Translations under genes and position numbers: made by a program
Shown: positions 1 to 64,000 of the stretch, in pieces
Layout: each line of letters starts with the position of its first letter
How positions within the stretch are numbered: position 1 is the first letter of the stretch
The notes under the pieces: generated by a model
Told to the model about the DNA's origin: nothing
Database searches by the model: none
What the model saw: the letters and a program-made list of their open reading frames with translations, nothing else
Assembly (NCBI RefSeq): GCF_014195505.1
Contig: NZ_JACIBV010000001.1
Span: forward strand, 186,001 to 250,000
Reading direction: 5' to 3'
Length of the DNA: 64,000 bases
Origin: Nonomuraea dietziae
Lineage (GTDB): Bacteria; Actinomycetota; Actinomycetes; Streptosporangiales; Streptosporangiaceae

Positions 1-230
1 GCATCGCCAACACCGGACCGCCCATCACGCCCAGCACGGCGGAAGCCCTGCTGGAGCCGTTCGTGCGCGGCGAGGGCGTCCGCACGGGCCTCGGTCTCGG
101 CCTGTCCATCGTGCGCGGCATCGTCGCCGCGCATCACGGGACGATCTCCATCGTCGCCCGTCCGACCGGCGGCCTGGCCGTCACCCTCCGCTTCCCGGCC
201 TGCGATAAGATCAACTCCATGAAGCGATGA
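1..230 (+). CDS. Sensor histidine kinase, C-terminal end (partial)
   Basis: Reading from base 3, the window opens inside a GHKL ATPase domain of a membrane sensor kinase. The last 75 codons contain an N-box remnant (IANTGPPI), a G-box (TGLGLGLSIVRGI) and the closing beta strands (GGLAVTLRFP), then stop at 228-230. This is the ATP-binding end of a two-component kinase of the HATPase_c type. The sensor, H-box and any partner regulator lie outside the window, so its signal cannot be told. The family assignment is firm; the subfamily is not. Confidence 0.85.
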   Translation, partial: IANTGPPITPSTAEALLEPFVRGEGVRTGLGLGLSIVRGIVAAHHGTISIVARPTGGLAVTLRFPACDKINSMKR

Positions 231-310
231 CACATGCACCGATCCTCCAGACGCCGTTCGAGCCTTCGCTCCGGCGTCCGCTCAGTGCACCACAGCGCCC
301 GTCCACTTCA

Positions 311-1099
311 GATGATCGGATCTCTCATGTTTCTCGACCGATCGGCTGGCGGCCCTGCCCGGCGTGCGGGCCGTCACTCTCGGCGGCTCACGCGCCCAGG
401 GCACGCACACTCCTGACAGCGACTGGGCCTGGCCGCCTACTACCGGGGCGGCTTCGACCCGGTCGACCTGCGCGCCCTCGGCTGGGAGGGCGAGGTCTCC
501 GACATCGGCGGTTGGGGCGGAGGCGTCTTCAACGGGGGAGCGTGGTTCACGATCGACGACCGGCATGTCGACGTCCACTACCGCGACCTCGACGTCATCG
601 ACCACGAACTCGCCGAGGCCCAGGAGGGCCGCTTCCGCTGGGAGCCGCTGATGTTCCATCTGGCGGGCATCCCCAGCTACCTGGTGGTCGCCGAGCTTGC
701 CGTCAATCAGGTGCTCCGCGGCGATCTGCCGCGTCCTGAGTACCGCAGGCGTTGCGTGAGGCGGCCCCGGCGGTGTGGCGCGGCCGGGCGGCCGCGACGC
801 TGCACTACGCCAAGGGCGCTTATGTACGGCGCGGCCAAGCCGCCGAGGTCGCGGGCGCGCTGGCCACCGCCGCCATGAACATGGCGCATGCGGTGCCGGC
901 GGCACGCGGGGGGTGGGTCACCAACGAAAAGCGGCTCTTGCAGCGGGCGGGGCTCCGTGGCATAGACGAGATCCTGACCGGACTGCGACCAGAGCCTGCG
1001 AAGGCAGCGGCCAGCGCGGCGACAGCCCACCGCCCGCCTTTCAGCTCGTGGCAGTCATGGCGAGCTTGTCCCACTCGCGGTCGGGCAGGGTCCGGTTGA
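311..1099 (+). pseudogene. Nucleotidyltransferase-domain protein, frameshifted relic
   Basis: Three reading frames must be joined to read one protein. Frame 1 near 350-425 gives a nucleotidyltransferase signature (GGSRAQGTHTPDSDW, the GGSxAxG...SDxD pattern of minimal nucleotidyltransferases). Frame 3 from about 426 to 745 continues (GLAAYYRGGFDPVDLRALGW, later FHLAGIPSYLVVAEL). Frame 2 from about 752 carries the helical end (WRGRAAATLHYAKGAYVRRG). Two single-base changes, near 425 and near 748, break it, and the metal-binding DxD is lost at the first. The exact start and end are uncertain because no intact start region is visible and the last frame runs on to 1099 into the convergent SDR gene. 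Family known; inactive status inferred. Confidence 0.6.
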
Positions 1100-1859
1100 G
1101 CTCCAGCAGCTTGTCGGCCATGTAGCCGACGGCGTAGCGAGCCTCCGGCTTGCCTGCCTCGACGGCCTCGCGGATGACCGCGGCCACGACGTCGGGATCC
1201 GAAGCCGGACTGTCCGCGCCGAGTTGCGTCTCGCTCTTGCGCGCCATCGCCTCGGCCATCGCGCCGTAGGCGGTGCCGCCGGAGATCTCCCGCAGGTCCT
1301 GCGCGGTGCGGTCCTCGAACTCGGTCCTGATGATGCCGGGCTGGATGATCACCACGTCGATGCCGAACGGCTGGACTTCCATGCGCAGCGTGTCGGAGTA
1401 GGCCTCCAGCGCGTGCTTGGTCGCGTAGTACCAGCAGCCGAGCGGCAGCGCGATCTCGCCGCCGATGGACGAAACGTTGACGATCGTGCCCGACCCCTTC
1501 TCGCGCATGTACGGCAGGGCCAGCTGGACCAGCCTGGCCGGGGCGAAGACGTTGACCTCGAACTGGTCGCGGGCCATGTTGAGGGGGACGTCTTCGGCGG
1601 CACCGTGCAGCACGGTGCCCGCGTTGTTGATCAGGACGTCGATCCGGCCCTGCTCGGCCACGATGGTGTCGATGACGCGCTCCAGATCCGCTGGTTGGCG
1701 CATGTCGAGTGGGAGGACCCGCCCGCCGGCCGCGCGGATCGGCGCCATGTGTCCGGTACGGCGGGCCGCGCCGTACACGATGTGACCGGCGCGCAGCAGC
1801 TCCAGAGCGGTGGCCTTGCCGATCCCGGACGACGCCCCGGTGACGAGGACTACCTTCAT
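1041..1859 (-). CDS. SDR family NAD(P)-dependent oxidoreductase
   Basis: A 272-residue classical short-chain dehydrogenase/reductase, expected to be a soluble NAD(P)-dependent oxidoreductase. It has the cofactor motif TGASSGIG near residue 9, NNAG near residue 85, the catalytic serine in NVSSIGG, and the active-site pair in YYATK. I chose the ATG at 1859 because the Rossmann fold begins immediately after it; the longer reading adds a 25-residue basic tail with no homology signal. It lies 43 bases downstream of a TetR gene on the same strand and is probably cotranscribed with and controlled by it. The substrate is unknown. Confidence 0.9.
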   Translation of the reverse strand: MKVVLVTGASSGIGKATALELLRAGHIVYGAARRTGHMAPIRAAGGRVLPLDMRQPADLERVIDTIVAEQGRIDVLINNAGTVLHGAAEDVPLNMARDQFEVNVFAPARLVQLALPYMREKGSGTIVNVSSIGGEIALPLGCWYYATKHALEAYSDTLRMEVQPFGIDVVIIQPGIIRTEFEDRTAQDLREISGGTAYGAMAEAMARKSETQLGADSPASDPDVVAAVIREAVEAGKPEARYAVGYMADKLLELNRTLPDREWDKLAMTATS

Positions 1860-1902
1860 GATCGAACCTCCATATCGGTGCCCGCCGAGTGCGGGAGAAT
1901 CT

Positions 1903-2577
1903 CTAGCTCGCTTCGTTGAACGCGGATCTGGCACCCGTGAGCAGGTTGAGGAGGATCGCCTTGCCCGCGGCGAGATCGGCGCCTTCGGCAGGGGGCACGG
2001 CGCATTCGATCATCTTCTCCAGCACCGCCAGCACCGCGGCCGAGGACGGGACGTCACCGTTGGCCGGTTCCTGGAACGCGCGCCGGATGGCCGGCGTCAG
2101 GGCGTCGAGGATGTAGGCCACCGCCCGCACGTCGACGTCGCGATGGACGGCCCCCGCCTCCCGCATCGCGCGCAGGAAATCGCCGCTCCTGCTGATCTCC
2201 GGCAGCCGCTCGAAGACGCTCCCTCGCTTGCGCAGGTACTTGCCGAAGACGTCCTCGGCTCGGGCGACGATGGCGGCCGCCAGCGGCAGCGTCTTCAGGG
2301 CCCCCATCATGGCCCGGTAGACGCTCGCCACATCCCCGGCACGGGGGTCGGCCTCCAGGTGCTCGCGCCAGGCGTCGGCGTAGCGGCTCAGCTCGTCGTG
2401 CACCACCGCCTCGACCAGCTCGTCCTTGCTCTTGAAGACCAGGTACACCAGCCCGCGGTGGAGGGATACGGCGTCGGCCACGTCCCCCATCGTCAGCTTG
2501 TCGTAGCCGATCCGTAGCAGCAGCTCCGCCGTCGCATCGAGGATCGTCCGTTCGCGTACTTGGTCTGCGGTACCCAC
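1903..2577 (-). CDS. TetR/AcrR family transcriptional regulator
   Basis: About 224 residues with an N-terminal TetR helix-turn-helix (RTILDATAELLLRIGYDKL, then MGDVADAVSLHRGLVYLVF) and a variable all-helical ligand domain. No ATG lies near the conserved start; the GTG at 2577 is used, two bases from the edge of the HTH homology, and no Shine-Dalgarno is evident, so the message may be leaderless. The gene precedes the SDR gene by 43 bases on the same strand, suggesting an autoregulated two-gene unit. A 7-bp-arm dyad lies just upstream (2587-2613). The start is the main uncertainty. Confidence 0.85.
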   Translation of the reverse strand: MGTADQVRERTILDATAELLLRIGYDKLTMGDVADAVSLHRGLVYLVFKSKDELVEAVVHDELSRYADAWREHLEADPRAGDVASVYRAMMGALKTLPLAAAIVARAEDVFGKYLRKRGSVFERLPEISRSGDFLRAMREAGAVHRDVDVRAVAYILDALTPAIRRAFQEPANGDVPSSAAVLAVLEKMIECAVPPAEGADLAAGKAILLNLLTGARSAFNEAS

Positions 2578-2586
2578 GGTTGTCAG

Positions 2587-2613
2587 TTTGACATATTTCG
2601 CCAACTTGTCAAA
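2587..2613. promoter_or_regulatory. Dyad operator upstream of TetR/SDR unit
   Basis: TTTGACA (2587-2593) and TGTCAAA (2607-2613) form a perfect 7-bp inverted repeat with a 13-base spacer, ten bases upstream of the chosen TetR start. On the minus strand the right arm reads as a TTGACA -35-like element, so repressor binding would block transcription. Operator role is inferred from symmetry and position. Confidence 0.55.
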
Positions 2614-3042
2614 ACGCTGCGTCGCGGCCGGTCGAACGGGAGCGTTACGAAGGCGAGGCCGGGCTGGACATCCCCGCGTTTCGCGCCGGGACGAGGGCGG
2701 ACCTGCCGAACGTCGGGCCTCGCCTGGCATACCTGCCGTGGGAAGGGGTAGCGCCAGGGGCATGCGTCCTAGCGAGCTGCACACGGGCAGGCACGAATCA
2801 GCTTATGCGGGCGGTTTTGGGTACGGGTGGCGGTCGAGTCACAGGCGGCTCGAGGTTTTTGGCGGCGCCTTAGCCGTATCAGCCTGAAAAGGCAGCTATG
2901 ACATTCACGAAATTAGCGTTCCGATAGGACGCTTTTGTCTCCCCTCGAATCACCCTCAGAAAACCGAACTGCCGCCTCATAATAAATGAGCAGGCGGTGG
3001 GGCTACGTGTCACACTTCGTCCATAAATCAGGAGGACATGCG
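2614..3042. other. Intergenic region, no gene seen
   Basis: About 430 bases without a supportable coding region. The first half is GC-rich and carries only overlapping shadow frames. The stretch from about 2880 to 3000 is clearly more AT-rich than its surroundings and probably holds the promoter of the small gene at 3043, whose ribosome binding site AGGAGG is at 3030-3035. Confidence 0.5.
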
Positions 3043-3285
3043 ATGGGTCTCGATGAATCCACCCGGCAGCTGCAGCTCGCCCTGCACGACGCGCAGGTCG
3101 CTTTCGACTGTATTGGGCTCGGTCATCTTGACCGCGCGCACACGCACGTGATCACCGCCAGGGCGGCCATCGACGCCGCCGAGGTCACTCTGCGGCACGC
3201 CTTGAGTGAACTGTCGCCGGGCGAGGCGGCACGCGAAGGAGCCCTGGTCATGGACGCGCTCGAAGGACAGGAAGCCGGGCGCTAG
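3043..3285 (+). CDS. Small helical protein of unknown function
   Basis: An 80-residue acidic, alanine-rich protein predicted to be mostly helical (two long amphipathic stretches, roughly residues 5-35 and 36-60). A canonical AGGAGG seven bases before the ATG makes translation very likely and decides the start; an in-frame upstream ATG has no such signal. There is no signal peptide and no motif I recognise. It stands alone between a TetR operator region and a decayed gene, so context gives no function. Confidence 0.6.
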   Translation: MGLDESTRQLQLALHDAQVAFDCIGLGHLDRAHTHVITARAAIDAAEVTLRHALSELSPGEAAREGALVMDALEGQEAGR

Positions 3286-3530
3286 GCGACATGCCTTCGG
3301 GCGGCCCGCTGCCGCCGGCCCTGCCGAGCCGGGAGCGGGCCGTGCTCGCCGCACGGTCCGCCGCAGCTTCTGGCGCTCTTGATGCGTGCCGGCCCCGGCG
3401 AAGACGGTCGCGACGAAACCATGAGCGGCTGTGCTCTGTCCGTCAGGAGGTGGGCGCCGCCTCGTGCGGCCGGCGCAGGGAAGTTCGGAATGCACCCCGC
3501 TGAAAGCTTCGAAAGCCACGACCGGTCTGA

Positions 3531-4148
3531 CTACCGGCCGTCGAACAGGTGCTCAAGCCGGCTGTTGGTGAGCTGGACGTTCTCGAAGACGGCTCGGCAA
3601 CCCTTCCCGATGGGCGACTGTGCTTCCAAGCCGACGCGAACCGGTGCAGGGAAGTCGAGGGTGAACTGCCGTACGAGTTGCCACGCGCGCCCGTCGGAGG
3701 AGCAGTGCAACGCGTACCCGCCGTCGAGGCTGCTGATCCGCAGCCACATGCCGACGTCGCCGGCGACCGGCCCGATCGCGTCGTCGGAACGGCCGTTGCG
3801 GGTGACGACGGAGAAGATGGTGGGCACCCCGCCGGGCGCGAGCTCATAGTTGACCTTGGGCCCAGGTGTTGTCATCTGCCCAGATCAGGAGGGCGGCGGC
3901 GTCCCAGTCAGCGCGGAAGCCGACCTGCAGACGGGCCTGGAGTTGCCAGTCGCCGCTCGGAGAGTGGTGAGTGCCCGGGAGGCGTCGACGGCGGTGGACC
4001 AGCCGAACGGGCTGCGGAAGATGTCGGTACGCGGCGCGGCGTCGACGGTCAGGACGCCCGCGTCGTGATTCCAGCTCCGCGGCGGAACGTCCCAGTCATA
4101 GGTGGTTCCGGAGAGGGCCAAACGGCGCTGGTGGCTGTGAGCAGACAA
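3531..4148 (-). pseudogene. DUF1349 family protein, two frameshifts
   Basis: Joined over three frames this reads as one protein of about 200 residues of the DUF1349 (concanavalin-A-like, 'regulation of enolase') family. The N-terminal part is SGTTYDWDVPPRSWNH and TDIFRSPFGWSTAVDA; the middle in a second frame is SGDWQLQARLQVGFRADWDA and LLIWADDNTW; the end in a third frame is KVNYELAPGGVPTIFSVVT. The frame breaks fall near 3960 and near 3866, the second apparently an extra C in the run before AAGG. DUF1349 proteins often accompany glycan-utilisation genes, which fits the sugar importer just downstream. As written it cannot make a full product; a sequence error is possible. Confidence 0.7.
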
Positions 4149-4299
4149 GTGTTTCCTCGTTTCGGCACAGTGGCGTCGGCGCGCCTAGGAGCCGGGCCTC
4201 GGGCGGCACGGGCGCACGGCTGACGTGCGGCCGGGGTACGGGCGCGGGTCACGGGGTCCTGCCGCCGGCGAACGGCTGGCAGGACCCGGCCGTGGCCGT

Positions 4300-5649
4300 T
4301 CACTGGACGCTGAAGCCCTGGTCCTTGGCGTAGGTGATGGAGGCGTCCTGCCATGCCTTCAGGCCGTCCTGAAGAGTGGTGCCGCCCACGTACGCCTTGC
4401 CGACCGTGTCGTTGAAGACGCTGTTGGCGTAGACCTGGTACGGCAGGTACGACCAGCCGTCGACGACCTGGTCGGCCGACCGGGCGAGAACCTGGTTGAC
4501 CTCCTGCCCGCCGAAGTACGGGAACTTCTTGTCCTGGAAGGCAGGGGCCTCGAGGTGCGCGGAGGTGGCGGGGAACGCGCCGCCGTCCACGCGGGTCTGC
4601 ACGCCCTCGTCGACGTTGGCGTACTTGATGAAGGCGTAGGCGAGCGCCTTGTTGGTGCTGGCCTCGGGGATCGCGAGCGAGCTGCCGCCGTTCTCCGCGC
4701 TGGCCGCGCCGCCGGCCTCCCACTGCGGCATGGGGGCGACCCGCCACTTGCCGGAACCGGCCTTGACGCCGGATTCGAGGTTGGCCGGCATCCAGGCGCC
4801 GATGATGAGGGTGGCGATGGAGCCGTCGCCGAGTCCCTTGTACCAGGCGTCGCTCCAGGCGGTGATCGGCGCGACGAGCTTCTCGCTGACGAGCTGCTGC
4901 CAGGCGGTGGTGAACTTCCGCGTGCCGGGGTCGGTGAAGTCGACACGGACCTTGGCTCCGTCGACCTGGTACGGCTTGCCGCCGGCCTGCCAGATCATGC
5001 TGGTCGTGAAGCCGGCGTCGCCGGTGTCGTTGGTGATGTACGCCTTGGGGTCGGCGGCGTGCAGCTTCCTGGCCGCGGCGATGTACTCCTCCCAGGTGGC
5101 CGGGACGGCGATCTTGTGCTTGTCGAAGACCTCCTTGTTGTAGAAGAGGGCCATGGGGCCGGAGTCCATCGGCAGGCCGTAGACGCCGTTGCCCGATCGG
5201 ACGGAGTTCCACGGTCCGGGGGTGAAGGTGCCGTCGAGCTTGTCGGCGCCGAAAGCCGTCAGATCGGCCACCGACTTGCTGAGCGCGAACTGCGGCAGGG
5301 CGTAGTACTCGATCTGGGCGACGTCGGGGACACCCGATCCGGCCTTGATCGCGTTCTGCAGCGCGGTGTACTGGTCCTTGTTGGTGCCGGAGTTGACCAG
5401 ATTGACCTTCACTTTCGGGTACTTGGCCTGGAAGCCGCTGACCACCTGCTTCAGCGTCGGCTCCCAGGCCGAGACCGTGATGGTGCCACCGGCGTCCAGC
5501 GCGGCCTGGAGGTCGGTGTCGGACATGGCCGCGCTCCGGGTGGCGGCGGCCTCGGTGCCACCCTGGCCGGAGGAGCCGCAGGCGGTGGCGACCAGCGATA
5601 CCGCCAGTGCGCCCGCCAGCAGGAGGGCGTGGCGACGGGTTGTGTTCAT
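4300..5649 (-). CDS. Sugar ABC transporter substrate-binding lipoprotein (CUT1)
   Basis: A 449-residue extracellular solute-binding protein family 1 lipoprotein. The signal peptide (about residues 1-24) ends in an ATAC lipobox; the mature part has the family-1 start (GGTITVSAWEPTLKQVVSGF) and later WEEYIAAARKLHAADPK and NGGSSLAIPEAS, typical of CUT1 sugar-binding proteins. The ATG at 5649 places the signal peptide directly at the N terminus. It is the third gene of a minus-strand unit with two permeases (gap of 56 bases), an order in which the binding protein is last rather than first. Like other CUT1 systems it presumably borrows a shared MsmK/MsiK-type ATPase encoded elsewhere. The sugar is unknown. 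Confidence 0.9.
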   Translation of the reverse strand: MNTTRRHALLLAGALAVSLVATACGSSGQGGTEAAATRSAAMSDTDLQAALDAGGTITVSAWEPTLKQVVSGFQAKYPKVKVNLVNSGTNKDQYTALQNAIKAGSGVPDVAQIEYYALPQFALSKSVADLTAFGADKLDGTFTPGPWNSVRSGNGVYGLPMDSGPMALFYNKEVFDKHKIAVPATWEEYIAAARKLHAADPKAYITNDTGDAGFTTSMIWQAGGKPYQVDGAKVRVDFTDPGTRKFTTAWQQLVSEKLVAPITAWSDAWYKGLGDGSIATLIIGAWMPANLESGVKAGSGKWRVAPMPQWEAGGAASAENGGSSLAIPEASTNKALAYAFIKYANVDEGVQTRVDGGAFPATSAHLEAPAFQDKKFPYFGGQEVNQVLARSADQVVDGWSYLPYQVYANSVFNDTVGKAYVGGTTLQDGLKAWQDASITYAKDQGFSVQ

Positions 5650-5705
5650 GGTGTCTCTTTCCTGGGTGTTCCTGGAACCGATCGGCAGTACGGCCCGGCG
5701 TCGCC

Positions 5706-6656
5706 CTACTCCTTGACGCTTCCGGCGGTCAGGCCCGACTGCCAGTACCGCTGGAGCAGCAGGAACGCCGCGATCAGCGGAAGGATGGTGAGCAGCGAGC
5801 CGGTGATCACGAGGTTGAAGATCGCCTCTCCACCGGCGGTGGACGCCTGGTCGTTCCAGGTGTCGAGGCCCAGCGTGAGCGGATACCAGTCCGGGTCCCT
5901 CAGCATGATCAGCGGCAGGAAGTAGTTGTTCCAGGTCGCGACGACGGTGAACAGCAGCACCGTGACGACGCCTGGCGCCAGCAGCGGCAGGCTGATGCGG
6001 AAGAACGTCTGGAACTCGCGAGCCCCGTCCACGCGCGCCGACTCGAGGATCTCGTCGGGCACGGCGTCGGTGGCGTACGTCCACATGAGGTAGAGGCCGA
6101 ACGGCGAGATCAGCGACGGGATGATGATCGCCCACGGGGTGTTCGTCAGTCCCATGGTGGAGAACATCAGGAACGTCGGGACGGCCAGCGCGGTGCCGGG
6201 CACCGCGACCGCCCCGATGACGATCGCGAACACCGCCTTCTTGCCGGGGAAGTCAAACTTGGCCAGGCCGTAGCCGGCGACCGTCGCGAGCAGCGTCGCG
6301 CCGCCCGCGCCGAGGACCACATAGAGCAGAGTGTTGAGCAGCCAGCGGCTGAAGACGCCGTCGTCGTAGGTGAAGGTGTCGGCGAGATTGCGGAACAGGG
6401 CGAAGTCGGCGTCGAACCACAGGCCGAACGAGCGGAGCAGCCCCTGTTGCGTCTTGGTGGCGTTGATCGCCAGCCAGACGAGCGGGAGCAGCGTGTACAC
6501 CAGCATGATCGCGCTCATGACGGTCAACGTGACGCTGCGGCGATTGCGCCGTGGCGGGCGCCGGTGGCCGCGTCGGATCACCAGCGGGCCGGCCGCAGCG
6601 CCCGCGCGAGCGGGAGAGCGAGGCTTGCGGGCGGTTGCCGGGGTGGTGGCGGTCAT
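5706..6656 (-). CDS. Carbohydrate ABC transporter permease (MalG-like)
   Basis: A 316-residue inner-membrane permease with six predicted membrane spans after a basic N-terminal tail of about 45 residues. The EAA loop that contacts the ATPase is visible (EILESARVDGAREFQTFFRI) near residue 225. It ends in the short charged tail usual for MalG-type subunits. The ATG at 6656 is four bases after the end of the preceding permease gene, indicating translational coupling. It forms the membrane channel with the 6659-7576 product and takes sugar from the lipoprotein encoded downstream. Confidence 0.92.
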   Translation of the reverse strand: MTATTPATARKPRSPARAGAAAGPLVIRRGHRRPPRRNRRSVTLTVMSAIMLVYTLLPLVWLAINATKTQQGLLRSFGLWFDADFALFRNLADTFTYDDGVFSRWLLNTLLYVVLGAGGATLLATVAGYGLAKFDFPGKKAVFAIVIGAVAVPGTALAVPTFLMFSTMGLTNTPWAIIIPSLISPFGLYLMWTYATDAVPDEILESARVDGAREFQTFFRISLPLLAPGVVTVLLFTVVATWNNYFLPLIMLRDPDWYPLTLGLDTWNDQASTAGGEAIFNLVITGSLLTILPLIAAFLLLQRYWQSGLTAGSVKE

Positions 6657-6658
6657 GT

Positions 6659-7576
6659 TCACAGTCCCTTCCGCGCGCCGCGAAGCTGGACGACGTAGGC
6701 GACGATCATCGTGATCAGGCCCATGACGATGGCGACGGTCGCCGAATAGTTGAACTGCTGGCCGGCGAAGGACAGCGAGTAGGCGTAGAGGTTCGGTGTG
6801 AAGGAGGTCGTGATCGCGTTCGGCGCCAGGCTCTTGAGGATGCTGGGCTCGTTGAAGAGCTGGAAGCTGCCGATGATCGAGAAGATCGTGGCGATCATCA
6901 GCGCCCCGCGCAGGGCGGGCAGTTTGATCGCCCAGACGATGCGGAGCTGGCTCGCGCCGTCCATCTCGGCGGCCTCGTAGAGGGACGGATTGACCACCCG
7001 CAGCGCCGAGTAGAAGATCAGCATGTTGTAGCCGACGAACTCCCAGGTCACGATGTTGCCGATCGAGGTGAGGACCAGTCCGGGCGACAGCGGGTCCGGC
7101 AGCGAGAGGCCAAGCACCTCGTTGACGTCGGCGATGAGGCCGAACTGGGTCCCGTACATGAAGCCCCACATCAGGGTCGCGACCACCGCGGGCACGGCGT
7201 AGGGCAGAAAGACCGAGATGCGGAAGAAGCTCGCCCCGTACAGCCGGCCGCTGTCGATGGCCAGGGCCATCAGCAGTGACAGGAACAACATGATCGGCAC
7301 CTGGACGACCAGGAAGAGCGCCACCCGGCCGAAGGCCGCCCACAACTGCGGATCGCCCAGCGCCTTGAGGTAGTTGTCGAGGCCGACGAAGACCGTTCCG
7401 CCGATCAGCTGGGTGCGAAACAGGCTCAGGTGGATCGAGTACCCGATCGGGGCCAGGAAGACGAGCGCGAACACCGCCATGAAGGGCCCGACGAACCGCC
7501 AGCCCGTCCACGAGCGCGACCCCCGGGACGCCGCCTTCCAGGCAGACGGCGTGCTCGCCTGCGGCGTTGCGACCAC
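6659..7576 (-). CDS. Carbohydrate ABC transporter permease (MalF-like)
   Basis: A 305-residue membrane protein, six predicted spans, with the EAA motif EAAEMDGASQLRIVWAIKLP about residues 210-230. It is the first gene of the importer operon and the start lies 28 bases from the nearer LacI operator, so repression by the divergent LacI gene is expected. The N-terminal 30 residues are polar and cytoplasmic. Membership of the CUT1 MalF group is clear; substrate unknown. Confidence 0.92.
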   Translation of the reverse strand: MVATPQASTPSAWKAASRGSRSWTGWRFVGPFMAVFALVFLAPIGYSIHLSLFRTQLIGGTVFVGLDNYLKALGDPQLWAAFGRVALFLVVQVPIMLFLSLLMALAIDSGRLYGASFFRISVFLPYAVPAVVATLMWGFMYGTQFGLIADVNEVLGLSLPDPLSPGLVLTSIGNIVTWEFVGYNMLIFYSALRVVNPSLYEAAEMDGASQLRIVWAIKLPALRGALMIATIFSIIGSFQLFNEPSILKSLAPNAITTSFTPNLYAYSLSFAGQQFNYSATVAIVMGLITMIVAYVVQLRGARKGL

Positions 7577-7603
7577 CTGTCCTCCTCCCTTCGAAGTACA
7601 TGC

Positions 7604-7615
7604 GTTTACGTAAAC
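7604..7615. promoter_or_regulatory. LacI-type operator, copy 1
   Basis: GTTTACGTAAAC is a perfect 12-bp palindrome 28 bases upstream of the permease operon. CpG-centred palindromes of this kind are the normal binding sites of LacI-family repressors. An identical copy lies 79 bases away, next to the LacI gene side. Confidence 0.8.
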
Positions 7616-7682
7616 ATCGATCTTGCCCTGATATTGAAGAAAGATGGCTTCGCAGAGTTAGCAAACATCACCACTGTGTGAT

Positions 7683-7694
7683 GTTTACGTAAAC
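7683..7694. promoter_or_regulatory. LacI-type operator, copy 2
   Basis: Second identical GTTTACGTAAAC palindrome, 114 bases before the lacI-type start. The region between the two sites is AT-rich relative to its surroundings and must hold both divergent promoters, so one repressor could shut both directions, possibly by looping. Confidence 0.8.
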
Positions 7695-7807
7695 TTATTG
7701 CGGTATCGTGGCATCGGCCACACAGTGCGTCAAGGGTTTCCCCCAGGTAACAAGCTCGTCGCGCGGCCCCACGTGTGACGATGCCGAAACGGACGTCGAG
7801 GAGAGCA

Positions 7808-8899
7808 ATGGATCGGGTCGGTCGGGAGCAGCCGGGCACGGCGCCTGCGGGCGGGGTCCAGCGGGGAGGGTCGGGCATCCCCGGTGGCCGCCGTAAGCAG
7901 CGCGTCTCCATGGCTGACGTCGCCAAGCTGGCGGGTGTCTCGGCGCAGACGGTCTCCCGGGTCTCGAACGGTCACCCTGGCGTGATCGGCTCCACCCGCG
8001 AGCAGGTGCTCGCGGCGATGCGTGAGCTGGGCTACCGGCCCAACAGCGCCGCCCGCGCGCTGCGGTACGGCCAGTTCAACACCATCGGGGTCATCCTCTT
8101 CAGCCTGGCGTCGACCGGCAACAGCCGTACGGTGGAGGCGATCGCCGCCCACGCCGCGACCGAGGGTTACGCCATCACCCTGATCCCGATCGACGTGCCG
8201 ACCCAGGACAACGTCCTGGGGGCCTTCACCCGCATGGGCGAGCTGGCCGTCGACGCGGTCATCGTCATCATGGAGATCCACCTGCTCGACGCGGGGACCG
8301 TCACTCTGCCGCCCGGAGTGCACGTCGTCGTGGTGGACTCCGACGCGGGCGAGCGTTACCCCGTCGTCGACACCGACCAGGCCGACGGGGCGCGCCGGGC
8401 CGTCCACCACCTGCTCGATCTGGGGCACAGGACCGTCTGGCACGTGACGGGGCCGCGGACCTCCTACGCGGGCCAGCGCCGCGCCCAGGCCTGGCGCGAC
8501 GCGCTCGAAGCGGCGGGCCGGCCCGTCCCTCCGCCCCTGCACGGGGACTGGTCGGCCGAGTCCGGATACAGCGCCGGTCTCCGGCTCGCCGACGAACCAG
8601 ACTGCACCGCGGTGTTCGCCGCCAACGACCAGACGGCCCTCGGCCTGCTGCGCGCCTTCCACGAACGCGGACGGGCGATCCCCGACGAGATCAGCGTGGT
8701 GGGGTTCGACGACATCCCCGACGCCGCCTACTTCGTCCCGCCTCTGACCACCGTCCACCAGGACTTCGCGGAGGTGGGCAGGAGATGCGTGCAACGGGTG
8801 CTGCGCCAGATCCGCGAAGGCTGCGGCTCCGAGCCCGGCACCGATCTCGTGCCGACGCGGCTGGTGGTGCGACGCAGCACGACCACCCCGCCGCGGTGA
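7808..8899 (+). CDS. LacI family transcriptional repressor
   Basis: A 363-residue regulator. The N-terminal HTH is VAKLAGVSAQTVSRVSNG near residues 38-55, preceded by a 33-residue basic extension, followed by the hinge (GYRPNSAARALRYGQFNT) and a periplasmic-binding-protein-like sensor domain (TIGVILFSLAS, later VFAANDQTALGLL and VVGFDDIPDA). I took the ATG at 7808 because GAGGAGAG lies just upstream; an in-frame ATG at 7775 would lengthen the tail only. Divergent from the CUT1 importer with two perfect operators between them, so it almost certainly represses that operon and itself, relieved by the transported sugar. Confidence 0.93.
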   Translation: MDRVGREQPGTAPAGGVQRGGSGIPGGRRKQRVSMADVAKLAGVSAQTVSRVSNGHPGVIGSTREQVLAAMRELGYRPNSAARALRYGQFNTIGVILFSLASTGNSRTVEAIAAHAATEGYAITLIPIDVPTQDNVLGAFTRMGELAVDAVIVIMEIHLLDAGTVTLPPGVHVVVVDSDAGERYPVVDTDQADGARRAVHHLLDLGHRTVWHVTGPRTSYAGQRRAQAWRDALEAAGRPVPPPLHGDWSAESGYSAGLRLADEPDCTAVFAANDQTALGLLRAFHERGRAIPDEISVVGFDDIPDAAYFVPPLTTVHQDFAEVGRRCVQRVLRQIREGCGSEPGTDLVPTRLVVRRSTTTPPR

Positions 8900-8984
8900 C
8901 GAGGCGACTGATTCGGTTTCGAGGACCGGCGGATGCGGTCGAGAGGCCGGGATCGACACGCCAGAGGTGCCGGAACGGGTGCGG

Positions 8985-9203
8985 CTACGCTGCCGCATGA
9001 GCGGGACGCACGGACAGTTCGAACCAGACGGCCTTGCCCCGCGCGGTGCGGGCGCTGCCCCAGCAGCAGGCCAGCTGTTCGACCAGATGGAGCGCGCGCC
9101 CTGTCTCGTCGTATTCGCGGGCGCGGCCGGGCCGGAGGGAGGCCGTGCCGCCGTCCGTGTCCTCGACCTCGCAGCGGAGGGCGTGTTCGCTACCCCACCT
9201 CAC
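8985..9203 (-). pseudogene. Truncated ATP-binding (anti-sigma/RsbW-like) protein
   Basis: This 72-residue frame matches only the C-terminal third of actinobacterial SpoIIAB/RsbW-like ATPases: VEDTDGG, RPGRAREYDETGRALHLVEQL (G-box region, two short pieces) and ARGKAVWFELSV. The N- and middle parts are missing, and the fragment begins exactly where the alcohol dehydrogenase gene ends (overlap of 4 bases), as if the dehydrogenase unit had been inserted into it or the 5' part deleted. No ribosome binding site is evident. It is probably a nonfunctional remnant. Confidence 0.6.
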
Positions 9204-10231
9204 GTTCTCACCAGCGCCTTGATGACTTCACGCCGGTCCATCCGTTGATAGGCGGTGGCCACGTCCCCCAGGGGGACCTCGGTGGTGAAAACGGGGGAGG
9301 GGTCGAGCGCGCCGGACAGCACGTCGGTGACCAGCGGATCCAGGTAGCGGCGGACCGGCGCGACGCCCGCTCGTAGCGCGATGTTCGATCGGAAGAAGCG
9401 GTACAGATCCACGGTGTGCACGCCGTTCGGCACGCCGACGGAGCCGATGGTGCCGCCCGGACGGGTCAGGGCGAGCGCAAGATCGAGCGCCGACTGGGTG
9501 CCCACGCACTCGGCCACCGAGCCGACGCCGCCTTTCGTGCCGTCGATCAGCTCGGCGACCGTGGCGGGGTCGTCGGCGTCCAAGGTGTCGGTCGCGCCGA
9601 AAGTACGGGCCAGGCGCAGACGATCGGGGTGGCGGCCGACAGCGATGATGCGTTCTGCACCCGCGCGGCGGGCGGCGAGCACGGCGCACAGCCCCACCGC
9701 GCCGTCACCGATCACCGCGACGCTCCGGCCAGGGCCGACGCCGGCCAGGACGCAGGCGTGGTGACCGGTGGCCATCACGTCGGCGAGCGGCAGGAGCCTG
9801 CGCAGAAGTCCGTCGTCGCCGGCGTCGACGCGCACGGGGACGAGCGTGGCGTCGGCGAACGGCACCCGGACGGCCTCGGCCTGCCCGCCCTGGTTGGCGC
9901 CGCCCCAGAACCCGCCCCGCACGCATGAGGTCTGCATGCCGTCGCGGCAATGCCCGCAGGTGCCGTCGGAGAACGCGAAGGGCGCCAGCACCAGATTGCC
10001 GGACTTGATCCCGGTGACCTCGCGGCCCACGTTCTGGACGACGCCGAGCCACTCGTGGCCCAACCGGTCGCCGGGGCTGAACTTCTCATGCCCCCGGTAC
10101 GGCCACAGGTCAGAGCCGCAAACGGCGGCCAGCGTGATGCGTACCAGGGCGTCGGTGGGCTCGATGATGACGGGATCAGGGACGTCGGCGACATGGACCT
10201 CGCCCACGTCCTGGAGAACGGCTGCTTTCAC
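9200..10231 (-). CDS. Zinc-dependent alcohol dehydrogenase family protein
   Basis: A 343-residue medium-chain dehydrogenase of the threonine-dehydrogenase-like zinc group. Catalytic zinc ligands appear in AAVCGSDLWPYRG and DRLGHEWLGVV; the structural-zinc region is GTCGHCRDGMQTSC; the NAD(P) site is AVIGDGAVGLCAVL. It would oxidise an alcohol or reduce an aldehyde in the cytoplasm. The GTG at 10231 aligns with the family start (VKAAVLQDVGEV); no good Shine-Dalgarno is seen. It is divergent from an Lrp/AsnC gene 91 bases away, which is likely its regulator. Confidence 0.9.
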   Translation of the reverse strand: MKAAVLQDVGEVHVADVPDPVIIEPTDALVRITLAAVCGSDLWPYRGHEKFSPGDRLGHEWLGVVQNVGREVTGIKSGNLVLAPFAFSDGTCGHCRDGMQTSCVRGGFWGGANQGGQAEAVRVPFADATLVPVRVDAGDDGLLRRLLPLADVMATGHHACVLAGVGPGRSVAVIGDGAVGLCAVLAARRAGAERIIAVGRHPDRLRLARTFGATDTLDADDPATVAELIDGTKGGVGSVAECVGTQSALDLALALTRPGGTIGSVGVPNGVHTVDLYRFFRSNIALRAGVAPVRRYLDPLVTDVLSGALDPSPVFTTEVPLGDVATAYQRMDRREVIKALVRT

Positions 10232-10322
10232 GAGAGGTAACCGTATGCGCCTGGTCTGGCCCATCCCATACCATTTCAGCGGCGTGAGGAAGCTCTGACC
10301 TGCGATACGGAGGTGAACGCCG

Positions 10323-10796
10323 ATGCTGCCAGTCAAGTCGTCGCTGGACGCTCTGGACCTGCAGATTGTCCGCGAGCTGACCCGTGACGCCCGCATCAGC
10401 CACGCGGAGCTGGGCCGGCGGGTCAACCTCAGCAGGCCCGCCGTCGCCGAGCGGGTGCGCAGGTTGGAGGAGACGGACGTGATCACCGGCTATGCCGCGC
10501 ATGTGGACCTGGCTCGCCTCGGCCTCCCGCTCCAGGCCCGCGTCCAGCTGCGGCCCCGCCACCGCTCGCGCAAGGGCGTCACCCGGCTGCGCGAGAGCCT
10601 GCTGGCCATGAAATACGTGCTGTCCTGTGTCCACGTCACCGGCGAGAACTGTTACGAGCTGGCCATCGCGGTACGGGACGCAGCCCATCTGGAGCAGGTG
10701 ATCGAACAACTGGCGGAACTGGGCGACACCACCACCTCGGTCGTGCTCTCCCAGCCCGTGCACCCACGTGACGTCGACGTGACCGCCTGGACGTGA
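10323..10796 (+). CDS. Lrp/AsnC family transcriptional regulator
   Basis: A 157-residue regulator with the AsnC HTH at residues 10-55 (LDLQIVRELTRDARISHAEL and VNLSRPAVAERVRRLEE) and a C-terminal RAM/ligand domain (residues 75-150). CGGAGGTGAAC stands six to eight bases before the ATG. Divergent from the zinc alcohol dehydrogenase; feast/famine regulators commonly control the neighbouring divergent gene, so it is the best candidate for control of that enzyme, with an amino acid or related metabolite as possible effector (inference). Confidence 0.92.
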   Translation: MLPVKSSLDALDLQIVRELTRDARISHAELGRRVNLSRPAVAERVRRLEETDVITGYAAHVDLARLGLPLQARVQLRPRHRSRKGVTRLRESLLAMKYVLSCVHVTGENCYELAIAVRDAAHLEQVIEQLAELGDTTTSVVLSQPVHPRDVDVTAWT

Positions 10797-11325
10797 CCGT
10801 CCTTGGACGGATCAGGGACTCATTCAGGACGCTGACACCTTGGATCCGATTCAGTGCAGCCCGCGCCGCTACCGCCGCCTCGACGGGCTGGCTGGCCGGC
10901 ATCCCGGACTCGCCGACCTACGTCGACAAGAAGACCGGCACCACCGTCGACCGTGACGGCCTCAACCGCGCCGGATCACGGACGATAAGCGCATGCAGGG
11001 ACGACACCGGCGGCTGAGGTCGGGCTTCGACAACTGGCGGGTTCGCGCGGGGGCACGTCGGCGGTTGGGCGCCGAGCCCGAGCACGACGGGCGGCTGCCT
11101 CGGCGCGACATCGACGGCTGGTAGGGACGTACCGCGCCATGAATCGTGATCGTCTCAATGCCTCCTTTCATCCGCATTCGCCTCTCTACGCGTGCAGGCG
11201 CGCGCGAGGGATGGGCCATGGAGACGATCGCACGCGGTATGAGGCGGTGGTGCAGGCGCGTGCCCGGCGGTCCGGAGCGTGGGAGGGTCGCGGCCGAGTA
11301 GTGAGTTCTCGTCGACAACCTGCGA
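10797..11325. other. Intergenic stretch of about 530 bases, no gene
   Basis: Frames are open here on both strands because of high GC, but none shows a recognisable domain, consistent codon bias or ribosome binding site. The stretch 10900-10985 reads TYVDKKTGTTVDRDGLNRAG in one frame, which could be a scrap of a former gene, but I cannot place it. Confidence 0.4.
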
Positions 11326-12090
11326 TCAGGCGCGTGGTCCGAGGAACAGGCCGCCGCTCGCGTCGATGACCTGACCGGTGATCCAGCGCCCAGCGTCGGA
11401 GGCGAGGAAGACGACCACGTCGGCGATGTCGTCGGGCCCGCCGAGGCGATCGAGCGCCGTCGATCCGGCGATGTGTTCGGCCAGGCCCGGCGCTTCGAAG
11501 ACCGACCCGTTGGTTGCGGTGCGGGTGGCGCCGGGAGCGACGGCGTTCACCGTGATTCCTCGTACTCCGAGCTGGTTGGCCAGGGTCATGCTCATCGTCT
11601 CGACCGCGCCCTTCGTCATGGCGAAGGATGTCTGGGCGGGGTTGGCCATCCGGGTCGCCACGGACGAGATCGTGACGATGCGCCCGCCGTTGCGGAGCAG
11701 TGGTAGCGCTCGCTGGATGATGAAGTACGGCGCTCGCACGTTCACCGCGAACAGATGGTCGAACTCCTTCCGCGTCGTGGCTCCGAGCGGACCGGCGGGC
11801 GCGGCCGCCGCGTTGTTGACGAGGATGTCGAGCGGCCGCCCGGCCAGGCCGGCCTCGACTCCCGCGAAGAGATTCTCGACGTCGTCATCCCCACCCAGCT
11901 CTGCCCTGACGGCGAACGCGGCTCCACCGGCGCGTTCGATCGCGTCGACTGTCGCCGTCGCCCCGCCCTTGTCCGTGCCGAAGTGCACGATGACCGTTGC
12001 CCCCTTCTCCGCCAGCCGGGCTGCGATCGCCTGCCCGATGCCGCGCGAAGCTCCGGTCACGAGAGCTGTCCTGCCGGTCAGATCACTCAT
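11326..12090 (-). CDS. SDR family oxidoreductase (FabG-like)
   Basis: A 254-residue short-chain dehydrogenase/reductase: TGASRGIGQAIAARLAEKGA at the N terminus, NNAAAAP at about residue 90, catalytic serine in VTISSVATRM, then a lysine in FAMTKGAVETMS, and ASGGLFLGPRA at the end. At the usual tyrosine position of YxxxK the residue is phenylalanine (SFAMTKG); loss of this acid/base tyrosine is unusual and may alter or abolish dehydrogenase activity. The second ATG (12090) fits the family start. Divergent from a TetR gene across three interlocked palindromes that probably repress it. Confidence 0.88.
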   Translation of the reverse strand: MSDLTGRTALVTGASRGIGQAIAARLAEKGATVIVHFGTDKGGATATVDAIERAGGAAFAVRAELGGDDDVENLFAGVEAGLAGRPLDILVNNAAAAPAGPLGATTRKEFDHLFAVNVRAPYFIIQRALPLLRNGGRIVTISSVATRMANPAQTSFAMTKGAVETMSMTLANQLGVRGITVNAVAPGATRTATNGSVFEAPGLAEHIAGSTALDRLGGPDDIADVVVFLASDAGRWITGQVIDASGGLFLGPRA

Positions 12091-12114
12091 GCTAACCATC
12101 TCAATCTGTTAGTC

Positions 12115-12157
12115 ACTACCGATTTGGTAGTTGCTACCACGATGGTAGTGTCTACCA
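12115..12157. promoter_or_regulatory. Three interlocked dyads, TetR operator cluster
   Basis: ACTACC/GGTAGT (12115-12120 with 12126-12131), CTACCA/TGGTAG (12134-12139 with 12143-12148) and TGGTAG/CTACCA (12143-12148 with 12152-12157) all use the half-site CTACCA/TGGTAG. The middle half-site is shared by two palindromes. The array fills the gap between the divergent SDR and TetR starts and ends one base before the TetR ATG, so it should control both genes. Confidence 0.8.
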
Positions 12158-12158
12158 C

Positions 12159-12827
12159 ATGGTCGATCAGCACTCAACACTGCGAGCGCAACGGCGAACC
12201 GAGACGCAGCGCAAGATTCAGGCGCACGCGGTACGGCTGTTCACCGAGCGCGGATACGACAACACGACCGTGACCGACGTCGCCGAAGCCGCGGGCGTGT
12301 CGCCGATGACCGTGTATCGGCACTTCCCGACAAAGGAGGACATGGTGCTCGTCGATCAGCACGGCAGGCTCGTCGCCGAGCGGATCGTCGCATCGTCCGC
12401 CGCGCAGCCCCTGGTCCGTCGCATCGGCAACGCGCTCATCGACTCGGCCGCGACGTTGACCGGTGCAAGCCAAGGAGACGATTTGACGGCGGGCAAGCGG
12501 TTCCTGCTTGCCCGCCTCCGGCTCATGATCTCGACGCCGGCCCTGCGGGCCAAGCATCTGGACAACCACTACGCCCTTCAGCAGGCGATCGTCGACGCCC
12601 TCGGGAACGATGCCGCCGATCCTGACGCGGCTTTCCACGCCCAGGTGGCGGCCAGTGCCTGCCTGGCCGCCCTGCACACGGCATTGGTGCGCTGGGCCGA
12701 GGACGACGGACGGACCGAGTTGGCCGACGTGATCGCGAAGGCGCTCGCTGCCGCCTTCGGGGAGGACACCGTCAAGCCTGCCACCGGCATCGCCAGCTCG
12801 GAGTCCCGCGGGCGCGCAGGGCGCTGA
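12159..12827 (+). CDS. TetR/AcrR family transcriptional regulator
   Basis: A 222-residue repressor. The HTH is at residues 15-60 (HAVRLFTERGYDNTTVTDVA, AAGVSPMTVYRHFPTKED), followed by a helical ligand domain of the MftR-like type (residues 80-200). The start lies one base after the operator cluster, leaving no room for a Shine-Dalgarno, so translation is probably leaderless. It faces the SDR gene and likely represses both itself and that gene. Ligand unknown. Confidence 0.92.
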   Translation: MVDQHSTLRAQRRTETQRKIQAHAVRLFTERGYDNTTVTDVAEAAGVSPMTVYRHFPTKEDMVLVDQHGRLVAERIVASSAAQPLVRRIGNALIDSAATLTGASQGDDLTAGKRFLLARLRLMISTPALRAKHLDNHYALQQAIVDALGNDAADPDAAFHAQVAASACLAALHTALVRWAEDDGRTELADVIAKALAAAFGEDTVKPATGIASSESRGRAGR

Positions 12828-12921
12828 TGACGATTTCCCCTCTCGTAGGTGCGAGCTGGGGCAGCCGATGAACAGCCATCGACGTACGCACCAGGGCCGG
12901 CACATCGGCCGCCGACCCTAT

Positions 12922-13089
12922 GCGGGTGGCGCTGTCCCAGGACCAGACCCCGGCTGAGATGTTCCTGGTCGGCCCGGCCAGGCCGGTGCACCGCTCGGAC
13001 CGCCGCGGGTGGCGCTGTCCCAGGACGCGACCCGGTCCAGATGTCTCCGATCGGCCCGGCCGGGCCGGTGCACCCGCTCGGCCCGGCCG
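12922..13089 (+). repeat. 83-bp imperfect tandem duplication in noncoding DNA
   Basis: Two adjacent copies (12922-13004 and 13005-13089) share long identical blocks such as GCGGGTGGCGCTGTCCCAGG and GGCCGGTGCACC, with scattered substitutions and small indels between them. The 487-base interval 12828-13314 that contains them has open frames on both strands but no recognisable protein, and the two copies are in different phases, which argues against a coding repeat. Function unknown. Confidence 0.7.
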
Positions 13090-13314
13090 CCGACAAGACA
13101 TCCAGCGCCTCGCAGGCAGCGAAGAAGCGGCGATGGCCGCAACCGGGCGCAGCGCCATCTGTTCATTGGCCTGCTGATCCCGCTGACCGCCGCACCGGCT
13201 CAGGCCAGCCCGTCTCCGGCGGCGAAGGCCTGGAACGCAGGGCCATCGCAGCCGCCGCGCTCGGCGGCTGCACCCTCCCTCAAGGGCGGCAAGGGCGGCA
13301 TCGGCGGCACGCTC

Positions 13315-13956
13315 CTACCCGGGCCTCATGTCGGTGTCGACGTGGTAGAGGGCGGTGAGGAGCGGCCAGGTGAGGGCGGCCATCTCGGCCGGTGTCCGCA
13401 GGCATCCGCGCTGGAGCCAGTCGGCGGCCACGCCGATGAGCGCTCCGGCGGTGAACGCGGCGGGCACGTCGTGGGGGATGTCCATCGACGCGGCGGTCTG
13501 CGCCGGTGGCTCGGCGCCGGTCTCGGCCCTGCGCACGGCGACGTGGATGGCCGCGGTGGTACGCCGGCGTACGTGGTCGATGACGCGCGCGCTTCCCTGC
13601 GGCCCCAGCAGGCTGCGGTAGAGGCCGGCGCGCTCGGCGAGGTTGGCGAAGAAGGCCCGCAGCGACTGGGTCGCGTCCTGCGTCGGGTCGGCCGAGTCGG
13701 GGCCGGGGGAGGGCAGGGACTCGATCAGGTCGTCGATCATCGCGGTGCAGGCGGCCTCCGCCAGCTCATGCACGTCCCGATAGTGGTCGTAGAAGGTGGA
13801 GCGGCTCACTCCGGCCCGTTCGGCGACGTCGGCGACGCTGATCTGGGACAGGTCCCGGTCCTCGACGAGCTGGATCAGCGTGCGCTGCAGGGCCGCCTGG
13901 GTGCGGCGCACGCGCCGGTCGCCCGTCGGCGCGTTGCTGTCTCTGGTCGTGACCAC
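13315..13956 (-). CDS. TetR family transcriptional regulator
   Basis: A 213-residue regulator with HTH at residues 18-62 (RRTQAALQRTLIQLVEDRDL, VAERAGVSRSTFYDHYRDVH) and a C-terminal TetR_C domain about residues 90-205. It is divergent from the cytochrome P450 gene; two perfect 14-bp palindromes sit 20 bases upstream of its start. It probably represses the P450/ferredoxin pair and itself. No good Shine-Dalgarno is visible before the ATG at 13956. Confidence 0.92.
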   Translation of the reverse strand: MVTTRDSNAPTGDRRVRRTQAALQRTLIQLVEDRDLSQISVADVAERAGVSRSTFYDHYRDVHELAEAACTAMIDDLIESLPSPGPDSADPTQDATQSLRAFFANLAERAGLYRSLLGPQGSARVIDHVRRRTTAAIHVAVRRAETGAEPPAQTAASMDIPHDVPAAFTAGALIGVAADWLQRGCLRTPAEMAALTWPLLTALYHVDTDMRPG

Positions 13957-13976
13957 GTCTCTCAGCCTACCTTCGC

Positions 13977-14008
13977 CCTACAGCTGTAGGATTTCCTACA
14001 GCTGTAGG
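13977..14008. promoter_or_regulatory. Twin 14-bp palindromic operators
   Basis: CCTACAGCTGTAGG occurs twice, at 13977-13990 and 13995-14008, separated by ATTT. The centres are 18 bp apart and the whole 32-bp block is close to self-complementary. It lies between the divergent TetR and P450 genes, closer to the regulator, as expected of a cooperative two-dimer TetR site. Confidence 0.85.
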
Positions 14009-14190
14009 GTAACTTGAGGCAGCGTGGCGGCAAGAGGTCTGAGCATCTGTTGGGTACGCGGGCGTCGCGGGGACCCCAGCGACGAGGTCGGTTGACGCCG
14101 CTGGACGTCGAGCCCGAACCCTCCCTACGACAGGCCGCCGTCGAAGCAGATCCCGGTGACGACACACGATCCGTTCCGAGGAGACACCGA

Positions 14191-15406
14191 ATGAGCCACA
14201 ACGAGCAGGTCCTGAACTACCCGATCCCGAGCGAGACGGCGCTGGAGCCGCCGGCCGAATGGGCGCAGCTGCGACAGCAGTGCCCGGTGGCCCCGGTGGA
14301 GCTGCCCAGCGGCGACCAGGCCACGCTGCTCACGCGGTACGAGGACGTCAGGCAGGTGCTGGCCGATCCGCGCTTCACCCGGCTGCTGAACGCCGACGAC
14401 GCGGCAAGGCTGTCGGCCGACGAGTCGGGCGGGCTGTTCAGCAGCGAGATGGCGCAGATCATCCCCGACAGCGGAGAGGAGCACCAGCGGTGGCGGCGCC
14501 TGGTCGGCAAGTGGTTCACGGCCAAGCGGATGACCGCCCTGCGGCCGGCGATGACGCAGATGGCCGAACAGCTCATCGATGACATGCTCGAGCGCGGCCA
14601 GCCGGGAGAGCTCAGGGCCGGCCCTGGGCTTCCCGCTGCCGGTCTACGTGATCTGCGACATGCTCGGCGTGCCCGCAGGCGACCGGGACCGGTTCGCCTA
14701 CTGGTCCGACACGCTGCTCAACCTGACCCGCTACGGCCAGGCCGAGATCGACGCGGCGCAGGCCGAGTTCGTGCAGTACATGTCAGGCCACATCGCCGCC
14801 AAGCGCGCCGAGCCGGGTGAGGACCTGCTCAGCGAGCTGATCGCGGCAGGGGACGCCGACAACGGCGGGCTGTCCGACATCCAGCTGCTGGCCACCGGCA
14901 TGGGGCTGCTGGTCGCAGGGCACGAGACCACGGCGAACATGATCGGCAAGATGGTCGGCATGCTGCTGGCCGACCGTACCCGCTGGGAGCGGCTGCTGGC
15001 GGACCCGTCGCTGGTGCGCACCGCGGTGGAGGAGGCGCTGCGCTTCGACGCCAACGCAGGCTTTGGCATGCCGCGCTACCTGCGCGAGGAGAGCGAGGTC
15101 GGCGGGACGGTGTTGCCGCGCGGTACCACCGTGGTGTGCAGCATGGCCGCGGCCAACCGCGACGAGAGCGTCTTCGACGGCGCGGACGAGATGGACCTGA
15201 GCCGCAGCCCCAACCCGCACCTGGCCTTCGGCGCCGGCCCCCATTCCTGCCTGGGCCAGGCGCTGGCCCGCACCGAGCTTCAGGTCGTCCTGGAAGTGCT
15301 GCTGCGCAGGCTGCCGTCGCTGGAGCTGGCCGTACCCGCAGAGGAGCTCCAGCGCGTGGAGGGGCTCGCCATCGGCGGGCTGCGCGAGATCCCGGTGCGG
15401 TGGTGA
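14191..15406 (+). pseudogene. Cytochrome P450, single frameshift
   Basis: Together the two frames make a complete bacterial class I P450 of about 405 residues. The first frame (from ATG 14191, GAGGAGA upstream) gives NYPIPSETALEPPAEW through EQLIDDMLERGQPGELR; the second continues ALGFPLPVYVICDMLGVP to the stop at 15404-15406. Visible landmarks: I-helix AGHETTAN, K-helix EEALRF (ExxR), and the haem loop FGAGPHSCLGQALAR with the cysteine thiolate. One base is gained or two lost near 14617-14622 in a GGGCCGGCC stretch. All catalytic motifs are intact, so either a sequence error or a very recent mutation is likely. The ferredoxin gene follows 73 bases later and would supply electrons. Confidence 0.85.
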
Positions 15407-15479
15407 CCAGGCGGTGAGCAGCCCCTACGGGCCGGGCGGGTCACACCGTCAGGCCCCGGCCACCGGAGAGGAGTCCGGC

Positions 15480-15677
15480 ATGCGCATCACCGTGGACGAG
15501 GCCAAGTGCTGCGGCGCCGGCCAGTGCGTGCTGATCGCGCCCGGCGTCTTCGACCAGCGTGACGAGGACGGCATCGTGGTGCTGCTGGCCGAGACGCCGG
15601 CGCCGGCCCTGAACGAGGCGGTCCGCGAAGCCGCCGCGGTCTGCCCGGCCGCCGCCATCCACCTCGTGGAGCCGTGA
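15480..15677 (+). CDS. [3Fe-4S] ferredoxin
   Basis: A 65-residue acidic ferredoxin of the P450-partner type. Cysteines CCGAGQC and the later AAVCPAAAIH give the CxxxxxC...CP pattern of single-cluster 3Fe-4S proteins. The ATG at 15480 follows GGAGAGGAG and aligns with the family start (MRITVDEAKC). It is 73 bases downstream of the frameshifted P450, same strand, so it is its probable redox partner; a separate ferredoxin reductase is not in the window. Confidence 0.92.
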   Translation: MRITVDEAKCCGAGQCVLIAPGVFDQRDEDGIVVLLAETPAPALNEAVREAAAVCPAAAIHLVEP

Positions 15678-15720
15678 GCCCGGTCGGCACTCGTGGGCGT
15701 ATGGCGCCCGGACGCGCACG

Positions 15721-16419
15721 TCAGGTCCGCGTCGCGTCCTCGGACGGCGACGCGGCCCTGGCCTCGATGGCGGCGATCAGAGCCTCCACCCTGACGTCGA
15801 AGACCGCCTCGGCGCTCACCTGCGCCAGCTCCGTGCCGAGGCGGGCGATCCCCGGGAAGCGCGCGGGGTCGACCATCCGGTACTCCCGCGCCCATGACGA
15901 CTCGTCGCCCGCCCTGATCTCGGGGGCGAAGAGCACGTAGGCGGCCGACTGGCCCACGTACGCCAGGAGGGCGTCGGCCACCGCCCGGTAGTACAGCGCC
16001 GCGTCGGCGCCGTCGAGCCCCGCCTCGGTGACCGCCCCGAGGATGAACTCGACGAGCCTGAACTCGTTGATCCGCCTGGTGGTGCGGCTGGCGGTGATGG
16101 AGGCCACCGCCGGATACTTCAGCGCCACCCGCAACGAGCCGTCGGCCAGGGCCCGCAGCCGGTCCTTCCAGCCGAGCCCGTCGGGAATGCCCTCCAGGAT
16201 CTCGCCGTAGGCCCGGTCGGCCACCGACAGCAGCAGCTCGTCCTTGTCGCGGAAGTGCCGGTAGATCGCCGTGGGGTCGGCGCCCAACTCCTCGCCCAGG
16301 CGGCGCACGGTGAACGCGTCCTGGCTGCCTCTGGCGGCGATGCGCAGGCTGGCCTCGATGATGGCCTCGGGACTGAGCTGGCTGCCCGAGCGCCTGGTCC
16401 TCACAGGTGTCTTCGCCAT
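15721..16419 (-). CDS. TetR family transcriptional regulator
   Basis: A 232-residue regulator with HTH at residues 18-62 (IIEASLRIAARGSQDAFTVR, LGADPTAIYRHFRDKDEL) and a long helical C-terminal domain of the TetR_C type. It is divergent from the amidohydrolase/peptide-importer operon; a 9-bp-arm dyad lies in the 108-base gap between them. The most economical reading is that it represses that operon. It converges on the ferredoxin gene with 43 bases between stops. Confidence 0.92.
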   Translation of the reverse strand: MAKTPVRTRRSGSQLSPEAIIEASLRIAARGSQDAFTVRRLGEELGADPTAIYRHFRDKDELLLSVADRAYGEILEGIPDGLGWKDRLRALADGSLRVALKYPAVASITASRTTRRINEFRLVEFILGAVTEAGLDGADAALYYRAVADALLAYVGQSAAYVLFAPEIRAGDESSWAREYRMVDPARFPGIARLGTELAQVSAEAVFDVRVEALIAAIEARAASPSEDATRT

Positions 16420-16452
16420 GATCGCACCAGTGTATCGGTTCGGTCTCCACGT

Positions 16453-16483
16453 AGCGCAACACTGTTGACATCTATGTTGCGCT
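16453..16483. promoter_or_regulatory. Dyad operator between TetR and amidohydrolase operon
   Basis: AGCGCAACA (16453-16461) and TGTTGCGCT (16475-16483) are perfect 9-bp inverted arms with a 13-base spacer. TTGACA at 16465-16470, inside the spacer, could be the -35 element of the rightward promoter, so bound repressor would cover the promoter. Confidence 0.7.
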
Positions 16484-16527
16484 CGCGTTCACTCCTCCCC
16501 AACACTGCGTGAGCGGAAGGTGCTGTC

Positions 16528-18162
16528 ATGGTGGACACGATCTTCATCGGCGGGCGGGTCTTCACCGGCACGGCCGACGCCCCCGTCGAGGCCGCGGTCG
16601 CGGTCGGCGGCAGGCGCGTCCTGCTGGTCGGCGACCAGGAGACGGTGCGGGCCTCGGCCGGCCCCGACACCGAGGTGGTCGACCTGGCCGGTGGGCTGCT
16701 CATGGCCGGCTTCCAGGACGCCCACGTCCACCCGGCCTTCGGCGGCGGTCAGATGCTCCGCTGCGACCTGTCGGCCGAGCACAGCGTCGAGGGCTATCTC
16801 GCGGTGATCGCCGCCTACGCCGAGGCGCACCCCGACAGGACGTGGGTCCACGGCGGCGGCTGGTCGATGGACGTCTTCCCCGGCGGCACCCCGACCAGGC
16901 AGCTGCTCGACAAGGTGGTGCCGGACAGGCCCGCGCTGCTGACCAACCGCGACGGGCACGGCGCCTGGGCCAACACCCTGGCCCTGCGGCTGGCCGGTCT
17001 CGACCGTGACACGCCCGATCCCGTGGACGGCCGGATCGAGCGGGAGCCGGACGGAACCCCGCAGGGCACCCTGCACGAGGGGGCCATGACCCTGGTGAGC
17101 GGGCACGTGCCGGTGGCGACCGCCGAGGAGGCCTACGCCGGTCTGCTCGCGGGTCAGGCCCACCTGTTCTCGATGGGGGTCACCGGCTGGCAGGACGCCA
17201 TGATCGGCGCCTTCCCCGGCCACCCCGACAACTACGACGCCTACCTCCGCGCCGCCGGCGAGTCGACGCTGCTGGCCCGCGTCGTCGGCGCCCTCTGGTG
17301 GGACCGCGAGCGCGGCCTGGAACAGATCCCCGACCTGGTCGAGCGGCGCAGGACCGGTCAGGTCGGCCGGTTCAACGCCACCACCGTCAAGATCATGCAG
17401 GACGGCGTCGCGGAGAACTTCACCGCGGCGATGCTGGAGCCGTACCTCGACGGCTGCGGCTGCGCGACCGCCAACAGCGGCATCAGCTTCGTGGAGCCCG
17501 GCCTGCTGCGGGAGGCGGTCCACCGGCTGGACGCGCTCGGCTTCCAGATCCACTTCCACGCGCTGGGCGACCGCGCGGTCAGGGAGGCGCTCGACGCGCT
17601 GGCCGGCGCGCGGACGGCCAACGGCGTCAACGACAACCGTCACCACCTCGCGCACCTGCAGGTCGTTCACCCCGCCGACATCGTCAGGTTCGCGCAGGTG
17701 GGCGCCGCCGCCAACCTCCAGCCGCTGTGGGCGGCGCACGAACGCCAGATGGACGAGCTGACCATCCCGTTCCTCGGGCGAGAGCGCGCCGCCCTGCAGT
17801 ACCCCTTCGGCGACCTGCTGCGCGCGGGCGCCCGCCTGGTCGCGGGCAGCGACTGGCCGGTGAGCAGCCCCGACCCGCTGTGGGGCGCGCACGTCGCGGT
17901 GAACAGGACGGTGCCCGAAGGCGAGCCCGGCGAGCCGTTCCTGCCCGAGCAGGCGCTCACCCTGGCTCAGGCGCTCACCGCCTACACGGCGGGCAGCGCC
18001 TGGATCAACCACCTGGAGGACGTCACCGGCACGGTCGAGGCAGGCAAGTACGCCGACCTGGTGGTGCTGGACCGCGACCCCTTCGCGGGGCCGCCCGAGG
18101 AGATCGGCTCGACCCGGGTCGTCAGGACCTATGTCGAGGGCCGGCTCGTCCACCAAGCCTGA
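16528..18162 (+). CDS. YtcJ-type metal-dependent amidohydrolase
   Basis: A 544-residue enzyme of the amidohydrolase superfamily (Amidohydro_3, YtcJ group). The metal-binding DAHVHPAFGGG is near residue 64, followed by HFHALGDRAVREALDALA and GSDWPVSSPDPLWGAHVAV, all family hallmarks; the tail returns to the beta-sandwich (DLVVLDRDPF). GGAAGG precedes the ATG. No signal peptide, so it acts in the cytoplasm on an amide, formamide or cyclic-amide type substrate. It heads an operon with a complete peptide-type ABC importer, suggesting it hydrolyses what that importer brings in. Exact substrate unknown. Confidence 0.93.
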   Translation: MVDTIFIGGRVFTGTADAPVEAAVAVGGRRVLLVGDQETVRASAGPDTEVVDLAGGLLMAGFQDAHVHPAFGGGQMLRCDLSAEHSVEGYLAVIAAYAEAHPDRTWVHGGGWSMDVFPGGTPTRQLLDKVVPDRPALLTNRDGHGAWANTLALRLAGLDRDTPDPVDGRIEREPDGTPQGTLHEGAMTLVSGHVPVATAEEAYAGLLAGQAHLFSMGVTGWQDAMIGAFPGHPDNYDAYLRAAGESTLLARVVGALWWDRERGLEQIPDLVERRRTGQVGRFNATTVKIMQDGVAENFTAAMLEPYLDGCGCATANSGISFVEPGLLREAVHRLDALGFQIHFHALGDRAVREALDALAGARTANGVNDNRHHLAHLQVVHPADIVRFAQVGAAANLQPLWAAHERQMDELTIPFLGRERAALQYPFGDLLRAGARLVAGSDWPVSSPDPLWGAHVAVNRTVPEGEPGEPFLPEQALTLAQALTAYTAGSAWINHLEDVTGTVEAGKYADLVVLDRDPFAGPPEEIGSTRVVRTYVEGRLVHQA

Positions 18163-18184
18163 CAACCTCTGAAAGGCGTGACTC

Positions 18185-19795
18185 ATGAGCCTACGACTGC
18201 GAACAGCGCTCGCCGTACTCACTCTGGCCGTGACGGTGGCGGCATGCGGCGGGGGCGGCGGCGGGACCGCGGCGCCCCCGCCCGGCGGGGGCCTGAGCTC
18301 CGGCACCCCCGAGCCCAAGGGCGACATCGACGCCTTCACCTGGGTCTCCTACGCCGAGCCCCCGACTCTCGACTACGTCCACGCCTTCGACTATCCGCAG
18401 AACATGGTGCTGTCCAACGTCTGCGAGAGCCTCATGCGCTGGACACCGGACCTCAAGGAGGAGCCGGGCCTGGCGGAGAAGGCCGTCCAGCGCGATCCCA
18501 GGACCCTCGTCTACACGATCCGCAAGGGCGTGCGCTTCCACAGCGGCGCCGAGATGACCGCCGACGACGTGGTGGCCAGCCTGAACCGGCACCTCGACGA
18601 GAAAGTCGGCTCCTACTGGGTCTCCAGCTTCCGCAACGTCCAGTCGATCACCAAGACCGGCCCGATGGAGGTGACCGTCAGGTTCAGAAGACCCGACGCG
18701 CTGTTCGCTCTGGAGATGGGCGCCTCGCCGGGCACGGTGGTCAGCGCGGCCTCGCTCAAGGCGCGGGGCAGGGCGTTCGGCACCGCCGACGGCGGCCTGG
18801 ACTGCACAGGACCGTTCAAGCTCGGCACCTGGACCAAGGGCCAGTCGATCCAGCTGGACCGCTTCGACGGCTACTGGGGTGACAGGGCCAGGTCAGGCAA
18901 GGTCACCTTCACCTTCGTGCCGGACACGGCGGCCAGGACCAACGCCCTGGTGACCGGTGAGGCCGACGGCGGCTACATGATCCCGGCCGCCTCCGTCGCC
19001 CGGCTGCGCTCCTCGGGCGCGGGCACCGTCTACGCCGGTCCCAACCTGACCACCGCGAACCTGATCGTCTCCGACCTCAACGCCGGCACGCTCGCCGACG
19101 TGAGGGTACGGCAGGCGCTGTCCCTGGCCATCGACAGGCAGGGCCTGGTCAAGGCCGCCCTCGGCGAGCACAGCGCACCCACGCTGGTGCCGGGTCCCGT
19201 CCAGGCCTGGCGCAACGCGGCGGACGCCAGACCCGCCGCGCCCGCCGTCAGGCGAGACGTCGAGGCGGCCAGGAGGCTCGTCGCCGAGGCAGGGGCGCAG
19301 GGCAGGAAAATCGTGATCGCCACCTCCAACGCGGCGCCCGAGTTCCCGGTGATCTCCAACGCGGTGCAGGCCGCGGCCAAGGAGATCGGGCTGGCGGCCG
19401 AGGTGCGAACCGTCGCCCCCGACGCCTACACCGCGCTGTTCTCCGACCCCGAGGCGCGCAAGGGCATCGACCTGTTCCCCACGTTCTGGTATCTGTCGGC
19501 CACCGACCCGCTGGAGCTCTACGGCCTGTTCCAGACGGGGCAGTTCGAGAACTACGGCGGCTTCTCCGACCCCGCCTACGACAAGCTCGTCGACGCGGCC
19601 GAAGGCGAGTTCGACAGGGTCGAGCGGGCGCGGTTGACGGCGAAGCTGCAGGAGAGCGTGGCCACGCGGCTGCCCTGGATCCCGCTGGCCGACCTCGACA
19701 ACGTGATGTTCCTCGGCAAGCGCATCACCGGGGCGCCCACCAGCATCTCCTACCTCTACTACCCGTGGGCCGCCGACATCGGGGCGGCGGGCTGA
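18185..19795 (+). CDS. Peptide-type ABC transporter substrate-binding lipoprotein
   Basis: A 536-residue SBP_bac_5 protein. The signal peptide ends with lipobox TVAAC near residue 20, followed by a glycine/proline linker; the mature start DAFTWVSYAEPPTLDYVHAF and the stretch YTIRKGVRFHSGAEMTADDV are standard for DppA/OppA proteins. It lies 22 bases after the amidohydrolase and overlaps the next permease gene by one base (TGATG). It would capture oligopeptides or a related amide outside the cell. The ATG at 18185 follows GAAAGG. Confidence 0.93.
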   Translation: MSLRLRTALAVLTLAVTVAACGGGGGGTAAPPPGGGLSSGTPEPKGDIDAFTWVSYAEPPTLDYVHAFDYPQNMVLSNVCESLMRWTPDLKEEPGLAEKAVQRDPRTLVYTIRKGVRFHSGAEMTADDVVASLNRHLDEKVGSYWVSSFRNVQSITKTGPMEVTVRFRRPDALFALEMGASPGTVVSAASLKARGRAFGTADGGLDCTGPFKLGTWTKGQSIQLDRFDGYWGDRARSGKVTFTFVPDTAARTNALVTGEADGGYMIPAASVARLRSSGAGTVYAGPNLTTANLIVSDLNAGTLADVRVRQALSLAIDRQGLVKAALGEHSAPTLVPGPVQAWRNAADARPAAPAVRRDVEAARRLVAEAGAQGRKIVIATSNAAPEFPVISNAVQAAAKEIGLAAEVRTVAPDAYTALFSDPEARKGIDLFPTFWYLSATDPLELYGLFQTGQFENYGGFSDPAYDKLVDAAEGEFDRVERARLTAKLQESVATRLPWIPLADLDNVMFLGKRITGAPTSISYLYYPWAADIGAAG

Positions 19796-20739
19796 TGGCC
19801 GGATTCCTGCTGTGGCGGCTGGCCGGGATGGCGGCGATCCTGGGAGCGTCCTCGGTCCTGGTGTTCGGCGCCCTCCAGCTCGCCCCTGGCGACCCTGCCA
19901 CCTTCCTGCTCAGCGGGCGGTCGGCCACCCCCGAGGCGATCGCCGCCATCCGCGCGCAGTACCGGCTCGACGACCCGCTGCCCGTGCAGTACCTGCACTG
20001 GATCGGCGGCGTGCTCACCGGCGACTTCGGCCGCTCGGTGCAGTTCCGCACCGACGTCGGCGGGCTGATCGCCTCCCGCGCGCCCATCACGCTCACCCTG
20101 ATCGCCATGGCCTTCGCGCTCACCATGATCCTCGGTGTGGCGCTCGGCGTCTGGAGCGCGACCAGGCCAGGCGCGGTCGACAAGGCGGTGCTGGTGGGCA
20201 GTTCGGTCGCGGTCGCCACGCCCTCCTTCGTGCTGGGGTTCGTGCTCATCGCGCTCTTCTCGGTGAAGCTCGGCTGGTTCCCCTCCATCGGCGCGGGGGA
20301 GGGACTGGCCGACCGGCTGCACCACCTCGCGCTGCCCGCCGTCGCCCTCGCGCTCACCTTCGCCGGAGTGCTGTCCAGGGTGTCGCGCACGGCGATGATC
20401 GACCAGCTGGGTCAGGAGTACGTCACGGTGGCCCGCGGCAGGGGCGTGCCCGAACCGACCATCGTCCGCAGGCACGTGCTGCGCGGCGCCATGACCGTGA
20501 CGCTCACCTACGGCGGCCTGCTCGTGCCAGGCCTGCTGGTCTCCACCGTGCTGGTGGAGACCGCGTTCGGGGTCAACGGCCTGGGCCAGCTGCTGCAGTA
20601 CTCGGTGACGGTCAAGGACTTCCCCGTCGTGCAGGCGCTGACCCTGCTGACCGTGGCGGTGTTCGTGCTCGCCAACCTCGTGGTGGACCTGCTCGCGCCG
20701 CTGGCCGATCCGCGCGTGCGACTGGGAGCGGTGAGCTGA
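19795..20739 (+). CDS. Peptide-type ABC permease (DppB-like)
   Basis: A 314-residue inner-membrane protein with six predicted spans and the DppB N-terminal signature (QLAPGDPATFLLSGRSATPE, then QYRLDDPLPVQYL). The conserved cytoplasmic loop reads EYVTVARGRGVPEPTIVRRH near residue 205. Its ATG overlaps the preceding stop (TGATG), which fixes the start and implies translational coupling. Partner of the DppC-like subunit next door. Confidence 0.95.
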   Translation: MAGFLLWRLAGMAAILGASSVLVFGALQLAPGDPATFLLSGRSATPEAIAAIRAQYRLDDPLPVQYLHWIGGVLTGDFGRSVQFRTDVGGLIASRAPITLTLIAMAFALTMILGVALGVWSATRPGAVDKAVLVGSSVAVATPSFVLGFVLIALFSVKLGWFPSIGAGEGLADRLHHLALPAVALALTFAGVLSRVSRTAMIDQLGQEYVTVARGRGVPEPTIVRRHVLRGAMTVTLTYGGLLVPGLLVSTVLVETAFGVNGLGQLLQYSVTVKDFPVVQALTLLTVAVFVLANLVVDLLAPLADPRVRLGAVS

Positions 20740-21590
20740 TGGAGACCTTCGCCGTCAGGCCGGGACTGCGCCGTCTCGGCGGCAGGGGCAGGGGTGGCGG
20801 CCTGCTCAGGGCCGCGCTCGCCGTGATCGCGCTGCTGGTCCTGGCCGCCGCGCTGGCCCCGCTCATCGCCCCGGCCGACCCCGACGCGGTCGACCTGTCG
20901 GCCGCGCTGGCCGGACCTGGCGGCGACCACCTGCTGGGCGCCGACGCCTCCGGCCGCGACCTGCTCTCCCGGGTGATCTACGGGGCCAGGACCGGCCTGC
21001 TCGGACCGCTGGGCGTGGTGGCCATCTCCACGGTGCTCGGCGTCCTGGTCGGACTGACCGCCGCCTGGCACGGCGGCTGGGTCGACACCGCGCTGTCGCG
21101 ATCGATGGAGCTGGTCTTCGCCTTCCCCGGCCTGCTGCTGGCGATCTTGGTGGTCGCGATGTACGGCCCCGGCCAGATCGGCCCCATGATCACCCTTGCC
21201 GTCGCCTACACGCCGTTCGTGGGCCGCCTGGTCCGCGGGGTGGCCAGAGGCGAGATGGGCCGTCCCTACATCGCCGCCTACCGGGCGCTGGGCTTCGGCG
21301 GCCTGGCCATCTGCCTGCGCCACCTGCTGCCGAACATCGCCCCTGTGATCCTGGCCCAGTCCACGATCAACTTTGGCTACGCCCTGCTCGACCTGGCCGG
21401 ACTCGCCTTCCTCGGCCTGGGCGTGCAGCCGCCGGCCGCCGACTGGGGAGCGATGATCAACGAGGGCCAGTCCGCCGTGCTGCAGGGCGCGCTCGGCCCG
21501 ATCCTCGTACCCGGCCTGGCCATCGTGCTGAGCGTGATCGCCTTCAACATCGTCGGCGAGAGCCTCGCCGACCGCGTCTCCAGGAGGTGA
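20739..21590 (+). CDS. Peptide-type ABC permease (DppC-like)
   Basis: A 283-residue permease, about six spans, with the DppC-family HLLGADASGRDLLSRVIYGA near residue 65 and the EAA-like loop PYIAAYRALGFGGLAICLRH near residue 170. Start codon overlaps the previous stop again as TGATG. It completes the membrane channel of the importer. Substrate unknown. Confidence 0.95.
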   Translation: METFAVRPGLRRLGGRGRGGGLLRAALAVIALLVLAAALAPLIAPADPDAVDLSAALAGPGGDHLLGADASGRDLLSRVIYGARTGLLGPLGVVAISTVLGVLVGLTAAWHGGWVDTALSRSMELVFAFPGLLLAILVVAMYGPGQIGPMITLAVAYTPFVGRLVRGVARGEMGRPYIAAYRALGFGGLAICLRHLLPNIAPVILAQSTINFGYALLDLAGLAFLGLGVQPPAADWGAMINEGQSAVLQGALGPILVPGLAIVLSVIAFNIVGESLADRVSRR

Positions 21591-21592
21591 CC

Positions 21593-22519
21593 GTGCTGGA
21601 GATCGACGAGCTCGCCGTACGGCTCCCGCGCACCGCCCGCCCGGCGATCGACCACATCTCGCTGACCGTGGCCGCGAACGAGACCGTCGGCCTGGTCGGC
21701 GAGTCGGGCTCCGGCAAGTCCCTGACGGCGCGGGCCGTCCTCGGCCTGTTGCCGAAGGACGCGCAGATCTCGGGCGAGATCCGGATGGACGGCGCCGACG
21801 TGCTGACCATGTCCCCTGCGGGGCTGCGCCGCCATCGGACCCACTCGGCCGCGATGATCTACCAGGATCCGCGCGCGGCGCTCAGCCCCTTCCGGCGGAT
21901 CGGCGACTTCCTCGCCGAGATCCTCCGCGAGGAGATCGGCGCCAAGGCGGCCAGGTCCAGGGCCGTCGAGCTGCTGGAACTGGTCGGCCTGTCCGAGCCG
22001 GAGCGGCGCGTGCGCCAGTACCCTCACGAGCTGTCCGGCGGCATGCTCCAGCGCGTGGTGATCGCGGCGGCCCTGGCGGGGGAGCCCCGGCTGCTGCTGG
22101 CCGACGAGCCGACCACCGCGCTGGACGTGACCACCCAGGCCGAGATCATCGGCCTACTGCGCGACCTGCGCGCCAGGATGCGGACCGGCATGCTGTTCAT
22201 CACCCATGACCTGGAACTGGCTGCGACGATCTGCGACCGCGTCTACGTGATGTACGCGGGACGGATCGTGGAGACGGGGCTGACGCGGCGGCTGTTCGCC
22301 GAGCCGCGCCATCCCTACACCTCAGGCCTGCTCGCCGCCACCCCGCGCGTCTCCGCGCTGGGCACGCTGCCGCCCGCGATCCCCGGACGCCCGCCGGACC
22401 TGCTGTCGGCGCCGCCTGGCTGCCGCTTCGCCCCTCGCTGCCCGCACGTCATGGACTCCTGTACGGCTGCCGCCCCGCCCCTGGTGGACGGGGTGGCCTG
22501 TGTGAAGGCGGAACTGTGA
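21593..22519 (+). CDS. Peptide-type ABC ATPase (DppD-like)
   Basis: A 308-residue ATPase: Walker A GESGSGKS near residue 40, signature LSGGMLQR, Walker B LLLADEPTTALDVT, and the C-terminal oligopeptide-transporter extension with GCRFAPRCPHVMDSC, which in this family binds an iron-sulfur cluster or structural motif. I prefer the GTG at 21593 because AGGAGG (21582-21587) ends five bases before it; the alternative GTG at 21587 overlaps the Shine-Dalgarno itself. It overlaps the next ATPase gene by four bases (GTGA). Confidence 0.93.
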   Translation: MLEIDELAVRLPRTARPAIDHISLTVAANETVGLVGESGSGKSLTARAVLGLLPKDAQISGEIRMDGADVLTMSPAGLRRHRTHSAAMIYQDPRAALSPFRRIGDFLAEILREEIGAKAARSRAVELLELVGLSEPERRVRQYPHELSGGMLQRVVIAAALAGEPRLLLADEPTTALDVTTQAEIIGLLRDLRARMRTGMLFITHDLELAATICDRVYVMYAGRIVETGLTRRLFAEPRHPYTSGLLAATPRVSALGTLPPAIPGRPPDLLSAPPGCRFAPRCPHVMDSCTAAAPPLVDGVACVKAEL

Positions 22520-23259
22520 ACATCGACCTCGAAGTCCGGGGCCTGCGCAAGCGCTACGGCACGTTCACCGCGGTGGACGAGGTCTCCTTCGACCTGGCGG
22601 AGGGCGGCTCGCTCGGCCTGGTCGGAGAGTCGGGCTCGGGCAAGACCACCACGGCCAGGCTGCTGCTCGGCCTGGAGCGGGCCGACGCCGGCAGGGTGCT
22701 CGTGGCGGGCAGGCCGCTGGCGACGCTCGGCCGCAGGGACAGGGCGAGGCTGATCCAGATCGTCTTCCAGGATCCCCTCGGCTCGCTCGACCCGCGCCTT
22801 GCCGTACGGGAGTCCCTGACCGAGGTCCTGCGCCTGCACTTTCCCGGCGAGCCGAGCGCGCCGAGAGTCGCCGAGCTGCTCGACAGGGTCGGTCTCGGCC
22901 CGCGCGAGGCGGCGGCGCTGCCCAGGGAGCTGTCCGGCGGGCAGCGGCAGCGCGTCGCGATCGCCAGGGCGCTGGCGGTCCGGCCACGGGTGCTGGTGCT
23001 GGACGAGGCGGTGGCGGCGCTGGACGTCTCGGTCCAGGCGCAGATCCTCGGCCTGCTGGCCGAGATCCGCGCGGCCGGCGGCGTCTCCTACCTGTTCATC
23101 ACGCACGACCTGGCCGTGGTCGGCTGCGTCACCGACCACGTGGCGGTCATGCGGCGCGGCCGGATCGTCGAATCGGGGCCGACGGCTCGGGTGCTGACCG
23201 CGCCCGAGCACGAGTACACGCGGCTCCTGCTGGACTCCGTGCCACGGCACGCCTTCTAG
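22516..23259 (+). CDS. Peptide-type ABC ATPase (DppF-like)
   Basis: A 247-residue ATPase: Walker A GESGSGKTTTARLLLG, signature LSGGQRQRVAIARAL, Walker B VLVLDEAVAALDVS, H-loop ITHDLAVV. It is shorter than most DppF/OppF proteins because it lacks the roughly 70-residue C-terminal extension, ending soon after the ABC core. Last gene of the operon starting at 16528. The pair of ATPases powers the importer. Confidence 0.93.
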   Translation: MNIDLEVRGLRKRYGTFTAVDEVSFDLAEGGSLGLVGESGSGKTTTARLLLGLERADAGRVLVAGRPLATLGRRDRARLIQIVFQDPLGSLDPRLAVRESLTEVLRLHFPGEPSAPRVAELLDRVGLGPREAAALPRELSGGQRQRVAIARALAVRPRVLVLDEAVAALDVSVQAQILGLLAEIRAAGGVSYLFITHDLAVVGCVTDHVAVMRRGRIVESGPTARVLTAPEHEYTRLLLDSVPRHAF

Positions 23260-23272
23260 GCGGCGGCCGGGA

Positions 23273-24712
23273 TCAGCCTGGGAAGCGGGCCTTCCAGGGG
23301 CCAGGCAGGTCGGCCTCACGCCACGTCATGACGTACGACGGCAGCCTGAGGTTCTTGTACACGACCACCACCTGCTCTCCTCGCTCCATCGCCTGCCGGA
23401 TGCGGAGCGGGGGGCGCTGGGCGAAACGCTGGATGATGCCCTGGGAGTGGCAGCGGAGGTGGTAGCCGATCTGGACGCCCGACTGGCCGTAGATCATGCA
23501 GGGCGGGCGCACCCCCATCCGGCGCAGTTCCCGCACGGCCGCGTCGATCGCCTCCCGGTCGCGATGGTTGACTGCGGCCATGCGGTAGGCGTACGCGCCC
23601 TGGAGCGCCACATGCGCCACCAGCCCGGCGATCACCACCGCCGCGACCGGACGGCGCAGCCGCGTCCCCGTCACGACGGCCTCCGCGATCGGCAAGGACA
23701 GCAGCGCGTAGGCGGGCATCAGGAACCGGGGCGCGGCGTAGTCCACGTAGAACAGGTAGGGCAGCGCCATCGCCAGGCCGGTGACCGCGGCCAGCGCGAT
23801 CGGGAACAGGTGGCGCCGGCGCGCGGCCGACCACAGGCCCAGCGCGGTCATCACCGGGATCGCGAGCCACCAGGTCAGGGCCACCGGCGACACCGCGCCG
23901 CACTCGGCGCCGAACCGGCACAGCGTCGGGCCGTCCAGCGCCCTGGCGTGCTCGACGATCGACACGTTCCAGCCTGTGCTGTTGTGCTCGCCCGCGTCCT
24001 TGAGCCGGGTGACGAACCCGCCGAACCGCAACTGCGCCTCGATCGCCCATTGTCCCCAGCCCACGGCCAGGCCCACGGCGATCGCCGACAGCGTGACGAT
24101 CCGGCGCCCACGCAGGCCGACGATCGCCGTGACGACCAGCGGCACCGCGGCGACCAGCGCGTCCGAGGGCCGCATCAGCGACATGACGGCCAGCGAGCCC
24201 GCCAGCCCCACCGGCGCCAGGCGGGACCGCTCGCCAAGGAGGAGGAAGCCGACGGCCGCGACGGCGGCCAGCGCGGTGTACCCGTTCGGCATGGCCTGGT
24301 TGCCGTAGAAGAGCGACAGCCAGCTGCTGCCGTACAGCAGGGCCGCCACAGGCACCAGCCGGCCCGGCCGGATCCGCAGCCAGACGGAGAAGGCGCCGAA
24401 CAGCGCCAGCGAGGAGATCACCGTCAGGTACAGGCGCAGCACGAGCACCGAGTCGGTCAGCGCCACCACCGGCGCGACCAGCAGCGGCACCCCCTGCGCC
24501 CGTGGCGCGCTGAACACCGCGGGCGGGGCGTGGGAGGAGAACTGGCTGGCGTAGACCGCCTCGTCCCAGCCGATACCCAGCCGGGGGGAGACGAGGAGCA
24601 GCTGCGCCAGGCCGTACAGGCAGCTGACCAACGCGAGCAGGACGATCGGACGCGGCGCGAACCGTTGTGGTCTGCCGAGACCGGACAGAATGCGAGGCCG
24701 CGTGACCGTCAC
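23273..24712 (-). CDS. GT-C-like multi-span membrane glycosyltransferase
   Basis: A 479-residue membrane protein with about 10-12 hydrophobic spans and a polar C-terminal domain of some 90 residues. The first extracellular loop carries LGIGWDEAVYASQFSSH, the acidic DE pair typical of GT-C/ArnT/PMT-type lipid-linked sugar transferases. I chose the GTG at 24712 since GGAG lies seven bases before it; an ATG at 24832 would add a 40-residue polar tail. It converges on the peptide-importer operon, with 13 bases between stops. The donor and acceptor cannot be told; cell-wall or glycolipid modification is the likely field. Confidence 0.8.
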   Translation of the reverse strand: MTVTRPRILSGLGRPQRFAPRPIVLLALVSCLYGLAQLLLVSPRLGIGWDEAVYASQFSSHAPPAVFSAPRAQGVPLLVAPVVALTDSVLVLRLYLTVISSLALFGAFSVWLRIRPGRLVPVAALLYGSSWLSLFYGNQAMPNGYTALAAVAAVGFLLLGERSRLAPVGLAGSLAVMSLMRPSDALVAAVPLVVTAIVGLRGRRIVTLSAIAVGLAVGWGQWAIEAQLRFGGFVTRLKDAGEHNSTGWNVSIVEHARALDGPTLCRFGAECGAVSPVALTWWLAIPVMTALGLWSAARRRHLFPIALAAVTGLAMALPYLFYVDYAAPRFLMPAYALLSLPIAEAVVTGTRLRRPVAAVVIAGLVAHVALQGAYAYRMAAVNHRDREAIDAAVRELRRMGVRPPCMIYGQSGVQIGYHLRCHSQGIIQRFAQRPPLRIRQAMERGEQVVVVYKNLRLPSYVMTWREADLPGPWKARFPG

Positions 24713-25345
24713 GGTGGACTCCAGGGTGCTGCCAGGAGGCGCGCCTCCGATCCGAGCTGAGGGGCAGCTCCTACCCGCCCCGTCCGGCTCGGACACCGCC
24801 ACCGCATGCTCCTTGGCGAGGACATTGCCCAAGCGGGACGGTTGTCCCCGGCCCTCCCGCCCGGCCTCGCCGACGCCGGTGGTCGCCTCGCGCGAGCGGG
24901 ACTCCCGGCTCCGGCCGGGCTGAGCGCCGTGGACTCAGCCCTGCCCCGGGAGGCCGTCAGCCGGCGGCGTTGACGGGGGCGGCGCGGTCCGGCCGAGCGC
25001 ACCAGGTCGTCGCCGACGCAGTTGAGGAACTGGCTCATATTCTCCAGTCGGACGCCGGCGGGGGTGATCGGGCGGAGAGCGCGGGCGCTTTGCCGGGCAG
25101 TGTCGGCGAGCAGAGCGTTGGCAGGGGCACTGGCGACCATGGCCTGGTACCAGACTATGCAATGCGTTTTGACGCGGTACAGGCCTGTCGGTACGGGCCG
25201 GGATAGACGAGCACGGACCGAGCACGGCGGACCCGCCGGTGCGCGCCACGCGTCCATCGCCGGGGTGTGAGCCGCATGGTAAAGGTGGCGAACCAGCAGG
25301 TCGGCTCTGTGCGATGAGTTTTGACGCGGTATAGGCCTCCACGGG
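24713..25345. other. Noncoding stretch with relic repeats
   Basis: About 630 bases with only shadow frames. It holds two copies of a 28-bp repeat (25159-25186, 25311-25338) and, between them, sequence resembling the region after the second IS (35.1-35.2 kb). It marks the left edge of the accessory zone. Confidence 0.5.
25159..25338 (+). repeat. Direct repeat of 28 bp, two copies 152 bp apart
   Basis: Copies at 25159-25186 and 25311-25338 match at 25 of 28 positions; the core is TTTTGACGCGGTA followed by YAGGCCT. A shortened relative (GCGCGGTACAGGC) is found near 35102-35114 beside the second transposase copy. The last copy here abuts the truncated transposase relic, which suggests a link with that element's target or end sequences. 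Confidence 0.6.
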
Positions 25346-25912
25346 TGTGGCTGATCTTGAAGAAGGCTGGCATCGACCCAGCGCCACGACGCGCGGGACC
25401 GTCCTGGAGTGAGTTCCTGCGTGCTCAAGCTACGGGATCTTGGCGTGCGACTTCTTCCACTGCGACACCGTGCTGTTCAAACGCCTCTATTGCTTTGTTG
25501 TCATGGAGATCGGTACCCGCCGCGTGCATGTTCTCGGCGTCACCGAGCACCCGACCGGGCCGTGGGTTGCGCAGCAGGCCAGGAACCTGATGATCGAGCT
25601 GGGGGACAAGGCGGAGGAGTTCAGGTTCCTCATCCGCGATCGGGATACGAAGTTCACCCACGATGTTCGACGAAGTCTTCACGGCCGAGGGCATCGGCAT
25701 CATCAAGACGCCACCTCGGGCTCGGCGGGCCAACGCGTTCGCCGACCGCTGGATCGGTGGCCTGCGCCGAGAACTCCTTGATCGGATCCTCATCGTCAAC
25801 GCCGGCCACTTACGACGCGTGCTGGCCATCTACGAGGCCCACTTCAATGAGCATCGCCCGCATCGTTCCCTGGGCCAGGCCGCTCCGTTACGAGCCCTTC
25901 CCGACCCTGCGG
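25346..25912 (+). pseudogene. Truncated, frameshifted DDE transposase relic
   Basis: The integrase-core half of an actinobacterial transposase whose other copy lies at 33980-35071. Readable pieces: ILKKAGIDPAPRRAGPSW, then in another frame [20 protein letters not shown] and [11 protein letters not shown], then in a third frame [20 protein letters not shown] and HFNEHRPHRSLGQAAPLRA. Frame changes lie near 25435 and near 25660. The N-terminal HTH half is missing and the usual catalytic glutamate position reads FADRWIG, an aspartate. At its right end it runs directly into a DUF418 fragment. Clearly inactive. Confidence 0.8.
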
Positions 25913-25916
25913 AGGC

Positions 25917-26077
25917 TTCTGGTGATCGGCCTCCTGCACATGTTCCTGATCTGGCCGGGTGACGTGCTCGCCATCTACGCGGCCTCCGGGCTGGTATTCC
26001 TGCTGCCGTCGACCTGGCTGCCTCATCGGAGCCGGAGCGGAGCGGCTGCCCCGTGCCAAGCCGCCATCCACCATTGA
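25917..26077 (+). pseudogene. DUF418 membrane-protein fragment
   Basis: LRRLLVIGLLHMFLIWPGD followed by VLAIYAASGLVFLLPS closely parallels the intact DUF418 gene at 42671-43843 (there LGLLVIGLLHGLLLWPGEI, YAALGLVLL). Only about 36 residues of the family are left, fused in the same stretch to a transposase relic on the left; to the right the frame loses similarity by about 26025. A broken remnant. Confidence 0.65.
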
Positions 26078-26263
26078 TCGCAATTGTCCGAGGTATTTCC
26101 GGTTCGCGCCAAGAGTCGTAGAGCCGACAGGCTGGCTCGCTTCACCTTCGACGGGAGATCCAGGAGTTCCCAGTGGAGGGCGCGGAATCCCGGGCTCGCT
26201 GTCGGCCCGGAAGTGACGAGGGCTCGTGGCGGACCCGATAGCTCGGAGGACCTGCAACTCTGG

Positions 26264-26806
26264 CTAACGGAGGACTCGGTAGCGAAGATGAGCCTCACTC
26301 GCGAAGGCTGATGTATCGAGGCGCTCAAGCTCGATGTGCCGCCCAAGGCCTGCGAACAGCGAGATGCCGTCGCCGAGCAGGACCGGCGCAACGTCCAGGT
26401 GGAGCTCGTCGACGAGACCGAGCCGCAGGCACTGTCGTGAGATGGTTCCTCCGAGCAGGCTGACCCAGCCGTCCCCGGCCGCTTGCGTGGCCAGCCTGAC
26501 GGCCTCGTTGATGTCGTCGACGACGAAGTTGTACGTGGTGCCGTCGCGCTCGATCGGCTCATGGGCGCTGTGGGTCATCAGGTAGACCGGGACCTTCAGC
26601 ATGCCGCCATACGGGATCTCGCCGTCCTCGATGGTCTGGGTCTTGTTCGCGCCGCCGACCACCGCGCCGATCCGGCTCATCACTGTCTCGACGACGGCGT
26701 CATCCTCGGGAGTGGAGGGTCGGCCGAACATCCAGTCGACCCCGCCGTCCTCCTTTGCCATGAACCCGTCAAGAGTGATGGTCGCGTGGACGATCACGGT
26801 AGCCAT
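26264..26806 (-). CDS. Dihydrofolate reductase family (RibD C-terminal-like) protein
   Basis: A 180-residue protein of the RibD_C/YyaP-YwjB-like reductase family: VIVHATITLDGFMAKEDGGV at the start, GGANKTQTIE, and the NADPH-site GDGWVSLLGGTISRQCL. These proteins use NADPH on unknown, often pterin- or flavin-like, substrates. It is divergent from a TetR gene; two similar dyads fill the gap, so it is probably the target of that repressor. About 300 bases upstream of its stop (25.96-26.26 kb) hold no gene. Confidence 0.9.
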   Translation of the reverse strand: MATVIVHATITLDGFMAKEDGGVDWMFGRPSTPEDDAVVETVMSRIGAVVGGANKTQTIEDGEIPYGGMLKVPVYLMTHSAHEPIERDGTTYNFVVDDINEAVRLATQAAGDGWVSLLGGTISRQCLRLGLVDELHLDVAPVLLGDGISLFAGLGRHIELERLDTSAFASEAHLRYRVLR

Positions 26807-26827
26807 AAGCCGCTCCTATCTCCGAGA

Positions 26828-26847
26828 GGTGAGTCGATCGACTCGCC
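26828..26847. promoter_or_regulatory. TetR operator, site 1
   Basis: GGTGAGTCGATCGACTCGCC is a 20-bp dyad with one mismatched pair, containing the perfect palindrome GAGTCGATCGACTC. It lies 22 bases upstream of the RibD-like reductase start. Confidence 0.8.
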
Positions 26848-26873
26848 TCTATTTACCTAATCGTGTTCGTAAT

Positions 26874-26893
26874 GGTGAGTCAAGGAACTCACC
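26874..26893. promoter_or_regulatory. TetR operator, site 2
   Basis: GGTGAGTCAAGGAACTCACC has perfect 7-bp arms (GGTGAGT/ACTCACC) and matches site 1 in both half-sites. It lies 20 bases before the TetR start. Site centres are 46 bp apart, so each divergent gene has its own operator. Confidence 0.8.
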
Positions 26894-26912
26894 TCGATGA
26901 GATACTGAACGG

Positions 26913-27536
26913 ATGACACGTGGACGCTCCTCGTACCACCGTGCGGTGGCCGCGACCAATCGCGAGGCGATCCTCGGCGCCGCCGCGCAGCTCTTCCTGG
27001 AGTTCGGGTACGACCGCACGCCACTGGCACGTGTCGCCGAGCGCGCAGGGGTGTCCAAGGCGACGCTCTTCAAGCAGTTCCCGACCAAGGCCGAGCTCTT
27101 CGAGGCAACGGTGCTCGCGGCAGGCGGATCGCCGGCTCCGGAACCGGTCGAGATCCCGACCGGCGACCTCTACGCAGGCTTGGTGGTGCTAGGTCGCGCG
27201 TATTCGGAACTGTTGACTCGTCCTCGCATGGTCGCCCTGATGCGAACCGTGATCGCCGAATCGCACCACTTCCCCGAACTGCGCGAGCGGACCTTCGACT
27301 TCGGCACGCTGCCTGTGCTGCAGGCGCTGGGGCGCTATCTGCGGGAGGCACACTCCGCAGGAAGCGCCGACATCGATGATCCGGATCTGGCATCCGCACA
27401 GTTCCTCGGCATGATCGCGTCCGCGATCTTCTGGCCGCGCCTCACGCACGGTACGTGGTCGATCACCAAGGAAGAGCAGTCGCGAGCGGTCGACGAAGCA
27501 GCCCGAACGATCGCCACGCGCTTCGCAACTCCCTGA
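26913..27536 (+). CDS. TetR/AcrR family transcriptional regulator
   Basis: A 207-residue repressor: HTH at residues 18-62 (REAILGAAAQLFLEFGYDRT, AERAGVSKATLFKQFPTKAE) and a C-terminal TetR_C_7-like helical domain. Divergent from the dihydrofolate-reductase-family gene with two matching operators between. It likely senses a small molecule that the reductase handles (inference). Confidence 0.92.
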   Translation: MTRGRSSYHRAVAATNREAILGAAAQLFLEFGYDRTPLARVAERAGVSKATLFKQFPTKAELFEATVLAAGGSPAPEPVEIPTGDLYAGLVVLGRAYSELLTRPRMVALMRTVIAESHHFPELRERTFDFGTLPVLQALGRYLREAHSAGSADIDDPDLASAQFLGMIASAIFWPRLTHGTWSITKEEQSRAVDEAARTIATRFATP

Positions 27537-27628
27537 CGTGATCATCGGCATCCGAGGAGGATGAGTGCAGGAATTGGCGCTAGCGTTGATCTTTAGCGTG
27601 GTGGCAGAGCGTGGCGTATTGATCTTCG

Positions 27629-28495
27629 TCAGGCGTCGGAACCGGCCGTCTCATCGTGATCGCGGAGCATGCGTAGAACGGTTGCGGGCGAGGGGTGCTG
27701 GCCCTTCTTCTTGCCCTTGCTGATTACCAGGCGGGCGGCGATGTCGCGGAGGCTGAGGTTCTGGGCGCGCAGGTGCAGGGCCATGGAGAGCATGGCGGGG
27801 TCGGTGACGGTGGCGCCGCCGATGGCCTTGCCGCGGGTGCGGGCGGACTCGTGACCTTCCAGAGTGCGGTCGCGGATGTACTCGCGCTCCATGCCCGACA
27901 GAGCGGCGAGCACGGTGAACACCACACCGGACGGGTCATGGGAGCCTTGCAGTTCGCCGGTGAGGAAGTGCAGCGCGATCCCGGCGGCGCGGAGCTGCTC
28001 GGCCAGGGCGGCCAGGTCGAGGCCGCGGCCGAGGCGCTTGTGCTCGTGCACCACGAGCGTGACCGCCACCCCCGCCGAACGGAGCTCGCGGGCCAGCGCG
28101 ACGGCCTTGTCGAGTTCAGGGCGGACGGTGGCGCGGGTGGAGATCTTCTCGGAGAAGACGCGGGTGACGCCGGCGGCCTGGAGCGCATCGAGCTGAGTGT
28201 CCAGGGACTGGCGGACGGTGGAGGCGCGGGCGTAGCCGATCCGGACGTGGCCGGCCGACTCGGTACCGGCCGCGGGTGGGCGAGGCAGTTCGAGCCATAG
28301 GGTGCCTGGCTTGCGGATGGCCGGGGTCGGGACGGTGAGTGCCTTGGCGAGGGCGGGCACGAGACGGAATCGGGCGGTGTGGTACTGCACGGCGACCTTG
28401 CCCTTGCCGGTACGGCAGGGCGATCCCGCCGGGGCCGCGCAGGCGGTCATCGGGCAGTCGTGGGCCTCCACGCGGAGGAAGTCGTCGTCACGCAC
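27629..28495 (-). CDS. Zinc-finger serine recombinase (resolvase family)
   Basis: A 288-residue protein with two parts. Residues 1-45 hold a zinc-binding pattern (CPMTACAAPAGSPC followed by QYHTARF) seen in small actinobacterial zinc-finger proteins. Residues 85-285 are a resolvase/invertase domain with the catalytic serine in RIGYARASTVRQSLDTQ, then LVVHEHKRLGRGLDLAAL, GMEREYIRDRTLEG and a C-terminal HTH (LSLRDIAARLVISKG). Start is GTG at 28495. Small serine recombinases are usually about 190 residues, so the finger is an added N-terminal module. A set of CCTATGAAAC half-sites lies immediately upstream, a candidate recombination site. It sits at the centre of the accessory zone. Confidence 0.88.
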   Translation of the reverse strand: MRDDDFLRVEAHDCPMTACAAPAGSPCRTGKGKVAVQYHTARFRLVPALAKALTVPTPAIRKPGTLWLELPRPPAAGTESAGHVRIGYARASTVRQSLDTQLDALQAAGVTRVFSEKISTRATVRPELDKAVALARELRSAGVAVTLVVHEHKRLGRGLDLAALAEQLRAAGIALHFLTGELQGSHDPSGVVFTVLAALSGMEREYIRDRTLEGHESARTRGKAIGGATVTDPAMLSMALHLRAQNLSLRDIAARLVISKGKKKGQHPSPATVLRMLRDHDETAGSDA

Positions 28496-28504
28496 CCCGA
28501 GAGT

Positions 28505-28616
28505 GTTTCATAGGGGCGTTTCACACACCCCTCTATTTGTACCGACCTATGAAACGGCGTTCGCCCAGGCGGCGGCTGGCCGCAGCTGATGTTTCGTAGA
28601 TGGTCGCCTATGAAAC
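28505..28616. other. Candidate res/recombination site of the serine recombinase
   Basis: GTTTCATAGG (28505-28514), its inverse CCTATGAAAC (28546-28555), a variant GTTTCGTAG (28591-28599) and CCTATGAAAC again (28607-28616) form two inverted-repeat subsites of 51 and 26 bp starting ten bases upstream of the recombinase start. The 26-bp subsite has the size of a classical resolvase dimer site. The layout, multiple dimer sites beside the recombinase gene, is that of a res site; it may also autoregulate the gene. Confidence 0.6.
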
Positions 28617-28789
28617 GCTGCGCCTAGCGCATCCGCGATCGCTTCAATAGTCCATCGACCTGCTGCCGAGCCAGCGGGACAAGAGCGCGGCAGAAACAGC
28701 GACACTAACCGTGGCACGTCCCACCCCGGTCCGACCCGACACGGCACCCATTGTTCGAGGCACTGGATGGTGCCGCCGTATGAGCGAGG
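28617..28789. other. Intergenic, no gene
   Basis: About 170 bases between the candidate recombination site and the end of the convergent NAD(P)H-binding gene. Nothing supportable was seen in it. Confidence 0.4.
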
Positions 28790-29386
28790 CTATCGGGGGC
28801 CGCAGATGCCGAGGGCCTTGCCGATCAGGGCGGGATCCTCGACGGTGTCGAGCAGCGCCGTCGCGTAGTCGGCACGCGAGAGCTGCATCGCGCCGCCCGT
28901 GGCGTTGGCCTCGAAGTCGATGTGAACGCGGCCGGCGGGCGGCTTGTCGTTGAGCATCGTGGCGCGGGCGATGCTCCAGTCTAGGCCGCTGACCTGCAGC
29001 ATGCCCTCGGCGCGCGCGAGGTCCACGTACGCTTCGCGGAAGAACAGCCACGCGAGGGAGACCGCGAGGCGGGGCCGGGTGGCCGGCACGGAGCGGCTGC
29101 TCGTCATCACCACCCGCCGTACGCCGTGCTCGTGCATGGCGGTGATGAGGGTGGCGGCGATCCGGCTGCCGCCGACCGCGGCGATGACGGCGTCCTGCCC
29201 CTGTACGGCTCGGCGTACGGCCTCGAGGTCGTGAGCGTCGCCCTGGTGGACGCCTGCCAGCCCGGCGCGGTCGGCGAGCAGTTCCGGCCGGCGGGCGAAG
29301 GCAGTGATCTCGTGTCCGCGATTGACGCCTTGCGTCAGGACGTGCTTTCCGGTCCGGCCGGTCGAGCCGATGACCATGATCTTCAT
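28790..29386 (-). CDS. NAD(P)H-binding (NmrA-like, atypical SDR) protein
   Basis: A 198-residue single Rossmann-fold protein: IGSTGRTGKHVLTQGVNRGH at the N terminus, AVIAAVGGSRI and RRVVMTSSRSVP. These NAD(P)H-binding proteins act as flavin/quinone reductases or redox sensors. It lacks the YxxxK pair of classical SDRs. Divergent from a PadR regulator with two dyads between the starts, so probably repressed by it. Confidence 0.9.
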   Translation of the reverse strand: MKIMVIGSTGRTGKHVLTQGVNRGHEITAFARRPELLADRAGLAGVHQGDAHDLEAVRRAVQGQDAVIAAVGGSRIAATLITAMHEHGVRRVVMTSSRSVPATRPRLAVSLAWLFFREAYVDLARAEGMLQVSGLDWSIARATMLNDKPPAGRVHIDFEANATGGAMQLSRADYATALLDTVEDPALIGKALGICGPR

Positions 29387-29403
29387 GATAGTGCCTCCTT
29401 GAA

Positions 29404-29456
29404 TATAGTGATTTGCACTATAGCGATACTCGTGGACTATAGTGCAAACTGCACTA
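29404..29456. promoter_or_regulatory. Two PadR-type operators
   Basis: TATAGTG/CACTATA (29404-29410 with 29416-29422) and TAGTGCA/TGCACTA (29440-29446 with 29450-29456) share the half-site TAGTGCA/TGCACTA. They fill the gap between the divergent NmrA-like and PadR genes. AT-rich ATAGTG dyads are typical PadR targets. Confidence 0.8.
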
Positions 29457-29469
29457 AGAAAGGAGAGTC

Positions 29470-30105
29470 ATGGCACGACGTCCCGATCTGGTCGGCCTGA
29501 CCGTGCTGGCCATGCTGTCGGTACGTCCCGGCCACCCGTACGAGCTGCACCGCTTCATAGTCCAGACGCACAAGGACTACGTGACGGGGCTGCCGAGAAG
29601 CCTCTACCACGCGGTCGACAAGCTGGCCGGCGAGGAACTGATCGTCCCCGTCGAGACGAGCAGGGAAGGCCGCCGGCCCGAACGCACGATCTATGAGATC
29701 ACTGACGAGGGCCGCCACGAACTGGCGACCAGGCTCCGGGCGCTCCTGGAGAACCCGGGCGGCGAGCGCCGCGTCTTCACCGCGGCTGTCTCGCTCATCG
29801 GCGTCCTCCCGGTGCCCGACGCGTTGCAATCCCTACGCACCAGGCAGGCGGCACTCGAAGGGAACGTCGCCGGGCTGAACGGACACCTGAAAACCCTGCG
29901 CGACAGTGGCCTGCCTGACGTTCTGGCGATCGAGCTCGACTACGAGCGGGCCCTTGACCGAGACCGAGCTGGCCTGGATCAGGCGGCTCATCACCCGCTT
30001 GGAGTCGGGCGAACTCGACTGGTCGGGCACCTTCAACCGCGACCAGCTGGAAAACGCGCTCGACGAATCATGAGAACCGGCTGTCAGGGTGCGCCAACAC
30101 CCTGA
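29470..30105 (+). CDS. PadR family regulator, C-terminal frameshift
   Basis: The first 160 codons are a normal PadR regulator: winged HTH at residues 1-85 (LTVLAMLSVRPGHPYELHRF, TIYEITDEGRHELATRL) and the start of the helical dimerisation domain (LAIELDYERAL). After about 29953 the frame gives an arginine-rich tail of 50 residues, whereas the next frame continues the family sequence (ELAWIRRLITRLESGELDW, FNRDQLENALDES) to a stop at 30071-30073. A single extra T in GCCCTTGACC explains it. If the sequence is right, the dimerisation helix is altered; if it is an error, the true gene is 29470-30073. AAAGGAG precedes the ATG. Confidence 0.85.
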   Translation: MARRPDLVGLTVLAMLSVRPGHPYELHRFIVQTHKDYVTGLPRSLYHAVDKLAGEELIVPVETSREGRRPERTIYEITDEGRHELATRLRALLENPGGERRVFTAAVSLIGVLPVPDALQSLRTRQAALEGNVAGLNGHLKTLRDSGLPDVLAIELDYERALDRDRAGLDQAAHHPLGVGRTRLVGHLQPRPAGKRARRIMRTGCQGAPTP

Positions 30106-30110
30106 CAGCC
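30079..30110 (+). terminator. Stem-loop terminator after padR-type gene
   Basis: GGCTGTCAGGGTG (30079-30091) and CACCCTGACAGCC (30098-30110) form a perfect 13-bp stem with a 6-base loop, six bases after the in-frame stop of the corrected PadR gene. There is no U-tract, which is common for actinomycete terminators. Its placement supports 30073 as the true end of that gene. Confidence 0.8.
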
Positions 30111-30186
30111 GCACATCCGAACAAGGCGCCTGCCCTGCTGGAGTCGCAACGTCAGGATAGGCGCCGCGACCACAAGGAGTTGCGCC

Positions 30187-30567
30187 ATGTCCGCCAACGC
30201 GGAGATCATCACCATGCTCACCTGCCTCGCCGAGGCGTGGAACGCAGGTGACGCCACTGCCTACGCCGCGTGGTTCACCGAAGACGCCGACTACATCTCC
30301 TTCGACGGCACGCACACCCGGGGGCGACAGGCCATCGAGTCCTCGCACCGATGGCTGTTCGAGGGGCCGCTCAGGGGCTCCACCATGTCCACCCCCGATA
30401 GCGACGTCCAGGTCAAGCAGCTGGCCGACGGCGCCGCGCTGGTGATCTCCCAGGGCGGCACTGCCGTGGACGGTCGCCGGCGCGACTCGATCGTCACCTT
30501 CACCGCCGTACGCACCCCTGAAGGCTGGCGCTTCGCCTCCTTCCAGAACACCAGGGTGACGTCGTGA
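30187..30567 (+). CDS. SgcJ/EcaC family (NTF2-like) protein
   Basis: A 126-residue cone-fold (NTF2-like) protein of the SgcJ/EcaC group: LAEAWNAGDATAYAAWFTED and the closing SIVTFTAVRTPEGWRFASFQ. Members are small oxidoreductase- or isomerase-like proteins often linked to secondary metabolism; the catalytic function is uncertain. CAAGGAG lies before the ATG. It overlaps the next gene by four bases, so the two are coupled. Confidence 0.88.
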   Translation: MSANAEIITMLTCLAEAWNAGDATAYAAWFTEDADYISFDGTHTRGRQAIESSHRWLFEGPLRGSTMSTPDSDVQVKQLADGAALVISQGGTAVDGRRRDSIVTFTAVRTPEGWRFASFQNTRVTS

Positions 30568-30962
30568 CGAAGAAGAAACTGCTCGCCGAGGTGGCCGCGG
30601 TCATCGAGGCGCCGGTCGCCGAGGTCTGGGGCGCCATGGCCGACGAACTGCTGCCCGGTGGCAGGCGCTCCGGCCGCTTCACCATCGAAGACGTCCCCGG
30701 CCACACCTCCACCGTGGAGGTGGCTGGTCACACCATCTCCTTGCAGGGCGGCTGGTGGTATCGGGGCGAGTGGAGCGTCGAACCACATCCCAAGGGGACG
30801 CTGCTCGTGCATCGCGTCTTCAACGTGGCGCGTTGGGCGCGCTGGGGCGTGCCTCTCGCCAACCGCATGTTCGTCGGTTTCGCCGACAGTACACGTGCGA
30901 CCTTCATGGAGAAGGCCTCCCGGATGGGTCATCGTCTGGGGTGTCCCACCGGTCCGGCCTGA
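30564..30962 (+). CDS. SRPBCC-like small protein
   Basis: A 132-residue protein with a START/SRPBCC-like opening (VAAVIEAPVAEVWGAMADEL) and strands with GRFTIEDVPGHTSTVEVAGH; a hydrophobic cavity fold for binding a lipid-like or aromatic ligand is the expected form. GTG start inside the stop of the NTF2-like gene (GTGA). Together they may handle one small molecule. Assignment rests on pattern and length; no catalytic residues are identified. Confidence 0.75.
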   Translation: MTKKKLLAEVAAVIEAPVAEVWGAMADELLPGGRRSGRFTIEDVPGHTSTVEVAGHTISLQGGWWYRGEWSVEPHPKGTLLVHRVFNVARWARWGVPLANRMFVGFADSTRATFMEKASRMGHRLGCPTGPA

Positions 30963-31225
30963 GTGTCAACGGTTTTCTCCGCCGGATGCCCGTTAGGTCG
31001 GCGTAGTCCGTGGTGACAGGGTCTCCACTCTGATCTTCCAACGTCACTCACATCCGCACGGCCAGTGGCGGTAACCCAGCGTTCTTCAGCCCGCTGTCAC
31101 CACTGGCCGATCCGTTGCTGTTAAAGCCCCTGTCCCAGCCGTGGGGGCCAACCTGTCCTTCGTTGCGAACGCAGTTTGTTGGATGCAAGAGGTCGAAGGA
31201 GTGCCAACATCCGGAGGTGCCGTTA
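30963..31225. other. Intergenic, 263 bases, nothing supportable
   Basis: No gene, repeat or clear dyad was identified. The end holds the Shine-Dalgarno CCGGAGG of the TetR gene at 31226. Confidence 0.4.
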
Positions 31226-31951
31226 ATGGCCGTAGAGACACGGCCCGACGACGCGGGGTTCCCCGACCGTCCCTGGCGTAAATCCCGCAAGACCTCCTCG
31301 CCCCGGCAGCCCCTCAGCCGCGAGCTGATTATCGAGGCCGGCCTGCGGATCCTCGACGCCGAGGGGCTGGACGTGCTGAGCATGCGCAGGGTCGCTCAGG
31401 AACTCGGCACGGGCCCAGCCTCGCTCTACGCCCACATAGCGAACAAGGACGACCTGCTGGAGTTGATCTACGATCGGATCCTGGGGGAGATCCGGATCCC
31501 CGAGCCCGATCCAGAGCACTGGCGGGAGCGGCTACGGGAGCTGGCGTTGGCGTCGTTTCGCGTGCCGACCGCCCACGCCGACATCGCCAAGGTCGCTCTC
31601 GCGAACATCCCGACCACCCCCAACGCGCTCAGGACGGGCGAGGGCATGCTCGCGATCATGCTGGTCGGCGGGCTGCCGTCGCGGATCGCGGCCTTGGGGC
31701 AGGAAGCTGGCCACGGCGCCGCGGCTGGCGCTCGGCGAAGATCGCCCGTTTGGGGCTGGCGACATGGGCGTTACCGGCATCCCATCACGCCGCGGTCACA
31801 CTCCTGTCGCGCCCATGTGACGGCCCTCAAGCCACGATGGAGCGAGTGCGGCACCGGCATAGGCCCAAACGCCGCGAGAGGCGAATGTGTAGGGGGACAG
31901 CATGATTCCTTTGAATCAAAAGTTCACACTTTATTGCATGGGGACTATTAG
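31226..31951 (+). pseudogene. TetR regulator with lost C-terminal half
   Basis: Residues 1-150 are a normal TetR_C_1-type repressor (LIIEAGLRILDAEGLDVLSM, RVAQELGTGPASLYAHIANK, NALRTGEGMLAIMLVGGLPS). After about 31690 the reading changes to a basic, glycine/arginine-rich stretch unlike the family, and runs 50 bases into the next gene. The ligand and dimerisation domain is thus replaced by unrelated sequence, by deletion or recombination. GGAGG precedes the ATG at 31226. DNA binding may survive, but normal dimerisation is doubtful. Confidence 0.7.
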
Positions 31952-32944
31952 GAGCCAAAATCACCGGTTCCTTGACGGCCGCACACACGACGAGACGGTT
32001 GGCCTAGCCCCGGAAACCGGCGGCAACTTCACCGGAGCGCGGTGGCTGGCCCACGATGCGGGCAACGGCGACCTCTTCATCGAGTGCAAGGGAGAGCTTC
32101 CCGGGCCGAGTCGATGGCTCGACGGCCGCACCCACGACGCATCGGTGGGCCTGGCGCCGGAGCACGGCGGAAACTTCACCGGAACCCGGTGGCGGCCCCA
32201 CAACGTAGGAGAGGGAGTCGTCCATCTGGAGTGCCTGGGAGACCTGCCCGGTCCGCGGTTCCTCGACGGCCACACGCACCCAGACGATGGAAGGGTCGGC
32301 CTGGCGCCTGAGACCACCGGGGACTTCACCGGAACGCGGTGGCTGGTGCTGCCTGCAGGGAACATCGCGGTTAGGTACCGAGGCCTATTCTGCTTCGGCG
32401 AGACCGATGAGCACTCCCCTGATGACGAGCCGTACGTCATCATCACGGCCATCGCCTCGCCGAGCATGGACACCCAGACCGTCCGAAGCCGGATCTACAC
32501 AGAAGTCGACGCCGGCGATGCCCGCGGCGACAACATCGAGATCTACAGGGGGTCGCCCTTCCCTCTGGAGATCAACACCGTCTGCATGGAACACGACGCG
32601 GGCGACCCGGATAAATACCGTGGCGAGATCGAATCCGGCGTACGCTCGGTCGCGGCGTCGATCGCCGGAGGCGTAAGCGCAATCGCAACTCCCCTGGTGG
32701 TGCGGGCGTCCTGGCGCTGCTTCAGGCCGTCTCGGGCCCGATCGCCGACGCCATCAACGACGCGCTCGGCACAGGCGACGATCACCTGGGCACGGACAAG
32801 CGAATACTCACCACCGGAAATCTCATCGCATTCGCGCTGGCCAACCGGATCAATTTCCAGGGCATCGAGCACTGCTTCGAAACCACTACTTTCAACGGGG
32901 ACGGCTCTACGTACAAGGCCTACTTCGACGTCATCACCGTATGA
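31902..32944 (+). pseudogene. Three-repeat beta-trefoil-like protein, single frameshift
   Basis: Residues 22-70, 71-118 and 119-160 are three repeats with the core FLDGRTHDxxVGLAPExxG, xFTGTRW and LECxGxLPGP, as expected of a beta-trefoil (fascin/ricin-like) module. A second domain follows from residue 161 (GLFCFGETDEHS, SRIYTEVDAGDARGDNIEIY, CMEHDAGDPDKYRGEIESG). Near 32700 the frame changes; the continuation (GAGVLALLQAVSGPIADAIN, RILTTGNLIAFALANRINFQ, GDGSTYKAYFDVITV) ends at 32942-32944. The complete product would be about 347 residues, without signal peptide. GGGGGA stands before the ATG. The 5' end is more AT-rich than its surroundings, suggesting transfer. Function unknown; binding to a glycan or membrane is a guess. 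Confidence 0.7.
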
Positions 32945-33032
32945 GGGGACTTCCTTCGGCCGCGCGGCAGAAGCGCGGCCGAACTGGTGGGTGTGTGTCT
33001 CGGTTGCGGGTGGCGAGGGGATGGGCTCGCTT

Positions 33033-33897
33033 CTACCCAGGTGGACCGTGCGGTTCGCTTCTCATCCAGGCAGGTGGCCCCAGCAGCGCGTACACCTCCT
33101 CGGGGAAGGACAGGTCCTCGGTGTCGAGGTCGGGCTCCAGCCGCTCGACGATCTTGAGGAACGTCCTCCACGCAGCACGCTCGGTTCGATAGCGCTCCAG
33201 GATCTTGGTCACGAGCTCGGGCACTCCGAGTTGTTCGGCGACCGTGGTCGGGTCGGCGGGCCCACGGGTCCAGCCCCGTGGGGTGCGTACGGCGAGGCCT
33301 TCCTCGGCGAGCGCTCGCAGTCCGTCACTCACTCCGGTGGCCGACAGCCCGGTCAGGCCGGGCAGGTCGAAGGTGCGTACCGGTTCGGAGCCGAGCGCTT
33401 CGTAGGTGAAGGCCGCGACACCGCCGAGGACACGGAAGACGGGGTGGATGCCGCCGAGTCGGCCGGGCTGCCAGCGCCGCCACAGGGCGCTTCGGCGTAG
33501 GCGTGGGGGATGGTCAGCCGGTAGGTGTCGGCGCGTTCGCCGCGGTGCTCGGCCACCCAGTCGATGAACGGGTCGGCCTCTTGCCGGAGCATCTTTAGTG
33601 TCTTGGCGACGGTCGACTCATCCAGGCAAACCGGATCAAGCCCAGTGGGCCGTGGTGCCCGCGCGACGGACTGGGACGGGGACGTGGGCCGTTGTCGCTG
33701 AATCGACGCGGAGGGTGTCGTGGTGGCCGCAGAGCTGGCCGTGGCTGGTCCGCCGGAGCTGCTCTCGGCCAGGTGAGCACGTAGAGGACGCTGAGCACCC
33801 GGCGGGGTGAGACGGACCGGCGCGTGCAGGCAAGCTCGGACGTCGAAGGCGAGCCAGGAGCCGGGCGCGGTGCGATAGCCCGGCGCAGGCTTGACAT
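33033..33897 (-). pseudogene. Decayed winged-helix/HTH protein
   Basis: Two frames joined near 33497 give a well-conserved looking C-terminal portion: DESTVAKTLKMLRQEAD, ADTYRLTIPHAYAEAPWRRW, GIHPVFRVLGGVAAFTYEAL, GVSDGLRALAEEGLAVRTPR and VPELVTKILERYRTERAAW. The repeated HTH-like segments resemble plasmid- or integrative-element regulators or replication proteins, but I cannot name the family. The break looks like one extra T in CCCTGTGGCGG. Sequence upstream of about 33620 is not readable as one protein. Sits next to the IS, so it may be part of a former mobile element. Confidence 0.5.
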
Positions 33898-33928
33898 CCT
33901 GTCCCGCTCGGAAACACGGTTCGTTCCG

Positions 33929-35081
33929 TGAGCTGGGGTTCTGCTACGTGATCAGGTCGGCGGCTGCGACCATCGCGAGGTGGCGTTATCGCTTGTCTAC
34001 CGGTTGGTGTCGGGCTTGTTCGGCCTGCTGGCCGTGCTGGTCCGCCCTGATCTGTCCAAGGATGTGGAGCTGCTGGTGCTTCGTCACGAGAACCAGGTGC
34101 TCCGCCGTCGACTCGGTGACCGGCCGCGGTGGGGTCACACCGACCGGCTCTGGCTTGCGGCGTTGTCGCGATTGGTTCATCGTCGCCGGTGGGCAGAGGT
34201 GTTCCCGGTCACCCCGGCTACGATCTTGCGCTGGCATCGCAACCTCGTTGCACGCAAATGGACCTTCACCGACCGGCGGCGTCCGGGACGGCCCGGCACC
34301 CGCCGGCCGATCAGAGCATTGATGGTGCGGATGGCCCGGGAGAACCCGACATGGGGACATCGGAGAATCCAAGGCGAATTGGCCCGGCTGGGCTACAACA
34401 TCGCGGCCTCCAAGGTGTGGAAATTTTGCACGCCGCCGGTATCGATCCGGCGCCCCGCCGGGCCGGGCCGACCTGGCGGCAGTTCCTGGCTGCCCAGGGC
34501 CGCGCGATATCGCGATCGCGTGCGACTTCCTGGTAGTTGAGACGGTGTTGCTCAGGCGGCTGTATGTGCTGGTCTTCATCGAGCACGGCATCCGGCGACT
34601 GCACCTGGCCGGGGTGACCGCGCATCCGACCGAGGCGTGGGTAGTGCAGCAGGCCCGCACCTGGTGATGGACCTGGGGGAGCGCATCGCCGGGCTACGGT
34701 TCACGATCCATGATCGCGACCCGCTTTCCACCTCCGCCTTCCGGGAGGTCTTCAAAGCTGAAGGGCTGCGGATCATCACCACCCTGCCGCGGACGCCGAG
34801 GATGAACGCTATCTGCGAGCGGGTCATCGGCACCCTGCGCCGCGAACTCCTGAACCGGATCCTGATTTTCAACGAACGCCATCTGGCCCGCGTGCTCCAC
34901 GAATACCTGACCCATTACAACGGGCACCGGCCGCACCAGTTCCGGCACCAACGACCCCCGGGCATCGCAGCGCAGCCCGCCCGCGACATGACCAACCTCA
35001 ACGACCTGCGCTCTATCCGCCGAAAGCCCGTCATTGCAGGCATGATCAGCGAATATCACCACACCGCTTAACCGCAGCTCA
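33929..35081 (+). mobile_element. Insertion sequence delimited by 12-bp inverted repeats
   Basis: TGAGCTGGGGTT (33929-33940) and, inverted, TGAGCTGCGGTT (35081-35070) match at 11 of 12 positions and bracket the transposase frames, giving an element of 1153 bp. No target duplication is apparent in the flanks, so the insertion is old or rearranged. The transposase is an IS3/IS481-like DDE protein with integrase core. The internal gene is broken, so the element cannot move by itself. Confidence 0.7.
33980..35071 (+). pseudogene. IS transposase (HTH plus rve core), multiple frameshifts
   Basis: Starting at GTG 33980: an N-terminal part with LSKDVELLVLRHENQVLRRR, ATILRWHRNLVARKWTFTDR and NPTWGHRRIQGELARLGYN is intact for 150 codons. 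The frame then shifts near 34420 (ILHAAGIDPAPRRAGPTWRQ), again near 34510 (FLVVETVLLRRLYVLVFIEH, HPTEAWVVQQART) and again near 34660, where the last part DLGERIAGLRFTIHDRDPLS, EGLRIITTLPRTPRMNAICE and YLTHYNGHRPHQF reads to 35069-35071. Catalytic acids are visible in the broken parts. It is the fuller sister of the relic at 25346-25912. Confidence 0.85.
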
Positions 35082-35094
35082 GGACACGTAACTC

Positions 35095-35235
35095 AATATT
35101 CGCGCGGTACAGGCTTCACGCCGAGGGCGTCGTCCCAGTCCACAGCCTCGACGACACCCAAGCCAGGACATGTTCCGTCTGCGCGCCGGCGTGGACCATG
35201 TGGGGGTGCGAAAAGCCCGACAGCAGTGGCTGATC
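35095..35235 (+). repeat. Diverged copy of the 25.16-25.31 kb repeat region
   Basis: GCGGTACAGGC near 35104 and, about 75 bases on, CGCCGGCGTGG followed by a G/A-rich segment, parallel GCGGTACAGGC near 25174 and CGCCGGGGTG near 25258 with nearly the same spacing. Similarity in between is weak. It begins just outside the right end of the IS. It suggests that both transposase copies came with, or landed in, related sequence. The 387-base interval 35072-35458 has no other content except the lipase promoter. Confidence 0.4.
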
Positions 35236-35400
35236 TACATGTACACGGCTCGAGTATGGCGAGGACTCGGGCATCCTTCTGATGCTGTCGCGGGACACCC
35301 CGGGGACCGCGGCGGGGAGGGCAGCTCCCCTGATGAGGCGTCCGCCGATCCGCGAACGCCATCCGCCTGACAAATGTGGTTTGCGAGGGTCATTTGGGCC

Positions 35401-35428
35401 TTGACCACGTGTTACCTGTCGGTAACCA
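35401..35428 (+). promoter_or_regulatory. Promoter/palindrome upstream of lipase gene
   Basis: TTGACC at 35401-35406 resembles a -35 box, and GTTACC/GGTAAC (35411-35416 with 35421-35426) is a perfect 6-bp-arm dyad in the spacer/-10 region, 33 bases before the lipase ATG. A repressor or activator site overlapping the promoter is likely; its protein is unknown. Confidence 0.5.
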
Positions 35429-35458
35429 TCGGCTCACAACGAATGAGAGGGGCTTGTC

Positions 35459-36598
35459 ATGCGTCTCCGCCTCCTGCCTCTGATCACCCTGCTGGTCGCC
35501 TCCCTCGGTCTGGCCGCACCTGCTCACGCGGCCTCGGCCGGTGACGTGATCTCCGCCCAGCCCACGACCGTCTACCTCGCGCCGGGCAAGCTTCTCGAGG
35601 TGCCCGTCGACGCCTGGCGCCTGCTGTACCGCTCCACCTCGGCCACCGGCGGGCTCAACGCGGTGTCCGGCACCTTACTCGTGCCCAAGACCGACTACCC
35701 CTTCGGCAGGCGGCCGATCGTCGGGTACGCCGTGGGCACGCACGGGATGGGTGACCAGTGCGCCCCCTCCACCAGCATGAACGAGGGCCGCGAGGCGGAG
35801 CTGGCCCTCATCAGCCTCTTCCTGCTGAAGGGTTTCGCCGTCGCGGTCACCGACTACGAGGGGCTCGGCACGCCCGGCACCCACACCTACATGGCGGGGA
35901 TCTCCCAGGGCCAGGCGGTCCTGGACTCGGTGCGGGCGGCGATGCGGGTGCCGGACGCCAGGCTGTCCGCGGACGCGCCGGTCGCGATCATGGGCTACTC
36001 CCAGGGCGGCTCCTCCGCCGCCTGGGCCGCACAACTCCAGTCCTCCTACGCTCCTGAGCTACGGGTGCGCGGCGTGGCCGCCGGCGGCGTCCCGGCAGAC
36101 CTCAAGGCCGTCGCCCAGCACCTGGACGGATCCGCCTCCTTCGGCCTGGCCGCGGCGGCGGGCCTCGGGCTCGACGCGGCCTACCCTGAGCTGGACCTGG
36201 AAGCCGACCTCAACGAGCGCGGCCGCGCCCTGCTCGCCGACGCGGCCGACGACTGCGTGGCCGAGATCAACGTCAAGCTGGCCGGGCTGCGGTTCTCCGA
36301 CCTGTCGTCCCTGGACCTGCTCAACCAGCCCAAGTGGGTGGCCCGGCTCACCGAGAACCGGCTCGGCGCCGCGGCGCCTCGGGTGCCCGTGTTCCTGTAC
36401 CACGCGCAGGGCGACGAGATCATCCCGCACTCGGTCGGCACCACCCTGCGGTCACAGTACTGCTCGGCTGGGGCCCGGGTGCGCTGGGTGAGCCTTCCCG
36501 CCGGCAACCACGTGCTCGGCGCTGTCAAGGGTGGGCCCTTGGCCGTCGAGTGGCTGGCGCTTCGCCTGCTCGGCGTGCCGGCGACCAGCAACTGCTGA
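35459..36598 (+). CDS. Secreted lipase (LIP family alpha/beta hydrolase)
   Basis: A 379-residue secretory lipase-family protein. Signal peptide at residues 1-24 ending PAHAASA; family features GLNAVSGTLLVPKTDYPF, the lid-region GTHGMGDQC with cysteine, nucleophile elbow IMGYSQGGSSA, the acid in HAQGDEIIPHSVG, and the histidine in AGNHVLGAV; cysteine at the very end may pair with QYCSAG. It would hydrolyse esters outside the cell. GAGAGGGG precedes the ATG. Isolated gene at the right edge of the accessory zone. Confidence 0.93.
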   Translation: MRLRLLPLITLLVASLGLAAPAHAASAGDVISAQPTTVYLAPGKLLEVPVDAWRLLYRSTSATGGLNAVSGTLLVPKTDYPFGRRPIVGYAVGTHGMGDQCAPSTSMNEGREAELALISLFLLKGFAVAVTDYEGLGTPGTHTYMAGISQGQAVLDSVRAAMRVPDARLSADAPVAIMGYSQGGSSAAWAAQLQSSYAPELRVRGVAAGGVPADLKAVAQHLDGSASFGLAAAAGLGLDAAYPELDLEADLNERGRALLADAADDCVAEINVKLAGLRFSDLSSLDLLNQPKWVARLTENRLGAAAPRVPVFLYHAQGDEIIPHSVGTTLRSQYCSAGARVRWVSLPAGNHVLGAVKGGPLAVEWLALRLLGVPATSNC

Positions 36599-37355
36599 CC
36601 CCGCTCCGCCCGCCGTACCTATCCCGGTTCATCCCTCGGGCTCTCGCGTACGGCGGGAGCGCCGCATGACCTTCGCCTTGGAAGTAGCGCGCTGCTACGA
36701 CCAGCGCCGGTGGGCTGCAGGGTGGCGGCCGGTCGATGGGCGGCGAGGACCCCGGCCCTGTTCCAACGTCGACGGGGAAGAGTGGTCGGTACAGGGCCGG
36801 CCACGTTCTCCGTCCATTCGGAGCACTTGCCGACGAAGGCCAGCAGCGCCTCGTTCACCTCGGCGGCGTGCGTCCACAACGGGCCGTGCGGCGCGCAGGG
36901 TGTTCAGATCGGCGGCGAAGGTGTCGTAGCGAGTTGGGAGGCGGCAGCGACAGGGTCGCCGAGGCCGTCCGCGAGCAGAAGGCCTCCTTCCATCGCCACG
37001 TCGCCGAACTGGTCCGCCAGGCCGGTGGCCCCGCGCACCTTGCACCTCAGCTCGCCCTTGTCGCCGAGGGTGCCCAGACCACGGCGGCCATCTCATGGGA
37101 CCCGGCCACGGCAGCGCACGCCGCGCCGCCGCCGACGTCCTCATCCGGTGCGCGCTCGGAGACTGGGAGGACGCGCTTGCGACGTGAGCGCCGCGTCCCG
37201 GGTGGCGGACTCCGGAGGAAGCTGTTGGTCCCCACCGGATTAGGGGTGGTCGGGATCACGGACCTGAGATTTTCCGCCGGTGACGCGGCGGGCAAGGGAT
37301 GGCAGGAACGCGGCGCGCGGGGACGCCTGCACGCGTAGGCGGCCCCTCGTCGCTC
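36599..37355. other. Region of gene scraps, no intact gene
   Basis: About 750 bases. Plus strand, 36945-37187, carries EAVREQKASFHRHVAELVRQ and later LALVAEGAQTTAAISWDP, like the C-terminal domain of a TetR regulator with a frame break near 37110. Minus strand, 36790-36940, carries YDTFAADLNTLRAA and AEVNEALLAFVGKCSEWTEN, unassigned. No ribosome binding site or complete domain is found, so I treat the region as decayed genes. Confidence 0.4.
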
Positions 37356-37898
37356 TCAACCGCCGGCCAGCTCCGCGATCGCCTTTCGCACGCGGGCCGC
37401 GCGCCCGGCCGGGGTTCTGGCCTTCAGCAGCGGCAGGATCAGCAGGTAACGGCCGGTCTTGTCGAGCGCCTCGAAGCGGGCGGCGGCCTCAGGGCGGCCC
37501 GCCAGCGCCTCGGCCAGGTCGGGCGGCACGGTGGCGTTGCGCTGGGCGGTGTAGGCCGCCGCCCATCTGCCGTCGGCCTGGGCGGCCTCGACCTCGGCCA
37601 GGCCGGGCGGCCGCATCCGCCTGGCGGCGGTCAGCGCCTCCACCGTCTGCACGTTCACCCGCGACCACGGGCTGCCCTTGCGGCGGCGGGAGTAGCGCTG
37701 CAGGTAGAAGTGCTCGTCCAGGGCCTTGCGCTGGCTGTCGATCCAGCCGTAGCACAGCGCGACCTCCAGCGCCTGGGCGATCGTGACCGAGGTGAAGGCC
37801 GACCCCTTCTTGGCGATCTTGAGCCAGGCGCCGCCATCGTCCCCGTGGTGCTCGGCCAGCCACGACTCCCATTCGGCGGCGTCCGCGAAGTGCATCAT
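37356..37898 (-). CDS. YdeI/OmpD-associated family protein
   Basis: A 180-residue protein of the YdeI (bacteriocin-protection/OmpD-associated) family: EWESWLAEHHGDDGGAWLKI, EVALCYGWIDSQRKAL, and the C-terminal helical motif FEALDKTGRYLLILPLLKAR ahead of RAARVRKAI. Cytoplasmic; the biochemical role of the family is unclear. It overlaps the upstream VOC gene by four bases and is thus coupled to it; both should be under the WYL regulator. Confidence 0.9.
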   Translation of the reverse strand: MMHFADAAEWESWLAEHHGDDGGAWLKIAKKGSAFTSVTIAQALEVALCYGWIDSQRKALDEHFYLQRYSRRRKGSPWSRVNVQTVEALTAARRMRPPGLAEVEAAQADGRWAAAYTAQRNATVPPDLAEALAGRPEAAARFEALDKTGRYLLILPLLKARTPAGRAARVRKAIAELAGG

Positions 37899-38302
37899 CG
37901 GCCCAGGATCTCCAGATAGTGCTGGTTGTACATGATGCCGAGCACGTTGCCGAACGGGTCGACGACGGAGGCGGTGACGAAGCCGGGGCCCTGCTCGGTG
38001 AGCGGCATGTACGGCGTGGCCCCCAGGGACAGCAGCCGGTCGAGCGCGCCCTGCACGTCGTCGACGTGCCAGTGGATGACCGCGCCTCCGGGGGAGTCCG
38101 CGGCCGTCGGCGGGGCGTATCGCCTGTCGATGATGCCGAGTTCGGACTGGTAGTCGCCGATCCTGAACTCGTAGTAGGCGGCCGGCAGCCCGTTACCGGG
38201 GCGCTCGAAGTACGGCTCGACGCCCAGCAGCTCCGCGTACCACTTCCTGGCGGCCTCCATGTCGTCGGCCCAGATGTTGACGGTCGCCGGTCCTCGCAAC
38301 AT
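37895..38302 (-). CDS. VOC family (glyoxalase-like) protein
   Basis: A 135-residue vicinal-oxygen-chelate protein: two beta-alpha-beta-beta-beta units, with NIWADDMEAARKWYAELLGV at the start and VIHWHVDDVQGALDRLLSLG and VDPFGNVLGIMYN in the second half. These are metal-binding or drug-binding proteins (glyoxalase, bleomycin-resistance or dioxygenase type). The ATG at 38302 is preceded by AAAGGAG. Divergent from the WYL regulator across a strong palindrome. Confidence 0.92.
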   Translation of the reverse strand: MLRGPATVNIWADDMEAARKWYAELLGVEPYFERPGNGLPAAYYEFRIGDYQSELGIIDRRYAPPTAADSPGGAVIHWHVDDVQGALDRLLSLGATPYMPLTEQGPGFVTASVVDPFGNVLGIMYNQHYLEILGR

Positions 38303-38334
38303 GTGTTGCTCCTTTCCTCTGTTCAAACCATAGG

Positions 38335-38367
38335 AGGCGTTGAGGAACGTGCGTTTCCTCAACGCCT
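38335..38367. promoter_or_regulatory. 13-bp-arm palindrome between VOC and WYL genes
   Basis: AGGCGTTGAGGAA (38335-38347) and TTCCTCAACGCCT (38355-38367) are perfect inverted arms with a 7-base spacer. It lies 14 bases before the WYL regulator start and 32 bases before the VOC start, so it should control both divergent units. The strongest dyad in the window. Confidence 0.8.
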
Positions 38368-38381
38368 GGCAGACTGAGAAA

Positions 38382-39314
38382 ATGTTGGAAACCTCCGTCC
38401 GGCTCCTGCGCCTGCTGTCCCTGCTGCAGTCGCGTCCCGACTGGCCGGGCCGCGAACTGGCCGACCGGCTCGACGTGACCACCAGGACCGTGCGCAACGA
38501 CATCGAGCGGCTGCGCATCCTCGGCTACACCGTCGAGTCCACCACCGGTACGGCGGGCGGCTACCGGCTGGGCGCGGGCGCGGCCCTGCCCCCGCTGATC
38601 CTGGACGACGAGGAGGCGGTGGCCGTGGCCGTCAGCCTGCACGCGGCGGCCAGCGGCACGGTGACCGGCATCGAGGAGACCTCGCTGCGCGCCCTCACCA
38701 AGCTCCAGCAGATGCTGCCCTCACGGCTGCGGCGCCGCATCGACGCCCTGGGGGCGGCCACCGTGTCGGTCGCGGGCCGCGGTCCCACCGTCGACGCCGA
38801 GACCCTCACCGTCATCGCCGCCGCCATCCGCGATCACGAGCAGCTGCGCTTCGACTACGAGGGGCACGACGGTACGGCGAGCGCGCGCACGGCGGAGCCC
38901 CACCGCCTCGTCTACACCGGCCGCCGCTGGTACCTGCTGGCATGGGACACCGGCCGCGCCGACTGGCGGACCTTCCGCGCCGACCGCATCCGCCCCCGCA
39001 CCCCCAACGGGCCGCGCTTCACGCCCCGCCGTCCACCGAGCGACGCCGCCACCCACGTCGTGCGCGGCGTCGCCTCGACGGCGTGGAGGTACCCGGCCCG
39101 TGTCCGCCTGCACGCCCCTCTGCCGCAGCTGTCGGAGCTCCTGCCGCCCACCGCCGGCCTCCTGCACGACGACGGGGTGCTCGAGACGGGCGGCGAGTCC
39201 CTGCACAACCTGGCCGCCTTCCTCGGCACCCTCGGTGTGCCGTTCACCGTCCTGGACCCGCCGGAGCTGCGCGACCTCCTGCACAGCCTGGCCACCCGTT
39301 ACGCCAACGCCTGA
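38382..39314 (+). CDS. YafY/WYL-type transcriptional regulator
   Basis: A 310-residue regulator: N-terminal HTH_11 (LLSLLQSRPDWPGRELADRL, TTRTVRNDIERLRILGY), a central WYL domain (ETLTVIAAAIRDHEQLRFDY, YTGRRWYLLAWDTGRADWRT) and a WCX-like C-terminal part. WYL domains sense small ligands or nucleic acid; in actinomycetes such proteins commonly control the adjacent VOC/glyoxalase gene. The ATG at 38382 is right after the palindrome; no Shine-Dalgarno, probably leaderless. A longer frame from 38340 would run through the operator. Confidence 0.9.
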   Translation: MLETSVRLLRLLSLLQSRPDWPGRELADRLDVTTRTVRNDIERLRILGYTVESTTGTAGGYRLGAGAALPPLILDDEEAVAVAVSLHAAASGTVTGIEETSLRALTKLQQMLPSRLRRRIDALGAATVSVAGRGPTVDAETLTVIAAAIRDHEQLRFDYEGHDGTASARTAEPHRLVYTGRRWYLLAWDTGRADWRTFRADRIRPRTPNGPRFTPRRPPSDAATHVVRGVASTAWRYPARVRLHAPLPQLSELLPPTAGLLHDDGVLETGGESLHNLAAFLGTLGVPFTVLDPPELRDLLHSLATRYANA

Positions 39315-39727
39315 CGCCCGGCCGGTCGCCGGGACTCGCCGAGATCCCCGACGATCCGGGATCTTGGCGAAAAAGGCTCGTCTGCCCCTGGGGCGCAGGG
39401 TGACCCGGATGAGGGAAGGTTCGCGCAGGTCAAGGGCCACAAGGGAGCGTGGAGGCGGTGCCGCCCGCCGCCGGGCAGCCGTCCAGGGGCCGGCAGATGG
39501 CGGAAAAACCGCGATTGCTGGCAGTTTGGGCACTGTCGGATCAGCCCCGCCATGGTTTATTTTCTGGACGGACACGGCTTGAGGAGGAAGGACGCTCTGA
39601 TCCGCGGCGACGCCGCACGCGACGCGCCTGCACGAGCCCAGGGGGAGCCTGCGCAGGTGGCGCGGAAGGGGTGACGCCTCTGACGCGTGACGCACACGAC
39701 TCGATCATTATGTTGCGGGGGCCGAGG
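39315..39727. other. Intergenic, 413 bases, with one inverted repeat
   Basis: TCGCCGAGATCCC (39336-39348) and GGGATCTTGGCGA (39358-39370) pair at 12 of 13 positions, 22 bases after the WYL stop; a U-less terminator or operator. The rest of the stretch shows nothing coding. Confidence 0.5.
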
Positions 39728-40714
39728 ATGCTCGAGGCTCTTGGCTTGGACACTCTGGCCGAGAACACCTACCGACTTCTCCTGACGAACAACGATCTCG
39801 ACATCGAGGGGATCGCCCGAGAGCTGGCCGTCTCTCCTGACGAGATCCGCCTGGCACTTGACCGGCTGGCCGAGCTCGCCCTGCTGCGCCCCTCATGGGA
39901 GTCGCCGGGCACGCTGCGTCCCGTCCAACCCGACGTCGGCCTGCAGTTGCTCCTCGAGCGGCAGCAGGCGGAGCTGCTGCGCCAGCAGCACCAGCTGGCG
40001 GAGAGCAGGACCGCGATCAGCCAGCTCGTCAGCGAGTACTCGGGGCCTGGCATGAGTGGTCCGAGCTGCGAGCCGCTGCGGGGCATGGACGCCATCCAGG
40101 CCAGGATCGAGCAGCTGGCGTCACGTGCCACGGCCGAGGTCGCGACCTTCATGCCGGGCGGCCCGCAGGACGCCGAGCTGATCAAGGCCGCGATGCTCAT
40201 CGACCAGCAGGTGCTCGAGCGCGGCGTGGCCATCAGGACCATCGCGCTCGACAGCGCGCACCGTCATCCCGGCACCCTGGCCTACCTCCGGTGGCTGACC
40301 GAGGCGGGCGCGCAGGTGCGCACCGCGCCCGCGCTCCCGTTGCGCATGCTCATCTACGACCGGCGGGTCGCCCTGCTGCCCATCGACCCGCAGCACAGCG
40401 CGGCAGGAGCGGTGCAGGTCACCGATCGCGGGACGCTGACGGCCGTGCTCGCGCTGTTCGAGCAGTTCTGGGCGAGCGCCGCCCCGCTGGACGCCGAGCC
40501 CGCGGGGCCCGCGGGGGACGACCCCGGCCTCAGCCGCCAGGAGCGCGAGCTGCTCAGGTTACTCATGGCCGGGCTCACCGACGAGGGCGCCGGCCGTCAG
40601 CTCGGGCTCTCGCCGCGGACCATCAGGCGGATGATGGCCGACATCATGAAGCGCCTCGACGCCCGCAGCCGCTTCGAGGCCGGTGCCCGCGCCGCGGAGA
40701 GGAAATGGATCTGA
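39728..40714 (+). CDS. TrmB/LuxR-like helix-turn-helix regulator
   Basis: A 328-residue regulator of a kind common in actinomycetes. The N-terminal part (LGLDTLAENTYRLLLTNNDL, IARELAVSPDEIRLALDRLA) is a TrmB-like winged helix; a middle sensor domain of about 170 residues resembles the phospholipase-D-like fold of TrmB sensors (ERGVAIRTIALDSAHRHPGT, PLRMLIYDRRVALLPIDPQ); the C-terminal 65 residues are a LuxR-type HTH (LSRQERELLRLLMAGLTDEG, LGLSPRTIRRMMADIMKRLD). GGGGG stands about eight bases before the ATG at 39728. Convergent with the 113-residue protein and peptide genes, its possible partners. Confidence 0.88.
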   Translation: MLEALGLDTLAENTYRLLLTNNDLDIEGIARELAVSPDEIRLALDRLAELALLRPSWESPGTLRPVQPDVGLQLLLERQQAELLRQQHQLAESRTAISQLVSEYSGPGMSGPSCEPLRGMDAIQARIEQLASRATAEVATFMPGGPQDAELIKAAMLIDQQVLERGVAIRTIALDSAHRHPGTLAYLRWLTEAGAQVRTAPALPLRMLIYDRRVALLPIDPQHSAAGAVQVTDRGTLTAVLALFEQFWASAAPLDAEPAGPAGDDPGLSRQERELLRLLMAGLTDEGAGRQLGLSPRTIRRMMADIMKRLDARSRFEAGARAAERKWI

Positions 40715-40744
40715 GCCCGCGCCCCAGCGGGCCGCACGCACCGC

Positions 40745-41086
40745 CTACCTGAGATCTGTGCGGGGTGGCGGCCTGAACATCATCGCGTCCAGCGCGAGGA
40801 CGATCAGGTCCGCGCTCTGATGGGCGAGCGTCCAGCCGGCGAACTCGCCCTGGGTGTCGAGGATCCTGCTGATCGTGACGAACGCCGTGTCCTCGGCGTC
40901 CGCGAGGCAGCCCGAGACCAGGAAGAGCACGAGCGAGACCCCCTCCTGGTCGCTGCGGAGCCACGCGTGCTCGAGGCCCGAGCCCCCGGTCCTGGTCGCC
41001 TGGCGGAGTGACTCACGCAGCAGGTCCTGAGCCACAGGGGAGACGCCACACCCGGTGGCCAGCAGGCGGGTGGTGATCACATACAT
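40745..41086 (-). CDS. Conserved-looking 113-residue protein, unknown function
   Basis: A 113-residue protein without signal peptide or membrane span. N-terminal MYVITTRLLATGCGVSPVAQ is followed by an amphipathic helix, LVLFLVSGCLADAEDTAFVT with strands, and GWTLAHQSADLIVLALDAMM at the end; the alternating pattern suggests a small alpha/beta fold. AAGGAG precedes the ATG. It is 31 bases downstream of the 46-residue secreted peptide on the same strand and converges on the TrmB/LuxR-like regulator. I do not recognise a family with assigned function. Confidence 0.75.
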   Translation of the reverse strand: MYVITTRLLATGCGVSPVAQDLLRESLRQATRTGGSGLEHAWLRSDQEGVSLVLFLVSGCLADAEDTAFVTISRILDTQGEFAGWTLAHQSADLIVLALDAMMFRPPPRTDLR

Positions 41087-41117
41087 CGCACCGGCTCCTT
41101 CGCGGGCGCCGCGCCGA

Positions 41118-41258
41118 TCAGCCCCAGATGTTGCCGTCGGTTATCACCTCGCCGGTGCCGGGGTCGGGCTCGACCGCGTCGGCCAGGGCCGGCCCGCCTC
41201 CCGTGACGAGCGTGAACACCGCTGCCAGGACCACTCCGGCGCGAGCCAACGGCTTCAT
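41118..41258 (-). CDS. 46-residue secreted peptide
   Basis: A small gene starting ATG 41258 with GAGGGAG in good Shine-Dalgarno position. The product has a clear Sec signal peptide, MKPLARAGVVLAAVFTLVT then GGGPALADA, so cleavage after ALA near residue 27 would release about 19 acidic residues (DAVEPDPGTGEVITDGNIWG). Too short for most gene finders. It precedes the 113-residue gene by 31 bases. The single tryptophan and closing NIWG are distinctive. Could be a signalling peptide or a small envelope protein; function unknown, no database was consulted. Confidence 0.8.
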   Translation of the reverse strand: MKPLARAGVVLAAVFTLVTGGGPALADAVEPDPGTGEVITDGNIWG

Positions 41259-41561
41259 GCGCACTCCCTCGTCCGTTGCTCCATGTCGATGGGGCAAGTC
41301 TCGTCACAGCCGCCTGCGCGCCGGAAGCAGGACCGGCGTCCTCTTGCGGCCTGGTCCTCATGCGGCCAGCCCTGCCGCCGGGGCTCCGCGCTCCGCCGCC
41401 GTGCTCGCCCGGCCTCTCGCTGGCCGGATCCCGCCGTGGCCGCATGTTGCCAGCCGCCCGAGGCCCGCGAGCCCTTCCCCGGGGCTCGTCTCCTGATGAG
41501 ATAGGCCGCATCGGCCCTTCCCCGCGACCCCGCAGCGCGAACACCTCGAGGAGATGATGGC
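41259..41561. other. Divergent promoter region, about 300 bases
   Basis: Lies between the divergent secreted-peptide and GlxA/AraC genes. It is GC-rich, with open shadow frames but no recognisable protein or convincing dyad. It must contain both promoters. CGAGGAGA at 41547-41554 is the Shine-Dalgarno for the GTG at 41562. Confidence 0.5.
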
Positions 41562-42653
41562 GTGATCAGATCTGTCTCCGCATCCCGATCCCACTCCCGC
41601 ACCTGCGTGCGACCGGACGACCGTCGCGGGCCTGACCTGAGGAGCGCCGCACCACCGGCGCCCTTCCGCAGCGTGGTCGCCTACGTCATGCCAGGCGCGA
41701 GCTCGTTCGGGCTCAGCGTGGTGGCCAACATGTTCGTCGACCGTACGGCCATGGGCCTGCCCGCCTTCGACCTCACCGTCTGCGGCGACGACCTCGGTTG
41801 TCTGAGGACCGACATCGGCCTGGTCCTGCAGGTGGAGCACCGCCCTGAGGTGATGAAGGGCGCCGACCTGGTGATCCTGCTGCCCAGCGACAGCAGGCCG
41901 CTCAGGCTGCGCCGGCCGACCAGGGAGGCGATCACGGCCGCCCACCGCCGCGGCGCGATCGTCGCCGCGTACGACACAGGCACGTTCCTCCTGGCCGACA
42001 CCGGTCTGCTCGCCGGCCGCAGGGCCACCACGGACTGGTCACTGGCCGGGCAGCTGGCCGAACGGCACCCCGAGATCGACGTGCAGTCGGAGTCGCTGTA
42101 CGTCGACGAGGGCCGGCTCGTGACGGGCGCGGGCGCCGCCGCGGGCATGGACATGCTCCTCCACCTGCTGCGCCGCGAGCACGGCACCTTCGTCTCCACC
42201 ACCGTGGCGAGCGAGGCCATGGTGACCTCGCGCAGGGAGAGCGGCCAGGTGTACTACGTGCCCGCACCGGCGGGTCAGGCCACGCAGTGCGACACCGACG
42301 ACCACGGTGACGCCCGCCTCGCCGATGTGCTCGCCTGGGCCGCCGCCCGGCTCGAACAGCGGCTGTCGGTGACGGATCTGGCCAGGCACGCGTTGATGAG
42401 CCCCCGCACCTTCGCCCGCCACTTCCGGGCCGCGATGGGCACGACCCCGCACGCCTGGCTGCGCGACCAGCGGCTCGACCGGGCCGAGGAGCTGCTGGAG
42501 ACCACCGATCTGCCGATCCGGACGGTCGCGCAGAAGGTGGGGTTCCGTTCGGACGGCGTCCTGCGCGACCAGTTCATGAAGCGGCACGGTGTCTCTCCTC
42601 GCGCCTACCGCCACGCTCACCACCGGCGCAGCCCTTGGCGGACCGGCTCGTGA
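41562..42653 (+). CDS. GlxA-type AraC family transcriptional regulator
   Basis: A 363-residue regulator. Residues 35-215 are a DJ-1/PfpI-like amidotransferase fold (VVAYVMPGASSFGLSVVANM, AIVAAYDTGTFLLADTGLLA, VTGAGAAAGMDMLLHLLRRE) in which the cysteine nucleophile position reads AYDTGTF, so it is a sensor rather than an enzyme. Residues 255-355 are the double AraC HTH (LSVTDLARHALMSPRTFARH, LPIRTVAQKVGFRSDGVLRD). GTG start with CGAGGAGA upstream. Divergent from the peptide unit and followed by the convergent DUF418 gene. Target unknown; the divergent peptide gene is a candidate. Confidence 0.92.
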   Translation: MIRSVSASRSHSRTCVRPDDRRGPDLRSAAPPAPFRSVVAYVMPGASSFGLSVVANMFVDRTAMGLPAFDLTVCGDDLGCLRTDIGLVLQVEHRPEVMKGADLVILLPSDSRPLRLRRPTREAITAAHRRGAIVAAYDTGTFLLADTGLLAGRRATTDWSLAGQLAERHPEIDVQSESLYVDEGRLVTGAGAAAGMDMLLHLLRREHGTFVSTTVASEAMVTSRRESGQVYYVPAPAGQATQCDTDDHGDARLADVLAWAAARLEQRLSVTDLARHALMSPRTFARHFRAAMGTTPHAWLRDQRLDRAEELLETTDLPIRTVAQKVGFRSDGVLRDQFMKRHGVSPRAYRHAHHRRSPWRTGS

Positions 42654-42670
42654 CAGCGGGCCTCAGCCGT

Positions 42671-43843
42671 TCAACGGTGGCGCCGCCCTTCGGTGAGGCG
42701 CCGCAGCAGGTGTTCCACCGGGCCGTAGCGGTGCTCGCGCAGCCACCAGGCACTGAGTGCGAGCAGGACCGCGTACATGGCCACCGCGATCGCGACGACG
42801 CCGAGAGGCGGTATCCGGCCCGCCAGCCCGAGGCCGTACCCGCTGAAGACGAGGCAGGCCAGGACGGACTGGCCCAGGTAGTTGGAGGCGGCGGCGCGGC
42901 CCGCGGGGGTGAGCGCGGCGGGCACGGAGGGGAAGCGCCTGGCCAGGCGGAGCAGGGTGACCACGTACGCGGCGGCGAGCAGCGGCGAGGTCAAGGTGTT
43001 CAGCGCCGTCGCCGCCAGCATGGCCACACCGCTGTGGTCGATCAGGACGGAGTAGAGCACAGCCGTGGGCAGGCCGACGGTGAAGCCGATCCACTGGACC
43101 GCGGGCGCGCGGTGTGCCCAGTCGCCGGGCCGTTCGAACAGGCGTGACTTGCCGGCGGCGAGGCCGAGCAGGAACATCGCCAGCGCGCCGGGCCCCTGGG
43201 CGAACCAGACCATCGGCGCGGTGTGGAGGTACTGGGAGAGGTTGACGCCCAGAACGTCGAGCGGGCCACCGGTGAAGGCCGCGAGCACCCGCGCTCCCTC
43301 CTCGGCCGAAGGCGCTGCCATCACCGTGACGGGCGTGGGGCTGCACGTGACCAGCAGGGCGAGCAGGGCGTAGCAGGCGCAGACGACGACCAGGAGCACG
43401 ATCGCGGTGATCACGGCGGTCCTCGGCCTGACGCGGCGAAGGGCCAGGAGCACCAGGCCGAGCGCGGCGTACAGGGTGAGGATCTCCCCTGGCCACAACA
43501 GCAGCCCGTGCAGGAGCCCGATCACCAGCAGCCCGAGGCAGCGGCGCAGGGTGCGGGCCGTGACGCCGGCCCCCACGCTCTCCGCCGAGCGGGTCTGGAG
43601 GGTGAAGGAGTAGCCGAACAGGAACGAGAAGATGACGTAGAACTTGGACAGGATCAGCGTCTGGACAGCGAAGTCGACCGGCCCCGTGGTGCCCATGCCC
43701 ACGGTGGCCAGCAGACGGGGGTCGGCGAAGAAGCCGATGTTGGCGAGCAGGATCCCGGCGAGGGCGAAGCCGCGGATGGTGTCGACCTCGTGGACACGCC
43801 GCAGCGGGGGCGCGCCCGACCGCGTCGGTTCTCTGGCTGTCAT
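42671..43843 (-). CDS. DUF418 domain-containing membrane protein
   Basis: A 390-residue membrane protein with about ten spans. It begins in the family manner (VDTIRGFALAGILLANIGFF), followed by FYVIFSFLFGYSFTL, LGLLVIGLLHGLLLWPGEIL and, near the end, the DUF418 signature ASNYLGQSVLACLVFSGYG and WLREHRYGPVEHLLRRLTEG. The ATG at 43843 is used; a longer reading adds 20 residues. The family's transport or enzymatic role is unknown. The gene stops 18 bases from the convergent AraC gene and is 130 bases downstream of the kinase end, so likely separate from that operon. A fragment of a paralogue lies at 25.9 kb. Confidence 0.92.
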   Translation of the reverse strand: MTAREPTRSGAPPLRRVHEVDTIRGFALAGILLANIGFFADPRLLATVGMGTTGPVDFAVQTLILSKFYVIFSFLFGYSFTLQTRSAESVGAGVTARTLRRCLGLLVIGLLHGLLLWPGEILTLYAALGLVLLALRRVRPRTAVITAIVLLVVVCACYALLALLVTCSPTPVTVMAAPSAEEGARVLAAFTGGPLDVLGVNLSQYLHTAPMVWFAQGPGALAMFLLGLAAGKSRLFERPGDWAHRAPAVQWIGFTVGLPTAVLYSVLIDHSGVAMLAATALNTLTSPLLAAAYVVTLLRLARRFPSVPAALTPAGRAAASNYLGQSVLACLVFSGYGLGLAGRIPPLGVVAIAVAMYAVLLALSAWWLREHRYGPVEHLLRRLTEGRRHR

Positions 43844-43973
43844 GCGGTCAAGGCTGGCCGGGCCGCGCCCGGAACGGCATCCTCCGAAAAGGCGCGGGGG
43901 CATCCTCCTTCCGTACGAGCGCGTCAGCCCCGGCCAGGAGACGATGAGGTCCGGGGAGCGTCTCTGCGGGCGG

Positions 43974-44906
43974 TCAGCAGGTGAACCGCGGGTGCGCGCG
44001 CACCGCCCCGGCCTCGCCCAGCCGCTCGAGCGCGGCGAGCCAGCTCGCCGCGCCCGCCGCGTCCCGCGCGGTGAGGACGCACCGCGCGGGGTCCTGTCCC
44101 TCCAGCAGGCCGAGTACGGCCCGGCGGACCGGACCCTCGCTGGTCAGGACGCTTCCCGCCAGCACGACCGGCCCCGCGCGATGCACCCGGACGGCCGAGG
44201 CCACCAGGCGCTCCGCGGCCTCGCGGACGATCTCGCGGGCCCGCGGGTCGCCCAGCTCGGCGGCCTGCCCGACCAGAGGGGCGCTGGCGGCCAGCGCCAT
44301 CCTGTCGGCCTGCGCCATCCTGACGATCTGGTCGGCCCGCCGCCGGGGCGGCCCTGCCACGGCGAAGCGTCGCGTGACCAGTTCCACGAGCGGGCCGCCG
44401 GGCGAGCCCCTGTCCAGCTCGCGGACGGCGGCCCGCACCCCGGCCCGCCCGATCCAGAAGCCGCCTCCCTCGTCGCCCAGCAGCCACCCGAGCCCGTCGG
44501 CGACGCCGTCGATCTCGCGGGCGGTGAAGCTGGCGGCGGCCGCCCCCGTCCCGGCCAGCAGCAGCGTGCCCGACGGCGCGTGCGTGCCCGCGGCGTAGGC
44601 GACGTCCACGTCGCTGACCAGCCTGGGGGAGTGGGGCAGCCCATGCTCGGCCCAGACGCGGCGCAGCACGGCGGCGAACCCGTCGTCCGAGCCGGCCACA
44701 CCGGCCACCGAGGCGGTCACCGAGTCAGGCGGGAGGCCGTGGATCGCCTGGCGCAGGGCCGCCGCGATCGCCTCGCCCGCCGCCGCGGGCCCGTGCGCGG
44801 CGGGGTTGCCGCCGCCTGCCGTGCCGTACCCGGCCCTGGCGCCCGAGGCGGTGTGCACCGCGACCCGGGTGGAGGTGCCGCCCGCGTCGACGCCGGCGAA
44901 GAGCAT
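43974..44906 (-). CDS. BadF/BadG-type ATPase, N-acetylglucosamine-kinase-like
   Basis: A 310-residue ASKHA-fold kinase: phosphate-1 loop FAGVDAGGTSTRVAVHT, phosphate-2 LLLAGTGAAAASF, then DGLGWLLGDEGGGFWIGR, the signature of eukaryote-like N-acetylglucosamine kinases in this group, and VVLAGSVLTSEG. It would phosphorylate an amino sugar in the cytoplasm. Start codon overlaps the stop of the hydrolase-like gene by one base. Last gene of the RpiR-led operon; with the SIS protein and importer it completes an uptake and phosphorylation route. Confidence 0.9.
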   Translation of the reverse strand: MLFAGVDAGGTSTRVAVHTASGARAGYGTAGGGNPAAHGPAAAGEAIAAALRQAIHGLPPDSVTASVAGVAGSDDGFAAVLRRVWAEHGLPHSPRLVSDVDVAYAAGTHAPSGTLLLAGTGAAAASFTAREIDGVADGLGWLLGDEGGGFWIGRAGVRAAVRELDRGSPGGPLVELVTRRFAVAGPPRRRADQIVRMAQADRMALAASAPLVGQAAELGDPRAREIVREAAERLVASAVRVHRAGPVVLAGSVLTSEGPVRRAVLGLLEGQDPARCVLTARDAAGAASWLAALERLGEAGAVRAHPRFTC

Positions 44907-46003
44907 CAGGACTCCAGACGCACCAGGCGTGCGGCGCCGGGAGCGAGCGGGAAGGTGGCGCCGCCCGGCTGGTAGGAGCCGGTGGCCGGGTCGAAGGCGG
45001 CGGCCCTGGCGGCCAGCCTGACCTCGGTGCCGGCGTCATGGCGGGCGTTGCACACGAACAGGTGCCGCGCGCCGTACCTGCCCACCACGACCTCGCCTCC
45101 GACGACGACGCCGTCCTCCAGGGGGCGCGCTCCGGCGGGCGGCGGGCCCGTGTGGCCCGCCGACGTCCACGGCAGGCGCGCCAGTTCGTCGCCCACCGGT
45201 CGCAGCCAGCGGGTGTTGAGGTCGCGCACGACGCCGTAGCGCTCGGTGGGCCGCCCGCCGTCCATCAGGGCGGGCTAGAAGCCCTCTCCGCGTGAAGGGT
45301 CGGGGGTCCAGTAGGTGAAGTACTGGACGCCGGTGTAGCCGTAGGCCAGCGCCGTGTTGACCTGCCAGGCGATCTCGGCGGCGGTGGGGGCGCGGTGCCC
45401 GTCGTAGGCGAGCGTCTGGACGTACATCCAGGCCGGCACGCCCGCCCTGGCGGCGTGGTCGCGGATCGTGGCCAGGTCGGCGAAGTAGCCGGCGTCCTCG
45501 CCTGAGGACAGGAAGGGGTAGCGGTCGAAGGAGAGCAGGGCAGGGCGGACGGTCGAGACGAAGTCGCCCACGTAGGCGTCGTAGGGGCCGGTGGCATGGC
45601 TCGGGAAGAGGTTGACGTAGGCGAGCCGGCCCAGCGAGCGCACCACGGACACCCCCGTCGCCAGGCGCTCGAAGCGGTCGGGCAGCGGCTCGTCCATCAG
45701 GCTGATGCCGCGGAAGGAGCGGTGGCCGCGGTAGTCGTCGATCACCCTGCCGATGAGCGCCCTGGTCTGCTCCTCGCCGGGGTCCAGGTCTCGCATGAGC
45801 ACCTCGACGCGCGGGTCGGAGGCGACCAGCACCTCCAGCCCCGCCTCGTCGGCGCAGGACAGCGCGTGCCCGATGATGACCGTGTCGTTGAGGTAGTTGC
45901 CGGTGAGGACCAGGTCGATGCCCGCGTCGGCGATCTCGCGGTAGCGCGCCACCGTGGTCTCGTGGGGAGGCGGCGGCCAGAAGGCCGCGATCGTCAGCGT
46001 CAC
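44906..46003 (-). pseudogene. TIM-barrel hydrolase-like gene with in-frame amber stop
   Basis: Reads as one 365-codon gene in a single frame except for a TAG at 45277-45275 (codon 243). Before it: LTIAAFWPPPPHETTVARYR, DAGIDLVLTGNYLND, GISLMDEPLPDRFE, VQYFTYWTPDPSRGEGF, the look of a GH-like (beta-galactosidase-type) barrel with acid pairs. After it the sequence stays coding for 120 codons with DGGRPTERYGVVRDLNTRWL and a beta-sandwich tail (GRYGARHLFVCNARHDAGTE). A GAG to TAG change would explain the stop. GTG start overlaps the SIS gene stop (GTGA), and the end overlaps the kinase start. A truncated 242-residue barrel may still be made. Substrate probably a glycoside. Confidence 0.75.
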
Positions 46004-46746
46004 AGCGCACCGATCCTGATCCGCCCCGCGTACCGCGCCTGCAGCGCCTCGTTGTGCGCGTCGGCGCCGGGGATGTTGGCGGACAGGTAGGTGGGCGGGA
46101 CCATTCCCGCCGCGCCCAGCAGGCCGATCGCCTCCGCCACCATCAGCTGGACGGCCAGCGCCGAGGTGATCGAGGAGATGCCGCACACCGGACCGTGCTC
46201 GGTCTCCAGCACCGCGTCGCCGTACGGGGCGAGGTTGTCGATCACGACGTCGGCCAGCTCGAACAGCCGCTCGCCCGAAGGGTGGCGCGAGGTGATCGCG
46301 CTCGTGTGCGCCATGGAGGTGATCGCGATGAGCGGCAGCGAGCGCTGCTTGACCAGCCTCGCCATCTCCACGGTCGAGCCGTTGCCACCGGAGTTGGAGG
46401 CGATCATGAAGACGTCGGCGGGCACGATCGTGTGCAGGGCCAGCACCCGGTGGGCGGTGCTCGGGTCCCGCTCGGCCAAGGGGTCGAAGTCGCCGGGTTT
46501 CGCCGAGCCCAGCACCACGGGGTCGCGCAGGGCGAGCCGGTTGGCGGGGATCAGCCCGCCCGCCCGTCCCGCGAGCTCCAGCGCCGCCGCCTCGGAATGG
46601 CCGGTGCCGTAGGCGTGCACCACCCCTCCGGCCAGCACCGCCTCGGCGATCAGCGCCCCCGCCCTCCTGATGGCGGGCAGCTGGCCGGTCAGCAGCTCGT
46701 CGGTGCGTCTGCGCGCCTCGTCGGCGAAGGCTGTCACAAGGTCCAC
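46000..46746 (-). CDS. SIS domain phosphosugar-binding protein
   Basis: A 248-residue sugar-isomerase (SIS) domain protein of the UPF0309 type: VVHAYGTGHSEAAALELAGR near residue 40, VFMIASNSGGNGSTVEMARL near residue 110, LPLIAITSMAHTSAITSRHP and YLSANIPGADAHNEALQARY. SIS proteins bind or isomerise phosphorylated amino sugars in the cytoplasm. The gene lies between permease 2 (10 bases upstream) and the hydrolase-like gene (overlap). Its position beside a kinase and importer supports amino-sugar metabolism. ATG at 46746; GAGGAGCACCC lies upstream. Confidence 0.92.
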   Translation of the reverse strand: MDLVTAFADEARRRTDELLTGQLPAIRRAGALIAEAVLAGGVVHAYGTGHSEAAALELAGRAGGLIPANRLALRDPVVLGSAKPGDFDPLAERDPSTAHRVLALHTIVPADVFMIASNSGGNGSTVEMARLVKQRSLPLIAITSMAHTSAITSRHPSGERLFELADVVIDNLAPYGDAVLETEHGPVCGISSITSALAVQLMVAEAIGLLGAAGMVPPTYLSANIPGADAHNEALQARYAGRIRIGAL

Positions 46747-46756
46747 AGGGTGCTCC

Positions 46757-47566
46757 TCAACGGTTCATGCCGGCGGTGAGGCCGGCCACGATCTGGCGCG
46801 TGGCGAGGACGAACAGCACGACCAGGGGGATCGTCGTCATCACCAGCCCGGCGAAGAGCGTCCCCCAGTCGTTCTGGAACTCGCCGAAGAAGTGGGTGAG
46901 CCCGACGGGCAGCGTGAGCTTGCTCTCGTCGCGCATCAGGACCAGCGGGTAGAAGAAGTCATTCCACAGGGGGACGAACTGGAAGACGATCACGGTCGCG
47001 ATCGCCGGCCGTACCAGGGGCAGCATCACGTGCCAGAACGTCGCCAGCGGGCCCGCGCCGTCCAGCGAGGCGGCCTCGTCGAGCTCGTACGGCAGCTGCC
47101 GGAAGAAGGCGGTGAGCACGAAGACGTTGAACGGGATCGACCCCGCCGCGTAGACGAGGATCAGGCCCAGCAGCGAGTCGACCAGCCCCATGCTCTCCAG
47201 CAGGTAGAACAGCGGCAGCACGCCGAGGTGCGCCGGCAGCGTCATGCCGGAGATGAAGTAGGCGGTGAGCAGGCCGCGCCCGCCGAAGCGCCTGCGCCCG
47301 AGCGGGTAGGCGGCCAGCAGAGACACGACGGCGCCGAGCAGCACCGCGGACACCACGACGATCACCGAGTTGACGACGTAGGTGGAGAAGGAGGCCTCGG
47401 TCCAGGCCTTGGCGTAGTTGTCGAACGCCGACCCCGTGGGCAGTCCGATCGGCTCGTCGAAGATCTCGCTGGTCGGCCGGAAGGAGCTCAGCACCATCAC
47501 GACGAGGGGCGCCATGGAGAAGACGGCGTAGCCCCACAGCAGCAGCTTGATCCAGAGGGTTCTCAC
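46757..47566 (-). CDS. Carbohydrate ABC transporter permease (MalG-like)
   Basis: A 269-residue permease with six predicted spans and the EAA loop DEAASLDGAGPLATFWHVML followed by PLVRPAIATV. GTG start at 47566 with GGAGG upstream, inside the stop of the first permease (GTGA). It ends with GLTAGMNR, the usual CUT1 tail. Forms the channel with the 47563-48459 product. Confidence 0.92.
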   Translation of the reverse strand: MRTLWIKLLLWGYAVFSMAPLVVMVLSSFRPTSEIFDEPIGLPTGSAFDNYAKAWTEASFSTYVVNSVIVVVSAVLLGAVVSLLAAYPLGRRRFGGRGLLTAYFISGMTLPAHLGVLPLFYLLESMGLVDSLLGLILVYAAGSIPFNVFVLTAFFRQLPYELDEAASLDGAGPLATFWHVMLPLVRPAIATVIVFQFVPLWNDFFYPLVLMRDESKLTLPVGLTHFFGEFQNDWGTLFAGLVMTTIPLVVLFVLATRQIVAGLTAGMNR

Positions 47567-48459
47567 GTCCGCCTCCTCAGCACGCGCTCGAGCAGCAGGG
47601 TCGAGCCGAAGATGAAGGTGAACATGAAGACCGCCAGGGCCGAGGAGGTGCCCAGGGCGTTGACGTCGCCCGAGGCGAACGCCGCTCGATAGAACAGCAG
47701 GCCGAGCACGTCGGTGGCGCCCGCGGGGGCGCCGTTCGAGCCCCCGAGGGCGTAGACCAGCGCGAAGGTGTTCATGCTGCCGATGAAGCTCAGGATCGTG
47801 ATGGTGGCCATCGCGGGGCGCAGCAGCGGCAGCGTGATGCGCCGGAACACCTGCCAGGAGGTCGCCCCATCGGTTCTGGCCGCCTCGGCGTACTCCTGGG
47901 GGATGCCGCCGAGGGCGGCGCTGAACAGCAGCATCGGAAAGCCGACCCACTGCCAGGTGGTGATCACGATCACGGTCGGCAGCGCCGTGGCCGGATCGCC
48001 CAGCCACGGCATCGCCAGACCCTCCAGACCCACCCCGCGCAGCAGCGAGTTGACGGGCCCGAAGGTGGGGCTCAGCAGCAGCGTCCAGAGATAGCCGATG
48101 ACGAGCGGGTTGACCAGGTACGGCAGCGCGAACATCGTCTGCAGCGCGCGCTTGCCCCGCCGTACCCGCGACAGCGCGAGCGCGAAGGCCAGCCCCAGCG
48201 TGTTCTGCACCAGCATGGTCCCCGCAAACAGCAGGAAGTTGTGGCCGAGCGCGGGCAGCAGCTGGTCGCGGAAGGACTCGGTGAGCAGGCCGGCGTAGTT
48301 GGCGAAGCCGACGAAGGTGTCGCGCAGCGTGCCCTTCCACGAGAACACGCTGTAGGTCAGGCCGGTGAACAGCGGGTAGACGACGAAGAGGGAGTACAGG
48401 ACGAAGGCGGGGATCAGGAACAGGTACGACGATCCCCGCCTGGTGGTGCTCAGAGCCAT
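47563..48459 (-). CDS. Carbohydrate ABC transporter permease (MalF-like)
   Basis: A 298-residue permease, six spans, EAA loop EAARTDGATSWQVFRRITLP. Its ATG (48459) overlaps the end of the binding-protein gene by ten bases, and its stop overlaps the next permease, so the three transport genes are tightly coupled. As in the other CUT1 system here, no ATPase gene is present, implying a shared MsiK-type ATPase. Confidence 0.92.
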   Translation of the reverse strand: MALSTTRRGSSYLFLIPAFVLYSLFVVYPLFTGLTYSVFSWKGTLRDTFVGFANYAGLLTESFRDQLLPALGHNFLLFAGTMLVQNTLGLAFALALSRVRRGKRALQTMFALPYLVNPLVIGYLWTLLLSPTFGPVNSLLRGVGLEGLAMPWLGDPATALPTVIVITTWQWVGFPMLLFSAALGGIPQEYAEAARTDGATSWQVFRRITLPLLRPAMATITILSFIGSMNTFALVYALGGSNGAPAGATDVLGLLFYRAAFASGDVNALGTSSALAVFMFTFIFGSTLLLERVLRRRT

Positions 48460-49694
48460 GTGGCCACGCTCTTGTCGAGCTGCTCGGCTGCCTGCTCGGC
48501 GGTGATGCGGCCGAGCAGCATCTCCTGCAGCGACTTGGAGAAGACGGTCTGCGAGGACGGGTTGCCGTACGCGAACTCGTTCATGAAGTACGTGGCGCCC
48601 TGCTTGTCGAAGGTGGTGGAGACCTCCTCGAGCAGCGGGTCGGTCGGCTTCACGCCCGGCACGGCGGAGAAGATACTCAGCGTGTCGGTGAAGAGCTGGC
48701 CGTAGTCCTTGGAGGCGAGCCAGGCGGCGAACTTCAGCGCCTCGGCCTTGTGCCTGGTCTTGGCGCTGATGCCGTACGAGCCGTCGGTGAAGCCCGGCAT
48801 CATGCCCTGGCCGCCCTTCGGCGCCGGCGGGGTGAAGACGCCCAGCTCGACGCCCTTGGCGTTCTCGGCGAAGAAGTTCAGCTCCCACAGGCCGCCGGGG
48901 AACATGGCCGCCTTGCCCGAGGAGAACAGGATCTGGGCGTCGGTGTAGGAGACGCCCGCCACGTCGTCGGGGAAGTAGGGCTTGAGCTTGTTGAGCTGGT
49001 CGATGCCCTCGACGAACGCCGGGTCGGTGAACGTCTTCCTCTTGGCCTTGACGTCGTCGAGGAAGGTGTCGCCGCCCCAGGTGGCGGTGCCGAAGATGCT
49101 GGCCACGATGGGCAGCATCCAGTCGTCCTTGCCGCCGAAGGCGAACGGGACGATCTTGTTGGCCTTCAGCTTCTCGGCCGCCGCGATCATGTCGTCCCAG
49201 GTCCGGGGCGGAGTGATGCCGTGGTCGGCGAAGATCTTCTTGTTGTAGATCACCTGCAGGGTCTGCACGGCGAAGGGGACGCCGTAGACCTTGCCGTCCT
49301 TGTCGCCCTTGGCCGAGCGCAGCACGCCCTCGTCGTAGTCCTTGAGCCCGGGCACGTCGGAGGTCTCCAGCGGCAGCAGCCTGCCCGCCTCGACGAGCGG
49401 TTGCAGGTTCGCGCCCGCGCGCAGCCAGGCCAGATCAGGGCCGCTGTCGCCGGCCAGGCCCGTGGACAGGATCGTGTCGTACTCGGTGGCGGTGGTGAAG
49501 GAGCGGGCGTCGACGTCGACACCGGGGTTGAGCTTCTCGTAGGCGGCGAACATCTTGTCGTAGTTCTCCTCGGGCCCCCATCCCCAGACGGACAGCGTGA
49601 CCTTGTCCTGGGACTGGGCGGGGGTCGAGGGCGAGCTGGGCGCGCAGGCGGCGACCGACAGCACGATGGCGGCCGCTACGGGGGCCAGACGCAT
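48450..49694 (-). CDS. Sugar ABC transporter substrate-binding lipoprotein
   Basis: A 414-residue family-1 solute-binding lipoprotein: short signal peptide with lipobox SVAAC at residue 17, then KVTLSVWGWGPEENYDKMFA, GDSGPDLAWLRAGANLQPLV and SSGKAAMFPGGLWELNFFAE. It captures a sugar outside the cell for the two permeases downstream. AGGAG stands before the ATG, 15 bases after the regulator's stop. Ligand likely an amino sugar or glycoside, by context. Confidence 0.92.
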   Translation of the reverse strand: MRLAPVAAAIVLSVAACAPSSPSTPAQSQDKVTLSVWGWGPEENYDKMFAAYEKLNPGVDVDARSFTTATEYDTILSTGLAGDSGPDLAWLRAGANLQPLVEAGRLLPLETSDVPGLKDYDEGVLRSAKGDKDGKVYGVPFAVQTLQVIYNKKIFADHGITPPRTWDDMIAAAEKLKANKIVPFAFGGKDDWMLPIVASIFGTATWGGDTFLDDVKAKRKTFTDPAFVEGIDQLNKLKPYFPDDVAGVSYTDAQILFSSGKAAMFPGGLWELNFFAENAKGVELGVFTPPAPKGGQGMMPGFTDGSYGISAKTRHKAEALKFAAWLASKDYGQLFTDTLSIFSAVPGVKPTDPLLEEVSTTFDKQGATYFMNEFAYGNPSSQTVFSKSLQEMLLGRITAEQAAEQLDKSVATWL

Positions 49695-49709
49695 GGGGGG
49701 ACTCCTGGA

Positions 49710-50612
49710 TCAGCGTTGGGGCAGGCGGTGTTTGGCCACCGCCTCCGTGGCGGTGGTCAGCAACTGGTTACTGGTCTCGTGGGTGCGCTGGACGACGCCG
49801 ATGTACAGGCAGTCCAGAACCAGCATCTGGGTGTGGCGGGCGGCCACCCCGCCGGCGCGGAAGGGGGTGTCCTGCGCCGCGGTGGTCAGCACGATGTCGG
49901 CGACCTCCGCCAGAGGGCTGCGGGGGAAGTTCGTCACCGCGATGGTGGTGGCGCCGCGCTCCTTGGCGATGGCCAGTGGCTCGACGACCTCGGCGGTGGT
50001 GCCGGAGTGGGAGATGCCGAGCGCCACGTCACGGTGGTCGCGGGCGTTCGCGCTGCAGACGGCGCTGTGGACGTCGGGCCACAGCGCGCAAGGCCGGCCG
50101 ACGGCGTGCAGTCTGAGGTGCAGGTCCATGGCCACCCCCGCGCTGCCCGAGACGGCGAAGAAGTCGATGAACCTGGCCCGCACCAGGGCGGAGACGGCCC
50201 GGTCCACCGCCGCTACGTCGAGCTGCGCCGCGGTCTCCTCCATGGCACGCATGTCGCTGGCCAGCAGGCTGCGCAGCACCATGCTCGCCGGGTCGTCGGG
50301 GGAGAAGGCGATGAGCGCGCTGTCGCGCGGGTTGGCGGTGGTGCGGCCCTGTTCGGCCGCGAGCGCCAGCCTGAGCTCGGGGTAGCCGGTCAGGCCCAGC
50401 TCGCGGCAGAAGCGGGTGATCGTGGTCAGCGAGGTGGAGCAGCGTTCGGCCAGCTCCGTGATGGTGGAGGCGGCGACGGCGGCGGGCTCGGCGAGGATCG
50501 TCTCGGCGATGCGCCTGTGCGCGGCGGTCAGCGTGGGCTCGACCCCGCGGATGCGGGTCAGGATGGGTGAATAGTTCTCTGCCGGCTCGGCCATGGGAGG
50601 AATTTCCTCCAT
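49710..50612 (-). CDS. MurR/RpiR family transcriptional regulator
   Basis: A 300-residue regulator with an N-terminal RpiR HTH (ILTRIRGVEPTLTAAHRRIA, STSLTTITRFCRELGLTGYP) and a C-terminal SIS domain (residues 125-270; SGSAGVAMDLHLRLHAVGRP, ALGISHSGTTAEVVEPLAI). It senses a sugar phosphate and heads the transport operon 15 bases before the binding-protein gene. Start could be 50612 or the ATG at 50594; between the two runs a 15-bp palindrome. Likely controls its own operon. Confidence 0.92.
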   Translation of the reverse strand: MEEIPPMAEPAENYSPILTRIRGVEPTLTAAHRRIAETILAEPAAVAASTITELAERCSTSLTTITRFCRELGLTGYPELRLALAAEQGRTTANPRDSALIAFSPDDPASMVLRSLLASDMRAMEETAAQLDVAAVDRAVSALVRARFIDFFAVSGSAGVAMDLHLRLHAVGRPCALWPDVHSAVCSANARDHRDVALGISHSGTTAEVVEPLAIAKERGATTIAVTNFPRSPLAEVADIVLTTAAQDTPFRAGGVAARHTQMLVLDCLYIGVVQRTHETSNQLLTTATEAVAKHRLPQR

Positions 50613-50695
50613 TTCGCTGCTCTATGTCAATAGTTCACCTGATTGACCTGGCTCTCGCTCCTCCATGATGTGAATAATTCCCTTAGGGGATCACA
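50596..50695. promoter_or_regulatory. Cluster of dyads before the RpiR operon
   Basis: Three inverted repeats: GGAGGAA/TTCCTCC (50596-50610), GTCAAT/ATTGAC (50626-50631 with 50642-50647) and TGTGA/TCACA (50669-50673 with 50691-50695) whose centre is the near-palindrome ATTCCCTTAGGGGAT. They fill the space between the RpiR start and the divergent nucleotidase. One or more are likely RpiR operators and the AT-rich area contains the promoter. Confidence 0.5.
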
Positions 50696-50770
50696 TTCGC
50701 GAGAGTCTTTACTTCCACGAGTGCGCGTGTCTACGCTCGCCCCCGACAGAAACCCCCCGAAGGGACGCAC

Positions 50771-52411
50771 ATGCGCAACCTGCTCGCCGCGCTGCTGCTG
50801 GGCGGAACAGCCCTGCTGCCCGTCAAGGCCGACACGGTCGACATTCAGTTACTCGGAATCAACGACTTCCACTCCGCCCTGCCGACGAGCTTCGCCATGA
50901 CCCCAGGCGGTCCTGTCGAGGCAGGCGGCGCCGAGTACCTCGCCGCCCACTTCGACCGGCTCCAGCGGGAGAATCCCGAGGGCACCCTGCGACTCGCCGC
51001 GGGCGACAACATCTCCTCCAGCACGATGAACGCCACCCTGCAGCACGACGAGCCCGGCATCGAGGCCCTGAACCTCATGCGCCTGGACGCCTCCAGCGTC
51101 GGCAACCACGAGTTCGACGAGGGCGTGGCCGAGCTGCGCCGGATGGAGAACGGCGGCTGCCACCCCATCGACGGTTGCGCCCGGCCCAACTTCAAGGGCG
51201 CGTCCTTCCCCTACCTGGGCGCCAACATCGTCGACACCACGACAGGCAAGCCCGCCTTCGCTCCCTACATCGTCAAGGAGCTGAAGGGGATCAAGGTCGG
51301 GGTCATCGGCGTCTCGTACAAGAACACGTTGAAGGAGGCGCCAGGGCCCACCACCCCCCTGGAAGCCCGTGACGAGGCCCAGGCCGTCAACGCCTATGCC
51401 GCCGAGTTGAAGGCCAAGGGCGTGCGCACCATCGTGGTCCTGATCCACCAGGGCGGCGGGCAGACCGGCGGTGGACTGCCCAACCAGTGCAACAACCTGG
51501 CCGGACCGATCAAGGACATTGTCGCGAAGTTCGACCCCGAGGTCGACGCTGTGATCTCCGGACACACCCACAACCCCTACATCTGCGAGATCAACGGCAT
51601 CCCCGTCACCCAGACCTCGGGCCACACCCGCGAGCTCACCCGAATCAAGCTCACGATCGACCGCGCCACCGGCAACCCGACGGCGCACCAGGCGGAGAAC
51701 ATCACCGTCACGCACGACATCGAGCCGAACGGCGCGATCGCCGCGCTGCGCCGCGAGTCCGATCAGTACGCCCAGCGCCTGCTCGACCGGCCCGTCGGTC
51801 TGATCCATCGCGACCTGACGACGATCAGGAACGCCGCGGGCGAATCCACCATCGCCCATGCCCTGGCCGACGGGCGTCTGGCCGCGACCTCCTCACCTGA
51901 GACCGGCGGCGCCCAGATCGCGATCCAGCCCCCGTACGGCGGCGGCATCGGCGGCGACCTCCTGGTCCACCCGACGGGCAACGAGATGTCCAACCTGGTC
52001 ACGCACGGCAAGGCGCTGCGCGTGGTGCCGTTCAGCAACATGCTGGTGACGATGACCCTGACGGGAGCACAGGTGGAGCGGCTCCTGGAGCAGCAGTGGT
52101 GCGGCCAGAGCACCGCCAGGGTCCTCGGCGTCTCGAAGGGCTTCACCTTCACCTACGACAACGCCAAGCCGGCCTGCGACAAGATCGACCCGGCGACCAT
52201 CAAGCTCAACGGCGCCGTCGTCAACCCGGCGGGAAGATACCGGGTGACGGCCAACTCCTTCATCGCCACAGGGGGAGACGGCTTCAGCGTGCTGACCGAG
52301 GGCACCGAGCGGGTGGAGAAGGTCCGCGACATCGAGGCCTTCGAGTCTCACATCCGCGCCAACACCCCTCTCCAGCCGCCGGCGCTGGGCCGCATCACGC
52401 GCCTGAACTAG
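50771..52411 (+). CDS. Secreted 5'-nucleotidase/metallophosphoesterase
   Basis: A 546-residue extracellular bifunctional enzyme. Signal peptide at residues 1-21; the metallophosphoesterase domain shows LGINDFHSALPTSF, RLAAGDNISSSTMN, SSVGNHEFDEGVAEL and VDAVISGHTHNPYICEING (the DxH, GDN, GNHE and GHTH metal ligands); the C-terminal 5-nucleotidase domain shows NEMSNLVTHGKALRVVPFSN and YRVTANSFIATGGDGFSVLT. It would dephosphorylate nucleotides outside the cell. GAAGGGACGCAC precedes the ATG. Not obviously linked to the sugar operon. Confidence 0.95.
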   Translation: MRNLLAALLLGGTALLPVKADTVDIQLLGINDFHSALPTSFAMTPGGPVEAGGAEYLAAHFDRLQRENPEGTLRLAAGDNISSSTMNATLQHDEPGIEALNLMRLDASSVGNHEFDEGVAELRRMENGGCHPIDGCARPNFKGASFPYLGANIVDTTTGKPAFAPYIVKELKGIKVGVIGVSYKNTLKEAPGPTTPLEARDEAQAVNAYAAELKAKGVRTIVVLIHQGGGQTGGGLPNQCNNLAGPIKDIVAKFDPEVDAVISGHTHNPYICEINGIPVTQTSGHTRELTRIKLTIDRATGNPTAHQAENITVTHDIEPNGAIAALRRESDQYAQRLLDRPVGLIHRDLTTIRNAAGESTIAHALADGRLAATSSPETGGAQIAIQPPYGGGIGGDLLVHPTGNEMSNLVTHGKALRVVPFSNMLVTMTLTGAQVERLLEQQWCGQSTARVLGVSKGFTFTYDNAKPACDKIDPATIKLNGAVVNPAGRYRVTANSFIATGGDGFSVLTEGTERVEKVRDIEAFESHIRANTPLQPPALGRITRLN

Positions 52412-52461
52412 CGCGCCGCCGCCCGTCTGCCTCGCGCGTGCCAGCGGGCGCCCGCCTCCGG

Positions 52462-52857
52462 TCAGCCGTCGGCCGGCTGCAGGTGCCTGGTGTCCACCCG
52501 ATGGCCCGCCTCTTCCAGGACGGTGACCGCCAGCCTGGCCCTCTGCTCGGGCACGAGGACCAGGTCTGCGTGGTAGGTCGAGGCGACGAAGACCGGGATC
52601 GCCGCCTCGGCCAGCGGGCCCACGATCGCGGCGAGCATGCCGGGGACGTCGAGGTCGTGGGCCGTGGCGCCGCCGTACAGGCCGATCCACCGCTCGCCCG
52701 AACCGCTCGGCCAGGTCTCGCGCACGACGGTGAGCCCTTCGGGGGCGCGCACCAGCGCGATCCACTCGTCGTCCTCGGGGAAGGTCGCGTGCGGCAGGTG
52801 GTCCACGGCGAACACCGACGGCACGACCTGCAGGCGCTGGGCGATAGGCGAACTCAT
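52462..52857 (-). CDS. ACT domain-containing protein
   Basis: A 131-residue protein of the CASTOR/ACT-domain type with two ACT-like units: VFAVDHLPHATFPEDDEW near residue 15 and LDVPGMLAAIVGPLAEAAIP with VFVASTYHADLVLVPEQRA in the second. Such proteins bind an amino acid and may sense it; no catalytic domain is attached. The ATG at 52857 is preferred over a longer frame from 52902 that starts inside the neighbouring fasciclin gene. Same strand as, and 41 bases downstream of, that gene. Confidence 0.88.
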   Translation of the reverse strand: MSSPIAQRLQVVPSVFAVDHLPHATFPEDDEWIALVRAPEGLTVVRETWPSGSGERWIGLYGGATAHDLDVPGMLAAIVGPLAEAAIPVFVASTYHADLVLVPEQRARLAVTVLEEAGHRVDTRHLQPADG

Positions 52858-52898
52858 GGAACGTGTGTACCAGATGCGCGGGCGGGGCGACGGCGGTG

Positions 52899-53456
52899 TC
52901 ACTCCGGCATGAGGACCTTGTCGATGACGTAGACGGTGGCGTTGGCGGTGGGGACGTCGCCGCAGACGACCTTGGCCTCGTTGACCGTGTAGTCCTGGCC
53001 CGAGCCCTTGGCGGTCAGCTTGCCGCCCTCCAGCGTGGTCAGCTGCGCGTCGGTCAGGTCGGAAGGAGCCTTCTTGCCGTCCACCACGTGGTAGGTCAGG
53101 ATCTTGGTGAGCGCCGCCTTGTCGGCCAGCACCCCGTCCAGATCCTGCTTCGGGATCGCGGCGAAGGCGTCGTTGGTCGGCGCGAAGACCGTGATGGCCT
53201 TGGCGGAGTTGAGCGTTTCGACGAGCCCGGCCTTCTTCACCGCGGTGACCAGCGTCGACAGCTCGGGGTTGGTGGAGGCCGCGGTGGCCACCGGCTGGTC
53301 GGCGATCGCGGTGAGGCTGCCCTCACCCGAGGAGGGGACCGACGAGCACGCCGGCCCGAACGGCTCGGCGGCCGCCTGTGGGGACGCGGACGCGGAGGTG
53401 GCGCCGGCCACCGAGGTGGCGAGCGTCAGTGCTGCGGCGATGAGGATGCCCTTCAT
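52899..53456 (-). CDS. Secreted fasciclin (FAS1) domain protein
   Basis: A 185-residue secreted protein: signal peptide at residues 1-24 (MKGILIAAALTLATSVAG then ATSASA) and one FAS1 domain, with NPELSTLVTAVKKAGLVETL, TVFAPTNDAFAAIPKQDLDG, LTYHVVDGKKAPSDLTDAQL and NATVYVIDKVLMPE. Similar in layout to the mycobacterial MPT70/MPT83 family, which act in adhesion at the cell surface. The two cysteines (PACSSVP, VVCGDVP) probably form a disulfide. No sigma/anti-sigma pair is seen beside it, unlike the mycobacterial locus. Confidence 0.93.
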   Translation of the reverse strand: MKGILIAAALTLATSVAGATSASASPQAAAEPFGPACSSVPSSGEGSLTAIADQPVATAASTNPELSTLVTAVKKAGLVETLNSAKAITVFAPTNDAFAAIPKQDLDGVLADKAALTKILTYHVVDGKKAPSDLTDAQLTTLEGGKLTAKGSGQDYTVNEAKVVCGDVPTANATVYVIDKVLMPE

Positions 53457-53801
53457 GGTGTTCTCCCATTGATCGTGAGGAAATGTCTCCTCAACCTGGC
53501 TATTCGCGCTCCCTCGGACCGCCGGCCGCCTGATCTGTCCCAAACTTTCGCAAAGGCAGGCATGTCCATCGCGTCAGGGCCAAGCCCGCGGCACCCGATG
53601 TGGCCCTGCAGCGTCTTCGTCGCGTCGCTCCGGGCGGGCTCGTGCAAGAACCGGTCTGGCGGTACGGGTCGTCACGCGCGTGGCCATCGCCAGCGCCCGG
53701 AGTTCGTCCGCTGAGGGAGAGGACTCTACGGTGATCCAGTTCGCGGCGGATGCGCGACGGATAAGGGGGCGGATGTGGGGAAATCAGGGGAGGATGTCCA
53801 G
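53457..53801. other. Divergent intergenic region, 345 bases, no gene
   Basis: It separates the fasciclin and deazaflavin-oxidoreductase genes. Small frames lack ribosome binding sites and recognisable sequence. No clear dyad was found. Confidence 0.4.
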
Positions 53802-54236
53802 ATGGATCCCACAGACAGCCCGGTTGGCTGGGTCGCCAAGCACATCCAGGAGTACATCGAGACCGACGGGCGCAAGGGACATCGGCGCTGGGGGGTGACG
53901 ACGCTGCTGCTCACCACGCGCGGGCGGGTGTCGGGACTGCCCAGGAGGACCGCGCTGATCTACGGCACGGACGGCGAGCGGCTGATCGTCGTGGGGTCGA
54001 ACGGGGGCGGCGAGGAGCATCCCGCCTGGTACCTCAACCTGCTCGCCGATCCCGCCGTGGAGGTGCAGGTGGCGGCCGACCGGTTCGCGGCCAGGGCGGT
54101 GGAGGCCGAGGGGGAGGAGCGCGAACGCCTGTGGGGCCTCATGGCGGGGCTCTGGAAGGACTACGAGCGGTACCGGACGAAGACCAGCAGGCGGATCCCG
54201 GTGGTGATCCTGGAGCGCGTGCCGGCCGGGGGGTGA
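53802..54236 (+). CDS. Deazaflavin (F420)-dependent nitroreductase family protein
   Basis: A 144-residue split-barrel protein of the Ddn/nitroreductase family: LLLTTRGRVSGLPRRTALIY and LIVVGSNGGGEEHPAWYLNL, the F420-phosphate-binding and HPxWYxNL signatures. It reduces a substrate with coenzyme F420H2; members are found in actinomycetes. The ATG at 53802 with GGGGAGG upstream is preferred to a GTG at 53775. Probably monocistronic, converging on the aminopeptidase. Confidence 0.92.
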   Translation: MDPTDSPVGWVAKHIQEYIETDGRKGHRRWGVTTLLLTTRGRVSGLPRRTALIYGTDGERLIVVGSNGGGEEHPAWYLNLLADPAVEVQVAADRFAARAVEAEGEERERLWGLMAGLWKDYERYRTKTSRRIPVVILERVPAGG

Positions 54237-54308
54237 CACCTCCCACGCGGTCGGCCCGTCTGCATGCCGGACGGCTGACGGCGGGCCGACAGTCCGGAGC
54301 CGCGAGGG

Positions 54309-55817
54309 TCAGCAGAACGTGTCCGTGGCGGGCAGGACGCCGTTGGCCAGGTAGCGGTTGACCGCGTCGTCGACGCAGCCGTTCCGGGGGGCGAAGAGCC
54401 CGCCGTACACGGTGTGGCGGAAGGCGCCGCGCAGGGTCACCAGACGCGAGCCGGTCAGGGCGCGGTGGGTGCGCAGCTGGCCCGCGTAGGGGGTGCCGGG
54501 GTCGCCGGTGGCGCCCACCATCAGGACGGGCACGTCGTTGCGGACCTCGGTGGGAGGTTCGGCGGGGGCGGCCGGCCAGAACGAGCAGGGGCCGAGGTTA
54601 CGCGTCAGGGGTCCGAACAGGCCTTCGTCGGCGCGGTGGGCCTGGATGTCACGGTAGTAGGTCTCGGGGTCGCGCGAGGCCGCCCGGTCCGCGCACATGA
54701 TCGCCGTCTGGACGGCGGCCGATCCTTCGGAGTCGGGGGCGGACAGACCGGTCAGCACCTGGTCGAGTACCGGAGTGGGGGTGACCTCGACGCCGCGGGC
54801 GGCCTGGCTCAGGACCCGGACGTCGGCGGAGAAGGAGGCATAGGCCTCCTCGCTGTCACCCGCGGTGACGCCGAACAGGACCATCGGCAGTGCCCGCGTG
54901 TCGAGCCTGTGGCGGCCCACCCGCAGGGGAGCGCGTGCGGCGGCCGTGTCGATCCTGGCGACGGTGGCCAGCACGTCGGCGGTGGTGGCGCCCAGGTGAT
55001 GGCGGCCGTGACGGCGGGCCGCCCACGACGCCCAGTCGCGCAGGACGGCGTTGAGCGCGGCGCCCTGTGTGCGGGTCAGGTCAGGGCCGAACAGGCCGGT
55101 GTCGACGGCGCTGTCCAGGACGACCCGGTCGGCGCGGCGCGGGAACAGCTGCAGGTAGACCGCGCCCAGGTAGGTGCCGTAGGAGGAGCCGAGGTAGGAC
55201 AGTCTGGGCTCGCCGAGCGCGGCTCTGATGACGTCCATGTCCCTGGCGGTGTTACGGGTGGAGGCGTGCGGCAGCAGCTCCTTGTGCGCGGCGCAGCGGG
55301 CGGCCAGGTCCCTGGCCAGCGCGACGCCCTGGTCGAAGGTGCGCCTGTCCTTGCCCGCGGACCCGACCACCGCGCGGGGCCAGCCGCAGTTCAGCGGGGT
55401 GCTCCGCCCGACGAACCTGGGATCCATCCCGATCAGGTCGTAGCGGGCGGCCACGGCGGGGGCCACCCGCTTCACCTGGAGCACGAGGGACATGGCGGGG
55501 ACGCCGGGTCCGCCGGGGTTGTACAGCAGGACCCCACGCCTGCGTCGCGGATCGGTGGCCTTCAGCCTGGACATGGCGACCTTGATCGTCGGTCCGCCCG
55601 GGCGACGGTAGTCGAGCGGCACGGTCACCACGGCGCACTGGGCCTTCGCCGCGTCCAGCTCCTTGCCGGCCTGGTCTCCTGGCCCTGTCGCGCAACCACG
55701 CCAGGTGATCTGCTGCCGCTCGAACCTGGCCGCGCCTTCGTCGGCCGCGGCCGGTTGCACGGCGACCAGCGAGCCACCCGCCAGCAATGCCGTCACGGCG
55801 ATCCCTCGTCCACGCAT
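54309..55817 (-). CDS. Secreted tripeptidyl-aminopeptidase-like alpha/beta hydrolase
   Basis: A 502-residue secreted enzyme: signal peptide at residues 1-25 (VTALLAGGSLVAVQPAAADE), then the SlpD/TAP-type alpha/beta hydrolase with oxyanion NPGGPGVPAMS, nucleophile in YLGSSYGTYLGAVY, the acid in VGATGDPGTPYAGQ and histidine in GAFRHTVYGG, plus a C-terminal TAP-like domain. It would release N-terminal di- or tripeptides outside the cell. ATG at 55817, with AAGGGGAAC upstream. Divergent from the two-component system at 56.1 kb. Confidence 0.93.
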   Translation of the reverse strand: MRGRGIAVTALLAGGSLVAVQPAAADEGAARFERQQITWRGCATGPGDQAGKELDAAKAQCAVVTVPLDYRRPGGPTIKVAMSRLKATDPRRRRGVLLYNPGGPGVPAMSLVLQVKRVAPAVAARYDLIGMDPRFVGRSTPLNCGWPRAVVGSAGKDRRTFDQGVALARDLAARCAAHKELLPHASTRNTARDMDVIRAALGEPRLSYLGSSYGTYLGAVYLQLFPRRADRVVLDSAVDTGLFGPDLTRTQGAALNAVLRDWASWAARRHGRHHLGATTADVLATVARIDTAAARAPLRVGRHRLDTRALPMVLFGVTAGDSEEAYASFSADVRVLSQAARGVEVTPTPVLDQVLTGLSAPDSEGSAAVQTAIMCADRAASRDPETYYRDIQAHRADEGLFGPLTRNLGPCSFWPAAPAEPPTEVRNDVPVLMVGATGDPGTPYAGQLRTHRALTGSRLVTLRGAFRHTVYGGLFAPRNGCVDDAVNRYLANGVLPATDTFC

Positions 55818-56079
55818 CGAATGTTCCCCTTCGTAGAGCCACACGCCGGGCCGGGCTACGACGCTAGGCCGCAGGGGTGGTCCTTCGCGTCAGCCTCCGG
55901 TGGGGTTTTCCCGCCGCGCGGCGGCGCTCGGGCAGCGGCCCGCCGCAGCCGCCTTGACCTGCGGGTTCTCCTGAGGCGGCGAGCGCGGGAGGTACGACTG
56001 TGGTCTGACGCCGGCCGCCGCGCGCGTGCCGTGCCCGCGGGCGGGACGACTATGTTGGCGTCATGAATCGGCTGGCCTC
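55818..56079. other. Divergent intergenic region
   Basis: About 260 bases between the aminopeptidase and the kinase. It includes a six-codon ATG frame (56063-56083) whose stop overlaps the kinase GTG (GTGA), a possible leader coupling. No dyad was found. Confidence 0.4.
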
Positions 56080-57282
56080 GTGAAGTACGCCGCTTTCGTC
56101 TCCGCCCGGATGGCGCGGCCGGTCAGGGCCCTGTCACGGGCCGGCGGCAGGATCCCGGCGACGGCGTTCGACGCCTGCCTGGCGGCGGTGGTGTTCTTCG
56201 GCGGCGCGGGGCTCAACGGCGCGGTCTACCAGGGCGCCATGGGGCCGCTGCTGCTGCACGCGGCGCTGGCGGCGCCGCTGGTGTGGCGGCGGCGCGCGCC
56301 GCTGGCGGTCTTCTGCGTGGTGGCCGCGGTCGCCTTCGTCCAGTGGCTGGCCGACATCCAGCTGCTGACGGACGTGGCGCTGCTGGTCGCGATGTACACG
56401 GTGGCGGCCCGCTGCCCGTGGCGGCGTACGCTCGCGGCCGCGGTCGTGCTCGAAGCGGGCATCCTGCTGGCCTGCGCGCGGTGGGCGGCGCCGTACGGCG
56501 GCCTGCTCAGCGCGATCGTCTTCCTGAACGCCGTCGCCGTGGCCGTCGTGCTCACCGGGGTGAACACCCGGATCAGGCGCGCCTACCTCGGCTCCCTGCG
56601 TGATCGCGCGCTCCGTCTCGAACGCGAGCGCGACCAGCGCGCCATGCTCGCGGTGGCCGGCGAGCGCGCCCGCGTCGCCCGCGAGATGCACGACATCGTC
56701 ACCCACAACCTCTCTGTCATGGTCGCGCTCGCCGACGGCGCCGGCTTCGCCCAGCGCCGCTCGCCCGACAGGGCGGCCGCCGCCATGCGCCAGATCTCCG
56801 ACACCGGACGGCAGGCGCTCACCGACATGCGGCGCTCCCTCGGCGTGCTGCGGGCCGACGAACCCGAGGCGCTGCGCCACCCGATGCCCGGCATCGCCGA
56901 GCTGGAGTCCCTCGCGGGGCAGATGCGCGCGGCGGGTCTGCCATTGCGCCTGGACCTCGAGGGGGATCCCGCGCTCGTTCCCGTCGCCGCGCAGCTGACC
57001 GTCTTCCGGCTGGCCCAGGAGGCCCTGACCAACACCTTCAAGCACGCGCCGCCGGGCACCAGCGCCGAGGTGCTGGTCCGCTGTTCGCCGGAGAGCGTCA
57101 CGGTCGAGGTCACCGACGACGGCCGCGGTGTGGGGCCCCCTGGTTCGGGTCACGGCATCGTCGGCATGCGCGAGCGGGCCGCGGCGTACGGCGCGACGCT
57201 GCGCGCCGGCCCGCTGCCGGGCGGAGGCTGGCAGGTGTCGGCCACGCTCGACCTCGGCACGGCGGGGGAGAGGGTCCTGTGA
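56080..57282 (+). CDS. NarL-type sensor histidine kinase
   Basis: A 400-residue membrane kinase: four to five spans in residues 20-160, H-box VAREMHDIVTHNLSVMVALA (HisKA_3 type), N-box RLAQEALTNTFKHAPPGTSA and G-box DDGRGVGPPGSGHGIVGMRE. There is no large extracellular domain, so it is an intramembrane sensor like those of actinomycete DesK/LiaS-like kinases. The GTG at 56080 is chosen because it overlaps a short upstream frame stop; an ATG at 56026 would run into a nonconserved leader. It overlaps the response regulator by four bases. Confidence 0.9.
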   Translation: MKYAAFVSARMARPVRALSRAGGRIPATAFDACLAAVVFFGGAGLNGAVYQGAMGPLLLHAALAAPLVWRRRAPLAVFCVVAAVAFVQWLADIQLLTDVALLVAMYTVAARCPWRRTLAAAVVLEAGILLACARWAAPYGGLLSAIVFLNAVAVAVVLTGVNTRIRRAYLGSLRDRALRLERERDQRAMLAVAGERARVAREMHDIVTHNLSVMVALADGAGFAQRRSPDRAAAAMRQISDTGRQALTDMRRSLGVLRADEPEALRHPMPGIAELESLAGQMRAAGLPLRLDLEGDPALVPVAAQLTVFRLAQEALTNTFKHAPPGTSAEVLVRCSPESVTVEVTDDGRGVGPPGSGHGIVGMRERAAAYGATLRAGPLPGGGWQVSATLDLGTAGERVL

Positions 57283-57941
57283 CGATCCGGGTGCTGCTCG
57301 TCGACGACGAGCCGCTGCTGCGCATGGCGTTCACCATGGTGCTCGACGCCCAGGAGGACATGGAGGCGGTGGGGGAGGCGGGTGAAGGAGCCGAGGCCGT
57401 ACGGCTGGCGCGGCGGCTGCGCCCCGACGTCGTGCTCATGGACGTCCGCATGCCCGGACTCGACGGGATCGAGGCGACCCGCAGGATCGTCCGCGACAGG
57501 GGGCAGGCTCGCGTGCTCATCCTCACCACCTTCGACCTGGACGAGTACGCCTTCGCCGGGCTGAGGGCGGGGGCGTCGGGCTTCCTGCTCAAGAACGCCC
57601 TGCCGCAGGAGTTGCTCGCGGCGATCCGTACGGTCGCGGCCGGCGACGCCGTGGTCTCCCCGAGAATCACCCGCCGCCTGCTGGAGACCTTCGCCCACCA
57701 GCTTCCCACCGGCGCGGCAGGGACGAGCGCCGAGCGGCTGCGGCTGCTGACCCAGCGCGAGAGGGAGGTGCTGGTGGAGGTGGCGCGCGGCCTGTCCAAC
57801 GTCGAGATCGCCGAGGCCTTGCAGGTGGCGGAGGCGACGGTGAAGACGCATCTGGGGCGGATCCTGACCAAGTTGGAGCTGCGCGACCGCGTACAGGCGG
57901 TGGTCTTCGCCTACGAGACCCGACTCGTCTCCCCAGCCTGA
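57279..57941 (+). CDS. NarL/LuxR-type response regulator
   Basis: A 220-residue regulator with receiver domain (LVDDEPLLRMAFTMVL, phospho-acceptor aspartate in VLMDVRMPGLDG, lysine in GFLLKNALPQEL) and C-terminal LuxR HTH (LTQREREVLVEVARGLSNVE, TVKTHLGRILTKLELRDRVQ). GTG start overlaps the kinase stop (GTGA), so both are coupled. Target genes are unknown. Confidence 0.94.
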   Translation: MTIRVLLVDDEPLLRMAFTMVLDAQEDMEAVGEAGEGAEAVRLARRLRPDVVLMDVRMPGLDGIEATRRIVRDRGQARVLILTTFDLDEYAFAGLRAGASGFLLKNALPQELLAAIRTVAAGDAVVSPRITRRLLETFAHQLPTGAAGTSAERLRLLTQREREVLVEVARGLSNVEIAEALQVAEATVKTHLGRILTKLELRDRVQAVVFAYETRLVSPA

Positions 57942-58155
57942 TCTACTTTGTAAAGGCGTCGGGCTGGTTCGGTGCCCTGCCGGCTTGTCCGCCCCGAAAG
58001 TTGGCCGATCGCCTGCCAACAGTTGAAGCTGCCGCCCCTGGACTTCGACGGTGGGGGACGCGAGTGTAGGAGGGGCGATCCCCCCTGGCACACCAGCAGC
58101 CCCGGTGGCGTACAAAGGTCACCGGCATCGAGGGGGAGGATCCGAGGCCGTGGAC

Positions 58156-58596
58156 ATGAAGCTCGAGGTCGTGGTGGTTCCGGTCGCCGACGTGGACAGG
58201 TCCAAGAACTTCTACAAGGCCCTCGGGTGGCGGGAGGACGCCGACGTCGTCGCCGGAGACGACTTCCGGGCGGTGCAGCTGACTCCACCCGGCTCGGGGT
58301 GCTCGGTCATCTTCGGCACCGGGGTCACCTCGGCCGCGCCGGGCTCGATGCAGGGTCTGTACCTGATCGTCGACGACATCGACGCGGCACGGTCCGAGCT
58401 CATCGACCGCGGGGCCGACGTGGGTGAGGTGTTCCATGACGCGGGAGGGGTGCTGCCCGAGGCGGGGACCGGGGGGCGGCGGGTCTCCGGCCCGGCTCCG
58501 GACCGCCAGAGCTACTTCTCCTTCGCCTCCTTCAGTGACCCCGACGGCAATGGCTGGCTGCTCCAGGAGGTCACCACCCGTCTTCCTGGCCGGTGA
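58156..58596 (+). CDS. VOC family (glyoxalase-like) protein
   Basis: A 146-residue vicinal-oxygen-chelate protein: VVVVPVADVDRSKNFYKALG, AVQLTPPGSGCSVIFGTGV and SFASFSDPDGNGWLLQEVTT. Start either ATG 58156 or the in-frame GTG 58150, with GGGGGAGG some ten bases before the latter. It is followed 55 bases on by a small conserved gene with which it may be cotranscribed; such small proteins are often neighbours or C-terminal partners of glyoxalase-like proteins. Confidence 0.9.
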   Translation: MKLEVVVVPVADVDRSKNFYKALGWREDADVVAGDDFRAVQLTPPGSGCSVIFGTGVTSAAPGSMQGLYLIVDDIDAARSELIDRGADVGEVFHDAGGVLPEAGTGGRRVSGPAPDRQSYFSFASFSDPDGNGWLLQEVTTRLPGR

Positions 58597-58651
58597 GCCC
58601 GGAGCGTGAGAGTGGTGGTCTGACGGCTGTTCTCGCAGGAGGAGTACCGAG

Positions 58652-58837
58652 ATGCAGGTGAGCTTTGACTCCGTGGCCGGGCTGGCCGACGCTCTGCGCC
58701 GTGCGGAGGCCGCGCACGGCCGGCATGAGCAGGAGCTCGGGCACCCCGATCAGGACTGGCCGACCTGGTACGCGCAGTACATGGTGCGCGAGCAGGCCGG
58801 GGACGCCGGTCCTGCGGACCGGGAAGCGAGCGGCTGA
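58652..58837 (+). CDS. Small conserved actinobacterial protein
   Basis: A 61-residue acidic protein, mostly helical, with the pattern LADALRRAEAAHGRHEQELG and DQDWPTWYAQYMVREQAG. Proteins with a DWPxWYAxYMvxEQAG stretch are familiar from actinomycete genomes, but their role is not known to me. AGGAGGAGTACCGAG precedes the ATG, a strong start. Linked to the preceding VOC gene by spacing and strand. Confidence 0.85.
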   Translation: MQVSFDSVAGLADALRRAEAAHGRHEQELGHPDQDWPTWYAQYMVREQAGDAGPADREASG

Positions 58838-58919
58838 GCGCCCGGCACGGCGGCCGGGCAGAGGACGCGCGACGGCCCACGCCGACCGCCACGCGGCCAC
58901 CCGCGAGTGACCGGCAGGG

Positions 58920-59795
58920 TTACGGCTTCTTGAGCACCTCCACCAGGGCGGAGATGCTGTGGTCGCCGTGGCCCGCCTCGACGGCCCGTCTCAGCAGGTC
59001 GTGGAAGGGGGCGTGCCAGGCCACGTCGACGCCGGCCTCCTCGCCGAGCTGTTGGTCATAGGCGGCTCCCTCGAGGAAGAGGTTCACCGTCGACATCGGC
59101 TTGGTGTAGTCGCCGCTGTCGATCTCCTGAGCGAAGACCGGCAGGATGGAGCTGATCATTTCCAGCCACTTGACGGTGAACCGCACCAGCGTGGCGGCCT
59201 CCAGTCCCCGCGCCTGGACGACGGCGGCGCCGTGGAAGAAGCCGACGAGGGCCGGCAGCAAGGTGCCGCCCACCGCCATCTCGTAGAGGGCGGCGAGGTC
59301 GCTCTCGTCGCCGAGATGGACCGTGTCGCCGCCCAGCACTCTCAGCGTCGTCTCGTACTCGTCGAAGACGGACCTGTCGCCGCCGTAGTACAGGAGGGTG
59401 TCCGGCTTGCCCACGGCCGAAGGCACGTTCTTGATCGCCCCGTCGAGGAACCTGGCGCCGTGCCCGGTCGCCCAGGCGGCCATCTCTCTGGCGCCGGCGG
59501 GGGAGCCGCTGTTCAGGGTGACGAGGGAGCGCCCGGCCAGCGCGGCGGCGGCCGGTTCCAGTGCCTCCCGCGTATGGTCGTAGGTGGTCAGGATGGCGAT
59601 GATCAGGGGGCTGGCGGCGACGGCGTCGGCGATCGCCGTCTCGTGGCGTGCGCCCCTGGCGACCAGGGGTGCGGCCTTGCTCGCGGTCCTGTTCCACACC
59701 GTCGTGGGATGTCCCGCCTCGAGGAAAGCCTCGGCCAGCGCCGTACCCATCGAGCCGAGCCCGAGGACGGTCACCGGGGTGCGGTGGTCGGTCAT
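58920..59795 (-). CDS. NAD(P)-dependent oxidoreductase, imine-reductase-like
   Basis: A 291-residue 6-phosphogluconate-dehydrogenase/hydroxyisobutyrate-dehydrogenase fold protein. Rossmann part VTVLGLGSMGTALAEAFLEA, TTVWNRTASKA, LVTLNSGSPAGAREMA; the C-terminal helical half (LAALYEMAVGGTLLPALVGF, FLEGAAYDQQLGEEAGVDVA) has the imine-reductase look rather than the classical catalytic lysine pattern. It likely reduces imines or beta-hydroxyacids with NADPH. An isolated gene with an inverted-repeat operator in front. Confidence 0.9.
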   Translation of the reverse strand: MTDHRTPVTVLGLGSMGTALAEAFLEAGHPTTVWNRTASKAAPLVARGARHETAIADAVAASPLIIAILTTYDHTREALEPAAAALAGRSLVTLNSGSPAGAREMAAWATGHGARFLDGAIKNVPSAVGKPDTLLYYGGDRSVFDEYETTLRVLGGDTVHLGDESDLAALYEMAVGGTLLPALVGFFHGAAVVQARGLEAATLVRFTVKWLEMISSILPVFAQEIDSGDYTKPMSTVNLFLEGAAYDQQLGEEAGVDVAWHAPFHDLLRRAVEAGHGDHSISALVEVLKKP

Positions 59796-59863
59796 GTGAT
59801 GCTCCAGTCCAAGTCGTCAGTGACGTGCTCGTCCATGCTGGAGGCTCCACGGACATTTCCTCA

Positions 59864-59888
59864 AGTACCTACTATTTCAGCAGGTACT
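59864..59888. promoter_or_regulatory. Dyad operator before imine-reductase-like gene
   Basis: AGTACCT (59864-59870) and AGGTACT (59882-59888) are perfect 7-bp inverted arms with an 11-base spacer, about 70 bases before the gene start. AGTACCT-type dyads are typical of HxlR/MarR-type regulators, yet no such gene is adjacent on the other side. Confidence 0.65.
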
Positions 59889-60337
59889 AACATCTATGTT
59901 CGTATGGTGTCGGGGTTCCCCTGTACGAAGTGGCCGCGGCCTCCTGCCGGCCTGCCCTGAGCACACTGAAGTGCCAGCGACAGCGCGACCTCGGCGCGCC
60001 CAGTTCCGACAAGCCACGAGCTCGCTGCTGAGCTGGCCGCGATGGTGCCCGTCATCCCGGCCGTGGTCGACGGCCAGGGCAAGGCCGCCGAGGTCGAGCC
60101 GCCGGCCGGATGGGAAGGCGAGCTCGGTGAGCTGGCCCACCGGCTGGCCCATCCGCTCACAGGGCTTTTGCGGGCAGGTTCATTCCCGAGTTTGTGGAGG
60201 CGCGCGAGGACGCCTTCGTGCCAGCCGACGGGAAGACCGTGGGAGCAAGCTGCTGGTCCTTGGTGAACCAGGCCCTGTTCGTCATGCGGGTCAGGAGCGC
60301 GACCCGAAGATCGGCGGTCAACCCGGTAGGTTCGGGT
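59889..60337. other. Intergenic region, about 450 bases, no intact gene
   Basis: Plus-strand frames such as LAAMVPVIPAVVDGQGKAAE (60040-60100) and VEAREDAFVPADGKTVGASC (60195-60250) look protein-like but lie in different frames and match nothing I recognise; probably the scraps of a decayed gene, perhaps the missing divergent regulator. Confidence 0.4.
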
Positions 60338-60982
60338 TCAGCCGGGTTCGATGCCGTGGAGGATCAGGCCGAGTTCGTAGGCCAGGACGGCGGCGTGGGT
60401 GCGGTCGCGGGCGCCGAGTTTGCCCAGGACGTTGGTCACGTGGGTCTTGATCGTCTCCCGGGACACGTGCAGGGCCTCGGCGATCTCGGGGTTGGCCTGT
60501 CCGAGCGTGATGTGCCGCAGCACCTCGAGTTCGCGGGGCGTGAGCGCGACCGGGCGGGGCGGCCGGGCGCTGCCGTGGTGCGGGGAGGCGATGCGGCGCA
60601 GCGCGTCGGGGAAGAGCACCGCGCGGCGGGAGTGCACCAGCCGGACGGCCTCCACCAGCTCACCGGCCGGGGCGCGTTTGAGCACGTACCCGGCGGCTCC
60701 GGCGCGCAGGGCGGCCCACACCAGCTGGTCGTTCTCGAAGGTGGTGACGACGACGACGCGGGTGGACGGGGAGCGGCGGGTCAGTTCGACGGTTGCGGCG
60801 AGGCCGTCCATGCGGGGCATGCGGATGTCCATCAGCACGACGTCGGCGCCCGCGCCGGCCTCGACGGCTTGCCTGCCGTCGGCGGCCTGTCCGACGACCG
60901 TGAGGTCGTCGTGGAAGGAGAGCATGGCGGCCCATCCCTCGCGGATCAGCGGCTCGTCGTCGGCCAGGACGACGCGGATCAC
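60338..60982 (-). CDS. NarL/LuxR-type response regulator
   Basis: A 214-residue regulator: receiver domain with LADDEPLIREGWAAMLSF, aspartate in VLMDIRMPRMDGLA and lysine in GYVLKRAPAGELVE; LuxR HTH with LTPRELEVLRHITLGQANPE and TIKTHVTNVLGKLGARDRTH. GTG start at 60982 overlaps the stop of the kinase gene (GTGA). Second NarL pair in the window, related to but distinct from that at 56-58 kb. Confidence 0.94.
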   Translation of the reverse strand: MIRVVLADDEPLIREGWAAMLSFHDDLTVVGQAADGRQAVEAGAGADVVLMDIRMPRMDGLAATVELTRRSPSTRVVVVTTFENDQLVWAALRAGAAGYVLKRAPAGELVEAVRLVHSRRAVLFPDALRRIASPHHGSARPPRPVALTPRELEVLRHITLGQANPEIAEALHVSRETIKTHVTNVLGKLGARDRTHAAVLAYELGLILHGIEPG

Positions 60983-62061
60983 AGCGGCAGCCTCGCTTCG
61001 ACGCGCCAGATCGTCTCGGCCTGCCGGGTGGTGCACGTGCCGCCGGCGAGGCGGGCTCGCATGCGCATGCCCGTCAGGCCGCGCCGGTGCCCGGCCGGTG
61101 CGGCGGGGGAGCCGACGGTGGCGTTCTCGACGGTCAGCACCAGCTCGCCGGGGGCATCCGTGTCGACGTCGAGCGTGACGGGTCCGGACCCGTGGCGCAG
61201 GGCGTTGGTGAGCGCCTCGCGGGCGATGGCGTAGGCGGTGCGGGAGGTGGCCGGGGGGATGCGGTCGAGGGGGCCGGCGTTCACGTGGACGTCGAGCCCG
61301 CGGGTGAGGGTGTGGAGCGAGTCGAGCGTGGGTGTGCGTGCCGCCTCGCCGGCGTCGAGGACGCCGAGCAGCACGTCGAGGTCCTCCTGGGCGGCGCGGG
61401 CGGTGTCGAGCAGGTGGTCCAGCGAGCGCGTGGCCTGCTCGGGACGGGGGGCGGGGCGCTGGAGCGCGGCCTGCGCGGCCATGCCCTGCACCAGGACGAC
61501 GCTGAGCGCGTGCCCGACCGCGTCGTGCAGCTCCAGCGCGAGGGTCTGGCGGCGGCCGAGCTCCTCCAGCATGCGGGACGGTTCGGCGCGGAGCAGGCGG
61601 CGCGCCGCCCACCGCTGCCCGAACCCGGCCGCGACCATGGCGGCCGCCAGCGCGAGCACGGCGGCCAGCGGTTCGGCCTGGACGGCGGGGCTGTCGCGCC
61701 ACAGCGTCAGATCGCCCAGCCGGACCAGTCCCGGTGACAGCATGAGCACGCCCGCGCCCAGCGTCGCGCCGCCGTACAGGTGCAGGCTCGTCAGCGCCAC
61801 CAGGTAGACCCGGTCGGCCCGGTCGGAGACCTGCACGTCGAGCAGTTCGGCCAGCGCGGCGATCTCGATGCGCCGCACCAGCGGCGCCAGGGCGAGCAGC
61901 ACCGAGGCGGGCAGGCACGCCGCCCACAGCACCAGGACGCGCGCCGGCGCCGGCTCGCTCAGGACGGCCAGGCCGAGCACCACGGCGACCGGGGTCAGCA
62001 GCGCCGCGCCCAGCACCTGGTAGAGGACCGCCCGTACGGCACGTCTGATATGTCCGCTCAC
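60979..62061 (-). CDS. NarL-type sensor histidine kinase
   Basis: A 360-residue membrane kinase: four to five spans in residues 10-165, H-box LALELHDAVGHALSVVLVQG, N-box AIAREALTNALRHGSGPVTL, and a G-box remnant RRGLTGMRMRARLAGGTCTT. HisKA_3 family. GTG start at 62061; the region upstream, 62062-62148, is the divergent promoter with the membrane-protein genes, which are likely its target or sensor partners. Confidence 0.9.
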   Translation of the reverse strand: MSGHIRRAVRAVLYQVLGAALLTPVAVVLGLAVLSEPAPARVLVLWAACLPASVLLALAPLVRRIEIAALAELLDVQVSDRADRVYLVALTSLHLYGGATLGAGVLMLSPGLVRLGDLTLWRDSPAVQAEPLAAVLALAAAMVAAGFGQRWAARRLLRAEPSRMLEELGRRQTLALELHDAVGHALSVVLVQGMAAQAALQRPAPRPEQATRSLDHLLDTARAAQEDLDVLLGVLDAGEAARTPTLDSLHTLTRGLDVHVNAGPLDRIPPATSRTAYAIAREALTNALRHGSGPVTLDVDTDAPGELVLTVENATVGSPAAPAGHRRGLTGMRMRARLAGGTCTTRQAETIWRVEARLPL

Positions 62062-62148
62062 GTCGGCGATGCTAGCCCGGGACGCCGGGCCGTTCCTTCC
62101 CCCACCTGGGGGATGTTCGCCCGTCGCCGGGCTGTGATCCTCACAGCT

Positions 62149-62820
62149 ATGAACAGCGCAACCGCCACCACGACCATCATGATGAGACTGCACGGCAGGA
62201 CGGCGGCCGGCGTGCCGCGCTGGGCCGTATGGACGGCGTACGCGACCGCGCTGACCGCCCTGCCGTCCGGCATCTGGCGGATCGCGGCGATGAACTTCGG
62301 GGTGCCGCTGGTCGAGCACGGCATGCCGCCTCCCGGCAGCCGGGCCCCCGTCATCTTCGACGCCCAGTGGTGGTACATCGTCGGGCTCAGCGTGGTCAGC
62401 GAGGCGGTGGCGTTCCTGACGGTGGGGCTGGTCGCCGAGTGGGGCGAGGTGTGGCCGCGCTGGGTGCCGGTGCTGCGCGGCCGCAGGGTCCCCGTCCTGG
62501 CGGCCGTCGTGCCCGCAGGGATCGGCGCGGCGCTGCTGCTGGTCTTCCCGTACGCGCTGGTCATGTCGATGCTCGGTATGAAGATCACCGGTGAGCCCGA
62601 CGGGCTGATCGTGAACGGCTGGCAGAGCGCCGTCTTCTACCTCACCTACGCGCCGCTGGCCCTCTGGGGGCCGCTGCTGGCCGTCGTCGCGGTGCACTAC
62701 TACCGGCGCCGCACCGGCGACCGGACAGATCCCCGAGGTGGGGGATCCGCCAGGTCCGGCCCGTGGCCGGGCTTGGCTGGTGGATTCGGGATCGGGGGGA
62801 AGTGCGCATGCGCCGTCTGA
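62149..62820 (+). CDS. Membrane protein, unknown function
   Basis: A 223-residue protein with about four spans (WAVWTAYATALTALPSGIWR, YIVGLSVVSEAVAFLTVGLV, LAAVVPAGIGAALLLVFPYA, YLTYAPLALWGPLLAVVAVH). It contains GEVWPRWVPVLRGRRVPVLA, which recurs in the next gene as GEVVPRWVPRVGGRPVPVML, so the two are related. ATG at 62149. Divergent from the kinase/regulator pair; overlaps the next gene by 13 bases. The C-terminal 25 residues are low complexity. Confidence 0.8.
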   Translation: MNSATATTTIMMRLHGRTAAGVPRWAVWTAYATALTALPSGIWRIAAMNFGVPLVEHGMPPPGSRAPVIFDAQWWYIVGLSVVSEAVAFLTVGLVAEWGEVWPRWVPVLRGRRVPVLAAVVPAGIGAALLLVFPYALVMSMLGMKITGEPDGLIVNGWQSAVFYLTYAPLALWGPLLAVVAVHYYRRRTGDRTDPRGGGSARSGPWPGLAGGFGIGGKCACAV

Positions 62821-63899
62821 CGGCATCGACGATCTCCGCGGCGACGCTGGCGGTGGCGGCCCTGTGGTGGTTCGTCCCTGGCAGCTACCCGTACGGCGCG
62901 GCCGCCAAGGTCACCGTGGGCGTCAACCACTGGATCGAGCGCGGGCCCGGTGTGGGCCTGATGGTGGCCTCCGGCGTGCTGGGGGTGCTGGCGGCGCTCG
63001 GCGTCCGGTCCCGGCCGAGAGCCGCCGGTGTGGTCGCCGTGGTCGAGAGCGCCTTCTTCCTGCTGGTGATGTCGGACGCGTCCGTGCTGTCGTCCATCGG
63101 GTATGCGCTGATTCCTGCCGTTCTGCTGGGGGTCGCCGGGATGGTGGCGGTGGGGTGCGTACGGCGGCAGCCCGTCGCGTACGTGCTGGCGGTGCTGCTC
63201 CCCGCCGGGCTGATCGCGTCGCTGACCATGACCGACGCGCTCTCCCGCTACCTGGTCAACGTGGCCTCCGGGTTCGCCGTGTACGGCGGGCGGATCGCCT
63301 GGTCGTGGGCGATGGCGATTGCCGCGGTCGGGTGGGCGTGGCTCGCGTACGGGTCGTTCGCGCGTGAGCGCAGGGTGACCGTCCCGCGGTGGGGGAGGGC
63401 CGTCACGATCGCGGCCGCCCTCTGTCCCGTGCCGTACGCGCTGGCGCGGCTGACGTGGGTGACGCCGTGGCCGCTCGGCGGCTTCGACCCGCGGACCGGC
63501 CACATCACGCTGATCGCCGTGGAGGGCGGCGACGCGGCCACCCGGATGCAGGGGTTCCTGATCGGCCTGAGCGCGGTCCTGGCCGTCGTGCTGACGCTCG
63601 GCCTGATCAGCCGCTGGGGTGAGGTCGTGCCGCGGTGGGTGCCCCGGGTGGGCGGGCGGCCGGTCCCGGTGATGCTGGCCGTCGGGCCGGGTGCGTTCGG
63701 GGCGGTGGCGCTGTGCGTCTCGGCTCCCGGTGTGCTGGCAGGGGCCGTCCAGATGGGCTCGTGGGTGGACGGCGTTCTGTTCGTCCTGATGTTCCCGTGC
63801 CCGGTGTGGGGTCCGTTGCTGGGGGCCGCGGTGTTCGCCTACTGGGCGCGCCGCAGAACCGCCGAGAAATCGAGGAGCGCCGCATCACCGCGCCCGTGA
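62808..63899 (+). CDS. Multi-span membrane protein, paralogue of the preceding gene
   Basis: A 363-residue membrane protein with about nine to ten spans, whose second half (residues 180-360) resembles the whole preceding protein: VTIAAALCPVPYALARLTWV, LIGLSAVLAVVLTLGLISRW, GEVVPRWVPRVGGRPVPVML and CPVWGPLLGAAVFAYWARRR. The ATG at 62808 follows GGGGGGAAGTGCGC. The two genes overlap and are thus coupled. Family unknown to me; divergent from a NarL two-component system that may control them. Confidence 0.8.
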   Translation: MRRLTASTISAATLAVAALWWFVPGSYPYGAAAKVTVGVNHWIERGPGVGLMVASGVLGVLAALGVRSRPRAAGVVAVVESAFFLLVMSDASVLSSIGYALIPAVLLGVAGMVAVGCVRRQPVAYVLAVLLPAGLIASLTMTDALSRYLVNVASGFAVYGGRIAWSWAMAIAAVGWAWLAYGSFARERRVTVPRWGRAVTIAAALCPVPYALARLTWVTPWPLGGFDPRTGHITLIAVEGGDAATRMQGFLIGLSAVLAVVLTLGLISRWGEVVPRWVPRVGGRPVPVMLAVGPGAFGAVALCVSAPGVLAGAVQMGSWVDGVLFVLMFPCPVWGPLLGAAVFAYWARRRTAEKSRSAASPRP

Positions 63900-64000
63900 G
63901 CGGACGGCACTCTCGCCAGTACCGGCGGCTCGCCTCGGGCGCGGGCGTTCAGCGCCGCGTACGCCCGTCGACCCGGGGGAGCGGCTGAGCATGGGCGGGG
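63896..64000 (+). other. Window edge: possible start of a further gene
   Basis: A 30-codon GTG frame (63896-63988) overlaps the preceding stop (GTGA) and ends before an ATG at 63991 with GGGGGAGCGG in front. The latter may begin another gene cut off by the window end; there is too little to say more. Confidence 0.3.

Follow-up and report, generated by a model that had tools for sequence, protein, structure and literature searches.

In Streptomyces, gamma-butyrolactones act as diffusible small-molecule signals controlling antibiotic clusters, a system of the AfsA/ArpA families with no peptide gene. Fungal alpha-factor-type precursors carry a signal peptide followed by several copies of a short peptide with variable spacers, and the mature peptides of the RRNPP group are short, linear and often C-terminal, as in XIP and PapR. 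RRNPP and Rgg-SHP systems place the genes for a communication pro-peptide and its intracellular receptor side by side, according to PMC10075063. The permease BldK imports a peptide of 655 Da that is presumed to be a signal, with the suggestion that the peptide may vary between strains (PMC9640686); in Streptomyces coelicolor, the BldK-imported oligopeptide is treated as a quorum-sensing signal tied to development and antibiotic production (PMC11303876).

Here we describe a locus in the window (the whole 64-kb stretch of DNA analysed) at which a small secreted pro-peptide gene, a 113-aa partner gene and a regulator gene lie together. Secreted peptides with a tryptophan (W) motif in the tail or in repeats, which we call W-peptides, apparently form a large family not described before. 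No such system was found in the open-access literature, covered as titles and abstract starts with core strings included; most subscription papers fall outside that scope.

The peptide gene and its neighbours in the window

The original prediction was of an unlisted secreted-peptide gene, assigned to no strand. The gene is real and occupies the minus-strand frame from 41258 down to 41118, which encodes the 46-aa sequence MKPLARAGVVLAAVFTLVTGGGPALADAVEPDPGTGEVITDGNIWG (Table 1). Read by eye, the peptide combines a K/R n-region with a hydrophobic core, and cleavage at one of two AxA sites, ALA or ADA, would leave a mature tail of 18 or 20 aa, not 19 as first proposed; the predicted Shine-Dalgarno sequence is present. 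The 113-aa gene lies on the same strand after a gap of exactly 31 bases, as predicted, and the regulator converges with it across 30 bases.

Table 1. Features of the window and W-precursors in plasmid copies
Feature	Position	Strand	Basis or remark
Secreted pro-peptide gene, 46 aa, tail DGNIWG	41118..41258	minus	sequence and synteny
Sec-type signal peptide, residues 1-28 (cut after ADA) or 1-26 (after ALA)	41175..41258	minus	by eye
Inferred mature core pentapeptide GNIWG (W-3 to W+1)	41121..41135	minus	repeat-precursor boundaries; same GNIWG in L248
Shine-Dalgarno GAGGGAG	41264..41270	minus	5 bases before ATG
Imperfect palindrome, possible operator	41276..41297	minus	17 bp upstream of peptide ATG
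113-aa partner, predicted ferredoxin-like fold	40745..41086	minus	model and profile comparison
Regulator: TrmB-like N-terminal HTH (weak match), middle domain, LuxR (GerE) HTH	~39671..40714	plus	
Divergent AraC/DJ-1 (FtrA-like) regulator	41562..42653	plus	neighbour outside the conserved module
S. yangpuensis, W-precursor ...DDLGWQ			annotated
S. europaeiscabiei, W-precursor ...NTTGWQ			annotated
NBC_00557, W-precursor ...DDDHGWQ			annotated
HUAS CX7, W-precursor ...DDVTWGG			annotated; beside BTAD/SARP gene
NBC_00012, W-precursor GFGW x3			annotated
NBC_01708, WP_329212364.1, GAGWD x6	L272:7786-8112	minus	~1.7 kb from regulator, beyond GNAT gene
S. clavuligerus pCLA1, DLPWT x2	L276:4591-4812	minus	unannotated secreted-looking frame beside regulator relative

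The detection rule used here (a signal-like N-terminus, a Shine-Dalgarno sequence and a W tail or W repeats) matches four further frames in the window, so one match alone means little. We judge the peptide gene to be real because of synteny and the recurrent tail described below, and a chance frame was ruled out by synteny and core conservation. Direct searches with the 46-aa sequence told little, conservation being limited to about five residues: matches were weak and mostly in longer frames, and 297 genomes of the family yielded no clear orthologue, the best other match (E 4.4e-4) lying inside a 495-aa frame. The frame might itself be a decayed or chance member of a system that is real elsewhere, as its single core, its unusual convergent rather than divergent layout, its lack of a close orthologue and the four other rule matches would suggest. 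We regard this as highly improbable, given that the Shine-Dalgarno sequence, the signal, the spacing to the 113-aa gene and the GNIWG tail (shared with L248) are all intact, and that the regulator frame and the 113-aa frame, with its conserved His40, are open. No operator common to the peptide and regulator promoters was found in the window (8 shared 14-mers, against 1-10 in ten shuffles), the palindrome has no matching copy upstream of the regulator there, and no obvious biosynthetic cluster lies within the inspected 36-47 kb of the window.

The start of the regulator is uncertain; homology begins near residue 16-20. Its Pfam match to GerE (PF00196; 39.7 bits against a cut-off of 23.5, E 3.8e-10) bears out the predicted LuxR HTH, as the layout does the predicted convergence. 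The match to TrmB (PF01978) is weak and below cut-off (13.5 bits against 25.6, E 0.067); relatives reach 24.1 bits (L091) and, above the cut-off, 31.5 bits (L047, E 1.6e-7). Since the similarity spans the N-terminal helix-turn-helix and no sensor domain, the TrmB-like sensor that had also been proposed is not shown. Pfam scans of eight regulators found GerE, TrmB and other HTH families, with no TPR repeats and no autoinducer-binding family among the matches.

In three genomes (G582, G610 and G213), a close set of regulators (E 3e-74 or better, 44-49% identity) stands apart from distant paralogues (E 4e-43 or worse, 27-38% identity). This gap closes in larger samples, where E values run through 1e-64, 1e-57, 1e-51 and 1e-48 among the matches listed, and the regulator classes used below are therefore E-value bins. 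The window's own genome holds one close copy, that of the window, and eight distant ones (E 4e-33 or worse); genomes of another family, f20, hold 1 to 16 regulators of this family each among the matches listed, and relatives at E<=1e-20 occur in 119 of 296 genomes of the class. Close regulator matches with one internal TGA were seen at G582:C1:4334240-4335256 and in G734, G711, G699 and G439, and may represent decayed copies, sequencing errors or matches running past a natural stop. At L230 (G582:C1:4406500-4420000), three TrmB-like/LuxR matches fall within 3 kb, beside a secreted precursor with DSTW x5. The distant paralogue at L047:4938-10044 (Streptomyces sp. NBC_01669) adjoins a 1268-aa frame that by eye resembles a subtilisin-type (S8) protease, and it is speculation that such a protease could process precursors. 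In the window's genome, a 56-aa secreted-looking frame at L049:2817-2987 (plus strand) flanks a distant paralogue and has a repeated FSD motif without a W core.

The 113-aa protein is predicted to adopt a ferredoxin-like fold, and no specific family is assigned. A model built from 52 sequences (pLDDT 91, pTM 0.77) has a beta-alpha-beta-beta-alpha-beta core and aligns over 104 residues with the designed ferredoxin-fold protein 2mq8 (VIA Z 10.3, rmsd 3.9); a single-sequence model was not usable (pLDDT 40). The fold search returned generic ferredoxin-like matches only. Pfam and NCBIfam gave nothing above cut-off for the family, with no Pfam match better than E 0.03 in 29 members, and a sequence search of solved structures gave no match better than E 0.29. 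His40 is invariant in the 52 sequences and is kept in the window. Matches were found in 12 of 297 family genomes with the single sequence, in 51 of 345 order genomes with an 11-row profile (weak and drifted matches counted in), and in 33 of 394 class genomes with a 29-row profile, whose matches at E<1e-6 all fall in the window's own family or f20 (genomes of 6-10 Mb). At L095, L098, L101 and L103, the domain forms the start of a longer regulator-like protein. Pfam places a MarR-type HTH and a ROK segment in L095 and L101 (ROK above cut-off in L101 only), and fusion to such frames supports a regulatory or ligand-binding role.

Conservation of the module

We read 61 loci around matches to the 113-aa profile and kept 55, from two families; six (L096, L105, L109, L113, L116 and L126), where the profile had drifted into other ferredoxin-like families, were left out of the counts. 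At 44 of the 55 loci, phmmer with P0003 finds a regulator relative no more than 1 kb away, in every case at E 2e-64 or better; it is divergent in 42 and convergent in the window and L121. At 30 of the 55, the automatic rule picks out a secreted peptide with W repeats or a W tail that is encoded on the same strand no more than 1 kb away. One of these, L164, looks false; reading added five more within 1 kb (L091, L108, L158, L160 and L167), and L112, L118 and L123 have a W-peptide 2.1-2.3 kb off, on the far side of the regulator. Regulator and W-peptide are both present at 22 loci and at least one of them at 52. Up to 1 kb from 113-aa relatives (109 kb in all) the rule matched 33 times; more than 2.5 kb away (354 kb) it matched 12 times.

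Tails at the 113-aa loci include GAGWQ, DDSGWQSDDSGWQ, DVTWGG, GFDWG x3, GFSWG and DMIWG, and further TTAWE, DMGWQ, TTGWD, VIGWD, DNNGWD and others. At L248, in f20, the tail GNIWGP accompanies a 113-family gene (E 1.1e-14) and a regulator; L283 has GNIWA beside two regulators, and L198 has GIIWD with both partners. The co-occurrence on which the original prediction staked its case was thus found, for the peptide type with the 113-aa neighbour and the TrmB/LuxR-like gene, in distant genera and another family, and for the NIWG tail itself at L248. Confinement to close strains, named in advance as the mark of a chance frame, applies to the exact 46-aa sequence only; the architecture and the core motif are conserved.

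The regulator side was surveyed at 79 distinct loci in 36 of 41 f20 genomes (29 automatic and 60 picked, with 10 duplicates removed; the 60 were picked among the matches listed, in rough E-value order). Within 1.2 kb of these regulators (189 kb) the rule found 21 multi-copy matches, compared with none in 305 kb of distal DNA, and 18 of the 21 were judged genuine by eye (L255, L256 and L312 were dropped). Fourteen of the 18 repeat precursors are at the 60 loci with a regulator E above 1e-50, where cores include EPSWE x3-4, DNNWP x3-6, DSGWT x3, DTGWT x6, DLVWD x4, DPSWT x4 and others. Tail-type matches alone are noisy, with 21 near (189 kb) against 14 far (305 kb). Any automatic match occurs at 37 of the 79 loci, some of them false, and none at 42. 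Twelve distant places in G582 and G610 gave four repeated-core secreted precursors (DSGWG x2, DSGWG x3, DSTW x5 and DVGWN x4). Among 30 fetched loci (E<1e-55, 200 family genomes, window included; some cut by contig ends), 15 have a 113-aa gene or W-peptide within about 1.5 kb. About half of the sampled regulators have no nearby peptide. Seven loci read in f19 and f21 (L345, L354-L356, L358, L360 and L361) had no convincing W-peptide, and among the loci sampled convincing ones occur in two families only.

As an accessory, the 113-aa protein accompanies close relatives of the window regulator: among distinct f20 loci, 9 of the 19 with regulator E<1e-50 have a 113-family gene and none of the 60 with a weaker regulator match does, which makes regulator plus precursor the minimal unit. 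As far as sequence goes, these counts establish the gene architecture, its conservation and the adjacency of regulator and precursor.

A tblastn search with the regulator found 126 plasmid records, 118 of them from Streptomyces. A W-precursor lies at most 1.8 kb from the regulator in seven of the eight plasmid regions read, six being annotated as 'hypothetical protein'; none was found in the NBC_01643 region. The profile detects a 113-family frame in six of the eight regions (not in NBC_01643 or S. clavuligerus), although a plasmid search with a single Streptomyces-type family member had no match; in HUAS CX7 this frame and the annotated one are on opposite strands. The S. europaeiscabiei copy borders YcaO, MFS and ABC-F genes, the NBC_00557 copy a ketosynthase gene and the HUAS CX7 copy ATP-grasp and MFS genes, so control of biosynthetic clusters is plausible.

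Such neighbours would also suit peptides that are themselves effectors (short secreted antimicrobials, metallophores or RiPP-like modified peptides), in which case the 113-aa protein would confer immunity or modify the peptide and the regulator would be a cluster-situated one. Multi-core precursors, typical of some RiPPs, and the side-by-side, one-strand placement of peptide and 113-aa genes at the 30 rule-matched loci fit this reading as well. We consider it unlikely: the precursors carry a Sec-type signal instead of a cytosolic leader, reading of the seven annotated regions showed no modification enzyme shared by them within 5 kb, and none of the 60 loci with a more distant regulator has a 113-aa gene, among them 14 with repeat precursors.

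The pentapeptide core

Repeat precursors allow copies of the core to be compared within one protein. In 18 precursors, copies sharing the triplet from W-2 to W were identical at W-3 in 112 of 112 pairs (1.00) and at W+1 in 105 of 112 (0.94); just outside, in the same pairs, identity was 0.35 at W-4 and 0.43 at W+2. Synonymous codon differences between copies were present in 21 of the 112 pairs at W-3 and 25 of the 112 at W+1. The precursors were chosen by eye, W-3 and W+1 were not used by the selection rule, and copy pairs within one precursor are not independent; in a whole-core comparison, three of the five positions are fixed by the selection of copies. Judged by these comparisons, the pentapeptide is the selected unit, under purifying selection with sharp borders. 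Whole-precursor dN/dS is uneven, at 0.3-0.4 in three and 0.6-0.8 in three of the seven usable pairs and above 1 in L087/L088; an eighth pair, L118/L123, was left out (wrong frame).

Across 68 regulator-precursor pairs (73 automatic pairs, with five dropped and four corrected by eye), D or G occupies W-3 in 55 cases, G occupies W-1 in 36, and G, Q or D occupies W+1 in 53. The more alike two regulators are, the more alike are their cores (Mantel r 0.33, 0 of 5000 permutations), and this is so both for the 43 regulators at E<1e-50 (r 0.43, 0 of 5000) and for the other 25 (r 0.32, 15 of 5000). Such a correlation is predicted by ligand-receptor pairing, and common descent alone could give the same.

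A signal-bearing peptide gene that adjoins a cytoplasmic regulator might also serve to report on export or on the envelope, with unexported or mislocalised precursor sensed in the cytoplasm by the regulator or the 113-aa protein and no extracellular signalling. That arrangement would leave unexplained both the up to six identical, sharp-bordered cores in one precursor and the different cores at different regulators, and we find it quite improbable. Of the signalling or envelope-sensing module originally proposed, the conserved module stands and its envelope-sensing option found no support; signalling is what we infer.

A candidate peptide pheromone and its relation to described systems

Our preferred explanation, at a probability of roughly 0.6, is a peptide pheromone that acts between cells or back on the producer and is detected by the neighbouring regulator. 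The pro-peptide would be exported by Sec and cut by extracellular proteases to a linear pentapeptide of the form x-x-x-W-x, in the window GNIWG, perhaps with some flanking residues still attached. A general oligopeptide importer would then bring the peptide back into the cell; within the module, no gene for an importer was seen. On binding the peptide, the adjacent TrmB-like/LuxR regulator would set expression of the pro-peptide operon and its neighbours, in several copies a biosynthetic cluster or SARP activator. The 113-aa partner, where present, may bind peptide or regulator and tune the response.

The W-peptide family has the look of a private chemical language among soil bacteria that make antibiotics. 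More tentatively, and at somewhat less than even odds, it may be an extensive pentapeptide language of Streptomyces and related actinomycetes, produced from single- or multi-copy Sec precursors, in which each dialect has its own regulator that gates antibiotic clusters and SARP activators, some of the peptides perhaps being BldK-type imports. Peptide signalling in Streptomyces has been suspected from the BldK permease, and a paired class of precursors would make it testable. If the pheromone reading is right, synthetic five-residue peptides could be tried as a means of switching on silent antibiotic clusters, regulator-peptide pairs could be used as orthogonal gene switches, and the precursors, multi-copy like those of alpha-factor, would be unusual for bacteria and be paired with a receptor of an unfamiliar type.

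As is proposed for the W-peptides, the BldK signal is a short extracellular oligopeptide imported by an oligopeptide permease, and the passages of PMC9640686 and PMC11303876 cited here do not name its precursor gene. A link between BldK and the W-peptides is speculation. The module differs from LuxI/LuxR sensing of acyl-homoserine lactones in that the eight regulators scanned lack an autoinducer-binding domain match. It would resemble gamma-butyrolactone signalling in placing antibiotic clusters of the same bacteria under a diffusible signal, here a peptide. As in fungal alpha-factor-type precursors, a short peptide is present in multiple copies after a signal peptide, but the hosts are bacterial, the units are pentapeptides and a transcription factor probably takes the place of the GPCR. 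As in RRNPP and Rgg-SHP systems of Firmicutes, the regulator gene adjoins a small secreted pro-peptide gene; in contrast to them, the regulator combines a TrmB-like HTH with a LuxR HTH and has no TPR match in eight regulators, the precursors often carry 2-6 cores, a ferredoxin-like partner stands beside some, and the hosts are actinobacterial. With no TPR match we do not file the module as an RRNPP member, though RRNPP/Rgg is its closest working analogy.
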